43,369 bases of DNA from a bacterium (GCA_021800535.1 JAJYYV010000015.1:1-43369); one strand, 5' to 3'; positions 1 through 43,369 are shown, counted from the stretch's first letter. The notes: generated by a model not told the origin, from the sequence alone. Made by a program: numbers and translations.

Positions 1-1
1 T

Positions 2-286
2 ACAGAAATATCAACGCGGGCAGAAATTCAATGGAAACTGATTCAGAAAAATTATCTGAACATCTTTTACAATCTTGATAATGGATACCTGTACTCGTCA
101 GTAGAAGCAGAGACAGGAAATAAAATTACAGATAATGAATGTGAAGAAATATTTTTTAATTCCAAATTATAAGTGTTCCATGATAAAAAACATTCAGGAA
201 CAGAAGATAGATTCTATGCTATTGGGCAAACAGTAAGAAATAGAATTCTTTTTGTGGTTTTCACTATCAGTAAAAATAAAACCTAA
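2..286 (+). pseudogene. Degenerate BrnT-family toxin remnant (5' end outside window)
   Basis: Reading from base 2, one frame stays open to a TAA at 170-172 and then continues in the same frame to a second TAA at 284-286. The stretch around the first stop reads like the core of a BrnT ribonuclease toxin: an ECEEIFFN segment, then after the stop FHDKKHS, EDRFYAIGQT and LFVVFTI. Known BrnT proteins continue into a conserved arginine/isoleucine-rich ISAR segment, which is missing here. The internal stop and missing C-terminus indicate a dead toxin. The residues before about base 110 are not recognised and could belong to something else. No BrnA antitoxin follows. The call rests on remembered family motifs only. 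Confidence 0.5.
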
Positions 287-348
287 TTCCATCCTCTTAA
301 AAATAAACTAAAAAAGACATTGAAAATTTTTTTAAGAAGTTATCCTTA

Positions 349-369
349 TGTTATAATTTCCACTGGAGA
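349..369 (+). promoter_or_regulatory. Possible extended -10 promoter and RBS of the Nramp operon
   Basis: A TG-T-TATAAT extended -10 element lies at 349-357, and GGAGA at 365-369 serves as ribosome-binding site for the ATG at 375. No good -35 is seen at the right distance (TTGAAA at 320-325 is 26 bases away). If this is the promoter, the 5' leader would be only about ten bases, which leaves no room for a metal-sensing riboswitch. The rest of the 287-374 gap shows nothing else. Confidence 0.35.
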
Positions 370-374
370 ATATT

Positions 375-1643
375 ATGAATTTTTTTTCAAATCTATTTTA
401 TCAATATAGAAAGTTTTTAAAGGCATTAATACTATACTTGGTCATTGCAGGTCCTGGACTCATTGTCATGATTGCAGATAATGATGCTGGAGGAATTACC
501 ACTTACCTTGTCACAGGAGCCCAATATAAATATTATTTTTTATGGTTCTTAATATTACTTGGCCCAATAGCTTATTTTGTTCAGGAAATGACCGTAAGAT
601 TAGGAGCAGTAACAAAACATGGACACGCAGAAGCAATCTTTAAATCCTTTGGCCCTTTCTGGGGATGGTTTTCTTTGTTAGACCTTGTGTTAACTGACTG
701 GCTTACACTAATTACTGAATTTATAGGAATGACTGCAGGACTGAGTATTTTTAATGTCCCACCTGTTATAACAGTAATCATTGTTTGTATTGTTATGGGA
801 ATAATAGTTATACAGGGCAGATATTGGACATGGGAAAAACTTGCCATTTTTTTTTGTATTATCAATCTAATTTATATACCAGCGGCTTTTATTGTTCATC
901 CTCCTGTTTCTGATATTATTTATCATTGTGTTGTTCCACTTTTCCCTCCTGGAGGATTTAACAGCCAGCTTTTCTTCATGCTTATGGCTAATATTGGAAC
1001 CACTATTGCTCCATGGATGATATTTTTTCAGCAAAGTTCTGTTGTAGATAAAAATATCAGGGAAAAACATATAGGACTTGGAAAATTAGATACTGCTATT
1101 GGTGCCTTTTTTACAGTAGTAGTGGCTATTTTCTGTATTATTGTTACAGGTACAGTTTTATATGGAGTACCTATCCAAAGTGCAGCACAGGCAGCAATTA
1201 AACTAATGGGAATTAATAAATACCTTGGAAGTTTTATTGCAATAGGACTTTTTGATGCCGGATTTTTAGGGGCAATCTGCATTTCTCTGGCAAGTTCATG
1301 GGCTTTTGGAGAAGTTTTTGGCTGGGCGCATTCTCTAAACTATAAGATTAAGGAAGCTCCATGGTTTTATATATTTTACTTTTTTGCTATTGTAACAGCA
1401 GGAATAGTGGTTTTAATACCACATGCTCCTTTAATCCTAATTACTCTTTTTGTCCAGGTTATTGCAGTAACATTATTACCGGCAGCACTAACATTTTTAA
1501 TAATTCTTCTTAATAATGAAGAAATTATGGGAGAATATAAAAACACTTTATCCCAGAATATTATTAATATTTCTATCACAGCATTAATTATTATAGTATC
1601 AACATTATATGGAATAAGTATATTATTCCCAAAAGCTTTTTAA
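375..1643 (+). CDS. Nramp-family divalent metal transporter, NRMT-like (probable Mg2+/Mn2+)
   Basis: A 422-residue integral membrane protein with about 11 hydrophobic segments, related to the Nramp/MntH family of proton-coupled metal importers. The two unwound metal-binding helices differ from standard Nramps. In helix 1 the DPGN motif is replaced by ADNDAGG (residues 34-40). In helix 6 the usual A-x-x-M-P-H is replaced by T-T-I-A-P-W (209-214), so the metal-coordinating methionine is an alanine. Loss of that methionine is the hallmark of Nramp-related magnesium transporters (NRMTs), so Mg2+ is the likely substrate; this is inference. It is followed after 14 bases by a small membrane protein and then by a soluble MgtE-like protein, which supports a magnesium role. 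Start chosen at ATG 375 with GGAGA six bases upstream. Confidence 0.85.
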   Translation: MNFFSNLFYQYRKFLKALILYLVIAGPGLIVMIADNDAGGITTYLVTGAQYKYYFLWFLILLGPIAYFVQEMTVRLGAVTKHGHAEAIFKSFGPFWGWFSLLDLVLTDWLTLITEFIGMTAGLSIFNVPPVITVIIVCIVMGIIVIQGRYWTWEKLAIFFCIINLIYIPAAFIVHPPVSDIIYHCVVPLFPPGGFNSQLFFMLMANIGTTIAPWMIFFQQSSVVDKNIREKHIGLGKLDTAIGAFFTVVVAIFCIIVTGTVLYGVPIQSAAQAAIKLMGINKYLGSFIAIGLFDAGFLGAICISLASSWAFGEVFGWAHSLNYKIKEAPWFYIFYFFAIVTAGIVVLIPHAPLILITLFVQVIAVTLLPAALTFLIILLNNEEIMGEYKNTLSQNIINISITALIIIVSTLYGISILFPKAF

Positions 1644-1657
1644 CATAAGGAACAGAT

Positions 1658-1873
1658 ATGATAAAATTATTTCTTGAATTCTTTTTTTATAGACCTGTAA
1701 AAATTATAAAGGCTTTCGTTAATGCAATCTTAGAGGTTAATAAAAGATATGCAACTCCCCAGATAAAAATGACAAAGCCTGTAAAACTTTCACTTTTTTG
1801 TTTAAGACTTTATTTAATATTTCTTGTTTTGCTTTTGTTCTATAAATTCTGGACTGTTTTTACACATAGATAG
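1658..1873 (+). CDS. Small single-pass membrane protein of the metal-transport operon
   Basis: A 71-residue basic protein with one clear hydrophobic segment near the C-terminus (about residues 47-65, rich in Leu and Phe) and a preceding stretch rich in Lys and Arg. I do not recognise a family. It lies 14 bases after the Nramp-like transporter and 14 bases before the MgtE-like protein, with AAGGAA upstream of ATG 1658, so the three are almost certainly cotranscribed. Its position suggests a small subunit or adaptor of the transporter; that is inference from context only. Confidence 0.6.
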   Translation: MIKLFLEFFFYRPVKIIKAFVNAILEVNKRYATPQIKMTKPVKLSLFCLRLYLIFLVLLLFYKFWTVFTHR

Positions 1874-1887
1874 AGGATAAAAAATTT

Positions 1888-3177
1888 ATGAATGGGCCTG
1901 TTTTAAAAAATAATAATCATAAAGAAACAATACTTTTTCTTACTGAAATTTTAAGAATACCTGTAATTGCAAATGAAAAAAAAATAGGCAGACTTATTGA
2001 TTTTGTCATTATAGACAGGGATAAATTCGCTGAGGTAACACATATATGTGTCGGCAGACCTTTTGGATATCCAACCCTTATAATTCCATGGAATAAAGTC
2101 ATTGAAATTGCTGATAGAAAAATTTCTATAGATATCAAGGAAAAAGAAATAGAAGAATACGCTGTAGAACCCGATAAAAAAACAATATTATTAAAAGACT
2201 ATATCCTGGATAAAAGGGTTCTTGATGTAAAGGGAAGAAAAGTAGAAGTGGTATATGATATTAAAATGGTTATAAGAAATAACAGACTCTATTTAATAGA
2301 TGTAGATTTAAGCAGGTCTGGATTCTTACGTCGTATAGGATTAAAATGGCTGGCAAATTTTATTGATAATTTAGCAACAAACATAAAGAAACAAACTATT
2401 CCATGGAACTATGTAGAACCATTATCAGAAGAAATAAGCAGTTTTAAAGGCGACCTGAAGTTAAAACTATTAAAAGAAGAACTTTCTAAAATGCCTCCTG
2501 AGGATTTAGCAGATATATTAGAAGAAATGGACCATGAACAAAGAGTAGCAGTATTCAATGAACTTGAAACAGAACAGGCTTCTGATACATTGGAGGAATT
2601 AGACCCAACAGTTCAAAGACCCCTTATTGCTTCTATGGAAAAAGAAAAAACAGCCAAACTAATAAAAGAAATGTCACCTGCTCAGGCAGCAGACATATTT
2701 TCTATTCTTCCTATGAATGAAGCAAAAAACATATTAAATCTGCTTCCACCTGAAAATGCCAAAAAAATAAATTCCATACTGGAAGCTCAGGAAATAAAAA
2801 TTCTTGATTTTGTCATTATAAATTACTTAAAAACATTTCCTGATAAAACAGTAAAAGAAACAAAAGATACTTTTCAAAATATGGCAAAAGGTAAAGATGT
2901 AATAATGTATTTATATATAATAGATGAACAAAATAAATTGCTTGGGGTAGTTCATTTAAAGGAACTGCTAATGGCAAATGATGAATTACTACTTAAAAAT
3001 ATAATGACAGACAAGGTGGTTTGTTTAAATCCTAACAGCACACTAAAAGAAGCCTCAGAAATGTTTATCAGGTATGGTTTCCGGGCATTGCCTGTTGTTG
3101 ACCAGACAGATAAAATACTTGGTGTCTTACCTTATAGGGACCTAATAACCCTAAAACAGCTTTATTTACAATTATAA
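1888..3177 (+). CDS. Soluble PRC-barrel / MgtE_N / CBS protein (channel-less MgtE-like regulator)
   Basis: 429 residues without a transmembrane segment. Domains in order: two PRC-barrel-like beta segments (about residues 15-95 and 105-185), the MgtE intracellular N-domain made of short helical repeats (about 195-300, with MPPEDLADILEEMD-type motifs), and a CBS-domain pair (about 305-429). In true MgtE channels the N and CBS domains sense Mg2+ and gate a C-terminal transmembrane pore. Here the pore is absent. The gene follows an NRMT-like transporter and a small membrane protein in the same operon, so it probably acts as the magnesium-sensing regulator of that transporter in trans. Domain identity is confident; the partnership is inferred. 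Confidence 0.85.
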   Translation: MNGPVLKNNNHKETILFLTEILRIPVIANEKKIGRLIDFVIIDRDKFAEVTHICVGRPFGYPTLIIPWNKVIEIADRKISIDIKEKEIEEYAVEPDKKTILLKDYILDKRVLDVKGRKVEVVYDIKMVIRNNRLYLIDVDLSRSGFLRRIGLKWLANFIDNLATNIKKQTIPWNYVEPLSEEISSFKGDLKLKLLKEELSKMPPEDLADILEEMDHEQRVAVFNELETEQASDTLEELDPTVQRPLIASMEKEKTAKLIKEMSPAQAADIFSILPMNEAKNILNLLPPENAKKINSILEAQEIKILDFVIINYLKTFPDKTVKETKDTFQNMAKGKDVIMYLYIIDEQNKLLGVVHLKELLMANDELLLKNIMTDKVVCLNPNSTLKEASEMFIRYGFRALPVVDQTDKILGVLPYRDLITLKQLYLQL

Positions 3178-3199
3178 TATTGTATACTTTGAAATTTTG

Positions 3200-4084
3200 T
3201 TATAAAATAGTCTGTCGTTTTGCAGAAGGATGATATTTATCATAAAGTTCTTTCATTCTTTCTACTGTAGTATGTGTATAAATCTGAGTTGTACTTAAAT
3301 CACTATGACCTAAAAGCTCCTGCACAATTCTCAGGTCTGCCCCTCTATCAAGAAGATGTGTGGCAAAACTATGCCTGAATGTATGCGGAGTTATATCTCT
3401 TATTATTCCGGATTTCTTTGCATATTTCTTCACAATTCTTTCAACCTGTCTGTCAGAAATACATACCCCTTTTTTATTAATAAACAAAAAATTATTTTTA
3501 CTGAATCTTGCTCTTTCCTCTAAATAATCCAGCAAAAATTTAAGGGCATAAGAACCTATAGGCACAATTCTTTCCTTGTTTCCCTTTCCTTTTATTTTTA
3601 CTGTTTCATTGGCAATATTTATATCATCTGTTTTCAAATGTGTCAGTTCTCCGCAACGAAGACCTGAAGAATAAAGAAGTTCTATAATTGTTCTGTCTCT
3701 TAATCCAATAAAATTATCTGTTTTTATAGAGGAAAATATTTGTTCCACTTCATGATATGTAAGAAAATTGGGTAATCTTTCAGGTTTCTTTGGAGTTTTA
3801 ATAATTAAAAGAGGATTTTCTTTTATATATTTCCTTTTTAAAAGAAATTTACATAAAGAATGAAGAGCGGCTATTTTTCTTTCAATACTTGCAGGGCTAT
3901 ATTTTTTTTGATGAAGTTGATATAAATACTCTGAAACCAAATCTCTTGTTATTTCATGACTATTTCTTGAATTTAGAAACAATAAAAATTGTTTAAGGTC
4001 AATTCTATAGGATTTTTGAGTGTAAAATGAATAGCCTTTCTGATGATTAATATAGCCAAGAAATTCTTTTATATATTTATTCAT
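3200..4084 (-). CDS. xerD: XerC/XerD-type tyrosine recombinase
   Basis: 294 residues with the N-terminal SAM-like core-binding domain (1-95) and C-terminal catalytic domain. All catalytic residues of tyrosine recombinases are visible: Arg143 in SSGLRCGEL, Lys167 in KGKGNKER, His234 and Arg237 in HTFRHSF, His260 in LLGHSD, and nucleophile Tyr269 in TTQIYTHT. An upstream in-frame ATG would add 29 residues, but start 4084 is preferred: it has a GAAGAGAG ribosome-binding site and gives the usual Xer length. The start overlaps the end of the upstream restriction gene by 8 bases, implying translational coupling. XerC and XerD are not separable by eye, so the symbol is tentative. Probable role: chromosome dimer resolution, unless it is tied to the adjacent restriction-modification pair. 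Confidence 0.85.
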   Translation of the reverse strand: MNKYIKEFLGYINHQKGYSFYTQKSYRIDLKQFLLFLNSRNSHEITRDLVSEYLYQLHQKKYSPASIERKIAALHSLCKFLLKRKYIKENPLLIIKTPKKPERLPNFLTYHEVEQIFSSIKTDNFIGLRDRTIIELLYSSGLRCGELTHLKTDDINIANETVKIKGKGNKERIVPIGSYALKFLLDYLEERARFSKNNFLFINKKGVCISDRQVERIVKKYAKKSGIIRDITPHTFRHSFATHLLDRGADLRIVQELLGHSDLSTTQIYTHTTVERMKELYDKYHPSAKRQTIL

Positions 4085-5222
4085 TTCTCTCTTCAATGAA
4101 ATTTTCGTAACTATCAATTTTGGTGAAATTAATTTTATAATTCTGCTTGTCAATCTTAGTAATTCTAACACTATCTATTCCTAAAAGTTTTAATCTATCA
4201 TATGTTAATAATTCCCCCTCTTTAAGTTTTAACAATCTTCTTAATAACCAGTCTGCAAGTGCATTATTAGGATTGGTCATTAATGCTTTTGAATTTTCCT
4301 GACAGAGTTTTGCACTTAGTTTTTCACCTGTTGGAACGTATAAATTAAAAGATGTTTCTCTGCGTGGGAAAAATTGTGGATATTTGTTGTGAATTATTTT
4401 AGGAATAGGGATATAAACTTCACTCTTATCTCTGGGTCTTCCACCCGCATTCCATTGATTTAATCCGCTTTTTTCTGGAACTATTTTATGTCCCATCTTA
4501 CTTTCTCTTAATGAATATAGAGGTAGAATAACGAAATTAACGCCTGCTATTTTCTCTTTGATAAATCTTTTTATTTGTTGATTAAATAAATGAAGAATGA
4601 GTTGTAACGGATCATCCAATATTTCAATAGATATTAGCGTAGCATTTTGGGGAGTATAGAATTTTTTAAACAAAGTTGTTTTAGAGAAATTAAATGAATA
4701 TTCATTTTTCCCATCTTCAAAAGAAATCCCGGCTCCTTGAGTTTTTATTTTTTTAATATTGGCTATGTCTATCAAATCATAATCAGATTCAAATATATTT
4801 AGTTGATGTTTTTTCCTTGCTACACAATGATAAACGGCTGATTTAATTCCATATGTTCTATTTGCAAATTCAATTCTTTGATTTCTTAATTCTGATAATG
4901 TAACTGCTAATTTTTTCCCTGATAATTTCCTTAATTGATTGCTGAACATATTAAGTTCTGTAATTTTTTCTTGGTTTGTTCCTTTATCAATAAAAGTTTT
5001 TAATCCAATTCCTATTTCTCCTATACGAGCATCATATGCCAAATCATCTCTTGATAAATTTTCCGCATTAAATGCTTTACAAAAAATATTTTCAGCAATT
5101 CTATAATGTAAATAAGGTATATTGGATTCAGAAAACAATCTTGACAATGAACAGATGGCTTTTAAATAATTAGTATAATTATTATTAGATTTTAAATTTT
5201 TTTCATCAATAAATTTTCTCAT
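4077..5222 (-). CDS. Probable type II restriction endonuclease, NgoFVII-like C-terminal domain
   Basis: 381 residues. The N-terminal part has a YDARIGEIGIGLKTF segment (about residues 63-77), which fits an Asp...Lys nuclease core of the PD-(D/E)XK kind. The C-terminal part (about 265-360) contains WNAGGRPRDKSEVYIPIP, FFPRR, AKLCQ and ALMTNPN motifs that I associate with the DNA-recognition domain of NgoFVII-like restriction enzymes. The gene starts 4 bases after the stop of a DNA methyltransferase, as expected for a restriction-modification pair, and no separate Shine-Dalgarno is apparent. Its 3' end overlaps the Xer recombinase gene by 8 bases. The recognition sequence cannot be read from the protein. 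Family assignment is from memory of motifs. Confidence 0.7.
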   Translation of the reverse strand: MRKFIDEKNLKSNNNYTNYLKAICSLSRLFSESNIPYLHYRIAENIFCKAFNAENLSRDDLAYDARIGEIGIGLKTFIDKGTNQEKITELNMFSNQLRKLSGKKLAVTLSELRNQRIEFANRTYGIKSAVYHCVARKKHQLNIFESDYDLIDIANIKKIKTQGAGISFEDGKNEYSFNFSKTTLFKKFYTPQNATLISIEILDDPLQLILHLFNQQIKRFIKEKIAGVNFVILPLYSLRESKMGHKIVPEKSGLNQWNAGGRPRDKSEVYIPIPKIIHNKYPQFFPRRETSFNLYVPTGEKLSAKLCQENSKALMTNPNNALADWLLRRLLKLKEGELLTYDRLKLLGIDSVRITKIDKQNYKINFTKIDSYENFIEERNE

Positions 5223-5226
5223 GATT

Positions 5227-6174
5227 TTAATAAATAAATGGTAGATTGATGCTTATTAATCGCTGTGCTTCTTTAATGCGGGTTTCTGCAATTGTACAAA
5301 ATTTATTATTAATTTCAAACCCGATAAAACGACGATTCGTAAGAATAGCAGCTACAGCCGTGGTACCGCTACCTATAAATGGATCCAGAACAATGTCATT
5401 TTCTTTTGAAGTAGTCAAAATTAAAGGTTTTATAAGAGAAACAGGATATGATGCCTGATGTTCCTTAAAGGGTTCAATACCATTTCTGTAAATATCCCTG
5501 TGATTATTTAATTTTTTAGCAATCTCTAAATCAAAATAATATTTTTTGGATTTTACAAAATGAAAAATATATTCATAAACCGGATATCGTCTATCCGGCG
5601 AATAAGAAGGTACCGGATTTGGTTTTTCCCAAATTATTTTATTACGTAAAATCCATCCTTGCTCCTGCATACCTATGGCAACGCGTTCCGGAATCATTAA
5701 AAGTTGTTTATATTGTAAATATTTGCCATTAGGTTTTATTATTTTATGTTCTCTATAATGAATATCTGTTTTTCTTGCATATCTCCCCTTGTTTCTAATA
5801 AATCCTTTCGTTCCAAAATAAACGTCACCGATGTTCAAATAAAAAGAACCATCCTGACGTAAAACTCTTTTTAATTCAATAGTAAATTGCAATAAATTAT
5901 TAATATAATCCAGAGGGGATTCTTCTCTCCCTAATGTTTCATTCCCATAAATTCTACAACCAAAATATGGAGGACTTGTTATAATTAAATGAACAAAATT
6001 ATCCGAAATGTTTTTCACTAATTCTATAGCATCCCCACAATATATTTTATTTACGTTATATTGTTCATTATACGGGTAAATATTATTTATATCTTGTGGA
6101 TAAGCAATTGCAGAAGTCACACAATCCTTTACATATAAATGTTTCTTTTTATTCTGTTTATATTTTACGTTCAT
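5227..6174 (-). CDS. Site-specific DNA methyltransferase, beta class, probable N4-cytosine
   Basis: 315 residues. The catalytic motif IV is TSPPYFG (near residue 68), and the AdoMet-binding motif I, DPFIGSGTTAVAA, lies near the C-terminus (about residue 265). This IV-before-I order defines the beta class. SPPY is typical of N4-cytosine enzymes, whereas DPPY is usual for N6-adenine, so m4C is the likely product. It is followed after 4 bases by the restriction enzyme and preceded by hisB with a gap of only 2 bases. An AGGA sits directly against the ATG, too close for normal initiation, so re-initiation after hisB is likely. Role: protects host DNA from the cognate endonuclease. Confidence 0.88.
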   Translation of the reverse strand: MNVKYKQNKKKHLYVKDCVTSAIAYPQDINNIYPYNEQYNVNKIYCGDAIELVKNISDNFVHLIITSPPYFGCRIYGNETLGREESPLDYINNLLQFTIELKRVLRQDGSFYLNIGDVYFGTKGFIRNKGRYARKTDIHYREHKIIKPNGKYLQYKQLLMIPERVAIGMQEQGWILRNKIIWEKPNPVPSYSPDRRYPVYEYIFHFVKSKKYYFDLEIAKKLNNHRDIYRNGIEPFKEHQASYPVSLIKPLILTTSKENDIVLDPFIGSGTTAVAAILTNRRFIGFEINNKFCTIAETRIKEAQRLISINLPFIY

Positions 6175-6176
6175 TC

Positions 6177-6752
6177 CTAATCTATTTTCCCTTTGGTGGA
6201 AGTAATTTTTTCACCTGATAGTTTAACAGATTGTTTAATGGAAATCCCCAAACCTTTAAATATACCTTCTATTATATGATGTAAATTTTCCCCTCTTATA
6301 AGGTCTATGTGCATTGTGATTCCTGCATGGTTTACAAATCCTTTGACAAATTCCTGGGCATTTTCCAGATAAGAATATTCTTCCTTGCTTCTTTCAATGT
6401 CAACATTAAAAGAAAGATAAGGTCTTCCTGAAATATCAAGAGCAATCCTTACAAGGGTTTCATCCATAGGAAGAAGAATATTGCCAAACCTTTTTATTCC
6501 CTTTTTTTCTCCTATAGCTTTTGTAAAAGCCTGCCCAAAACAAATCCCTATATCTTCCAGAAGATGATGTTGGTCATCCCCCTTTGCTTTTAATTCAATA
6601 TCAAATCCGCTAAAAAAGGTGAAAAGTTCTATCATATGCTTCCAGAATCCAGGTTCAATCTGAATCTTTTCCTTCCCTTTTCCGTCTATATTCAGTTTAA
6701 GACTGATATCTGTTTCTTTTGTGGTTCTTGATATTGCTGCTTTTCTCTCCAT
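6177..6752 (-). CDS. hisB: Imidazoleglycerol-phosphate dehydratase
   Basis: 191 residues, a full-length single-domain IGPD that catalyses the sixth step of histidine synthesis. Metal-ligand motifs are visible: the histidine in GFWKHM, the HHLLEDIG motif, the histidine pair around NHAGITMH, and HHIIEG near the C-terminus. The first motif (usually GFLDHM) and the FFSGFD that follows it are divergent, but the ligands are kept. No other his genes are present in the window. It is the first gene of a minus-strand unit continuing into methyltransferase, endonuclease and Xer recombinase with gaps of 2 and 4 bases and an 8-base overlap. Confidence 0.92.
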   Translation of the reverse strand: MERKAAISRTTKETDISLKLNIDGKGKEKIQIEPGFWKHMIELFTFFSGFDIELKAKGDDQHHLLEDIGICFGQAFTKAIGEKKGIKRFGNILLPMDETLVRIALDISGRPYLSFNVDIERSKEEYSYLENAQEFVKGFVNHAGITMHIDLIRGENLHHIIEGIFKGLGISIKQSVKLSGEKITSTKGKID

Positions 6753-6778
6753 AGATTAATTTTATCCCAGATAAATTT

Positions 6779-6837
6779 TTAACACAAATTTAACACTTCC
6801 TTTATTTTTTCTTAACACTAAAATTTTAACATATAAG
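6779..6837 (+). promoter_or_regulatory. TTAACA direct-repeat array (Pho-box-like) and -10 for phosphate operon
   Basis: Four TTAACA hexamers lie on the plus strand at 6779-6784, 6790-6795, 6812-6817 and 6826-6831. The first two start 11 bases apart and the second and third 22 apart, so three are on the same helical face; the fourth is offset by 14. A TATAAG -10 candidate follows at 6832-6837. TTAACA direct repeats with about 11-base spacing are the known binding sites of PhoP-type response regulators (B. subtilis), and PhoB boxes have the same 11-base period. The downstream genes handle phosphate. The array could also serve the divergent hisB unit, which starts at 6752. Confidence 0.65.
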
Positions 6838-6875
6838 CAGATTTTAATTCTTTTTTCTTTTAAAACAATGGCAAA

Positions 6876-6884
6876 AAGGAGGTG
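6876..6884 (+). promoter_or_regulatory. Perfect Shine-Dalgarno sequence without a start codon
   Basis: AAGGAGGTG at 6876-6884 is a full match to the 16S rRNA 3' end complement but has no ATG, GTG or TTG at a usable distance. It lies about 75 bases upstream of the porin start, which has its own AAGGAG site. It may be a ribosome standby site or mRNA-stabilising element, or a chance match in this purine-rich leader. Confidence 0.3.
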
Positions 6885-6960
6885 TAAAAAAAGAAAGAAA
6901 GCCAATAAAAGAAAAAGGGAAAAAACAAGCTTAAAAAACCATTTAAGGAGAAATAAAAAA

Positions 6961-8292
6961 ATGAATAAATTAAAAATCTTTTTGATAGGTTGTATCTGCA
7001 CAATTATTTTTTTTAGCTCCATTAGAAGTTTCGCCGCCACAACCGGTTCCAGTTCAGAAATACAAGGTCTTATTAATATCCTTGTTAAAAAGGGGTATAT
7101 ATCCCAAAAACAGGCAAACAAGATTTTAAATAAGGAGAAAATAAGACAAGCTAAACAAAAACAGGAAAGGCTACAGGAAAAACTTAATCGGGAAACAGAA
7201 ATATCAGAAATGATAAAGAAAGAAACAAAAAAATGGGGTGGATTTCCTGCGATTGGTCTTCGTTCACATCTAAGTCTCAAAGGAAGATTTTTTGCTGGTT
7301 TTATTAACAGCCAAAACCCAGGGACCAACTACTTAGGATATGGACATTCTTCAACTTTTCAGATCCCGGAAGCAAAAATCGCTCTTACATGGTCCCCGAC
7401 AAAAACAATAAGTGTTGTTGAAAGAATGAATCTTTCAAATGCAACATTTAATGGTCTGGATTACTTTTATCTACAGATGAATAAGATTCTCCCCTGGGAC
7501 CCGGAAAGTAATCTTAAAATAGGACAGATAAGACTAAATTTTGGAGAAGAAACATGGACAAACAATCCTGTTGATACGACTGATGGACTAATATCCAATT
7601 CCGCCTCAAATGTTACAGGTTTTGGTCGCGGAATGGAATTGGATGGTTCTTTCTATCCAAAATTATTGCCAACCCTTGGATATGCTATTAGTGTAACAAA
7701 TGGAGTCGGAATAAACACAACACCAGGCACAACACAACCTGTAGCTGATTCTGATATGGGCTACCTTGGAAAAATATTTTACACACCCATTAAATCACTA
7801 TATGTTTCTGGTTCATACTATACTTCTGAGATAAAAGGAACACAAGGTTCTGCATTAAGTATAGCAGGATATAATTCTGCTCCGGCAGGAACAGTAAATG
7901 ACTGGAAAAGAAATGCTGCTGAAGGTGATATAGAGTATACTATTATTAAACCTTTGAAAGTGGCAGGAGCATATGGACATTTTTGGGATAAAGCAGATGT
8001 TGGAACAAAAGTAAGTGGTGATTACTGGTATGTCCAGGCAAAATATGATTTTACCCCTAAATTTTTTGCAGGTGTAAGATATAGTGATGTAAAATTAAAC
8101 AATGGAGAAACTGCAACATTAGATAGTATCACTTCTGCTAATGAATACACCAGAACAAGTTTTGGTTTTGGGTATCATCTTAACAAACTTGTTACACTAA
8201 AAGCAGAATATGACTGGGATACCAATACAATACCCGGTTTACCCAAGGTAGATGACAATCTTTTTGCCGCAGGTGTAGCAGCACAATTTTAA
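6961..8292 (+). CDS. Outer-membrane porin, probable phosphate-selective type
   Basis: 443 residues from ATG 6961, chosen because AAGGAG lies 10 bases upstream and the protein then begins with a clean signal peptide (MNKLKIFL..., cleavage after SFA). An in-frame upstream ATG at 6868 would put a Lys/Arg-rich tail before the signal peptide and is rejected. After the signal come a helical charged segment (about 10-65 of the mature protein, likely periplasmic coiled coil) and a long series of amphipathic beta strands ending in AAQF, the terminal aromatic typical of BAM-assembled barrels. It resembles Porin_O_P (OprP/OprO-like) proteins. It is followed by a phosphate transporter and arsenate reductase and preceded by Pho-box-like repeats, which supports phosphate passage. 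Confidence 0.8.
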   Translation: MNKLKIFLIGCICTIIFFSSIRSFAATTGSSSEIQGLINILVKKGYISQKQANKILNKEKIRQAKQKQERLQEKLNRETEISEMIKKETKKWGGFPAIGLRSHLSLKGRFFAGFINSQNPGTNYLGYGHSSTFQIPEAKIALTWSPTKTISVVERMNLSNATFNGLDYFYLQMNKILPWDPESNLKIGQIRLNFGEETWTNNPVDTTDGLISNSASNVTGFGRGMELDGSFYPKLLPTLGYAISVTNGVGINTTPGTTQPVADSDMGYLGKIFYTPIKSLYVSGSYYTSEIKGTQGSALSIAGYNSAPAGTVNDWKRNAAEGDIEYTIIKPLKVAGAYGHFWDKADVGTKVSGDYWYVQAKYDFTPKFFAGVRYSDVKLNNGETATLDSITSANEYTRTSFGFGYHLNKLVTLKAEYDWDTNTIPGLPKVDDNLFAAGVAAQF

Positions 8293-8307
8293 CAAGGAGA
8301 AAAATTT

Positions 8308-9741
8308 ATGGAAAATAATAATGTCAGACAAAAACTTTTGGATAAAGTGGATGAAATAAATCTTGTAGCACATCATTTAAAAACCATGATAACAGCAGGA
8401 ATGGGGTTTTTTACTGATGCCTATGATTTATTTGTTATTGGTGTGGTTATTGCGTTGCTTACACCAATATGGCATCTTACCACATTTCAGGTGGCTATCC
8501 TTGGAAGCACATCATTAATAGCAGCAACATTAGGGGCTCTTGTTTTTGGAAAGATTGCGGATATTTTTGGCAGAAAAGCCATATATGGAATAGAGGTATT
8601 AATCCTAACAATAGCTGCCATTTTTTCTGCTTTTTCCAAGGATATCACACAGTTGATTATATGGAGATTTATATTAGGGCTTGGAATAGGAGGGGATTAT
8701 CCGATAAGCGCTATTATTATGAGCGAATATGCAAACAGAAAAGACAGGGGAAAATTAGTATCAATGGTATTTGCAATGCAGGGATTGGGACTTATTGCGG
8801 GTCCGATTGTAGCGCTTTTGATATTAAGTGCAGGCGTTCCTCATGATATAGCATGGAGATTTCTTCTTGCATTAGGAGCAATTCCGGCTGCAAGTGTGAT
8901 TTATTTAAGAAGGAAAATAAAGGAAACCCCGCATTATAGTTTATCTGTCAAAGGAGATGTTGGTGCTACAGTTTCAGCAATAAAAGATTTAAATGGCGGG
9001 CATGTGGGCATTGAACACAGGGATATCCAGAATGTTAATGCTGAACACCTGAAAGTTAAAGCAAAATGGCTGGATTTGTTTACATATCCCAACATTTTAA
9101 GGGTAATAGGAACAGCAGGCGGGTGGTTCCTGATGGACTGGGCTTTTTATGGAAACTCCATATCATGGCCGCTTGTAATGAAATCTTTTATACCACATGC
9201 CACACTTTTACAGGGCTTGACAATGTCAACAATTGTTTTTATATTGTTTGCTGCTCCATTTTATTGGGTTGCTGCATTTAAAATGGATTCACTTGGTAGA
9301 AGATTTATCCAGATACTTGGTTTTATAGGTATGGCTGTTATGTATCTGATTATATCCCTCACAGGCTATGCAGGAATTGTTATGCCGGCGGTCCTGTTTA
9401 TTCTTGTTTTTGGGATAAGTTATGTGTTTACGGAATTTGGGCCCAATACCACTACTTTTGTTTATCCTGCAGAGGTATTTCCAACATCAATAAGAGGGGC
9501 AGGAAATGGCATCGCAGCAGGAGCTGGAAAATTTGGAGCTTTCATGGGAACCTTCTTATTCCCGTTACTATTAAAAAGAATCCACATCGGAGGAACATTT
9601 ATGGTTCTCGTTGTTGTATGTCTGCTTGGTGCTGTAATTACAATGTTGACACTGCCAGAATCAAAACAGGTCTCTCTTTCCAAAGTCAGTGATGAAGAAA
9701 AATATGTGAAAAAAATGGAAGTATCCAAATCAACAAAATGA
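8308..9741 (+). CDS. MFS inorganic phosphate transporter, PHS family
   Basis: 477 residues with twelve hydrophobic segments and a long central loop. Two PHS signatures are visible: GMGFFTDAYDLF (residues 31-42) and GLGIGGDYP (124-132), as in fungal Pho84-type proton/phosphate symporters. The MFS motif after helix 2 appears as GKIADIFGRK. PHS proteins are less common in bacteria than Pit or Pst systems. The gene has an AAGGAG site 11 bases before its ATG, lies 15 bases after the porin and overlaps the next gene, arsC, by 4 bases (ATGA). Such transporters also import arsenate, which explains the coupled reductase. Confidence 0.87.
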   Translation: MENNNVRQKLLDKVDEINLVAHHLKTMITAGMGFFTDAYDLFVIGVVIALLTPIWHLTTFQVAILGSTSLIAATLGALVFGKIADIFGRKAIYGIEVLILTIAAIFSAFSKDITQLIIWRFILGLGIGGDYPISAIIMSEYANRKDRGKLVSMVFAMQGLGLIAGPIVALLILSAGVPHDIAWRFLLALGAIPAASVIYLRRKIKETPHYSLSVKGDVGATVSAIKDLNGGHVGIEHRDIQNVNAEHLKVKAKWLDLFTYPNILRVIGTAGGWFLMDWAFYGNSISWPLVMKSFIPHATLLQGLTMSTIVFILFAAPFYWVAAFKMDSLGRRFIQILGFIGMAVMYLIISLTGYAGIVMPAVLFILVFGISYVFTEFGPNTTTFVYPAEVFPTSIRGAGNGIAAGAGKFGAFMGTFLFPLLLKRIHIGGTFMVLVVVCLLGAVITMLTLPESKQVSLSKVSDEEKYVKKMEVSKSTK

Positions 9742-10151
9742 TTAAGATAATATTTTTATGCACAGGGAATTCATGCAGGTCTCAAATGGCTGAAGGATTG
9801 GCAAGAGAGTTGGGAAAAGGAATAATAGAACCATATAGCGCAGGAATTTTACCCGCCTATGTCCATCCTTTAGCCATAAAGGTAATGCAGGAAATAGGTA
9901 TAGATATTTCTCAACAAAAATCAAAAGGAATAGATGTAGATTTATTAAACACAATGGATGTGATTATAACCCTATGCGGAAATGCCAGGGAATCATGTCC
10001 TGTAACACCTGCACATATAAAAAAAATCCACTGGCCTATTGAGGACCCTTCAAGCATATCTGCAAACCAGGAAGAAATAATCAATGCTTTTAGAAAAACA
10101 AGAGATGAGATAAAAAACCGAATCTCTCACTTCCTTGAAAATATTTCATAA
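9738..10151 (+). CDS. arsC: Thioredoxin-coupled arsenate reductase (LMW-phosphatase fold)
   Basis: 137 residues. The P-loop is Cys8-TGNSC-Arg14 (CX5R), and the redox pair is Cys80 and Cys87, seven residues apart, exactly as Cys82/Cys89 in the S. aureus pI258 enzyme. The WPIEDPS segment supplies the conserved aspartate. It reduces arsenate to arsenite using thioredoxin. The start codon overlaps the stop of the phosphate transporter, so the two are translated together. No arsenite exporter (ArsB/Acr3) or ArsR is present in the window, so the arsenite must leave by a system encoded elsewhere. The alternative, a protein-tyrosine phosphatase, is unlikely given the extra cysteine pair. Confidence 0.92.
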   Translation: MIKIIFLCTGNSCRSQMAEGLARELGKGIIEPYSAGILPAYVHPLAIKVMQEIGIDISQQKSKGIDVDLLNTMDVIITLCGNARESCPVTPAHIKKIHWPIEDPSSISANQEEIINAFRKTRDEIKNRISHFLENIS

Positions 10152-10162
10152 ATTCAATTTTT

Positions 10163-12040
10163 TTATAATGCTTCAAATCCTTTTTCCCCTGTTCTTATCC
10201 TCATGGCATTATAGGCATCTGTAACAAAAATTTTTCCATCACCGATATTACCTGTGTAAGCTGCCTCTCTAATAATATCCATAACCCGTGGAACATCCCA
10301 TTCCTTCACAACAATATCCACTCTCACTTTTGGATTAAATAATATTTTATCAGTTTCTTTATTTTCTTCTGTACTGCCTAATTGTCTGCCAAATCCTTTT
10401 ACCTTTGTTATTGTCATTCCAATGATAAAATCTTCTTCCTTCAAAGCCTCTGCCACAATAGCAACATGTTCAGGACGAATCATGGCAGAAACCATTTTCA
10501 GATTATATGATTTATTAACAGTATTCATTCCAACATATATCAAACTTACCAATGCCCATGATCCTGCTATAACAAAACATATTTTCGCTTCAGTTTGTGA
10601 TGCAGGGTTCCCTATAATATAAAGATAGAGAATTGCTATAGCCATAATAAGATTGGCAATCACTCCTAATACAGGAATAATACCATGCTTCAAAATATTA
10701 AATTCTTTCCTTTTTTTAAATGCAATAATCGTCCAGGCACATGTTAAACCATAAAGGGTGAATGTCCCCAGGTTTGAAGCCAGAGTAATTCCTGTTAATC
10801 CTACAACACTACGTACCCCCACAATTCCTATAATAGCAGTAACTGCTATCAATATCACAAGAGTAATATGCGGGATTTTAAATCTACCATGTAAATAACT
10901 CATCATTCTTGGTAATTCCTGATTTTCAGCCATACCTGCGCTAACACGCATAGCTGTATTCATACAACTTAATGTTGTACCTACAATTGCAATGGCAACT
11001 GTAATCGCCATAGAAATCATTAATCCAAATCCGATGCCATTAAATAATGTATTCCCTATAATTTTAGTAAGACCTCCTATGGGAGCGATAGAAACTGCTG
11101 CGGCTGCCATTCCTTTTACAAGGGTTGTTCCTGCAGTATGTGTTAATTTATTACTAAGCATATAGTTTGCTGAAAAATACTCCAATAGATAAGCAAATAA
11201 TCCTTGTATAATAAGCGCAATAATTATTGCCTTTGGAATTGTTTTTTGAGGATCCTTTGTTTCAGCAGCAAGAGAAGTGGAACTTTCAAATCCTACCAAA
11301 ATCAAAATAGCTATTGTGGATTCAATCAACATGCCATTAAGTGAATGTATCTTTAGGACATCCCATGCACTTGAAAATACCCAGTGCGTTATATGTTGTG
11401 GATTGTCAAGCCTATACCATATTGCGGCTCCACTAAATCCCAGAAGAGTAACAAGTTGTATAATATTTATCCATAAAGATGTTCTGGTTGAACCTGTGAT
11501 ACCTCTATATGCAATATATCCTGTAGTAATAGTAAAAAGAATACATATGGTAATTAAATCCGGTATTGACAATTGTCTGCCTGTAAATTGTGTAAAGATA
11601 TAACTAATCATGGTTGTCATCATTGCCACCATTACTCCAGGATAAACCCAGTAATAAAGATGTGCCGACCAACCTGTAATAATTTTTGAGACACGGGCTA
11701 ATGAAATTGGAGTAGAAGATTTTTCTTTTCTGTTATCCAACCATGCTTTTTCTGCAAAATATGTACAACTTGCAAAACCGGCTTCAGGATAAATTTTAGC
11801 TAATTCTGCATATGAAAGTGCCGTAAGAAATGCGACTGCCAAAGCAAGTAATATACCAGACCATATATCCCCGGCAACTGAAACTCCATTCGGGGCAGTA
11901 GCTGCAGCCTGCATCTGATATGTAATCCATAAAAATGCGCCAGGAGCTATCAGAGCCATGGCATTTACAGTTACTCCAATCAAGCCTAATGTTCGTTTTA
12001 CTCCGCTTCCATTTTCATTCACTCTATTTTTATCTGTCAT
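10163..12040 (-). CDS. APC-superfamily amino acid/amine permease fused to a C-terminal PII domain
   Basis: 625 residues. Residues 1-500 form a 12-14 helix APC permease (N-terminal GLIGVTVNAMALIAPGAF; YAELAKIYPEAG; FESSTSLAAETKDP). Residues 513-625 form a complete PII signal-transduction domain with KGFGRQ before the T-loop, KVRVDIVV, TGNIGDGKIFV and RIRTGEKG, i.e. the ATP/2-oxoglutarate-binding elements. Its T-loop has no tyrosine, so it cannot be uridylylated like standard GlnB. The gene follows free PII by 19 bases and shares its leader. Probable function: nitrogen-compound uptake gated by its own PII domain. The substrate is not known. A TGA/TAA-free junction shows that the fusion is genuine. 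Confidence 0.9.
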   Translation of the reverse strand: MTDKNRVNENGSGVKRTLGLIGVTVNAMALIAPGAFLWITYQMQAAATAPNGVSVAGDIWSGILLALAVAFLTALSYAELAKIYPEAGFASCTYFAEKAWLDNRKEKSSTPISLARVSKIITGWSAHLYYWVYPGVMVAMMTTMISYIFTQFTGRQLSIPDLITICILFTITTGYIAYRGITGSTRTSLWINIIQLVTLLGFSGAAIWYRLDNPQHITHWVFSSAWDVLKIHSLNGMLIESTIAILILVGFESSTSLAAETKDPQKTIPKAIIIALIIQGLFAYLLEYFSANYMLSNKLTHTAGTTLVKGMAAAAVSIAPIGGLTKIIGNTLFNGIGFGLMISMAITVAIAIVGTTLSCMNTAMRVSAGMAENQELPRMMSYLHGRFKIPHITLVILIAVTAIIGIVGVRSVVGLTGITLASNLGTFTLYGLTCAWTIIAFKKRKEFNILKHGIIPVLGVIANLIMAIAILYLYIIGNPASQTEAKICFVIAGSWALVSLIYVGMNTVNKSYNLKMVSAMIRPEHVAIVAEALKEEDFIIGMTITKVKGFGRQLGSTEENKETDKILFNPKVRVDIVVKEWDVPRVMDIIREAAYTGNIGDGKIFVTDAYNAMRIRTGEKGFEAL

Positions 12041-12059
12041 ATTTCACCCCTGTGTTTTA

Positions 12060-12401
12060 TCAGGAAATAGCAATATCTCCCTTTTCTTTTGTTCTTATTC
12101 TAATGGCATTTTCTATATTGGATATGAAAATTTTTCCATCACCTTCTTTTCCTGTAAAACCTTCCTGACATATTATATTAACTATTTTATCTACATCTTC
12201 ATCTTTAACTACAATTTCAATTTTAACCTTGGTTAGTAATCCAATCTTATACTTTTTCCCATGAAATTCCTGTTCTATTCCTTTTTGTTTTCCATATCCT
12301 TCAATTTCAGTAATCATCATTCCGGGACATCCTGCTTTTTCCAGAGATGTGCTTATATCCCCAAGTTTTGTTGGACGTATTATGGCTTCTATTTTTTTCA
12401 T
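12060..12401 (-). CDS. glnB: Nitrogen regulatory protein PII
   Basis: 113 residues aligning along the full length with GlnB/GlnK: KKIEAIIRPTKL at the start, EGYGKQKG before the T-loop, KVKIEIVV, GDGKIFI and AIRIRT. The uridylylation tyrosine is kept (Tyr51 in GKKY), while Tyr46 is phenylalanine. Ligands of PII are ATP/ADP and 2-oxoglutarate, and it controls transporters and enzymes of nitrogen assimilation. GGAGGAG lies just before the ATG. Upstream is a leader with two hexaloop hairpins and a terminator; downstream is a permease with its own PII domain. Amt lies about 3 kb away on the other strand. GlnB and GlnK cannot be separated by sequence alone. Confidence 0.93.
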   Translation of the reverse strand: MKKIEAIIRPTKLGDISTSLEKAGCPGMMITEIEGYGKQKGIEQEFHGKKYKIGLLTKVKIEIVVKDEDVDKIVNIICQEGFTGKEGDGKIFISNIENAIRIRTKEKGDIAIS

Positions 12402-12432
12402 AATTTCTCCTCCACTTATTTAATCTAAAAAT

Positions 12433-12468
12433 AAAAAAAACGTTTCTCTTCTTTGAAGAAGAAAAACG
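12433..12468 (-). terminator. Intrinsic terminator in glnB leader
   Basis: On the minus strand 12468-12441 folds into a 13-bp stem (CGTTTTTCTTCTT with AAGAAGAGAAACG; the innermost pairs must open to form a loop), followed by eight U at 12440-12433. It lies inside the glnB leader, between the promoter and the RBS, so it must be regulated. Its 5' arm shares bases with hairpin P2 at 12465-12476. Confidence 0.85.
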
Positions 12469-12502
12469 CCTTTGTCATAAACCAGAGCATCTATGCTCAA
12501 AA
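12441..12502 (-). repeat. 62-bp direct repeat, copy 1 (glnB leader)
   Basis: This block is identical to 14575-14636, in the leader of the BBP2 porin gene. It covers the entire P1-P2-terminator switch. Flanking bases differ apart from the promoter-like blocks farther upstream. Confidence 0.95.
12465..12498 (-). promoter_or_regulatory. ANTAR-target-like two-hairpin antiterminator, glnB leader
   Basis: P1 (12498-12485) is GAGC-AUAGAU-GCUC. After an 8-base linker, P2 (12476-12465) is GAC-AAAGGC-GUU. Both loops are six bases with A at position 1 and G at position 4, the rule known for RNA targets of ANTAR-domain antiterminators. P2 shares its 3' arm with the terminator stem, so the two structures exclude each other. 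The same element occurs in the BBP2-porin leader, and variants precede the sigma-like gene and amt. Confidence 0.7.
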
Positions 12503-12507
12503 TAATC

Positions 12508-12558
12508 TAATAAATCCTTATATTTATTAAAGTAAATCTTAAACGAATTCTGGTAACC
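12508..12558 (-). promoter_or_regulatory. Probable glnB promoter with upstream GGTTACC
   Basis: On the minus strand TTTACT (12536-12531) and TTATTA (12513-12508) are 17 bases apart and put the transcript start just before hairpin P1. GGTTACC lies farther upstream (12558-12552), inside the sigma-like gene's 3' end. The BBP2-porin promoter has the same GGTTACC and TTTACTTTAATAA blocks at nearly the same distances, which supports function. Confidence 0.45.
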
Positions 12559-13057
12559 TTTCTATTTTTTCACAGATTCTGTTTTTTATTTTTAAAATCA
12601 TAACATGCGATACACCAAGATTTTTTCCGCATTGCCTTAATGTATATCCGGAAAAAAGTAGTTTTAAAACCTCTGTTTCTCTTAAGCTTAGATTTGCAGC
12701 ATTTATTATTTCATCAAGATAGATATCCTCGTTGCTGTTTGAATTTTTAGATTCCATATAGTTTCTGTTAAAAATTCCTTCATCTATTTCTTTTCCAAAG
12801 TTTCCCAAAGATATAATGCTAATTTTTGAATTGGTTTTTCTTTTTTTCCGGATATAGTTATTCAAAGCAAACCTGCAGGAATTTACTAAATATGTGCCAT
12901 TTTTATCTTCACATTCACCTTTTAAGAATCTATCATAAAGATTTATAATTGCTTCCTGATATAGATCTTCTTTTCCAATTCCCATTGGTAATGAATATCC
13001 ATTTATAAGAAACCATAGCCTTTTTTCCACTTTGTTTAAAATATTTTCAAAACTCAT
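12539..13057 (-). CDS. Small sigma-70-family (ECF-like) RNA polymerase sigma factor
   Basis: 172 residues. An N-terminal region-2-like helix pair contains KEDLYQEAIINLYDRF (about residues 28-43) and NSCRFALNNYIRKKRK. A C-terminal region-4 helix-turn-helix reads LSLRETEVLKLLFSGYTLRQCGKNLGVSHVMI (about 122-155). The linker between them is rich in Asn and Ser. No anti-sigma factor is adjacent. It has its own promoter (13203-13230) and a long structured leader, and sits between the BBP2 porin and glnB on the same strand. A role in transcribing the nitrogen genes is plausible but inferred. It lacks the three-helix ANTAR domain, so it is not itself an ANTAR antiterminator. Confidence 0.75.
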   Translation of the reverse strand: MSFENILNKVEKRLWFLINGYSLPMGIGKEDLYQEAIINLYDRFLKGECEDKNGTYLVNSCRFALNNYIRKKRKTNSKISIISLGNFGKEIDEGIFNRNYMESKNSNSNEDIYLDEIINAANLSLRETEVLKLLFSGYTLRQCGKNLGVSHVMILKIKNRICEKIERLPEFV

Positions 13058-13061
13058 AACT

Positions 13062-13114
13062 GCCTCCTTTTTTCTTTAGGAAGCGTCTTTGCCTGAGTAA
13101 AAGGCTGCATTGCC
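13062..13114 (-). promoter_or_regulatory. Two-hairpin element and Shine-Dalgarno-sequestering switch of the sigma-like gene
   Basis: P1 (13114-13103) is GGC-AAUGCA-GCC. After a 9-base linker, P2 (13093-13082) is GGC-AAAGAC-GCU. Both hexaloops have A1 and G4. No terminator follows. Instead GCUUCCU (13084-13078) can pair with AGGAGGC (13068-13062), a 7-bp stem with a 9-base loop that would bury the Shine-Dalgarno sequence of the gene starting at 13057. The 3' arm of P2 is part of that stem, so forming P2 would free the ribosome-binding site. Confidence 0.6.
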
Positions 13115-13120
13115 ACTAAA

Positions 13121-13162
13121 TAAAAAAGCCTCCAGAAGAAGCAACTATGCTTTCTGGAGGCT
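13121..13162 (-). terminator. Upstream terminator in the sigma-gene leader
   Basis: On the minus strand an 11-bp perfect stem AGCCTCCAGAA / TTCTGGAGGCT (13162-13152 with 13137-13127) is followed by six U. The apical part is AGC-AUAGUU-GCU, again an A1/G4 hexaloop. A third P2-like hairpin, GAGAC-AAAGUA-GCCUC (13172-13157, one A-C mismatch), overlaps its 5' arm and could act as antiterminator. A closely similar module lies at 15320-15358 in front of amt. Confidence 0.8.
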
Positions 13163-13202
13163 ACTTTGTCTCTTCTATTTACAAATTTCTGAATTTTAAA
13201 TA

Positions 13203-13230
13203 ATTATATCACAAATAATTAAAATGTCCA
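13203..13230 (-). promoter_or_regulatory. Promoter of the sigma-like gene
   Basis: On the minus strand TGGACA (13230-13225) and an extended -10 TGA-TATAAT (TATAAT at 13208-13203) are separated by 16 bases. It overlaps the stop codon region of the BBP2 porin gene and predicts a leader of about 140 bases. Confidence 0.6.
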
Positions 13231-14550
13231 TATAATAGTAAAATTAATAGTATTTTGTGTGCTTTTTAATCTATTGATTCCTGTTGGATATATATCATGA
13301 TTTGCATCCTGATGTTCAAATTCTAACCGGAACTGTGTATTTTTAAACATTCTATATGAAGGAGCATAAGCAAATGTCAGGGTTTCATCAGAAAAATCAT
13401 ATCTTGTGCCGGGTGTTACACCGGGTTCAAATAAACCATTAGAATCTACTGCAACTGCCAGTCGAAGTGTTTCTGATATTTTACCAATAGGATAAATATA
13501 TTTATGGTGAATATAAAAAGAAGTCCCATTAAAATATCCTTTATCATAGACATCACCAGATAAAACAAGTGGTGATGGATAGGCTACAGAACCGGAATTT
13601 ATTCCATCAGAAGTTAATATATTTTTATTTATGCCACTAGATAGTCCTATATCTTTTTCCAAAATAAATGTCCAGTCAGACATAGGACTGAATACTGTAT
13701 TTACATAGCTGTAAAAACTTTTATTTTTATTATCCGGGTAAATTGCATTATTATTTGCAACAATATAATTATTTGTGCCATATACAAATCCACCATTAAA
13801 ATTAAGACTATTTAAAGGTGTATATGAGGAATTAAATTCTATTGTTGGAGTATTATCTATAGGAACTACCGTATTCTGTGAATTTACTATTCCTAATGTA
13901 GTTTGAAGACTTGATATAAAGTTATAAGTAAAAAGTATTCCCGTATATGTTGATGGTTCTGCATTATCCAATAAAGAATATGTATCATTCCAATTTCTAT
14001 ATATATTAAAATTTTCAAATCCTAAAAGTTCTTTATGTTTTCCGATATCTATTGTAAGTCCTGTACCAACAGGCAAATATAAACTTATATATGCCTGTCT
14101 TATATCAAAAGGTTCTCTTTGATAAAAAGGTTCAGTAAAAAAAGTGGAATTACCATAATATGCTTTATAGAACTGAATATTTTGTCCTGAATCAATAGAT
14201 ATATGAAATCCAACACCATAAGGATTAGAGATAGTGCAGGTAGGTTTTCTTATAGTAATATCTGCATAGTTAACTGTAAATCCATTCTGCCAGTTATCTC
14301 CATAATTTGCATTATAAGCATTTGGTTTTGCAAAATTATATGACCAGGAAGAAACTAAAGTCCCGGATATCTGTATATTGGAAAAATAAGAATTCCTGAG
14401 AAATTTATTTTTTACCTGAACCAATGAAGTTTCATACTTGGAAGAAGACGAAATATTGTCAGCAAAAGAATTTATAACAAGACATAAACAGTTTAACAAA
14501 ATTGCTCCCAAAATGATAAATAATAAATTTGATTTTAATTTAAAATACAT
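13219..14550 (-). CDS. Outer-membrane beta-barrel porin, BBP2 (OmpL-like) type
   Basis: 443 residues from ATG 14550, chosen because GAGGGA lies just upstream and the protein then starts with a signal peptide (MYFKLKSN, hydrophobic core, cleavage near SFA). A start at 14634 would place the regulatory leader inside the coding region and is rejected. The mature part is rich in Asn, Tyr and Ser, with many short beta strands (for example RQAYISLYLPVGTGLTIDIG and LGFENFNIYRNW) and ends with IIWTF, a terminal aromatic typical of BAM substrates. These features fit the putative beta-barrel porin-2 family. Its leader contains the same switch as glnB, so it probably admits a nitrogenous solute; the substrate is unknown. 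Confidence 0.75.
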   Translation of the reverse strand: MYFKLKSNLLFIILGAILLNCLCLVINSFADNISSSSKYETSLVQVKNKFLRNSYFSNIQISGTLVSSWSYNFAKPNAYNANYGDNWQNGFTVNYADITIRKPTCTISNPYGVGFHISIDSGQNIQFYKAYYGNSTFFTEPFYQREPFDIRQAYISLYLPVGTGLTIDIGKHKELLGFENFNIYRNWNDTYSLLDNAEPSTYTGILFTYNFISSLQTTLGIVNSQNTVVPIDNTPTIEFNSSYTPLNSLNFNGGFVYGTNNYIVANNNAIYPDNKNKSFYSYVNTVFSPMSDWTFILEKDIGLSSGINKNILTSDGINSGSVAYPSPLVLSGDVYDKGYFNGTSFYIHHKYIYPIGKISETLRLAVAVDSNGLFEPGVTPGTRYDFSDETLTFAYAPSYRMFKNTQFRLEFEHQDANHDIYPTGINRLKSTQNTINFTIIWTF

Positions 14551-14562
14551 GTTTATTCCCTC

Positions 14563-14603
14563 AATAAAAAATAGCGTTTCTCTTCTTTGAAGAAGAAAAA
14601 CGC
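14563..14603 (-). terminator. Terminator in BBP2-porin leader
   Basis: On the minus strand a 14-bp stem (GCGTTTTTCTTCTT with AAGAAGAGAAACGC, 14603-14574; the innermost pairs must open to form a loop) is followed by a U-rich tract TATTTTTTATT. It lies between promoter and RBS and shares bases with P2 at 14599-14610. Confidence 0.75.
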
Positions 14604-14636
14604 CTTTGTCATAAACCAGAGCATCTATGCTCAAAA
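14575..14636 (-). repeat. 62-bp direct repeat, copy 2 (BBP2-porin leader)
   Basis: Identical to 12441-12502 and in the same orientation. The identity ends at the switch boundaries, which suggests leader duplication, gene conversion or very strong constraint. Confidence 0.95.
14599..14632 (-). promoter_or_regulatory. ANTAR-target-like two-hairpin antiterminator, BBP2-porin leader
   Basis: P1 (14632-14619, loop AUAGAU) and P2 (14610-14599, loop AAAGGC) are identical in sequence and spacing to those in the glnB leader. P2 overlaps the terminator stem. Confidence 0.7.
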
Positions 14637-14640
14637 AAAT

Positions 14641-14690
14641 TTATTAATATTATTAATTATTAAAGTAAAATACATCCTAATTTGGTAACC
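14641..14690 (-). promoter_or_regulatory. Probable promoter of the BBP2 porin gene
   Basis: On the minus strand TTTACT (14669-14664) and TAATAA (14646-14641) are 17 bases apart, with GGTTACC at 14690-14684. The arrangement mirrors the glnB promoter, and the predicted start lies directly before P1. Confidence 0.45.
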
Positions 14691-14696
14691 ACTAAT

Positions 14697-14732
14697 AAAC
14701 CCATTCTATCTTTCTAACTACAAAATGGGTTT
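14697..14732. repeat. 9-bp perfect inverted repeat
   Basis: AAACCCATT (14697-14705) and AATGGGTTT (14724-14732) are perfect inverted repeats around an 18-base centre. It lies just upstream of the porin promoter with no U-tract, so an operator is more likely than a terminator. Bases 14733-14834 show nothing else I can name. Confidence 0.5.
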
Positions 14733-14834
14733 AACTCAATATTTAGATCTACCCATATTTTTTATTTTTATTTTAAATTCTTCCAACCCCATCCTAAAAC
14801 CCTGAAAAATCTACCTTTCTTAGAAAAACCCCCT

Positions 14835-14924
14835 TCATAAAACGCATTTATTTATATCCGACGCGCTGTGTGGCGGAAACCCTTTTTCTCTTTTTACAGC
14901 GCCCTTCAGTATAATTCTTCCCAT
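14835..14924 (-). CDS. Possible 29-residue peptide ORF with strong RBS
   Basis: ATG at 14924 is preceded by GAGGTG at an ideal 6-base distance and opens a 29-codon frame that is basic and ends at TGA 14837-14835. I do not recognise the peptide. The coding stretch contains an inverted repeat, GCGCTGT (14863-14869) with ACAGCGC (14896-14902). It is followed by no recognisable gene on this strand before the porin promoter. It may be a genuine small protein, a leader peptide, or part of an interspersed repeat. Confidence 0.35.
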   Translation of the reverse strand: MGRIILKGAVKREKGFPPHSASDINKCVL

Positions 14925-14967
14925 TTATATCACCTCTTTTTTGTTTCACATAATAAGACTGAATTAA

Positions 14968-15291
14968 TTTTTTTATGAACTGAAAATTTCAAATATCCCA
15001 TTTTTGAAATCTAAAATAACTTTAAAATTTGAGGAAAATAAAAATTTAGTTGATGTAGATATTTTACTAAAGAATATAAAAATTTTTAATTTTACAATAT
15101 CTGCAGCTTATAAATTTGGAGAAATAAAAAACACTCTATAACAACAAGGTACTCCTTTGAACGATACGGATATTTTTATTGCATCTATTGCTATGGCTTC
15201 AAATTTTACAGTTGTCACTCATAATATTAAAAATTTCTCAAAAATTCCAAATCTTAAAATAATAGATTGGATGACAGAATCTATGGTATAA
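14968..15291 (+). pseudogene. VapC-type PIN-domain toxin remnant
   Basis: The frame from 14968 reads as the middle and end of a PIN-domain VapC protein: a YELKISNIP segment, SAAYKFGEIKNTL, an in-frame TAA at 15139-15141, then GTPLNDTDIFIASIAMASN, VVTHNIKNF and LKIIDW, with the final stop at 15289-15291. The LNDTD aspartate and the VVTHN motif are typical of VapC. The N-terminal DTN motif is missing because a stop lies at 14965-14967. No VapB antitoxin gene is present. The remnant is therefore inactive. Its last bases now carry the amt promoter. Confidence 0.7.
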
Positions 15292-15292
15292 T
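15284..15292 (+). promoter_or_regulatory. Extended -10 promoter of amt
   Basis: TGG-TATAAT at 15284-15292 is an extended -10 box without a strong -35. It overlaps the stop codon of the vapC remnant. A 7-bp hairpin (15294-15300 with 15306-15312) follows at the predicted transcript start, and the leader to the amt ATG would be about 165 bases. Confidence 0.6.
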
Positions 15293-15319
15293 ACTCCATA
15301 ATAAATATGGAGATACTGT

Positions 15320-15358
15320 AGCATCCGAAAAGCATAGTTGCTTTTCTGGAGGCTTTTT
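15320..15358 (+). terminator. Upstream terminator-like module in amt leader
   Basis: AGC-A-UCCG...CUGGA-G-GCU encloses AAAAGC-AUAGUU-GCUUUU (15328-15345) and is followed by five U. It has one mismatch and one bulge. The hexaloop has A1 and G4. The module is nearly the same as 13121-13162 in front of the sigma-like gene. Confidence 0.6.
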
Positions 15359-15361
15359 ATT

Positions 15362-15392
15362 TGCAGAGTTGCATAAAAATAACAAGGACGTT
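15362..15392 (+). promoter_or_regulatory. ANTAR-target-like two-hairpin antiterminator, amt leader
   Basis: P1 (15362-15373) is UGC-AGAGUU-GCA. After a 7-base linker, P2 (15381-15392) is AAC-AAGGAC-GUU. Both hexaloops have A1 and G4. P2 overlaps the 5' arm of the strong terminator that follows. The stems are short (3 bp), so protein stabilisation would be needed. Confidence 0.65.
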
Positions 15393-15421
15393 TTTCTTTC
15401 AAAGGAGAACGTCCTTTTTTT
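15384..15421 (+). terminator. Intrinsic terminator directly upstream of amt
   Basis: A stem of up to 16 bp (5' arm 15384-15399 starting AAGGACGUU, 3' arm 15401-15416 ending AACGUCCUU, inner pairs opening to form the loop) is followed by seven T at 15415-15421. It ends 42 bases before the amt start codon, so it must be overcome for expression. Confidence 0.88.
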
Positions 15422-15463
15422 ATTTTTTAAATGATTAAATTAACCAATTAAGGAGAAAATACA

Positions 15464-16699
15464 ATGGCACATACAATGATAAACGCAGGTGATACTGCAT
15501 GGGTATTGGTATCTACTGCTCTGGTTATGCTTATGACTCCGGGGCTGGCGTTTTTTTATGGAGGTCTTGTCCGCAGAAAAAACATTCTCGGTGTTCTTAT
15601 GCAATGTTTTATAGCTTTATGTGTGGTAAGCATTCAGTGGATTCTTTTTGGGTTTAGCCTGGCTTTTGGTCCATCACATGGATTCTGGGGAGGGTTTGCT
15701 TATGCTGGTTTAAGAGGTGTTGGTTTTGCTCCAAATCCTGCTTATGCTCCAACAATACCATTTGAATTGTTTATGGCATTTCAGATGATGTTTGCAGTAA
15801 TTACCCCGGCATTGATAATTGGAGCTTTTGCAGAAAGAATGAAATTTCCATCTTTTCTTTTGTTTACAGTTTTATGGTCAACATTTGTATATGACCCTAT
15901 AGCACACTGGGTATGGGGTACAGGAGGCTGGTTGAAAATGCTTGGTGTTTTGGATTTTGCAGGTGGAACTGTTGTACACATTAATGCCGGAATTGCAGCG
16001 TTAGTAACAGCCTTGATTATAGGAAAAAGAACCATTGACAGAACACCACCGCCTCATAACCTTCCTTTTGCTGCTCTTGGAGCGGCATTGTTATGGTTTG
16101 GATGGTTTGGATTTAATGCCGGCAGTGCCCTTGCTGCAAATGGTATTGCTGTAAACGCTTTTGTTACAACTAATACAGCTACAGCTGCCGCAGGGTTAGG
16201 ATGGATGTTTATGGACTGGATATTTAATGAAAAAGCCACCCTTTTAGGGGTAATATCAGGTGCAGTGGCAGGTCTTGTTGCTATTACTCCGGCCTCAGGA
16301 TTTGTCAGTCCAATGGCTTCAATAATAATAGGGTTCGTTGCAGGAACTTTTTGTTTTCTTGCTGTAAGTTTCCTTAAACCAAAGTTTGGTTATGATGATT
16401 CCTTGGATGCATTTGGAGTTCATGGAATTGGTGGAATAGTAGGAGCCATTTCCACAGGATTTTTTGCTTCAATACTAATAAACCCAGGCGGGGCAAATGG
16501 TCTGCTTTATGGAAATGGAAAACAGGTGCTGATACAGCTGCTTGCTGTTGGTGTAACAATTGTTTATACATTTATATCAACATTTATAATTTATAAAGTT
16601 ATAGATATTGTTATGGGTGTCCGGGTGAGTGAAAAACATGAACATATGGGAATTGACTTATCCCAGCACCATGAATCTGCCTATACACTTATGGAGTGA
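15464..16699 (+). CDS. amt: Ammonium transporter Amt
   Basis: 411 residues with eleven hydrophobic segments. Family motifs are clear: GLAFFYGGLVRRKN near the N-terminus, DFAGGTVVHINAG (the conserved aspartate and first pore histidine of AmtB) and GVHGIGGIVG (second pore histidine). The cytoplasmic tail ends in GIDLSQHHESAY, the segment that PII proteins contact. AGGAG at 15451-15455 precedes the ATG. It conducts ammonium across the inner membrane and is normally blocked by GlnK when nitrogen is ample. The free PII gene glnB lies about 3 kb away on the opposite strand, and both have related RNA switches in their leaders. Confidence 0.96.
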   Translation: MAHTMINAGDTAWVLVSTALVMLMTPGLAFFYGGLVRRKNILGVLMQCFIALCVVSIQWILFGFSLAFGPSHGFWGGFAYAGLRGVGFAPNPAYAPTIPFELFMAFQMMFAVITPALIIGAFAERMKFPSFLLFTVLWSTFVYDPIAHWVWGTGGWLKMLGVLDFAGGTVVHINAGIAALVTALIIGKRTIDRTPPPHNLPFAALGAALLWFGWFGFNAGSALAANGIAVNAFVTTNTATAAAGLGWMFMDWIFNEKATLLGVISGAVAGLVAITPASGFVSPMASIIIGFVAGTFCFLAVSFLKPKFGYDDSLDAFGVHGIGGIVGAISTGFFASILINPGGANGLLYGNGKQVLIQLLAVGVTIVYTFISTFIIYKVIDIVMGVRVSEKHEHMGIDLSQHHESAYTLME

Positions 16700-16723
16700 A
16701 CTAAAATATGATAGTATATAAGA

Positions 16724-18001
16724 ATGTGGATATTATATATTTTATATGAGATATCAGGGATTTTGATACTGCCACTGGCAATTGTTTTTTATTTAAAAAG
16801 GATTTCAGGGAAAAATTCTCACTGGGAAGAAAGAATTGGTATCTATCCAAAATATATAAAAAATCTCTCTAAAAAAAAAACAATCTGGTTTCATGCTGTT
16901 TCCATAGGTGAGATTTCAACAATAATCCCAATTATTAAAGAACTGCAAAAAAGATTTTCAGATATAAATATAATATTAAGCTGCAGTTCCAAATCAGGCC
17001 GTGAAATTGCAAATAAACAAATTCCGGATATACATGTAATATTTCTTCCAATTGATTTTTATTATATTGTCCAAAAATCTATACGGCTTATAAAACCTTC
17101 ACTTTTTATTCTTATTGAAGCTGAAGTCTGGCCTAATCTTCTAAAAATATTACATAATAAAAATTGTCATATTATTATGTTAAATGGAAGAATATCCCGG
17201 AATTCTTTTAAGATTTATAAAAAATTTTATATTTTTTTCAGAAAAATTTTATCCTATATTGATATTTTTGTCATGCGTAGTCAGGAAGATGCACAAAGAA
17301 TAATAAAACTCGGAGCTGAAGAAAAAAAGGTAAAAATAACCAAAAGTCTAAAATTTGATAAGGCATATTTTTTAAGTCTTTCTCCTATCCAACATAATTT
17401 TATAAAAGAAAAAATTATTGTTTTTGGCTCTATACATCCGGGAGAAGAAGAACCAATTGTTAGTATCTGTCAGGATATTTTAAATTCATTTTCTGATATA
17501 TCAATTGTTATTGCACCAAGATATCTTGATAAAACCAAAATATTTTCTATTCTTAATCAGAGAAAAACAGACTATGTCAGAAAAAGCAAATGGAAAAATG
17601 AATATTTTAAAATTCTTATACTTGATGTGTATGGAGAATTAACAAATTTTTATAGAATATGCCAGTTTGCTTTTGTAGGAGGAAGTCTTATCCCGGCAGG
17701 AGGACAAAATCCTATTGAACCATTTGCTTTTAAAAAGTGTGTTATATTTGGAAAATATAACTGGGATTTTAAAGAAGAATGGAATTTGTTAAAACAAAAA
17801 AATGCAGGAATCCAGATAAATGATTTTAATGAATTACTGGATAAAATCTTTTATCTTCTAAGAAATCCTGGTATTTCAAAAAAAATGGGTGAAAATGGTT
17901 ATAATGTAATAATGGAAAACAAAGGGGCAATAGAAGAAAGCATTAAAATTATTGAATTTTTTTTACAAGAGAATAAGGAAAAAGATTATCAGGGCCAATA
18001 A
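16724..18001 (+). CDS. waaA: 3-deoxy-D-manno-octulosonic acid (Kdo) transferase
   Basis: 425 residues of the GT30 family. An N-terminal membrane anchor (1-24) is followed by WFHAVSIGEISTIIPII, IEAEVWPNLL, LNGRIS and, in the C-terminal domain, FGSIHPGEEE and GGSLIPAGGQNPIEP. It transfers Kdo from CMP-Kdo to lipid IVA on the cytoplasmic face of the inner membrane, showing that the organism makes LPS. The start at 16724 has only a weak RBS. The 3' end overlaps the convergent FAD-dehydrogenase gene by 53 bases, so the last 17 codons are read on both strands. Confidence 0.93.
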   Translation: MWILYILYEISGILILPLAIVFYLKRISGKNSHWEERIGIYPKYIKNLSKKKTIWFHAVSIGEISTIIPIIKELQKRFSDINIILSCSSKSGREIANKQIPDIHVIFLPIDFYYIVQKSIRLIKPSLFILIEAEVWPNLLKILHNKNCHIIMLNGRISRNSFKIYKKFYIFFRKILSYIDIFVMRSQEDAQRIIKLGAEEKKVKITKSLKFDKAYFLSLSPIQHNFIKEKIIVFGSIHPGEEEPIVSICQDILNSFSDISIVIAPRYLDKTKIFSILNQRKTDYVRKSKWKNEYFKILILDVYGELTNFYRICQFAFVGGSLIPAGGQNPIEPFAFKKCVIFGKYNWDFKEEWNLLKQKNAGIQINDFNELLDKIFYLLRNPGISKKMGENGYNVIMENKGAIEESIKIIEFFLQENKEKDYQGQ

Positions 18002-19376
18002 GTCCCTGAGGATCAAAAATATTCTTAATTTTTATCATATCCTCAATTCCCTTTTTTCCATACATCATTTCAAGATACTGGTGCTTAATTTTTCCAATTC
18101 CATGTTCTGCTGATACAGTTCCTCCCAGAGAAAGAACTTTTTCCAAACTTTTCATGTATATTTCTTTTACCTGGGTTTTTTCTTTTTCATCAATAGGAAA
18201 AAGATTAAAATGAAGATGGCTTTCCCCTATGTGGCCAAAAAGAACTGTTCTGATATTTGTCCTGGAAGTTATGTTTCTATAAAAAGAAAACAGAGAAGAA
18301 AAATTTTTTTCACTTACAGCCATATCAAGAGATATCTTTGTTATATTAAGCTTTTTAAAATATGTATTAATATTTTCCGGGAGTCTATGTCTGAAATCAA
18401 TAAGTCTGTCATAACTTTTTTTATCACTACTTACAACAACATCTATAGCATTATACTGTTCACTTATAGTCATCCATTTTTCAAGGATATCATCATTATA
18501 AACACTTTCAATGTAAAAAGCACAGGTGTTGTCCGGTATTTCAGAAAAATCCTGTTTAAGAAATTCTAAACTCGGGTTATCAAAAAACTCAAGTGCATAA
18601 AGTTCGTTAGAAAAATTTTTTTTAACATCAAACAAAAATTCCATTACTTTTTCTTCATTTTTAAAGAAAAGAATAAGAATAAATCTTTCAGGAAGTTTAT
18701 CTATTAATTTCACATCAATCCTGGTAATAACTCCAAGTGTCCCTTCAGAACCAATAATAAGGTCAATTAAATCCATACCAGGTTTTGAAAAATATCCTGC
18801 TGAACATTTTATATCAGGAGTTTTATAAGATGGAATTGGAATTTTTATTTCTTCATAATCTATAATACCATTTGAATCAGCAAAATACCTGCCCCGTGGT
18901 ATTTCAATCATTTTTCCCTGTCCTGTGACCATTCTTATCTTTTCCACATAATTTCTTGTAGGCCCAAAACAAAAACTATACTCACCGGAAGCATTAGTAG
19001 AAACATTCCCGCCAATAAATGCACTTTTTTCTGTAGGATATGGAGGATAAAATTTATTTATTTTGTTAATTTCATTTAAAAATTTATCAATAATAACACC
19101 TGATTGTAAAGAGGCTTTATTATTTTCCATAGTCTGTATATTGTCTAATTTTTCGGTGGAGATAACATAACCCAAAAAAGGTATTCTGCCTCCGACATTT
19201 CCAGTTCCTCCACCAGAAACCGTATAAGGATATTTTTTACTTAGACATATATTTACAGCATCTACAACTTCTTCCTCATCTTCAGGAATAAAAACACCAT
19301 GGCAGGTTCCTGATTTTAAATTTGAAGCATCTTCAAGATAATTTAATATTTCTTCTTTGTTGGATTTAATCAACAT
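17949..19376 (-). CDS. FAD-linked oxidase, GlcD/D-lactate dehydrogenase type
   Basis: 475 residues from ATG 19376, preferred over an ATG 27 bases upstream because AAGGAT lies at the right distance. The FAD-binding type-4 domain shows GVFIPEDEEEVVDAV, the SGGGTGNVGG flavin loop and IGGNVSTNASGEYSFCFGPTRNYV. The C-terminal oxidase domain shows FGHIGESHLHFN, and SAEHGIGKIK is typical of GlcD and D-lactate dehydrogenases. It probably oxidises a 2-hydroxy acid. No GlcE/GlcF or iron-sulfur partner is adjacent. The start overlaps the end of lpxI by 11 bases, and the 3' end overlaps convergent waaA by 53 bases. Confidence 0.85.
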   Translation of the reverse strand: MLIKSNKEEILNYLEDASNLKSGTCHGVFIPEDEEEVVDAVNICLSKKYPYTVSGGGTGNVGGRIPFLGYVISTEKLDNIQTMENNKASLQSGVIIDKFLNEINKINKFYPPYPTEKSAFIGGNVSTNASGEYSFCFGPTRNYVEKIRMVTGQGKMIEIPRGRYFADSNGIIDYEEIKIPIPSYKTPDIKCSAGYFSKPGMDLIDLIIGSEGTLGVITRIDVKLIDKLPERFILILFFKNEEKVMEFLFDVKKNFSNELYALEFFDNPSLEFLKQDFSEIPDNTCAFYIESVYNDDILEKWMTISEQYNAIDVVVSSDKKSYDRLIDFRHRLPENINTYFKKLNITKISLDMAVSEKNFSSLFSFYRNITSRTNIRTVLFGHIGESHLHFNLFPIDEKEKTQVKEIYMKSLEKVLSLGGTVSAEHGIGKIKHQYLEMMYGKKGIEDMIKIKNIFDPQGLIGPDNLFPYSLVKKIQ

Positions 19377-20172
19377 ATTTATCCTTTTTACCCTTATAGC
19401 CAAGAATAATAATATTATGTTTACTGGCGATATCTTTTATTTTTTCTTCATCTACAATTATAGTTTTACCTGCCTCAAAGACCAGCACTTTTCCTTTATA
19501 TTCCAAAAAAACATCTATTGTTTTTGGTCCAATTGTCGGTAAATCAAATTTGGTACTTTGCCCTGTTCTCATTACCTTTGCAACAGTAAAATCCTGACAG
19601 TATCTGCCTGTCCTTTTTATCATTTCATCTGTTCCTTCAATTCCTTCCACTGCAACCACCATACCATTTTTTATAGACACAGCCTGCCCAATTTTTTTCT
19701 GCGCAATAAATTTTGCCATCTTCCATGCAAAATCTATATCCACCCATTGTTTTGGTTCTGGTTTTTCTATTGAATATATTTTTTCTTCGGCAATATTATG
19801 TTTTAAAAATCTACTTAAGGGTAAAATTTTTATATTGTTTTTTTCAAAAATATCAACTAATTTTAACATAACATCTTCAGGGGTAAGAGTGCTTAAACTT
19901 TTTAAAAATTGAGCTCCTGCAGGAACAATATCTTTTTTAAACATTTCTTCTGGATGAATTTTACCTATAAAAATCATCTTTGAAATATTTTCTTTATTTA
20001 TTATGTTAAAAAATCCTTCAAAATCCCCAATCAAAATTTTATAAAACTTAATCTGTGGAAAATTCAGATCATAAAAAGAAAAAATAACAGGTTGTTTACC
20101 TGCTTTTTTAATACCATCTATAGCCAGAGAAACAATATCTCCAACACCTGCAAATATTCCGATTTTTTCCAT
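19366..20172 (-). CDS. lpxI: UDP-2,3-diacylglucosamine pyrophosphatase LpxI
   Basis: 268 residues. The N-terminal domain starts IGIFAGVGD; the C-terminal DUF1009 domain has VVAVEGIEGTDEMIKR, CQDFTVAKVMRTGQSTKFDLPTIG and VFEAGKTIIVDEE. LpxI replaces LpxH in many non-gammaproteobacterial Gram-negatives and makes lipid X from UDP-diacylglucosamine. Lipid A synthesis and the nearby Kdo transferase fit together. It is the first gene of a minus-strand pair with the FAD-linked oxidase. Confidence 0.92.
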   Translation of the reverse strand: MEKIGIFAGVGDIVSLAIDGIKKAGKQPVIFSFYDLNFPQIKFYKILIGDFEGFFNIINKENISKMIFIGKIHPEEMFKKDIVPAGAQFLKSLSTLTPEDVMLKLVDIFEKNNIKILPLSRFLKHNIAEEKIYSIEKPEPKQWVDIDFAWKMAKFIAQKKIGQAVSIKNGMVVAVEGIEGTDEMIKRTGRYCQDFTVAKVMRTGQSTKFDLPTIGPKTIDVFLEYKGKVLVFEAGKTIIVDEEKIKDIASKHNIIILGYKGKKDKYVD

Positions 20173-20195
20173 TTCTTTTTCCTTATTTTTAAATT

Positions 20196-20217
20196 TTAAT
20201 GTATTATTAATGTATTA
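20196..20217. repeat. Tandem 11-bp repeat in the lpxI/lysS intergenic region
   Basis: TTAATGTATTA occurs twice in direct tandem (20196-20206 and 20207-20217), 24 bases before the lpxI start. An imperfect palindrome ATTGTT...AACAAT follows around 20229-20252. The region between the two divergent starts (20173-20288) is otherwise featureless AT-rich DNA and should hold both promoters. Confidence 0.4.
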
Positions 20218-20288
20218 TTTTATATAATAATTGTTATTTTTACAAAAAACAATAATATTTATTATAAAAATTTATGTGGAGGGAAATT

Positions 20289-21716
20289 ATGTCCGAGAAT
20301 ATTATTAGCCAGGAACAAAAAAGAAAAATAGACTGGTGGAAAGAAAAAGGTATAGAGCCTTATGGAAGAAAATTTTTAAAACAGGATATCTATCAAATTC
20401 TTGAAAATCAAACAGGAGAAGTATCTATTGCAGGAAGAATAATGGGTATAAGAAAACATGGAAAAGCTGCATTTTGTGACATTTCAGATGCTTCAGGAAA
20501 AATCCAGGCATATCTAAAAAAAGACATAATTGGAGAACCACTATGGGAAAATTTTAAAAATTTGGATATTGGTGATATTGTAGGAATTCAAGGGGAATTA
20601 TTTAAAACTCATACAGAACAATTAACAATACTAATAAAAAATTTTATTCTTCTATCTAAAAATTTAAGGTCTCTACCTGAGAAATGGCATGGACTAAAAG
20701 ATATAGAAATAAGATATAGAAAAAGATACTTAGACCTTATAATGAACCATGATGTAAAAAACATATTCATAACAAGAACCAAAATACTTTCACTTATAAG
20801 GGAATTTTTAAATAATAAAAATTTTATTGAAGTAGAAACGCCAATGATGCATCCTATTGTTGGAGGAGCACAGGCAAAACCTTTTATAACACATCATAAT
20901 GCTCTTGATATAGACCTGTATCTAAGAATTGCACCGGAACTTTATCTTAAAAGATTACTTGTAGGAGGAATGGAAAATGTTTATGAGATAAACAGGTCTT
21001 TCAGAAATGAAGGCATATCCACACTGCATAACCCGGAATTTACCATGTTAGAGGCTTATTCTGCTTATAAGGATTGTGAAGAAATGATAAATCTTACAGA
21101 AGAAATTCTTATTTATATTATAGAAAAAATTTATGGAAAAACAGAATTTATATATCAGGAGAAAAATATAAATTTTCAGAAGCCATGGAAAAGAATTTTA
21201 TGGACAGATATATGGAAAGAAATTGGAATTAACCAATGGGATAACTATCAGGAAGTCAAAAACAAAGCGATTGAATATCATCTTGAAATAGAAGGTAATG
21301 AAAATGTCTATGATCTTCTGGACTTGATTTTCTCAAAAAAAATACAAACCCAGTTCATTCAGCCCACATTTGTAATTGGTTATCCAAAAGAAATATCGCC
21401 TCTGGCAAAATCTTATAAAGATAACCCGGATATTACAGAAAGGTTTGAATTATATATCTCAGGATTAGAAGTTGCCAATGCTTATAGTGAACTTAATGAC
21501 CCTGTTGAACAGGAAAAAAGATTTCAGGAGGAAGTAAAAAAAGCCACCCCTGACAGACCAAAAACAGTAGACCAGGACTATATTGAAACCCTTGAATATG
21601 GAATGCCTCCTGCAGGAGGACTCGGGATTGGTATAGACAGGATGGTTATGCTTTTGACTAATTCTTCATCTATAAGGGATGTTATATTATTTCCTCTTTT
21701 AAAACAAAAAACATGA
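20289..21716 (+). CDS. lysS: Lysyl-tRNA synthetase, class II
   Basis: 475 residues from ATG 20289, chosen because GTGGAGGG precedes it; an ATG five codons earlier has no RBS. The N-terminal OB-fold anticodon-binding domain covers about 45-150. Class II motif 2 is FRNEGISTLHNPEFTMLE, and motif 3 is GGLGIGIDRMVMLL. The VETPMM segment is also typical. It charges tRNA-Lys. Its stop codon overlaps the murJ start (ATGA), so the two are translationally coupled. Confidence 0.95.
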   Translation: MSENIISQEQKRKIDWWKEKGIEPYGRKFLKQDIYQILENQTGEVSIAGRIMGIRKHGKAAFCDISDASGKIQAYLKKDIIGEPLWENFKNLDIGDIVGIQGELFKTHTEQLTILIKNFILLSKNLRSLPEKWHGLKDIEIRYRKRYLDLIMNHDVKNIFITRTKILSLIREFLNNKNFIEVETPMMHPIVGGAQAKPFITHHNALDIDLYLRIAPELYLKRLLVGGMENVYEINRSFRNEGISTLHNPEFTMLEAYSAYKDCEEMINLTEEILIYIIEKIYGKTEFIYQEKNINFQKPWKRILWTDIWKEIGINQWDNYQEVKNKAIEYHLEIEGNENVYDLLDLIFSKKIQTQFIQPTFVIGYPKEISPLAKSYKDNPDITERFELYISGLEVANAYSELNDPVEQEKRFQEEVKKATPDRPKTVDQDYIETLEYGMPPAGGLGIGIDRMVMLLTNSSSIRDVILFPLLKQKT

Positions 21717-23236
21717 GCTTTAGAAATATAAGAAAGTCTTTTTTCATTCTTACTGCTGCAACAATTTTATGCAGGATATTTGGACTTTTTAGGGAAATAA
21801 CAACAGCAAACTATTTTGGAACAACAGGTATCTATGACTCCTTTCTTCTTGCTTTTATGATACCAAATTTTTTCAGAGGATTACTTGCAGAGGGAGCACT
21901 AAGTACCGCTTTCATACCTGTTCTGACTGAATATCTGATAGACCCGGAGAAAAAAGAGGAGGCAAAAAAAATAACCTCCAAGGTTTTTACTTTTTTTATA
22001 GTGGCAACCGTTTTATTATATTTAATCTTTCTTCTTTTAAGTTTTGCTGTTGTACATTATCATTTGTTTTCTCCAAAAATAAATGAAATTTTTGAATTGC
22101 TGAAATTCACATTTCCATATCTTATATTTGTTTCTCTGGCTGCATGGTGTATGGGAATTTTAAATTCATATAACCATTTTTTGATTCCGGGGTTAAGTCC
22201 TATTATTTTTGATGGATGGTGGATTTTATCTTTATTTATTTTTGTACCTTTTTTTAAAACATTTGATGCAAAAATAAATGGTCTACTTATTGGTGTAATT
22301 CTTGGAGGTATAGGTCAATTTCTTTTCCAGTTACCAAAAGTAGTCAAATACCAGGGATTTCCAAAATTGGATTTTGACTGGAACCATCCGGCATTAAAAA
22401 AAATGCTGTTTCTTTTTACCCCAATGATTATAGGTGTCTCTGTCGGGCCTTTGAATCTTATTATAGACTATTCATTTGCCAATTTACTAAAGCCAGGGAT
22501 GGTATCAGCACTATGGTATGCAACAAGAATTTATCAACTACCATTGGGGGTGTTTAGTGTATCCATGGCTACTATTCTTATGCCCCAGTTTTCAAAGGAT
22601 GTAATAAAAAAGAATATAAATCTTGTGAAAGAAAATATGGAACATGGGATATCCCAGATTTTTTTCCTTATGATACCTTCAAGTATATGGCTGGCTCTTT
22701 ATAGAAATAATCTAATAACACTTTTTTTTAAACATGGAGCTTTTAACCAATACTCTGTTCAGATTACTGCTTTTGCTCTTTTATTTTTCAGTTTTGGAAT
22801 TGTTTTTTATGGAGCAGCCATGGTTCTTACGAATACATTTTATGCCTTTAATGATACCAGAATACCAGTAAAAATAGGATTGATTAGTATAATAACAAAT
22901 GCTATTTTAGATTATATACTAATGCAATTTCTTTCTCAGGGAGGTATTGCACTTTCTACATCTTTTGTAGGACTTGAAAATTTTCTTCTTCTGGGTTATA
23001 TATTAAATAAAAAATTTCATATATTCTCATGGAAATCCATGACAAAAAGTTTTTTAAGAATTTTAGCAATCTCTTTATTATGGGGTATAATTTTATGGAG
23101 TGTAAAAAGATATTTTAATATAGGTGCAGACAAGAATATTATCATAGGATTTATTCTTGGTCTGGTATTATATTTAGGGCTATCTTTTATTTTTAAATTA
23201 CCCGAAGCTGAAGGTTGGAAAAAACGAAAATTTTAA
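21713..23236 (+). CDS. murJ: Lipid II flippase MurJ (MviN)
   Basis: 507 residues with about 14 transmembrane helices. Typical features: SRFGLFRE-like segment seen as CRIFGLFREI, FMIPNFFRGLLAEGALSTAFIPV, and DYSFANLL in the central cavity region. It moves lipid-linked peptidoglycan precursor across the inner membrane. The ATG overlaps the lysS stop by 4 bases. The next gene starts 13 bases on, so cotranscription is likely. Confidence 0.93.
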   Translation: MSFRNIRKSFFILTAATILCRIFGLFREITTANYFGTTGIYDSFLLAFMIPNFFRGLLAEGALSTAFIPVLTEYLIDPEKKEEAKKITSKVFTFFIVATVLLYLIFLLLSFAVVHYHLFSPKINEIFELLKFTFPYLIFVSLAAWCMGILNSYNHFLIPGLSPIIFDGWWILSLFIFVPFFKTFDAKINGLLIGVILGGIGQFLFQLPKVVKYQGFPKLDFDWNHPALKKMLFLFTPMIIGVSVGPLNLIIDYSFANLLKPGMVSALWYATRIYQLPLGVFSVSMATILMPQFSKDVIKKNINLVKENMEHGISQIFFLMIPSSIWLALYRNNLITLFFKHGAFNQYSVQITAFALLFFSFGIVFYGAAMVLTNTFYAFNDTRIPVKIGLISIITNAILDYILMQFLSQGGIALSTSFVGLENFLLLGYILNKKFHIFSWKSMTKSFLRILAISLLWGIILWSVKRYFNIGADKNIIIGFILGLVLYLGLSFIFKLPEAEGWKKRKF

Positions 23237-23249
23237 GGAGGAAATATAA

Positions 23250-25085
23250 ATGAAAATAAAAGCCGTTCAGATTGACCTGGCAAGACAAAAAGAAACAATT
23301 GCCTTTATTAAACTTTTTATTGATTTTATAAAAAATTATGGATTTAATACACTTTTTTTATATCTTGAAGGAAGAATAAAAACAAAAACATTTCCTTATA
23401 TGCCGGATGAAGAAAGTTATATTCCTAAAGATATTGAAAAAATTGTTAACTATGCCCTAAAAAATAATATAGATATCATCCCTATAATTTCAAATTTTGG
23501 ACATACAGAACATTTTCTTAAATTCCCGGAATTACAAAAGTTGGCAGAACTTAGAGAAGGTATTCAAGGAAGATTTGGCAATTTTTTTTCTGTTATCTGC
23601 CCATCTGTTAGTGAAACATATCAATTTTTTGAAAAATATTTCTCTGAAATTTCACAGATTTTTCCATCTGAATATTTCCATGTAGGAAATGATGAAATCT
23701 GGGATATAGGATTCTGTTCTTTATGTAAGAAAAGGATAAAAAAAGGTGAAACATCATCAGACATATTTGCCATGCATATTAAAAAAACCCATGAAATCAT
23801 AGTAAAAAAACTTAATAAAAAAATGATGATGTGGGATGATATGTTTGAAATATATCCAGAGGCGCTTGAAAACATTCCAAAGGATATAATAATGTGCACA
23901 TGGGATTATAATTATTTTGTTTATTCTCCGCATAGTCATTTTACAAACTATGAAAAAGAAGATGTATTTAAAAAATATGAGAAATTTGGATTTAAGTATA
24001 TTTTCTGCCCGAGAGATATGCTGATTCCAAATATTTCCAGCTTTACTAAATATGCAAAAAAATATAATCCACTGGGTGGACTTATAACAAACTGGGAGAG
24101 AACTACAAAATTTCAGTTTGATAATTTTCCTGTCATTTCATTTACCGGTAAATTATGGAATTGCGAGAACATAAACAGTATTGACTTTGACAACGAATTA
24201 GGACTTACGCTTGAAGAACTGACAGGGGGGAAAGAGACATTAATAGACACCTTAAAAAGATATTATTATTTTTCTTCCTGTTATTATGGATTTTCACCGG
24301 TTTATATAACAGGAGAAATTGAACCATTAGAAGAAGAAAATTACAGGACAGCAAAACTTCTTGATACCTTAATAAAAAATACCGGGAAAAATGAAATAAT
24401 TGAAAATATAAAACTTGATTTAAAAGAATTTATTTTAAGATTTGAATTAAGAAAGGCTCTCTATGAAAATTTATTTTTATCAAATGAAACAGTTCTTAAA
24501 AATCTGATTTCAGAAATTGATAATATAAAAAATGAAAAATTGAAAAAATGGAATATTCACAGAAAAGACATACCGGAAAAAATCAGTATTCATTACGAGG
24601 GATTAAAAAATACAATTCTGAAATGCATGGAACAAAAAAATAAAAGTGATTATTTTTTATTTTTACGGCTTTTTCTACCAGATATTTATGAGATGCCAAA
24701 TCTTTCTGTCTCTCTTTCTGATAAAAATTATAATTTTAAAAAAATCCTTGAGGGTTTAGTTTTGAAGCCCCCCTATCCGGAACTTAGCTATTATTCGTTT
24801 TTTTTCCCTTTTAACTGGGATGATGATATTTCTAATATTAAAATAGATGTATCTGGCTATGGTGGACAGGGCATATCTTATCTTAAAATAATTAATAAAA
24901 ATGGCAACTTGTTTGTGCCCCAAAGTATAAAAGAAACACAGGGAATTGTTGAAAATCCCACAGATTTATTAATTGACAATTTAAGATGGACTTATCTTGG
25001 ACAAAGAGATATAAAAATTGGAATGAAATGGAATGAATTTAAAGAAATACCTCATAGTATAATTATCAAAATGAAACCTGAATAA
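23250..25085 (+). CDS. GH20-type beta-N-acetylhexosaminidase-like glycosidase (cytoplasmic)
   Basis: 611 residues. The N-terminal half is a TIM barrel: FNTLFLYLEGR, IIPIISNFGHTEHFLKFPE and the catalytic Asp148-Glu149 pair in HVGNDEIWDIG. GH20 enzymes usually have HxGGDE; here the second glycine is Asn147. MMWDDMFEIYPE is a further GH20-like strand. The C-terminal 200 residues are not recognised and look like helices followed by a beta domain. No signal peptide is present, so it should act on imported oligosaccharides. AAGGAGG lies upstream, 13 bases after murJ. It faces an alpha-L-fucosidase gene. Confidence 0.72.
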   Translation: MKIKAVQIDLARQKETIAFIKLFIDFIKNYGFNTLFLYLEGRIKTKTFPYMPDEESYIPKDIEKIVNYALKNNIDIIPIISNFGHTEHFLKFPELQKLAELREGIQGRFGNFFSVICPSVSETYQFFEKYFSEISQIFPSEYFHVGNDEIWDIGFCSLCKKRIKKGETSSDIFAMHIKKTHEIIVKKLNKKMMMWDDMFEIYPEALENIPKDIIMCTWDYNYFVYSPHSHFTNYEKEDVFKKYEKFGFKYIFCPRDMLIPNISSFTKYAKKYNPLGGLITNWERTTKFQFDNFPVISFTGKLWNCENINSIDFDNELGLTLEELTGGKETLIDTLKRYYYFSSCYYGFSPVYITGEIEPLEEENYRTAKLLDTLIKNTGKNEIIENIKLDLKEFILRFELRKALYENLFLSNETVLKNLISEIDNIKNEKLKKWNIHRKDIPEKISIHYEGLKNTILKCMEQKNKSDYFLFLRLFLPDIYEMPNLSVSLSDKNYNFKKILEGLVLKPPYPELSYYSFFFPFNWDDDISNIKIDVSGYGGQGISYLKIINKNGNLFVPQSIKETQGIVENPTDLLIDNLRWTYLGQRDIKIGMKWNEFKEIPHSIIIKMKPE

Positions 25086-25117
25086 TTTAAAAAATATAAC
25101 AGTAATTTTATATTTTT

Positions 25118-26437
25118 TTATTCTTTCAGAAAAATCTCAATAACAGGAATTTCAACATCTGGTTTTACAATAGGAAGATTTAATACAAGAGATTTTTTAG
25201 TTTGTCCATAATCATTTTGCCAGGATTCTAAGCTTTTTGTTATTAAAATTTCACTGGCATCATTTAATAATTGGGCATATTCCACCCTATTTATATAAGA
25301 ATCCCCATCAAGAAAAACAGATTTATACGGCCAGGAAAGTATATGCAAATAGAGCCGTTTTGTTTCAGGATTATATGTAAGTTTACAATTTTCCGGAGTA
25401 GTAAATTCCTGGGGAGCCTGTGTACAGCCATATATTGACCTATTATGATACTTCATCCATCTTCCAATACCATCAAGCCTATCAATCACTCTATAATCAA
25501 ATTCTCCTCTTGCTGTTGGTCCTACATTTAATAAAAGATTTCCTCCTTTGCTTACACAATCAATTAATGTACATAAAATCTCATTCACACTCCTCCATGT
25601 ACACTCATCTCTATAATATCCCCACGAACCGGAAAAAGTCTGGCAAGCTTCCCATACTACAGGAACCCCATTAAATTTAATCATTTCTCTTGGCTGCCAT
25701 TGCTCCGGTGTTTTTATATCCCAGGAGCCTTCCACTTCATTTAAATCAAGTCTATCATTAAGAATAATTTGTGGTTGATATTGCCTAATTATTTTCAACA
25801 ATCTTTGGCTATCCCAATCTTCTCTATCTTTTCCAATCCAATCTGCAGGACTTTCCTTTGTTTTGGGATAACTAAAGTCAAACCACATAATATCCACTTT
25901 CCCAAATTCCGTAAGAAGTTCTTTTACCTGTCCATGAAGATACTCTATATATTTTTTCTGGTTCCTTTGTTTATTTAACTGATCTTTTTGTGGATTATTT
26001 CTCATTGAATGCAAAGAATCAATTATGAAATCAGGATGGTGCCAATCTATAAGAGAATGATAAAAACCCACTTTAAAATCCTGTTTTCTAAAAGATTCCA
26101 CCATAGGTTTTAAAAGATCTTTTTTAATTGGGGTATTTGTAGATTTATAATCAGTAAGTTTTGAATCCCATAGGCAAAATCCTTCATGATGTTTTGTTGT
26201 AATAACAAAATATTTCATACCTGCATTTTTTGCCAGTTGAGCCCATATATCCGTATTATATAAATCAGGATTAAAGTGCTTAAAATACTTCTTCTCATAT
26301 TCATCGTCAGGAATTTCTTCTCTGTTTTTCACCCATTCATGTCTTGCAGCCAGAGAATATAAACCCCAATGAATAAAAAGACCAAATCTATCTTTTACAA
26401 ACCAGTTTGTATCTCCAACTGTTTTTATCTGTTCCAT
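25118..26437 (-). CDS. Alpha-L-fucosidase, GH29 family (cytoplasmic)
   Basis: 439 residues. Family motifs: RFGLFIHWGLYSLAARHEW, TTKHHEGFCLW, VDIMWFDFSYP with the nucleophile Asp187, and CVSKGGNLLLNVGPTARGEF. A C-terminal beta domain follows from about residue 350. No signal peptide is present. It releases L-fucose from the non-reducing end of glycans. It forms a probable pair with the sialate-esterase-like gene upstream on the same strand (93-base gap). Confidence 0.92.
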   Translation of the reverse strand: MEQIKTVGDTNWFVKDRFGLFIHWGLYSLAARHEWVKNREEIPDDEYEKKYFKHFNPDLYNTDIWAQLAKNAGMKYFVITTKHHEGFCLWDSKLTDYKSTNTPIKKDLLKPMVESFRKQDFKVGFYHSLIDWHHPDFIIDSLHSMRNNPQKDQLNKQRNQKKYIEYLHGQVKELLTEFGKVDIMWFDFSYPKTKESPADWIGKDREDWDSQRLLKIIRQYQPQIILNDRLDLNEVEGSWDIKTPEQWQPREMIKFNGVPVVWEACQTFSGSWGYYRDECTWRSVNEILCTLIDCVSKGGNLLLNVGPTARGEFDYRVIDRLDGIGRWMKYHNRSIYGCTQAPQEFTTPENCKLTYNPETKRLYLHILSWPYKSVFLDGDSYINRVEYAQLLNDASEILITKSLESWQNDYGQTKKSLVLNLPIVKPDVEIPVIEIFLKE

Positions 26438-26530
26438 TTTTATCTATCTCCTTTTATAATACATGACTTATATATTTTAATTTTATCTAATTATTATACA
26501 CAATATTTATAATATACAAAAAATTTCAAA

Positions 26531-27940
26531 TTAAAAATCCATTTTAAATCCATAAAAACATAAAAGAGGTTTATTTGTTATTACTTCATAAATATTAGTG
26601 GTTGGATTTAGTCCATAACCATAATGTATATAGGCTTCTCCAAAAATCTTTCTTTTAAGAGTAAGAGCAATTTCTGAATTTGAAATAAATTCTGCCTTTT
26701 CAATTGCTGCAACACCATCTTTATCCTCAACAACAAAATTGTCACAAAATGGTAAATCTGAATTAAGTCTATATCTTACATTTTCAAATTTTAATATAAC
26801 ACTTTTTCCATTCTCTTTTAGATTGGATGATTTTATTTCTGGAAAAAGATAATTTATATCTTTTTTATAAACCATTCCTAATGCAGCATTTGCAAATCTT
26901 TGGCCAAGAATTAAATTTCCCGATGGGCTTGTATGTATTAAATCAGAAAGAGGCAGGTCAATGGCAGGAATAACTGCAACATTTTTTAAGATATGAGGAA
27001 TTATTCTCTGGGTCTCTTTTATAATACTCCAATATTTATCCTGAGAAGAATTTATTTGATGAAATTTATTTAATTGCACTGTAATAAAAGGCAATTCCGG
27101 AGAATTAAGGTCCTGTCTTGTTTTTTCTACAAACTGAATAAACCTTGTTTTATATGTTTCTGCAAGACCTTCACAAGCATCAGACTCACCCTGATACCAA
27201 CAAATTCCTTTTATTTTTCCACCAGAAAGATTTATACAATGAAACATATTTTTATATAATGGCGCAGATGGATTTTCAACTGGATTCCATGCAGAAAGTG
27301 GAGATCCACCAAGAGAAGTCTGAATTAATCCGATAGGATAACCAAAAGATTTTTTAAGTAATTTAGCAAACATAAGAAATGGAGAATGCCCCGGATTTGG
27401 ACCTTCACAATTTGGATGTTTATTATTTCGTGTATCATTCAAAGGATGGCTTGCAATATCCCATTTTTCTTCATTTCTAAGAATATGAACTCCTATTTCC
27501 GGAGCATCATTTACAGGTCCTCTGCCATAACCTGCAGCATTAGATTGCCCGGCAATTACCCATAAATCACCTACTCCTATATGATGAATAAAATCTCCTC
27601 TAAAAGCCCATTCAATCATATTTGAATCAGGTAATGTCTCTTTAGATTCTGTTTTTTCTAAAATACATGTTTCTATTCTGTAAAGCCCACCTGCTGGAAC
27701 TTTTAAGATTGTTTTCCATGTATTACCTTGAATAATATCTGCTTTTTGCCATTCTGTTTGAGAAAATACAGCCTCATGAGTTTCTTCATTTACAACTCTT
27801 AACATAACCTGCCCTGGAGCATTATCAGGCAAAGCCCATGTTCCAGAAAGAGAAATGTTAGCAAAATCATCTTCATTCATTTGATATATCTGCCAATCCT
27901 GTGGCCCTTGTTTAATTTTACAACCCAATTCTATTTCCAT
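26531..27940 (-). CDS. Sialate O-acetylesterase-like SGNH hydrolase (cytoplasmic)
   Basis: 469 residues. The SASA (DUF303) core starts at GDLWVIAGQSNAAGYG with nucleophile Ser133. GICWYQGESDA follows, and the C-terminal catalytic pair lies in DLIHTSPSG. Residues 1-120 form an all-beta N-terminal domain, and the last 100 residues another. No signal peptide is present. Members remove O-acetyl groups from sialic acid or other sugars. The neighbouring fucosidase and hexosaminidase suggest processing of mucin-like or other fucosylated glycans. No sialidase is visible. Confidence 0.85.
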   Translation of the reverse strand: MEIELGCKIKQGPQDWQIYQMNEDDFANISLSGTWALPDNAPGQVMLRVVNEETHEAVFSQTEWQKADIIQGNTWKTILKVPAGGLYRIETCILEKTESKETLPDSNMIEWAFRGDFIHHIGVGDLWVIAGQSNAAGYGRGPVNDAPEIGVHILRNEEKWDIASHPLNDTRNNKHPNCEGPNPGHSPFLMFAKLLKKSFGYPIGLIQTSLGGSPLSAWNPVENPSAPLYKNMFHCINLSGGKIKGICWYQGESDACEGLAETYKTRFIQFVEKTRQDLNSPELPFITVQLNKFHQINSSQDKYWSIIKETQRIIPHILKNVAVIPAIDLPLSDLIHTSPSGNLILGQRFANAALGMVYKKDINYLFPEIKSSNLKENGKSVILKFENVRYRLNSDLPFCDNFVVEDKDGVAAIEKAEFISNSEIALTLKRKIFGEAYIHYGYGLNPTTNIYEVITNKPLLCFYGFKMDF

Positions 27941-27990
27941 TTTAACCCTCCATTTATTTAGTAAAAGTTTTCTTAATAAAAAAAATAGGT

Positions 27991-27996
27991 TATAAT
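27991..27996 (+). promoter_or_regulatory. -10 element for the M50 protease operon
   Basis: TATAAT at 27991-27996 in the divergent gap between the esterase (start 27940) and the protease (start 28048). No clear -35 is seen. Confidence 0.3.
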
Positions 27997-28047
27997 ATTA
28001 ATTTTAAAATATTATTTACAATTTATAAAATTTCCCATATAAACAAA

Positions 28048-28653
28048 ATGAGCATAATTAAACTTATTTTATACTTTGTTATACTTCTTTTTTCTGTAAT
28101 AATTCATGAGGTTTCTCATGGCCTGGCAGCATTGCGAAACGGAGATGATACAGCCTATCTTATGGGAAGACTCACCCTTAATCCACTGCCGCACATTGAC
28201 CCTATTGGCAGTATTTTACTTCCTTTTTTTCTTTACATAATTCATGCTCCATTTCTTTTTGGGTATGCAAAACCTGTGCCTATAAATCCATTAAGATTTA
28301 AAAATTATGATAAAGGAATGATTGAAGTTGGTTTAAGTGGATGTGCTACAAACTTTATTTTTGGGTCTATCTGTGCATTTATCAGCAGATTTATTTCCGG
28401 TTCTGTTGCCCAATATCTTCTTTTTGCCGGATTTCTTAATTTTTTTCTTGGATTTTTTAATCTTATCCCAATTCCGCCTCTTGATGGTTCAAGGGTATTA
28501 GGGGTTTTTCTTCCTCCACGATGGGCATATTTTTATGATAGAATAGAAAGATATGGAATTTTTATAGTTTATATTTTAATTTTCTTTGTAGGACTTGGAT
28601 TTCTTACAAATTTAAGCAATTTTTTTGTTTCATTGATTGCTGGAGTTCATTAA
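28048..28653 (+). CDS. Site-2 protease family (M50) membrane metallopeptidase
   Basis: 201 residues with about five hydrophobic segments. The zinc motif is HEVSHG (residues 20-25), and the third ligand motif is NLIPIPPLDGSRV near residue 138. No PDZ or CBS domain is present, so this is the compact group of S2P-like proteases. Substrate unknown; membrane-protein or regulator cleavage is the family role. The start has only a weak RBS. It is followed by a DUF1844 gene 27 bases on. Confidence 0.88.
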   Translation: MSIIKLILYFVILLFSVIIHEVSHGLAALRNGDDTAYLMGRLTLNPLPHIDPIGSILLPFFLYIIHAPFLFGYAKPVPINPLRFKNYDKGMIEVGLSGCATNFIFGSICAFISRFISGSVAQYLLFAGFLNFFLGFFNLIPIPPLDGSRVLGVFLPPRWAYFYDRIERYGIFIVYILIFFVGLGFLTNLSNFFVSLIAGVH

Positions 28654-28680
28654 TAAAAACACTAACAATTGGAGGAAAAA

Positions 28681-29001
28681 ATGGATGATAAATTTTTTGA
28701 GCTTATTAATTTTCTTTATATTTTATGCTGGCAGGCTTTGGGAAAAGTTACAAATCCGGCAACCGGAAAAGCTGAAAAAAATTTACCTTTTGCCAAAAGT
28801 ATAATTGAACTTTTTGAAATGCTACAGATAAAAACAAAAGGGAATCTCAATGAAGAAGAAGCAAAATCTCTTGAAAATGTTCTTACAGATTTAAGACTTA
28901 ACTATGTCTATGAAATAAAAAACTCTGAAAATCCCACACAAAATGAACAACCAGGACAAAACGAATCAAAAACTGAAGAAAAAACTGAAAAAAGTACCTG
29001 A
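28681..29001 (+). CDS. DUF1844 family protein
   Basis: 106 residues from ATG 28681, with GGAGG at 28671-28675. The core, FFELINFLYILCWQALGKV followed by AKSIIELFEMLQIKTKGNL and LENVLTDLRLNYV, fits DUF1844, a small helical family of unknown function common in delta-proteobacteria and PVC-type bacteria. The C-terminal tail is Gln/Glu/Lys-rich and disordered. Its last 59 bases overlap the start of uvrC in another frame. Confidence 0.8.
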   Translation: MDDKFFELINFLYILCWQALGKVTNPATGKAEKNLPFAKSIIELFEMLQIKTKGNLNEEEAKSLENVLTDLRLNYVYEIKNSENPTQNEQPGQNESKTEEKTEKST

Positions 29002-30397
29002 TAGCCCGGGTGTATATGTATTTAAAGATAGGAATAAAAACATTATCTATGTCGGTAAAGCTATTTCACTAAAATCCAGAATTTCTTCGTATTTCAATAC
29101 TGCAAAAGATATAAAAACATCAAAGATACAGGAAGAAATCCATGATTTTGATGTTATACCTGTAAGTTCAGAAGGAGAAGCCCTTGTCCTGGAATCTTTA
29201 CTTATAAAAAAATATACTCCGCAATTTAATATTAGTTATAAGGATGATAAAAGTTATCCTTATGTAAAAATCACCAAAGAAAAATTTCCTATAATACGTG
29301 TAGTAAGGGAAGAAAAGAAAAAAAATGCTGAATATTTTGGTCCTTTTACAGATGTAAAAGGCTTAAAAAAAGTTTTATGGTTTATTAGAAAATTTTATCA
29401 TTTTAGAAGCTGCACAAGAGATGTAGAACATAAAATTTCAATACCATGTACTCTTTTTTATATTAAAAAATGTGCAGGACCCTGTACCGGTAAGGTGGAA
29501 ATTGAAAAATATAAAGAAATAATTGAAGGGATAAAAAAATTTTTTTCAGGAGAATATAGAAAATATATAAAAAAATTAAAAAAGGAATTGCAGGAATATA
29601 TACAAAAATGGGATTTTGAAGAAGCAAAAATAATTTCTGAAAGAATTACATTACTTGAAAAAATGGAAAAAAGAATTCCATGGAGAAAAGAAGAAGAACT
29701 TATTGAATATCAAAAAACAAATGTCTTATCTAATTTAGCAAATATTTTAAAGATTGATAAGATACCTGTTGTTATTGAGGGTTATGATATTTCAAATCTT
29801 GGAGGAGATTTGGCAACAGGAAGTAAAGTGGTTTTTATAGGTGGAATTCCAATAAAAGAAAAATATCAAAGGTTCAGGATAAAAACTGTTGAAGGAATTG
29901 ATGATTATCAGATGTTAAAAGAGGTTTTAAAAAGACGATTTGAAAAGATTACAAAAGAAAACAGACCTGATTTAATTCTTATAGATGGAGGAAAAGGACA
30001 ATTAATGAGTGCAGTTACTATTCTTAAAGAAATAAAAATTACTATTCCAGTAATTTCAATTGCCAAAAAAGAAGAAATTATTTATACAGAAAAAGACAGG
30101 GCGCCGATTATTCTCCCCAAAGATTCCCCCCAACTTCATCTGATTCAACAAATAAGAGACCAGGCACATCATTTTGCTTTATCTTATCATCTAAAATTAA
30201 GGAAAAAACAGATTACATACTCATATATAGAAAATATTGCTGGTGTAGGGGAAAAAAGAAAAAAAATTATCCTGGATATTCTTACCAGATTTTCAGATAT
30301 ATTTCCGGAAGAAGAACTTATAAAAGCCAGAATTCCACAAAATATTATAAATACTTTAAGAACTACAAAGAAAGAAAAAATAGAAAGTATAAATTAA
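28943..30397 (+). CDS. uvrC: Excinuclease ABC subunit C
   Basis: 484 residues, shorter than the usual ~600. The N-terminal GIY-YIG nuclease reads PGVYVFKD and IIYVGKAISLKSRISSYF. The UVR motif that binds UvrB lies around WDFEEAKIISERITLLEKM. The RNase-H-like C-terminal nuclease has GYDISNLGGD, LILIDGGKGQL and RDQAHHFALSYH, covering the Asp-Asp-His triad. A helix-hairpin-helix (IAGVGEKRK) ends the protein. Shortening is mainly between UVR and the second nuclease. The start lies inside the DUF1844 gene (59-base overlap); no later ATG would keep the GIY-YIG domain whole. It makes the dual incisions of nucleotide excision repair. Confidence 0.93.
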   Translation: MNNQDKTNQKLKKKLKKVPDSPGVYVFKDRNKNIIYVGKAISLKSRISSYFNTAKDIKTSKIQEEIHDFDVIPVSSEGEALVLESLLIKKYTPQFNISYKDDKSYPYVKITKEKFPIIRVVREEKKKNAEYFGPFTDVKGLKKVLWFIRKFYHFRSCTRDVEHKISIPCTLFYIKKCAGPCTGKVEIEKYKEIIEGIKKFFSGEYRKYIKKLKKELQEYIQKWDFEEAKIISERITLLEKMEKRIPWRKEEELIEYQKTNVLSNLANILKIDKIPVVIEGYDISNLGGDLATGSKVVFIGGIPIKEKYQRFRIKTVEGIDDYQMLKEVLKRRFEKITKENRPDLILIDGGKGQLMSAVTILKEIKITIPVISIAKKEEIIYTEKDRAPIILPKDSPQLHLIQQIRDQAHHFALSYHLKLRKKQITYSYIENIAGVGEKRKKIILDILTRFSDIFPEEELIKARIPQNIINTLRTTKKEKIESIN

Positions 30398-30400
30398 TAT

Positions 30401-31582
30401 CTATAAAATAAGAGGCATTATTTCTTCTTTTAATTTCTTTTTCAGGTCTTCTATTTCTTTTTCTGTTGGTTTGAATTTAATATAAAATCCTGAAGAGACT
30501 AAATCAAAAGCAGCATTCTTAATAAATTCCTCAAACTTATTGAATGAATTTTTTGCCCAGCCATAAGAACCAATACTCCATGCTTTTCTATTTAAAAATC
30601 TAAGCCCGGATAAATAAACAAGAAGCTTTCCCATTGTAGGAAGTATCTGATTATGAAGTATCGGAGAAGCAAAAATAACAAATTTAGAATCTAAAATTTC
30701 TGTAACAATATCTGAAACATCTCTTTTGGACACATTAAACATTTCAGTTTTTATTCCAGCCAAAGATAATTGTTGATAACATATATTTGCTAAAATTTCT
30801 GTAGAACCCCACATTGTATCATAAATTATTAGTGTTTTATCCCCAACAACATTATTTGCCCATCTTGTATAGTGTTCAATAATAGTTTTTATATCCTGTT
30901 TATTTCTCCATATTAAACCATGGGCAGGAGCAATCATTTGAATTTCTAAATCTTTTAATATATTTAATGCCTTTAAAGTAGAAGAACCATAAGGGGTTAA
31001 GATATTGGCATAATATTTGGCAGATTCTTTTAAAATAATATTTATTCCTGCTTCATCAACATACACATAACTTCTTCCATAGTGCTGACCAAAACCATCA
31101 TTGGAAAAAAGAATTTTGTCTTCATTAAGATATGTCATCATAGAATCCGGCCAATGAACAAGCGGGGTATGAAAAAATTTTAGCGTTCTTGCTCCAATTG
31201 ATAGTTCTTCCATATTTTCAACGACTTTATATTTTAAAGGTAAAATTCTCTGTTTTTCCAGATTGTCTTTTCCATGGGGAGAACAAAGAAAAATAGCATC
31301 AGGTAATTGTTTCATAAGGTCTAAAACTCCACCAGAATGGTCCCTTTCAGCATGATTGGAAATAACATAATCTATTTTTTCAATCGGTATAATAGAAGAA
31401 ATATTTTCTATCATTTGATTAAAAAATCCAGAAGAATTTTTTACTGTATCAATAAGTGTAATTTTATTGTCAATTATTAGATATGCGTTATATGTAGAAC
31501 CATAAGGAGTTTCATATCCATGAAAATCTATTAAATTCCAATCTACAACTCCAACAGAATAAATATTTTTTGTAATTTCCAT
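30401..31582 (-). CDS. Flavodiiron protein (FprA-type, oxygen or NO reductase)
   Basis: 393 residues. The metallo-beta-lactamase domain keeps all diiron ligands: His77, Glu79, Asp81 (NHAERDHSGG), His143 (HWPDSM), Asp162 (SNDGFGQH) and His221 (PAHGLIW). The C-terminal flavodoxin domain starts around residue 250 (LIIYDTMWGSTEILA). It reduces O2 to water or NO to N2O with electrons from rubredoxin or similar. It is the last gene of a minus-strand operon with wrbA, a ferritin-like protein, a DUF488 protein and a cysteine-rich protein. Only 3 bases separate it from the convergent uvrC stop. Confidence 0.93.
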   Translation of the reverse strand: MEITKNIYSVGVVDWNLIDFHGYETPYGSTYNAYLIIDNKITLIDTVKNSSGFFNQMIENISSIIPIEKIDYVISNHAERDHSGGVLDLMKQLPDAIFLCSPHGKDNLEKQRILPLKYKVVENMEELSIGARTLKFFHTPLVHWPDSMMTYLNEDKILFSNDGFGQHYGRSYVYVDEAGINIILKESAKYYANILTPYGSSTLKALNILKDLEIQMIAPAHGLIWRNKQDIKTIIEHYTRWANNVVGDKTLIIYDTMWGSTEILANICYQQLSLAGIKTEMFNVSKRDVSDIVTEILDSKFVIFASPILHNQILPTMGKLLVYLSGLRFLNRKAWSIGSYGWAKNSFNKFEEFIKNAAFDLVSSGFYIKFKPTEKEIEDLKKKLKEEIMPLIL

Positions 31583-31603
31583 GTTTTTTTATCTTCTTTA
31601 GTC

Positions 31604-32215
31604 TTATTTTAGTTTTATTGCTATTTCAGCAACTCTTTTACCTAAAAATTTTGAAATGTATATTTCTTCTTCACTTAATGGGTTAAGACCTAATCCAGAA
31701 ACATGACTGGGACCGTAAGGTGTCCCACCTGTTTTGGTAGTAAAAAGTTCTTTTACACTATAAGGCACACCCACTATTATCATTCCATGATGAAAAAGTG
31801 GAATCATTGTAGATATTATTGTTGTTTCCTGTCCACCATGAAGTGTTGCTGTAGAAGTAAAAATGCCTGCGGGTTTACCTATAAGCACACCTTCTTCCCA
31901 AATTTTTCCTGTCTGATCAAGAAAATTTTTTACCTGAGCACACATATTGCCATATCTGGTAGGAGTTCCTATTATCAAACCATCACAATCTCTTAAGTCA
32001 GATACTTTCGCTATTGGAACATCTTTTTGCATATCTTTTGCTTGTTTTATTGCTAAATTGTTTTGTATTATTTCTTCAGGTAGAAGGTCCGGAACCTGTT
32101 TTAAAACAGGTTCAGCATCATTAACCTGTTTTATCCCTTTTACTATTTCATTTGCCATTGTAAAAATATTTCCATACATACTATAATAAAGCACAAGAAC
32201 TTTTGTTTTGGCCAT
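31604..32215 (-). CDS. wrbA: NAD(P)H:quinone oxidoreductase WrbA
   Basis: 203 residues, flavodoxin-like. Motifs: VLVLYYSMYGNIFTMA for FMN phosphate binding, GLIIGTPTRYGNMCAQVKNFLDQT, FTSTATLHGGQETT and GGTPYGPSHVSG. It carries out two-electron quinone reduction, which limits redox cycling. AAGGAGAAAA precedes the ATG. It lies 21 bases before the flavodiiron gene and 32 bases after the ferritin-like gene, in the oxidative-defence operon. Confidence 0.93.
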   Translation of the reverse strand: MAKTKVLVLYYSMYGNIFTMANEIVKGIKQVNDAEPVLKQVPDLLPEEIIQNNLAIKQAKDMQKDVPIAKVSDLRDCDGLIIGTPTRYGNMCAQVKNFLDQTGKIWEEGVLIGKPAGIFTSTATLHGGQETTIISTMIPLFHHGMIIVGVPYSVKELFTTKTGGTPYGPSHVSGLGLNPLSEEEIYISKFLGKRVAEIAIKLK

Positions 32216-32247
32216 AATTTTTCTCCTTTTTAAAAAAAATCAATTTT

Positions 32248-32775
32248 TTATATATTCATCCAATTCCATATTTTACTTTCATCTTCTTTAAACCAATCTC
32301 CACTGGATTTTAGATAAGAATAAACATTTTTAAGAGCCTCTAAATGTTTGTTTTCTTCTTTTAATAACTGTCGGAAGAAATCTTTTTCTTCTTCTTTGCC
32401 GGATTGTTGTAGAAAATCAGTATACACCTTAATTGTTTTTTCCTCCATTTCCATAGCAAGATCATAAGAAGAAGTATCTTCTACATTATCCTTAAGAGAA
32501 AATTTTTTAACATTAGTAAAAAATAATTTAATTTCATCTTCCACTTTATTTATATTACTATTTTCAAATTTTATTTCTTTAATATTTTTTTTCTCTAAAA
32601 TCAAAGTATAAATTTCATCAAATCTTTGAGCATGTTCAATTTCCTGCCTGGCTAATGTATAAAAAAGACGTTTCCCTAAAATGTTTTTGGTTTCCCTGGC
32701 AAGTTTCAGATATAAATTTACACCTTCAATTTCAAAATTTAAAGAAAATTCATACGGATTTTTTATTTGTTCCAT
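32248..32775 (-). CDS. Rubrerythrin-like ferritin-fold diiron protein without rubredoxin domain
   Basis: 175 residues, four-helix bundle. Diiron ligands are visible as a Glu in FEIEGVNLYLKLA, the ExxH in ARQEIEHAQRF, a Glu in AMEMEEKTIKVY and the ExxH in LLKEENKHLEAL. No CxxC rubredoxin domain follows, unlike classical rubrerythrin; the cysteine-rich small protein at the head of the operon might take over that role (inference). Probable peroxide reductase or iron-binding protein. Confidence 0.82.
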   Translation of the reverse strand: MEQIKNPYEFSLNFEIEGVNLYLKLARETKNILGKRLFYTLARQEIEHAQRFDEIYTLILEKKNIKEIKFENSNINKVEDEIKLFFTNVKKFSLKDNVEDTSSYDLAMEMEEKTIKVYTDFLQQSGKEEEKDFFRQLLKEENKHLEALKNVYSYLKSSGDWFKEDESKIWNWMNI

Positions 32776-32798
32776 AAAATCCCCTTTTTATTCTAAAG

Positions 32799-33137
32799 TT
32801 ATTTTTTTATATATTCTATAAGGGCTTTTGCATTATTAAGTTTGCTTTTAGAATCAAAAATTAATGTTACACTGGTTTGGTTTTCTTTGTCTAATATTAT
32901 TTTCAGTAAATCTTTTTTGTCTTTTAATTCTTCAAAATACCGTTTTTTAAATTCTTCCCATTTTGTTTCATCATGAGAATACCATTTTCTCAACTCATTA
33001 CTTGGGGCAATATCTTTAAGCCATAAATCTATAGCGGCTTTTTGTTTTGTAATTCCACGAGGCCAGAGTCTATCAATTAAAATTCTAAAACCATCTTCTT
33101 TGGTTTTTGAATCCCTGACATTTTTAATCTTAAGCAT
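32799..33137 (-). CDS. DUF488 family protein (YeaO-like)
   Basis: 112 residues. [24 protein letters not shown] and [13 protein letters not shown] are the hallmark segments of the short YeaO-type DUF488 proteins. Function unknown; these are often found with redox or metal genes. It lies within the oxidative-stress operon, 7 bases after the cysteine-rich protein gene and 23 bases before the ferritin-like gene. Confidence 0.85.
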
Positions 33138-33144
33138 ATTTTTA

Positions 33145-33270
33145 TCATTTTACTTCTGATTTTGTTTTTTCACATGTACATTTATCATACTCTTTCCCAC
33201 ATTTTTCACAAACGCCTTTAACTATTTTTCTTCCGCATTTACAGGGAGTGCATCCGCATGTTTTACACAT
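33145..33270 (-). CDS. 41-residue cysteine-rich protein, first gene of the oxidative-stress operon
   Basis: A short frame with a strong GGAGATG site upstream of ATG 33270 and stop at 33147-33145. Nine of 41 residues are cysteine: [12 protein letters not shown], then VCEKCGK and CTCEK, arranged as two likely metal-binding knuckles separated by a basic linker. The [13 protein letters not shown] part resembles rubredoxin or zinc-ribbon knuckles. I infer a small metal or electron-carrier protein that could serve the downstream ferritin-like and flavodiiron proteins, both of which need a rubredoxin-type donor. No full rubredoxin is present in the window. Confidence 0.75.
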
Positions 33271-33387
33271 TTTTATCATCTCCTTTTTTAATCACTCTTA
33301 TTTTTAATTATACCTTTAATTTTTATTATTTGTAAAGAGTTGTAAAATAAATAAAAAAAATAAAATAATTTTTAGTACTGTATATTT

Positions 33388-33405
33388 AATTTAATATATT
33401 AAATT
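33388..33405. repeat. 18-bp perfect palindrome next to a -35 box
   Basis: AATTTAATATATTAAATT reads the same on both strands and ends at the first base of the -35 of the following promoter. It is composed only of A and T, so chance is possible in this DNA, but its position suggests an operator for the UroD-like gene or for the divergent operon starting at 33270. Confidence 0.4.
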
Positions 33406-33433
33406 TGCAGAATTAATTGTATATTTTTATAAT
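33405..33433 (+). promoter_or_regulatory. Promoter of the UroD-like gene
   Basis: TTGCAG (33405-33410) and TATAAT (33428-33433) are exactly 17 bases apart, giving a start near 33440 and a short leader to ATG 33456. Confidence 0.65.
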
Positions 33434-33455
33434 ATAAATAAACATAGGACAAAAA

Positions 33456-34538
33456 ATGACTGATAAAGAAAGATTTTGTAATATAATGAATTATAAATCT
33501 GTTGATAGAAGTGTTTATCTTTCTCCAGGAGGATGGAATGAAACAATTGAAAGATGGAAAAAAGAAGGATTTGACCCTAATAATCCTCCAAAATTCCCTA
33601 AAACAGATAAGTGGGATTGGTATGGTAGGTGGTTTTATCCCAATCCTCCATTTGAAAAAAAAATTATATCTGAGGATGAAAACACAATAGTATATATTAA
33701 TGAAGAAGGAATAACTATGCGGGAAAAAAAAGATAATCCGGATTCTTCAATGCCGCAATTTATAAGATTCCCCATTGAAACAAGACAGGAATATAGAAAA
33801 TTTATGAAAGAAAAAATGCAGCCTGATTTATCATCAAGAATTGGTCCTGATTACAAAGAAAAACTTTCTTCATTTAAAAACAGAGAACATCCATTTATTA
33901 TTATTGCAGATAGACATGGAGGATTCTTTGGAGGATTACGGGCACTTGTAGGCGTTGAGAAAGCCTGTATGCTTTTTTATGATGACCCTTTATGGGTAGA
34001 AGAAATAATGGATGATTTAGCTGATTTTCTTATTTCAATGATGGATAAAATCTTAACATATACAGATATTGATGTATTTGGATTTTGGGAAGATATGGCA
34101 TTTAAAACAGGGCCACTGGTCGGACCTCAAATATTCAGAAAATTTGCTTTTCCAAGATATAAAAAAGTTGTGGATTTTCTTTATTCAAAAGGGGTTAAAT
34201 TTATTTCTCTTGATAGTGATGGAAATATGTCTTCATTAATTCCTATATGGCTTGATGCAGGTATAAATACCCTTTATCCATTTGAAGTTCAGTGTGGTAT
34301 GGATGTAAATAAAGTCAGAAAAGAATATGGTAAAAAATTAAGAATCTGGAATGGAATTGATAAAAGAGCTCTTGCAATAAGTAAACAAGCTATTGATTTG
34401 GAACTTAAAAGGGTTGAACCTCTTATAAAAAAAGGAGGTTATATTGCTGGGCCTGACCATAGTCTTCCACCTGATGTACCATATTCAAATTATCTATATT
34501 ATATGGAAAAATTATGGGAATTAGTAAATAAAATATAA
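33456..34538 (+). CDS. Uroporphyrinogen-decarboxylase-family protein, not HemE (function unknown)
   Basis: 360 residues with the UroD-type TIM barrel: N-terminal TDKERFCNIMNYKSVDRSVY, central ALVGVEKACMLFYDDPLWVEEIMDDLADF, DVFGFWEDMAFKTGPLVGPQIFRKF and C-terminal GGYIAGPDHSLPPDVPYSNYLYYME. The HemE signature RQAGR is absent, and no MtaA-type zinc ligands (HxC...C) are seen, so neither haem synthesis nor standard corrinoid methyl transfer is supported. Many such paralogues occur in glycan-degrading PVC bacteria. It is a single-gene unit with its own promoter, convergent with ftsW. A relative lies at 37059-38048. Confidence 0.75.
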   Translation: MTDKERFCNIMNYKSVDRSVYLSPGGWNETIERWKKEGFDPNNPPKFPKTDKWDWYGRWFYPNPPFEKKIISEDENTIVYINEEGITMREKKDNPDSSMPQFIRFPIETRQEYRKFMKEKMQPDLSSRIGPDYKEKLSSFKNREHPFIIIADRHGGFFGGLRALVGVEKACMLFYDDPLWVEEIMDDLADFLISMMDKILTYTDIDVFGFWEDMAFKTGPLVGPQIFRKFAFPRYKKVVDFLYSKGVKFISLDSDGNMSSLIPIWLDAGINTLYPFEVQCGMDVNKVRKEYGKKLRIWNGIDKRALAISKQAIDLELKRVEPLIKKGGYIAGPDHSLPPDVPYSNYLYYMEKLWELVNKI

Positions 34539-34556
34539 ACTAAATATCTAAAAAAA

Positions 34557-35684
34557 TTATAAAGGAGAGGAAATAATAGGAATTTCTTCTTCTGTCCTTA
34601 AACCTTTTATGATACTAAAAAGAATGCCAAGTGTTGCCATGCTCATTACCAAAGAAGACCCACCATAACTGAAAAAAGGCAGTGTGGTACCTTTTGAAGG
34701 TAATATATCTATCACAACACCTATATTAAGTAATACCTGGCATCCAAAATATAGACCTATCCCGCTTGCAAGATATTTCCCAAATGGGTCCTTTGTTTTT
34801 CTTGAAACATATAAACATATTAAAACCAATACAGTAAAAAGGGCTATTACTCCTATAGTACCAATAAGTCCTGTCTCTTCACCAATAATTGCAAAAACAT
34901 AATCTTTATATGACTCAGGTAAAAATGCAAGTTTTTGTTTCCCATTTCCAATTCCCACGCCAAAAATCCCTCCTGAACCCAAAGAAATAAGAGATTGAAT
35001 AATCTGATATCCTATACCATAAGGATGCTGGTTTGGATGCAAAAACCCTATTATTCTTTTCATTCTATACGGTGCCATAGCCACCAGCACAACTGCTATA
35101 GGAATAAATGAACCTATAAAACCAAATATGATTTTTAAATTCATTCCAGCAAGGAATAATAGCCCTACTGCATAAAGAAAAATAAGGACAGTACTTCCAA
35201 AATCAGGTTCTTTTATTAACAGAAGCATCATAAAAACCAGAACAATTAAAGGTGCGGTAAAATCTTTTAAAACCATTTTTTTACCGTATTTCCTTGAAAA
35301 AAAATCTGCAAGATATATTATAAATGCCACCTTTGCTAATTCTGAAGGTTGAAATTCCAAAGGTCCAAATCCTATATCTCTTCTTGCTCCTTTTACTATA
35401 TGGCCTAAAACAATAACACCAACAAGTAGAAAAAATGAAAGAATAACAAACGGTTTGGCAAACTTTTTTAGTTTTTGATATGGAAAATTTTTAAAAAACA
35501 TAAATAAACCCAATCCAAGAAAAAAAAATATAGACTGCTTTTCAAAATAATAAAAAGCATTACCTGTATTTTGTATGCCTGAGGGAGTAGAAGAACTTAA
35601 AACCATCACCATTCCCCAAACCCATAAAGTTACACATATAATAAGACACTTATAATAAAGATTGGACCACTCTTTTGAAGACAT
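34557..35684 (-). CDS. ftsW: Cell-division lipid II polymerase FtsW
   Basis: 375 residues from ATG 35684, chosen because AGGAG lies nine bases upstream. About ten transmembrane segments. SEDS motifs: GFGPLEFQPSELAKVAFIIYLADF, GNGKQKLAFLPESYKDYVFAIIGEETG and TLPFFSYGGSSLVMSM. It polymerises glycan strands at the division septum. The start overlaps the end of murD by 35 bases, an unusually long overlap that suggests coupling. RodA is the alternative, but the murD linkage favours FtsW. Confidence 0.9.
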   Translation of the reverse strand: MSSKEWSNLYYKCLIICVTLWVWGMVMVLSSSTPSGIQNTGNAFYYFEKQSIFFFLGLGLFMFFKNFPYQKLKKFAKPFVILSFFLLVGVIVLGHIVKGARRDIGFGPLEFQPSELAKVAFIIYLADFFSRKYGKKMVLKDFTAPLIVLVFMMLLLIKEPDFGSTVLIFLYAVGLLFLAGMNLKIIFGFIGSFIPIAVVLVAMAPYRMKRIIGFLHPNQHPYGIGYQIIQSLISLGSGGIFGVGIGNGKQKLAFLPESYKDYVFAIIGEETGLIGTIGVIALFTVLVLICLYVSRKTKDPFGKYLASGIGLYFGCQVLLNIGVVIDILPSKGTTLPFFSYGGSSLVMSMATLGILFSIIKGLRTEEEIPIISSPL

Positions 35685-37011
35685 CTCCACGCTCCTGGTA
35701 ATTTTTAAACATATCAAAAGATGAACATCCCGGAGAAAGAAGAACTATATCACCTTTTTGCCCTATTTGTGAAGATAATACAACTGCTTCTTCCATGGTT
35801 TTGACAATTTTTTGAGGAACATTACTTTCTTTTAATTGGTCTTTTATCCTTTCTGCAGTCTGACCAAGAAGCACAAGATATTTTACCTTTTCAGATATAA
35901 GGCTTGTTAAGGGCATAAAAGAAAAACCTTTATCTTTGCCTCCCATTATAAGAATAATATTTTTCTTTGAAGAAAAACTTTCTAAGGCTCTTTTTACTGC
36001 ATCAATATTTGTTGCCTTGGAATCATCTATATAAATAATACCTTCTTTTTCTGCGATTGTTTCAATTCTATGTGAAACAGGAATAAATTCTTCAATAGTT
36101 TTCTGAATTATAGATGAAGAAATACCAAAAGATATTGCAATTCCACAAACTGCCATTATATTTTCTGCATTATGTATTCCAAAAAGTTTCCCTTTGGAAA
36201 TGTCTGCTATTTCTATAGAAATATTATTGTTTTTATAAATAACTTTTTTATCTTTTAAAAATATTCCATCTTTCAGATCATGCATACTTGAAAAATATAT
36301 TTTTTTTATAGATAGGTCATTCCCTATTTCTTTGCAGAAAGGGTCTGCCCAATTTAAGATTGCGATATCCTTTTCTTTTTGATTAATAAAAATTTTTTTC
36401 TTTGCAGAAACATATTGAGAAAATGTATCATAATAATCAAGATGATCTTTTGTTATATTAAGAAGTGCAGAAATATAAGGTCTGAAATTTTCTATATATT
36501 CAAGCTGAAAACTACTGACTTCAAGAATAATAACTGTATCTTTTTTGATTTTTTCTATTTCCCCGATAAAACTATTGCCTATATTTCCACATGTAACATG
36601 TTTAAGCCCGGCATTTTTAAAAAGAAGGTCTGTAAGACTGGTAGTTGTTGTTTTTCCATTTGTTCCTGTGATAGCGACAATTTTTTTTGATGGAGAAATC
36701 TGATAGGCTATTTCTATTTCACTTTTAATAGAAATATTGTTTTCCTTTGCCCATAATACAGGAAAAGCATTCAAAGGAACACCGGGACTTGGAATAATTA
36801 ATTCTGAACCTGAAATAAATTCCACAGAATGTTTTCCAATTTCTGTTTTTATACCCTGTTTTTCAAGAACAGTTTGTGTTTTCTTTATTTCTTCTGTATT
36901 TTTTATTTCAGTTATATAAACCTCTGCACCTAATTTTTTTAAAGCAACAGCAGTATCAACTCCTGTTTCTCCAAGTCCTATTACTGTTATTTTTTTGTTT
37001 TTTAATTTCAT
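35650..37011 (-). CDS. murD: UDP-N-acetylmuramoylalanine--D-glutamate ligase
   Basis: 453 residues. The N-terminal Rossmann domain starts ITVIGLGETGVDTA; the ATP-binding P-loop is AITGTNGKTTTTSL; other Mur-ligase marks are LEVSSFQLEYIENF, NITKDHLDYY, GIHNAENIMA and YIDDSKATNIDAVKRAL. The C-terminal domain ends LSPGCSSFDMFKNYQERGDVFKRVV. It adds D-glutamate to the peptidoglycan precursor. Together with ftsW it is a two-gene fragment of the classic dcw cluster; murG, mraY and ftsZ are not here. Confidence 0.95.
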   Translation of the reverse strand: MKLKNKKITVIGLGETGVDTAVALKKLGAEVYITEIKNTEEIKKTQTVLEKQGIKTEIGKHSVEFISGSELIIPSPGVPLNAFPVLWAKENNISIKSEIEIAYQISPSKKIVAITGTNGKTTTTSLTDLLFKNAGLKHVTCGNIGNSFIGEIEKIKKDTVIILEVSSFQLEYIENFRPYISALLNITKDHLDYYDTFSQYVSAKKKIFINQKEKDIAILNWADPFCKEIGNDLSIKKIYFSSMHDLKDGIFLKDKKVIYKNNNISIEIADISKGKLFGIHNAENIMAVCGIAISFGISSSIIQKTIEEFIPVSHRIETIAEKEGIIYIDDSKATNIDAVKRALESFSSKKNIILIMGGKDKGFSFMPLTSLISEKVKYLVLLGQTAERIKDQLKESNVPQKIVKTMEEAVVLSSQIGQKGDIVLLSPGCSSFDMFKNYQERGDVFKRVVQSLL

Positions 37012-37058
37012 TTATTCTATTGTAATATTCAAATAATAAGTTGCCTAACAAAACTTTT

Positions 37059-38048
37059 TTACTTGATATAAGCATATTCTTTAAATAATCTTAAATATAA
37101 AAGATAATCCTGATACGATACTCCAGGTGGAGTTTGATGATCACAGCTAATTATAAAACCACCTTTAGATGCCACAGGTAATAATCTTTCAAATTCTTTT
37201 CTCATAGCCTGTTCACCTTTATTCATTGTCATTTTATCAAAATGTCCGATAAATCGCATTTTAGGATGGTCTGCTCTTAATTTAACAATATCTAACCCTG
37301 ACTGTCGCTCCAATGGTAAAATTCCATCTAAATCCACTTCTTCAAACCAGCTGGCAGGTATTGTTATATTACCATCAGAATCTATAATTGAAAGAATTTC
37401 CCATTTTTTAAATATTGGAACTATTTTTCGATAATATGGTGCCATAAATTCATCAAATATTTCTTTAGAAATCATAGGTCCATTATTATAACTCATATCT
37501 TCTGCAAAAGTCATAAAATCCGGAATACAAATAGAACATATTTCTTCTATTATTTTTATCATCCAGTTTGATAAATCATTATTAATTTTATGAATCAATT
37601 CTGTTTGGTCATAAAAAGAATAAAGATGTGGTTCTATTCCTAATAAAGTCCTTGCAAACCAAAAAAAACCATCTAAAGTAAACCATAATACTATTTCGCC
37701 TTTTTCTTGTTCTTTTCCAAAATTTTTAAAAAAATTTTTAGACTCATCTGATAAGGAAGGATAAAGATATTTAGAAATAGATTGATATTCCTGTAGATTA
37801 TGAATAATTGGTGCTCCATATGAAACAGGTCCAGGACATTTCTGTGTACGAACCGGAACCCATATTTGTTTGTATATATCCATTCCTAAATAACGGTTAA
37901 TCTCATATCTATCAGATAAATTAACAGGAAGACCTTCTTTATGCCAACGTTCCACTGTTTTATCCCACCATCCTGCCCATTCTACAATTGGAAATCTATC
38001 AAAAGGCTGAAAATTCATTACTGCTTTAAATCTTTCTCTAGTATTCAT
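37059..38048 (-). CDS. Second uroporphyrinogen-decarboxylase-family protein, not HemE
   Basis: 329 residues, similar in layout to the protein at 33456-34538: NTRERFKAVMNFQPFDRFP at the start, DFMTFAEDMSYNNGPMISKEIFDEF in the barrel, SIIDSDGNITIPASWF, and GGFIISCDHQTPPGVSYQDYLLYL at the end. HemE and MtaA motifs are missing. The start overlaps the end of the secreted GH-A-like gene by 11 bases, so the two are cotranscribed, which suggests a role linked to polysaccharide or methoxylated-sugar use. Function unknown. Confidence 0.75.
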   Translation of the reverse strand: MNTRERFKAVMNFQPFDRFPIVEWAGWWDKTVERWHKEGLPVNLSDRYEINRYLGMDIYKQIWVPVRTQKCPGPVSYGAPIIHNLQEYQSISKYLYPSLSDESKNFFKNFGKEQEKGEIVLWFTLDGFFWFARTLLGIEPHLYSFYDQTELIHKINNDLSNWMIKIIEEICSICIPDFMTFAEDMSYNNGPMISKEIFDEFMAPYYRKIVPIFKKWEILSIIDSDGNITIPASWFEEVDLDGILPLERQSGLDIVKLRADHPKMRFIGHFDKMTMNKGEQAMRKEFERLLPVASKGGFIISCDHQTPPGVSYQDYLLYLRLFKEYAYIK

Positions 38049-39729
38049 TTATTTTCTCCCCAACTAATTCATATACAGCCCGGAATAAAGAAGTATTGAG
38101 ATTCTTAACATCATTAGTTAAACCGTAAGTTCCCCAACGACTATATGGATTAGCCAAAGCAAATTGCATAGCAAGACCTCCTCCCAAATTCCACCAGTAT
38201 TTAGAAAAATTCTCTATATAAATGTTTTTTTGTTCCGGAACAAAAATAGCCAATATTCTATTTTTAAGATTTACTGTAGAACCTCCACCAGTATCTGGTC
38301 CTGCCTCATAAGCAAATGCTCCACCTGTAAGTTTATATTTTTCAGCTAATACGATAACTCTTTTTCTATGAGTAAGTTGTTGTGCAATAGATTGTTTCAT
38401 ACTCTTAAGAATTTGATTTACTGTATCAGATTCTGTTCCTTTTGCTCCATGAGCAGCAGAATCCCCATAATAATCGGTTATCGCAATAGCATATATCCAA
38501 TCAAAAGGATTAGTACCTGTATCTTTTAAATATTTTAACATACCAGATAATCTGCCTGCAATAAAGAAACCATCTGGATTGGCTGTTTGGCCTGCGAGAA
38601 CACCTCTGATTCTTTTATTTATTTCATTTCTGCCAAAAACTTTTCCAAATATTGATATTATCTCTTTAAGTCTTCCTGCTACACGTCTCTGTGCCCACAC
38701 TTCCTGGCAATATTTCTGATTTTGAATATGGTCATAATTTAATAAATATTTATCTCCTTCTTTTACATCCTGCACTGCTCTGGCTTTATTCCAGGAATAT
38801 TGTAAAAATCCCCAATTCCAGAGTTCATTACTATATTCAATATAAATATTTAATTTGGGATTAAGGTTTTTTTTCAATAATTTTGCAAGATTATAAATAT
38901 AATTATCATCTGCAGCAACAGGAATATTAATCCACATATTCATATCTGTATCATTACATAATCTAATTGCATACTCCCATGGCCAACCTATACTTCCAGC
39001 ATAAGCATTTTTAGATTTTATACGGCTATCCCAATTTTGTGTAATTGGACCTGTTTTACTCCATGCCACATTATTATTTATATCCATTACAGGCATAAAA
39101 CGAATAGCTGAAAATTCTGCAATTTTATAAGCTTTTAGATAAGATGTTCTAAAAATTTTTTTTGTATTAAGAGCATATCCAGGACAAATCAATCTAAATC
39201 TATAAATACCTGTTCCTGTTTTACCACCAGGATATCTTCTGGTGTTTAAAAAATTCAGAATAACTATTCCATAATTCATATTAGGATGTAGAGGTGCTTT
39301 AGGAATAATTAAATCAAAAGTGGTTATATTGGTAGAAGAATGATATTTTTGATTTTCTATTGTCCATATACCACCGCCATTTTGAAGAATTGCTTTCCCA
39401 TAAAATCTTCCTTTATATACTCCGTTCATCTTTGAAATATAATAATAATCCGGTTTATTCCACCATTCACCAAAAGGACGATTATCCCATATCCATTTGC
39501 AATCCCTTGTTGGCCATCCATATTTATCCCTATATTTTGATTTTGAAGTAATATTAACCCATTTCCCTGTTTTTGAAAGAATTTGCCATCTATAATTTGC
39601 CTTGGCAACATTAACAAAAGCCTGAAGATTTGTAGCATTAACCCCTAATTTACCGGTGTATTGTCCATTGAAAGGATAAGCAAATATCATAGGTATAATA
39701 CCTATACACAAATATATCGGGATTAACAA
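38038..39729 (-). CDS. Secreted protein with GH-A-like TIM barrel (putative glycoside hydrolase)
   Basis: 563 residues. A hydrophobic signal-like segment (residues 1-17, ending IFA) is followed by a beta-rich domain (20-190) and a barrel-like region. YIEYSNELWNWG carries the Asn-Glu pair typical of the acid/base residue in clan GH-A enzymes, and AYEAGPDTGGG could hold the nucleophile. Sequences with YxEYSNExWN occur in uncharacterised secreted proteins of polysaccharide degraders. The reading frame begins with TTG and lacks both a Shine-Dalgarno site and the usual basic residues before the signal core; an in-frame stop lies just upstream. The N-terminus may thus be slightly truncated or mis-assembled. 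Substrate unknown. Confidence 0.6.
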   Translation of the reverse strand: MLIPIYLCIGIIPMIFAYPFNGQYTGKLGVNATNLQAFVNVAKANYRWQILSKTGKWVNITSKSKYRDKYGWPTRDCKWIWDNRPFGEWWNKPDYYYISKMNGVYKGRFYGKAILQNGGGIWTIENQKYHSSTNITTFDLIIPKAPLHPNMNYGIVILNFLNTRRYPGGKTGTGIYRFRLICPGYALNTKKIFRTSYLKAYKIAEFSAIRFMPVMDINNNVAWSKTGPITQNWDSRIKSKNAYAGSIGWPWEYAIRLCNDTDMNMWINIPVAADDNYIYNLAKLLKKNLNPKLNIYIEYSNELWNWGFLQYSWNKARAVQDVKEGDKYLLNYDHIQNQKYCQEVWAQRRVAGRLKEIISIFGKVFGRNEINKRIRGVLAGQTANPDGFFIAGRLSGMLKYLKDTGTNPFDWIYAIAITDYYGDSAAHGAKGTESDTVNQILKSMKQSIAQQLTHRKRVIVLAEKYKLTGGAFAYEAGPDTGGGSTVNLKNRILAIFVPEQKNIYIENFSKYWWNLGGGLAMQFALANPYSRWGTYGLTNDVKNLNTSLFRAVYELVGEKINEY

Positions 39730-39819
39730 ATAAAATATTTACTGCAAGAGAAAAATCTATTTCTTTTAATTACTTTATAATCTTCCATAATAGAAAAATA
39801 TCAGATAGAAATGGGAATT

Positions 39820-40890
39820 TTAACGTTTTGCCCTTAAATATTGTTTAGGCCATTGTATATCTGTTCCAATTTTATATGCTGCATTTAATACCCAGTAAGG
39901 ATTGCGTAAAAGTTCTCTACCCATTTCCACCATATCTGCAATACCAGAATTTAAAATAAAATCAGCAAATTCCGGTTGTGTAATTAAACCCACTCCGGAA
40001 ACAGGTATACCTGCTTCTTGTCTTATTTTCCGTGCAAAATCCAGTTGATATCCAAAATAAATATTTATTTTGGCTTTTGGAGAAATCCCTCTTGAAGAAC
40101 AATCTATAAGAGATATCCCCTGTTTTTTTAACATTTTTGCCAGAATAATAGATGATTCTATATCAAAGCCGCCTTCCATCCAATCAACTGCGGAAATTCT
40201 AATAAATATAGGCTTGTTAGATGGCCAAACGCTTTTTATTGATTCTATTATTTCCATTAAAATTTTTGTTCTATTTTCAAAATTACCACCGTATTTATCT
40301 GTTCTTTTATTGGATAATGGGGATAAAAATTCATTTATTAAATATCCATGAGCTGCATGAATTTCAATTATATCAAATCCAGATTTATCTGCCCTTTTAG
40401 CAGCATTGGTAAAATCATCTATAACCTTGTTTATATCATCTTGCGTCATTTCTTTGGGAATTTGATAACCTTCATCAAAAGGAATTGGACTAGGTGCCTG
40501 AATCTGCCATCCACCTTCTGTAAATTTTAAAGGTTTTTCACCAAGCCACGGAACATTTGTGGATGCTTTTCTACCTGCATGTGCCAACTGGATCCCCATA
40601 ACTGTACCACAAGATTTACAAAATTCAACAATAGGTTTAAAAGCTTCTACATGTTTTCCATCCCATAAACCAGCATCATTAGGACTTATTCTGCCTTCAG
40701 GACTAACCGCAGTGGCTTCTACTATAATCAAACCAACATCACCTACCGCCCTGGCACCAAGATGAGCCATATGAAAAGGCCCCACTACCCCATCAATTGC
40801 TGAATACATACACATAGGAGACATTATTATCCTGTTTTTTATTTTAATATCTTTAAATTCAATAGGTTCAAAAATCTTACTCTGTTTCAT
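39820..40890 (-). CDS. Old Yellow Enzyme family NADH:flavin oxidoreductase (YqjM-like)
   Basis: 356 residues, FMN-binding TIM barrel. KNRIIMSPMCMYSA contains the Cys and Tyr typical of the YqjM/NamA class, and HAAHGYLINEFLSPLSNKRTDKYGG contains the substrate-binding His pair. GIQLAHAGRKAS and VEMGRELLRNPYW are further family motifs. It reduces activated C=C bonds with NAD(P)H; the physiological substrate is unknown. AAGGAT precedes the ATG. It stands as a single gene between the secreted protein and the SIMPL protein. Confidence 0.93.
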   Translation of the reverse strand: MKQSKIFEPIEFKDIKIKNRIIMSPMCMYSAIDGVVGPFHMAHLGARAVGDVGLIIVEATAVSPEGRISPNDAGLWDGKHVEAFKPIVEFCKSCGTVMGIQLAHAGRKASTNVPWLGEKPLKFTEGGWQIQAPSPIPFDEGYQIPKEMTQDDINKVIDDFTNAAKRADKSGFDIIEIHAAHGYLINEFLSPLSNKRTDKYGGNFENRTKILMEIIESIKSVWPSNKPIFIRISAVDWMEGGFDIESSIILAKMLKKQGISLIDCSSRGISPKAKINIYFGYQLDFARKIRQEAGIPVSGVGLITQPEFADFILNSGIADMVEMGRELLRNPYWVLNAAYKIGTDIQWPKQYLRAKR

Positions 40891-40947
40891 AAATTTATCC
40901 TTCTAAATATTAATTTTTTTATCCATTTCTGAATATTTTCCTTTTTT

Positions 40948-41706
40948 TTATTTTAAAGTAAAAGTGACATTTACAGGATAAGTAATTCTTTTTTCAATAG
41001 ATGTCGTATCAATAAATCCAAAATTGGAAATTTGAGTAGAATATAACGGAGTTATCTGAATAACACCCATACTGGAAGAACGAAGGGGTCCAACAGAGGC
41101 GCCTACCGGTTTTGTAATACTTTCCGCACGTAATTTGGCATCTTGCAAAGCCTCAGATAACATTTTAGTGCGAATAGAATTAAGAAGCTTTTGAGAAATA
41201 TAATATTTAGGTTGCTGACTGGAAAACATTATACCCTGATTTGTTAAATCAATCACCGATTTAATAGCTATATTTGTTATTTTTTCAATATTACCTGATT
41301 CTATTAAAAAATTTTGTGTTATATTATATCCCAAAAAAATTCTATTGCCATTCTGATAATTATATCTTGGGAAACTTGATATAGGATATATAGTAATATC
41401 TGAAGAAGGTATTTTTTTATTATTAAAATAGTTCAATACTTTTTTTGTTTCCATGGATATTCTATTTATACCATTTTGATAATCTGTTTGAGCAGGACCT
41501 GTTTTTTCAGAAATACTTGTAGACCATTTTACTATATTAGACATAACCTTTTTAGTTGCTACACCTGTTACAGAAATTACAGAGTTGTTAAATGTTTTTA
41601 TTTCCCAAATATAACTGCCAATAATTATAGACATTATTATCCCGCTAATTCCAAGTATTAAACCAAAAATTACTATAGAGTTATTATTGCTTTTATTTTG
41701 TTCCAT
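40948..41706 (-). CDS. SIMPL-domain (DUF541) protein, membrane-anchored
   Basis: 252 residues. One N-terminal transmembrane helix (about residues 11-33, GLILGISGIIMSIIIGSYIW) anchors a periplasmic SIMPL domain: VISVTGVATKKV, SDITIYPIS, LGYNITQNFLIE, and ALQDAKLRAESITKPVGASVG. The VTFTL end is typical. Function of the family is not defined; periplasmic or outer-membrane stress roles have been proposed. AAGGAAAA lies before the ATG. Confidence 0.85.
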   Translation of the reverse strand: MEQNKSNNNSIVIFGLILGISGIIMSIIIGSYIWEIKTFNNSVISVTGVATKKVMSNIVKWSTSISEKTGPAQTDYQNGINRISMETKKVLNYFNNKKIPSSDITIYPISSFPRYNYQNGNRIFLGYNITQNFLIESGNIEKITNIAIKSVIDLTNQGIMFSSQQPKYYISQKLLNSIRTKMLSEALQDAKLRAESITKPVGASVGPLRSSSMGVIQITPLYSTQISNFGFIDTTSIEKRITYPVNVTFTLK

Positions 41707-41749
41707 AAATTTTCCTTATAAGTACTAATTTTATTATATCATAAAAATA

Positions 41750-42901
41750 TTACACCTTATACGATTTCGGCAATAAAAAATCAGAATAATTATCAGGATG
41801 AATAATTTTTACTTCTGCCTCAGGATAAGTAGATAAAAATTCTTTAAATATTTTGTTTTTTTGTTTTTTTCTTTCTGAAAATTTAAATTCATAACCAAAA
41901 AGTTTCCCTTCTCTTTCTTCAATCCAATCAATTTCTTTTTGGTCCCATGTTCTCCAAAAATAATTATTGGAAATAATATTAAAATAAGATTGAGTTTTTA
42001 ATCTCTCCACTACAAGAAAATTTTCCCACAGATTTCCCTGATCATTACGAATATCTAAATTATTAAAATTTGAAATAATAGCATTACGAATACCATTATC
42101 ATAAAAATAATATTTACTTTTTCTAGTTATTTCCTTTCTTAAATTTCTTGAGAATCCACGGATATTAATAATAATGAATGATTTTTCAAGAATATCTAGA
42201 TACCGCCCCACTGTTTTATAATCAACACCTATTTTTCCACTTAATTCTGATAAAGAAACTTCATTCCCAATTTGAAAAGCAAGCAGTCTTAGTAAATCAA
42301 GAAGAATTTTGGATGATTTAATTCTTTCAAAAGCAAGAATATCTTTTAATAGATAAGAATGGGCAAGTTCTTCTAAAATAATTGTTTTTTCATTTTTACT
42401 CTTAGCGGTTAAAACCTTTGGGTATGAACCAAATACAAGTAATTCAGAAATCTTTTCCTTAATTTCATAAGGATTATAAATGTTAGCAATTTCCATCAAT
42501 GCAACAGGGAAAAGAGTAAGAGTTGTTTTTCTTCCTGTTAATGGTTCACCAATTTGGCCTGAAAGCTCAAAAGAAGATGACCCCGTGGCTATAATCCTAA
42601 TATTAGGTATATTATCAACAATAATTTTAAGACCCATTCCAATATTAGAAATATGTTGAGCTTCATCAATGGCAATAAGTTGGTAGCCACTTACATAATC
42701 AAAAATTTGAGAAAAATTTTGGGAGCTTAAAATTTGCTGTGTTTTAATATTTTCTCCTGAATCTAATTTATATTTAAATTTTGTTTTTGATAAAAAATTT
42801 TTTAAAAGTGTAGTTTTACCTACCTGTCTGGGCCCATAAATTACCAAGACATTATTAGGTTTTAAATATTTCCCAAAATTTTGATAAAATCTTTGTATCA
42901 T
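41750..42901 (-). CDS. AAA_14/DUF4143 ATPase
   Basis: 383 residues. Walker A is YGPRQVGKTTLL (about 23-34), Walker B is LIAIDEAQ, sensor ATGSSSFEL follows, and the C-terminal DUF4143 domain has LSELSGKIGVDYKTVGRYLDILEKSFII (winged-helix-like) and KEIDWIEEREGKLFGYEFK, which resembles a PD-(D/E)XK-like core (D...E-x-K). Such proteins are common, mobile and poorly characterised. The RBS is weak, and it is a single gene. Confidence 0.9.
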   Translation of the reverse strand: MIQRFYQNFGKYLKPNNVLVIYGPRQVGKTTLLKNFLSKTKFKYKLDSGENIKTQQILSSQNFSQIFDYVSGYQLIAIDEAQHISNIGMGLKIIVDNIPNIRIIATGSSSFELSGQIGEPLTGRKTTLTLFPVALMEIANIYNPYEIKEKISELLVFGSYPKVLTAKSKNEKTIILEELAHSYLLKDILAFERIKSSKILLDLLRLLAFQIGNEVSLSELSGKIGVDYKTVGRYLDILEKSFIIINIRGFSRNLRKEITRKSKYYFYDNGIRNAIISNFNNLDIRNDQGNLWENFLVVERLKTQSYFNIISNNYFWRTWDQKEIDWIEEREGKLFGYEFKFSERKKQKNKIFKEFLSTYPEAEVKIIHPDNYSDFLLPKSYKV

Positions 42902-42995
42902 GCTTTTAATTTATATTAATTCCTATTTTTTGTCAAATTTTGAGGAATTTAAATCCTTAAAATTGTCAATAATCCTCTTCTAAATAAAATTTTTC

Positions 42996-43037
42996 AGACT
43001 AAACCATATTGATAATTTATTAGTCTTATTTTATATG
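42996..43037 (+). promoter_or_regulatory. Promoter with overlapping inverted repeat for the terminal secreted-protein gene
   Basis: TTGATA (43009-43014) and TATATG (43032-43037) are 17 bases apart. A 7-bp inverted repeat AGACTAA (42996-43002) / TTAGTCT (43020-43026) surrounds the -35 and enters the spacer, a typical operator position. Confidence 0.45.
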
Positions 43038-43053
43038 AACAATACAAAAAAAC

Positions 43054-43088
43054 ATGGGAAAACGCCATCCCATAAATTTAATATGGCG
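43054..43088 (+). ncRNA. Possible H-type pseudoknot in the 5' leader
   Basis: ATGGG (43054-43058) pairs with CCCAT (43069-43073). The loop between them contains CGCCAT (43063-43068), which pairs with ATGGCG (43083-43088). The two stems (5 and 6 bp) abut without a gap, with loops of 4 (AAAA) and 9 A/T-rich bases, the geometry of a classical H-type pseudoknot. It lies in the predicted transcript about 25 bases before the start codon at 43115. No known riboswitch consensus was recognised. Confidence 0.45.
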
Positions 43089-43114
43089 GTTTCAGTTTAT
43101 ATCTGGGGGGAAAA

Positions 43115-43369
43115 ATGAAAAAATTAATAGTGACAGGAGTATTTATTGTTTTAGGTTCTATTGCATCAAATATTTTTGCAGGTCCGTTATCAGGTTGGAA
43201 CTCAAACAATAACTCGCAGAATCAATTTGGAAAAGCCCGTGGAATAATGAAGCAAATGAGAAAAATCAGAATGAATACTATCCAGGCAAATCCACAAAGT
43301 GAACAGACTTTTCAGCAGATACAGACTCTTAGAAAACAGTTAAATCAGAATCTTCATCCACTGCTTAAA
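43115..43369 (+). CDS. Small secreted protein, 3' end outside window
   Basis: 85 codons are visible. The signal peptide MKKLIVTGVFIVLGSIASNIFA is followed by an Asn/Gln/Ser-rich linker and a helical Lys/Arg/Gln-rich segment (ARGIMKQMRKIRMN, then QTLRKQLNQNL). The pattern recalls small helical periplasmic proteins of the Spy/CpxP kind, but no LTxxQ motif is visible so far, so this is only a suggestion. GGGGGGA precedes the ATG. The leader contains a possible pseudoknot. Confidence 0.7.
   Translation, partial: MKKLIVTGVFIVLGSIASNIFAGPLSGWNSNNNSQNQFGKARGIMKQMRKIRMNTIQANPQSEQTFQQIQTLRKQLNQNLHPLLK

Follow-up and report, generated by a model that had tools for sequence, protein, structure and literature searches.

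Known ANTAR systems and the genome studied

Nitrogen regulons under ANTAR control that include PII and Amt were predicted earlier, for example in Desulfotomaculum acetoxidans (Ramesh et al. 2012, PMC3369931). The system described here resembles those regulons in its dual A1/G4 hexaloop leaders, which overlap terminators and precede genes of PII, ammonium transporter and glutamate functions, and in having several sites per genome (PMC3369931). It differs from them in belonging to another phylum and in having one GAF-GAF-ANTAR protein, a porin gene and an ECF sigma gene among its putative targets, and a promoter-like box that goes with the sigma gene. The core of the regulon (PII and Amt under ANTAR) is thus already described, and the phylum is new. 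In its RNA architecture and in the RNA-contacting residues of its ANTAR domain, the system is like EutV/eutP of Enterococcus, NasR/nasF of Klebsiella and AmiR/amiE of Pseudomonas (PMC8934654, PMC7496416). The sensor is a pair of GAF domains here but a phospho-receiver, NIT or AmiC-bound domain in the EutV, NasR and AmiR systems and, unlike in those systems, the leaders stand on several unlinked operons, none of which has the regulator gene close by. Actinobacterial ANTAR RNAs are similar in having hairpins over the ribosome-binding site and in lying upstream of regulator genes; the factors targeted there are of the LacI, TetR and ArsR types and serve sugar or metal genes, and sigma factors are unmentioned (PMC8164766).

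In the literature searched, we found no description of ANTAR-ECF pairing and no paper on Omnitrophota and ANTAR together. Work by Ueki and Lovley (2010; cited in PMC8164766) on nitrogen-fixation cascades of Geobacter reportedly places ANTAR antitermination inside a nitrogen cascade, with two-component systems and the RpoN sigma factor. ANTAR, antitermination and ECF sigma factors are mentioned together in one paper, on the cold response of Caulobacter. To our knowledge, no member of the Omnitrophota has been cultured, and next to nothing is known of how the phylum controls nitrogen use.

The stretch of DNA analysed (43,369 nt, hereafter the window) is contig C80 of an Omnitrophota genome of 2.0 Mb that is 91% complete. 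Among named relatives, Candidatus Omnitrophota bacterium FK_Sedi_B_Bin.251 is the closest, with ANTAR proteins 84% identical. The sample for the box, sigma and leader-model comparisons was 61 genomes, in which G001 is the only congener of the window's genome.

On the minus strand, glnB (12060–12401; P-II protein of 113 aa, Pfam P-II 3e-29) forms one operon with a gene 19 nt downstream (10163–12040, minus; Pfam AA_permease and P-II), in which an amino-acid permease is fused to a P-II domain at its C-terminus. This fusion lies beside a stand-alone glnB, and the transporter may have a nitrogen-sensing domain of its own. The ECF-type sigma gene (12539–13057, minus; 172 aa) has glnB and the gene of a BBP2 (OmpL-like) outer-membrane porin (13219–14550, minus; 443 aa, Pfam BBP2 1e-26) as its neighbours. 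The ammonium transporter gene amt (15464–16699; 411 aa, Pfam Ammonium_transp 7e-134) is on the plus strand. A short ORF just before it (15160–15291, plus) weakly matches the terminal part of a PIN-type (DUF4411) protein and looks like a degraded remnant.

Paired hexaloop hairpins in four leaders

The sequence-only reading from which this work started had proposed that the leaders of glnB, the porin gene, amt and the sigma gene each carry two hairpins, P1 and P2, with A1/G4 hexaloops and linkers of 7–9 nt. We located such a pair in all four leaders, with stems of 3–4 bp and linkers of 8, 8, 7 and 9 nt, respectively. These linkers are within the functional range reported for eut, where 5–12 nt function and 3 and 14 nt fail (PMC3369931).

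In the glnB leader (minus strand), P1 is GAGC-AUAGAU-GCUC (12485–12498; covariance-model match 12463–12499, 37 bits) and P2 is GAC-AAAGGC-GUU (12465–12476), which overlaps by 4 nt an intrinsic terminator followed by a U tract (12441–12468; -12.8 kcal/mol). The porin leader (minus strand) has the same letters in P1 (loop AUAGAU, 14619–14632; covariance model 37 bits) and in P2 (loop AAAGGC, 14599–14610), with P2 again overlapping an intrinsic terminator and its U tract (14574–14603; -16.2 kcal/mol). In the amt leader (plus strand), UGC-AGAGUU-GCA (15362–15373; 33.2 bits) is followed by AAC-AAGGAC-GUU (15381–15392) and by an overlapping terminator with a U tract (15386–15414; -15.2 kcal/mol). 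The overlap of P2 with a terminator that had been noted in three cases was found in these three leaders. Their P2 stems are too weak for folding unaided, as expected of a protein-stabilised antiterminator, which they fit without being evidence for one.

The sigma leader (minus strand) is built differently after P2. Its P1 is GGC-AAUGCA-GCC (13103–13114; 36.2 bits, as a seed of the model) and its P2 is GGC-AAAGAC-GCU (13082–13093). The 3' arm of P2 (GCU) opens the segment GCUUCCU, which pairs with the Shine-Dalgarno sequence AGGAGGC in a hairpin that overlaps P2 by 3 nt (13062–13084, minus). Since the arm of P2 starts the Shine-Dalgarno-pairing segment, the sigma site would act on translation, and we conclude that it probably does so instead of acting via a terminator. 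ANTAR control of translation was noted by Ramesh et al. (PMC3369931) and is common in actinobacteria (PMC8164766). We regard the proposed ANTAR-type nitrogen regulon as supported, with one probably translational site among the four leaders.

The sequences of the leaders were said to differ while structure and spacing stay. This is true of amt and the sigma gene. The glnB and porin leaders, in contrast, are near-identical copies from P1 through the terminator, so that the window holds three independent leader sequences, not four. Pairs of A1/G4 hexaloop hairpins with a loop gap of 13–15 nt numbered 7, a clear excess over the 1.45 ± 1.2 obtained from dinucleotide shuffling; with the P2 loop restricted to AARGRC, a rule set after seeing the sites, there were 4 against 0.02 (60 dinucleotide shuffles, maximum 1).

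Upstream of P1, the sigma and amt leaders have about 60 nt in common. This part includes a terminator-like hairpin with an A1/G4 apex, AUAGUU, and a U tract (13128–13161, minus, in the sigma leader; 15321–15353, plus, in the amt leader), the core of which, AGCATAGTTGCT, occurs in the genome only at these two leaders. This hairpin could act as the first of two attenuators in tandem.

The common stretch bears on another explanation of the sigma leader, in which the ANTAR targets are glnB, the porin gene and amt only, and the sigma leader is an unregulated by-product of a copied amt-type leader. The lack of a terminator after its P2 and the lack of an ANTAR leader on the sigma gene in any other genome would agree with this. 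The letters of P1 and P2 differ, however, from those of amt, with both A1/G4 hexaloops kept, the 3' arm of P2 pairs with the Shine-Dalgarno sequence, and the leader scores 36.2 bits, though as a seed. We regard a by-product as rather improbable and a regulated sigma leader as the better reading.

Extent of the proposed regulon and conservation of the leaders

We built a covariance model from eight leaders, with seeds partly picked by eye for structure; model scores and pair counts therefore lean towards the structure. Four distinct leaders of the window's own genome were in the seed, the porin leader being a copy of that of glnB. A scan of the whole genome gave five sites at 33–37 bits, namely the four in the window and one at a second amt gene (C1:8240), which the sequence-only reading had missed. 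Nothing else in the genome was above 18.4 bits, and the match with that score was in coding sequence. Weaker matches in the genome (≤18 bits) and most weak matches in relatives were dropped for the same reason. Because own-genome leaders were in the seed, the scan shows that there are few other sites and is not an independent confirmation. The only fully held-out support for the model is its best non-seed match in the 61 genomes, the glutamate dehydrogenase leader of G027, a genome with an ANTAR protein; there, the hexaloop hairpin GGC-AAAGGA-GCC overlaps a terminator.

Among nine other amt leaders of the clade, six have the dual hexaloop element (about 0.05 each in shuffles), and five of these six conform to the A1/G4 rule in its plain form (P about 5e-5). 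Relatives thus keep the hairpins. Covariation was seen as well: in the alignment of the eight leaders, whose rows were chosen for structure, 96% of cells were paired and the covariation of stem columns was 0.85, against 0.30 when shuffled and at most 0.28 when slid. This alignment was A3; the MAFFT alignments A2 and A5 were set aside as their hairpins were out of register. In two families of the order, the loop pattern, the gap and the overlap of P2 with the terminator recur with changed letters. The AARGRC form proposed for P2 loops applies to the window but not to some relatives, which have AAUGAU, AAUGCC and AACGGC. In the otherwise ANTAR-like leaders of G014 and G027 (L101, L072), the P1 loops (GAAGUA, GAAGAU) have G1 instead of A1.

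The second amt leader of the genome (L104:8240-8323) has A1/G4 six-base loops in both hairpins. Both it and the amt leader of G001 (L103) show GGAC-AAAGAA-GUCC plus an A1/G4 P2; neither a terminator nor a clear switch was seen in these two leaders.

The three amt genes without the element are those of G007, of G010, which has no ANTAR match, and of G011, which has an ANTAR protein but no visible leader. The contig carrying amt in G007 looks, by its sequence, like Bacteroidota contamination. In G010, the sigma gene, the box and a terminator leader are kept, and amt is without a leader. The terminator leader precedes a gene for a 248-aa protein (2296–3042, minus, L100), itself before amt. That protein has no Pfam match and looks like an outer-membrane protein. 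We rejected this leader as an ANTAR target: it has one clean A1/G4 hexaloop hairpin by the terminator, and its P1 is imperfect, with a loop that is no clean hexaloop.

A single ANTAR protein with two GAF domains

The sequence-only reading placed an ANTAR protein elsewhere in the genome. A profile search, which could have spoken against this, found exactly one, at 76.4 bits against a Pfam cut-off of 27.3; the ANTAR-domain scores that we recorded were 72–76 bits against the same cut-off. The protein has 399 aa and the order GAF-GAF-ANTAR, and its gene (G000:C21:66214-67413) has no nitrogen genes nearby. At least 19 relatives also have a single ANTAR protein, and in many relatives ANTAR is present and amt absent.

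We aligned the protein with EutV, NasR and Rv1626. Ten residues of EutV touch RNA in the crystal structure, and three of them, Arg142, Lys149 and Glu160, hold G4 (PMC8934654). Seven of the ten are identical in our protein (R142, K143, K147, K149, E160, M172 and R175), including all three contacts to G4. Its GAF domains score best with NifA and PtsP among NCBI models. Because NifA and PtsP are nitrogen-status proteins, a nitrogen metabolite would be a fair guess, but no more, for the signal of these domains.

Together with the leaders, this protein bears on whether the leaders could be attenuators or terminators of an ordinary kind, governed by a riboswitch, by a leader peptide or by some different RNA-binding protein, with A1/G4 arising by chance. 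The stems are short (3–4 bp), and G010 has a terminator leader with no ANTAR protein, as such an explanation might predict. Rfam, however, gave no fitting family: at both thresholds, and with the glutamine riboswitches included, none reached its gathering score and only chance-level matches (E > 1) were returned. The recurrence of loop pattern, gap and terminator overlap in two families despite changed letters, and the single ANTAR protein in the relatives, also argue against it. We consider ordinary attenuation very unlikely, and the four leaders are very probably ANTAR-target RNAs.

The sigma factor and a promoter-like box

The sigma gene encodes a genuine member of the sigma-70/ECF family. 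It matches TIGR02937 at 51.2 bits (cut-off 42.9), and the four sigma homologues score 51.2, 45.8, 50.3 and 55.2 bits. The protein has regions 2 and 4 only, as helical domains, two in number, that a loose linker connects, and its structural neighbours are sigma factors, with low TM-scores (a weak, two-domain match). The homologues were found in only 4 of the 61 genomes. Besides the window's genome these are G010, G014 and G018, where the gene adjoins amt; in G014 and G018 its reading frame overlaps that of the preceding gene at the latter's end, and it lacks a separate leader. The ANTAR leader on the sigma gene is found in the window's genome only.

Pattern searches revealed a box, also missed by the sequence-only reading, of the form GGTTACCA-N13/14-TTTACTT directly upstream of two of the leaders: GGTTACCA-N14-TTTACTTTA before that of glnB (12528–12558, minus) and GGTTACCA-N13-TTTACTTTA before that of the porin gene (14661–14690, minus). 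No box was found upstream of the window's amt and sigma genes, which seem, from their sequences, to use ordinary sigma-70 promoters. Elsewhere, the box stands before the amt ANTAR leader of G014 and, in the form AGTTACCA, before that of G018; in G010 it lies before the terminator leader, where the sigma gene ends. It is confined to the four sigma-bearing genomes of the 61, always upstream of nitrogen-cluster leaders (P about 2e-6 for the co-occurrence of box and sigma gene, with the AGTTACCA variant of G018 included). We base the specificity of the box on this clade search: the 61 genomes have no further match to the strict pattern, the reversed control gives three scattered matches, and a shorter pattern has a few scattered matches in other genomes. 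The combination of an ECF sigma factor with a promoter-like box upstream of the glnB and porin leaders looks new.

The two halves of the box, GGTTACC and TACTTTA, are 16–17 bp apart, which is the usual spacing of ECF promoters. Alternatively, the ANTAR switch could be real and the box be an operator for some other DNA-binding regulator that happens to have been passed on together with the gene cluster. GGTTACC, one half of the box, is almost a palindrome (GGTNACC symmetry), and there are five boxes only. The two in the window stand on leaders that are recent mutual copies. In G010, G014 and G018, the box comes just after the sigma gene, so that common descent of a single cluster accounts for some of the co-occurrence. 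Promoter-like spacing argues against an operator, as does the divergence of the sequence between the two elements while the elements are kept, seen also between the window's two copies. In addition, the porin box stands away from the sigma gene, and the distance from box to P1 fits a promoter. An operator is thus a possible but less favoured explanation, and we prefer a promoter used by the sigma factor.

A possible feed-forward circuit

In the mechanism that we propose, a nitrogen signal at the GAF domains would activate the GAF-GAF-ANTAR protein, which would dimerise and grip both A1/G4 hexaloops of a leader. P2 would thereby be held closed, blocking the overlapping terminator of glnB with the PII-permease gene, of the porin gene and of amt, and blocking, at the sigma gene, the hairpin that hides the ribosome-binding site, so that the sigma mRNA could be translated. 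Under the activating nitrogen condition, whichever direction the signal has, the ANTAR protein would allow read-through into amt. The ECF sigma factor would recognise GGTTACCA-N13/14-TTTACTT and start the glnB and porin transcripts, which would need the ANTAR protein again for passing their terminators. If the sigma factor recognises the box upstream of these leaders, both operons would need sigma initiation as well as ANTAR read-through.

We see the case as evenly balanced for one GAF-GAF-ANTAR protein that opens the terminators of nitrogen operons and also allows translation of a dedicated ECF sigma factor, which would start those same operons. There is an equal chance for and against a coherent feed-forward circuit in which the two proteins jointly gate nitrogen-scavenging genes. 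Our results show the anatomy of the RNAs and its conservation, the ANTAR protein with its key residues, the family of the sigma factor and the joint occurrence of box and sigma gene; all functional arrows are inferred, the one from ANTAR to sigma from a single genome.

For the Omnitrophota, these results provide a testable regulon with a named regulator. The known range of ANTAR targets would gain an outer-membrane porin and a sigma factor, and initiation by an ECF sigma factor and elongation under an ANTAR protein seem to be coupled at the same promoters.
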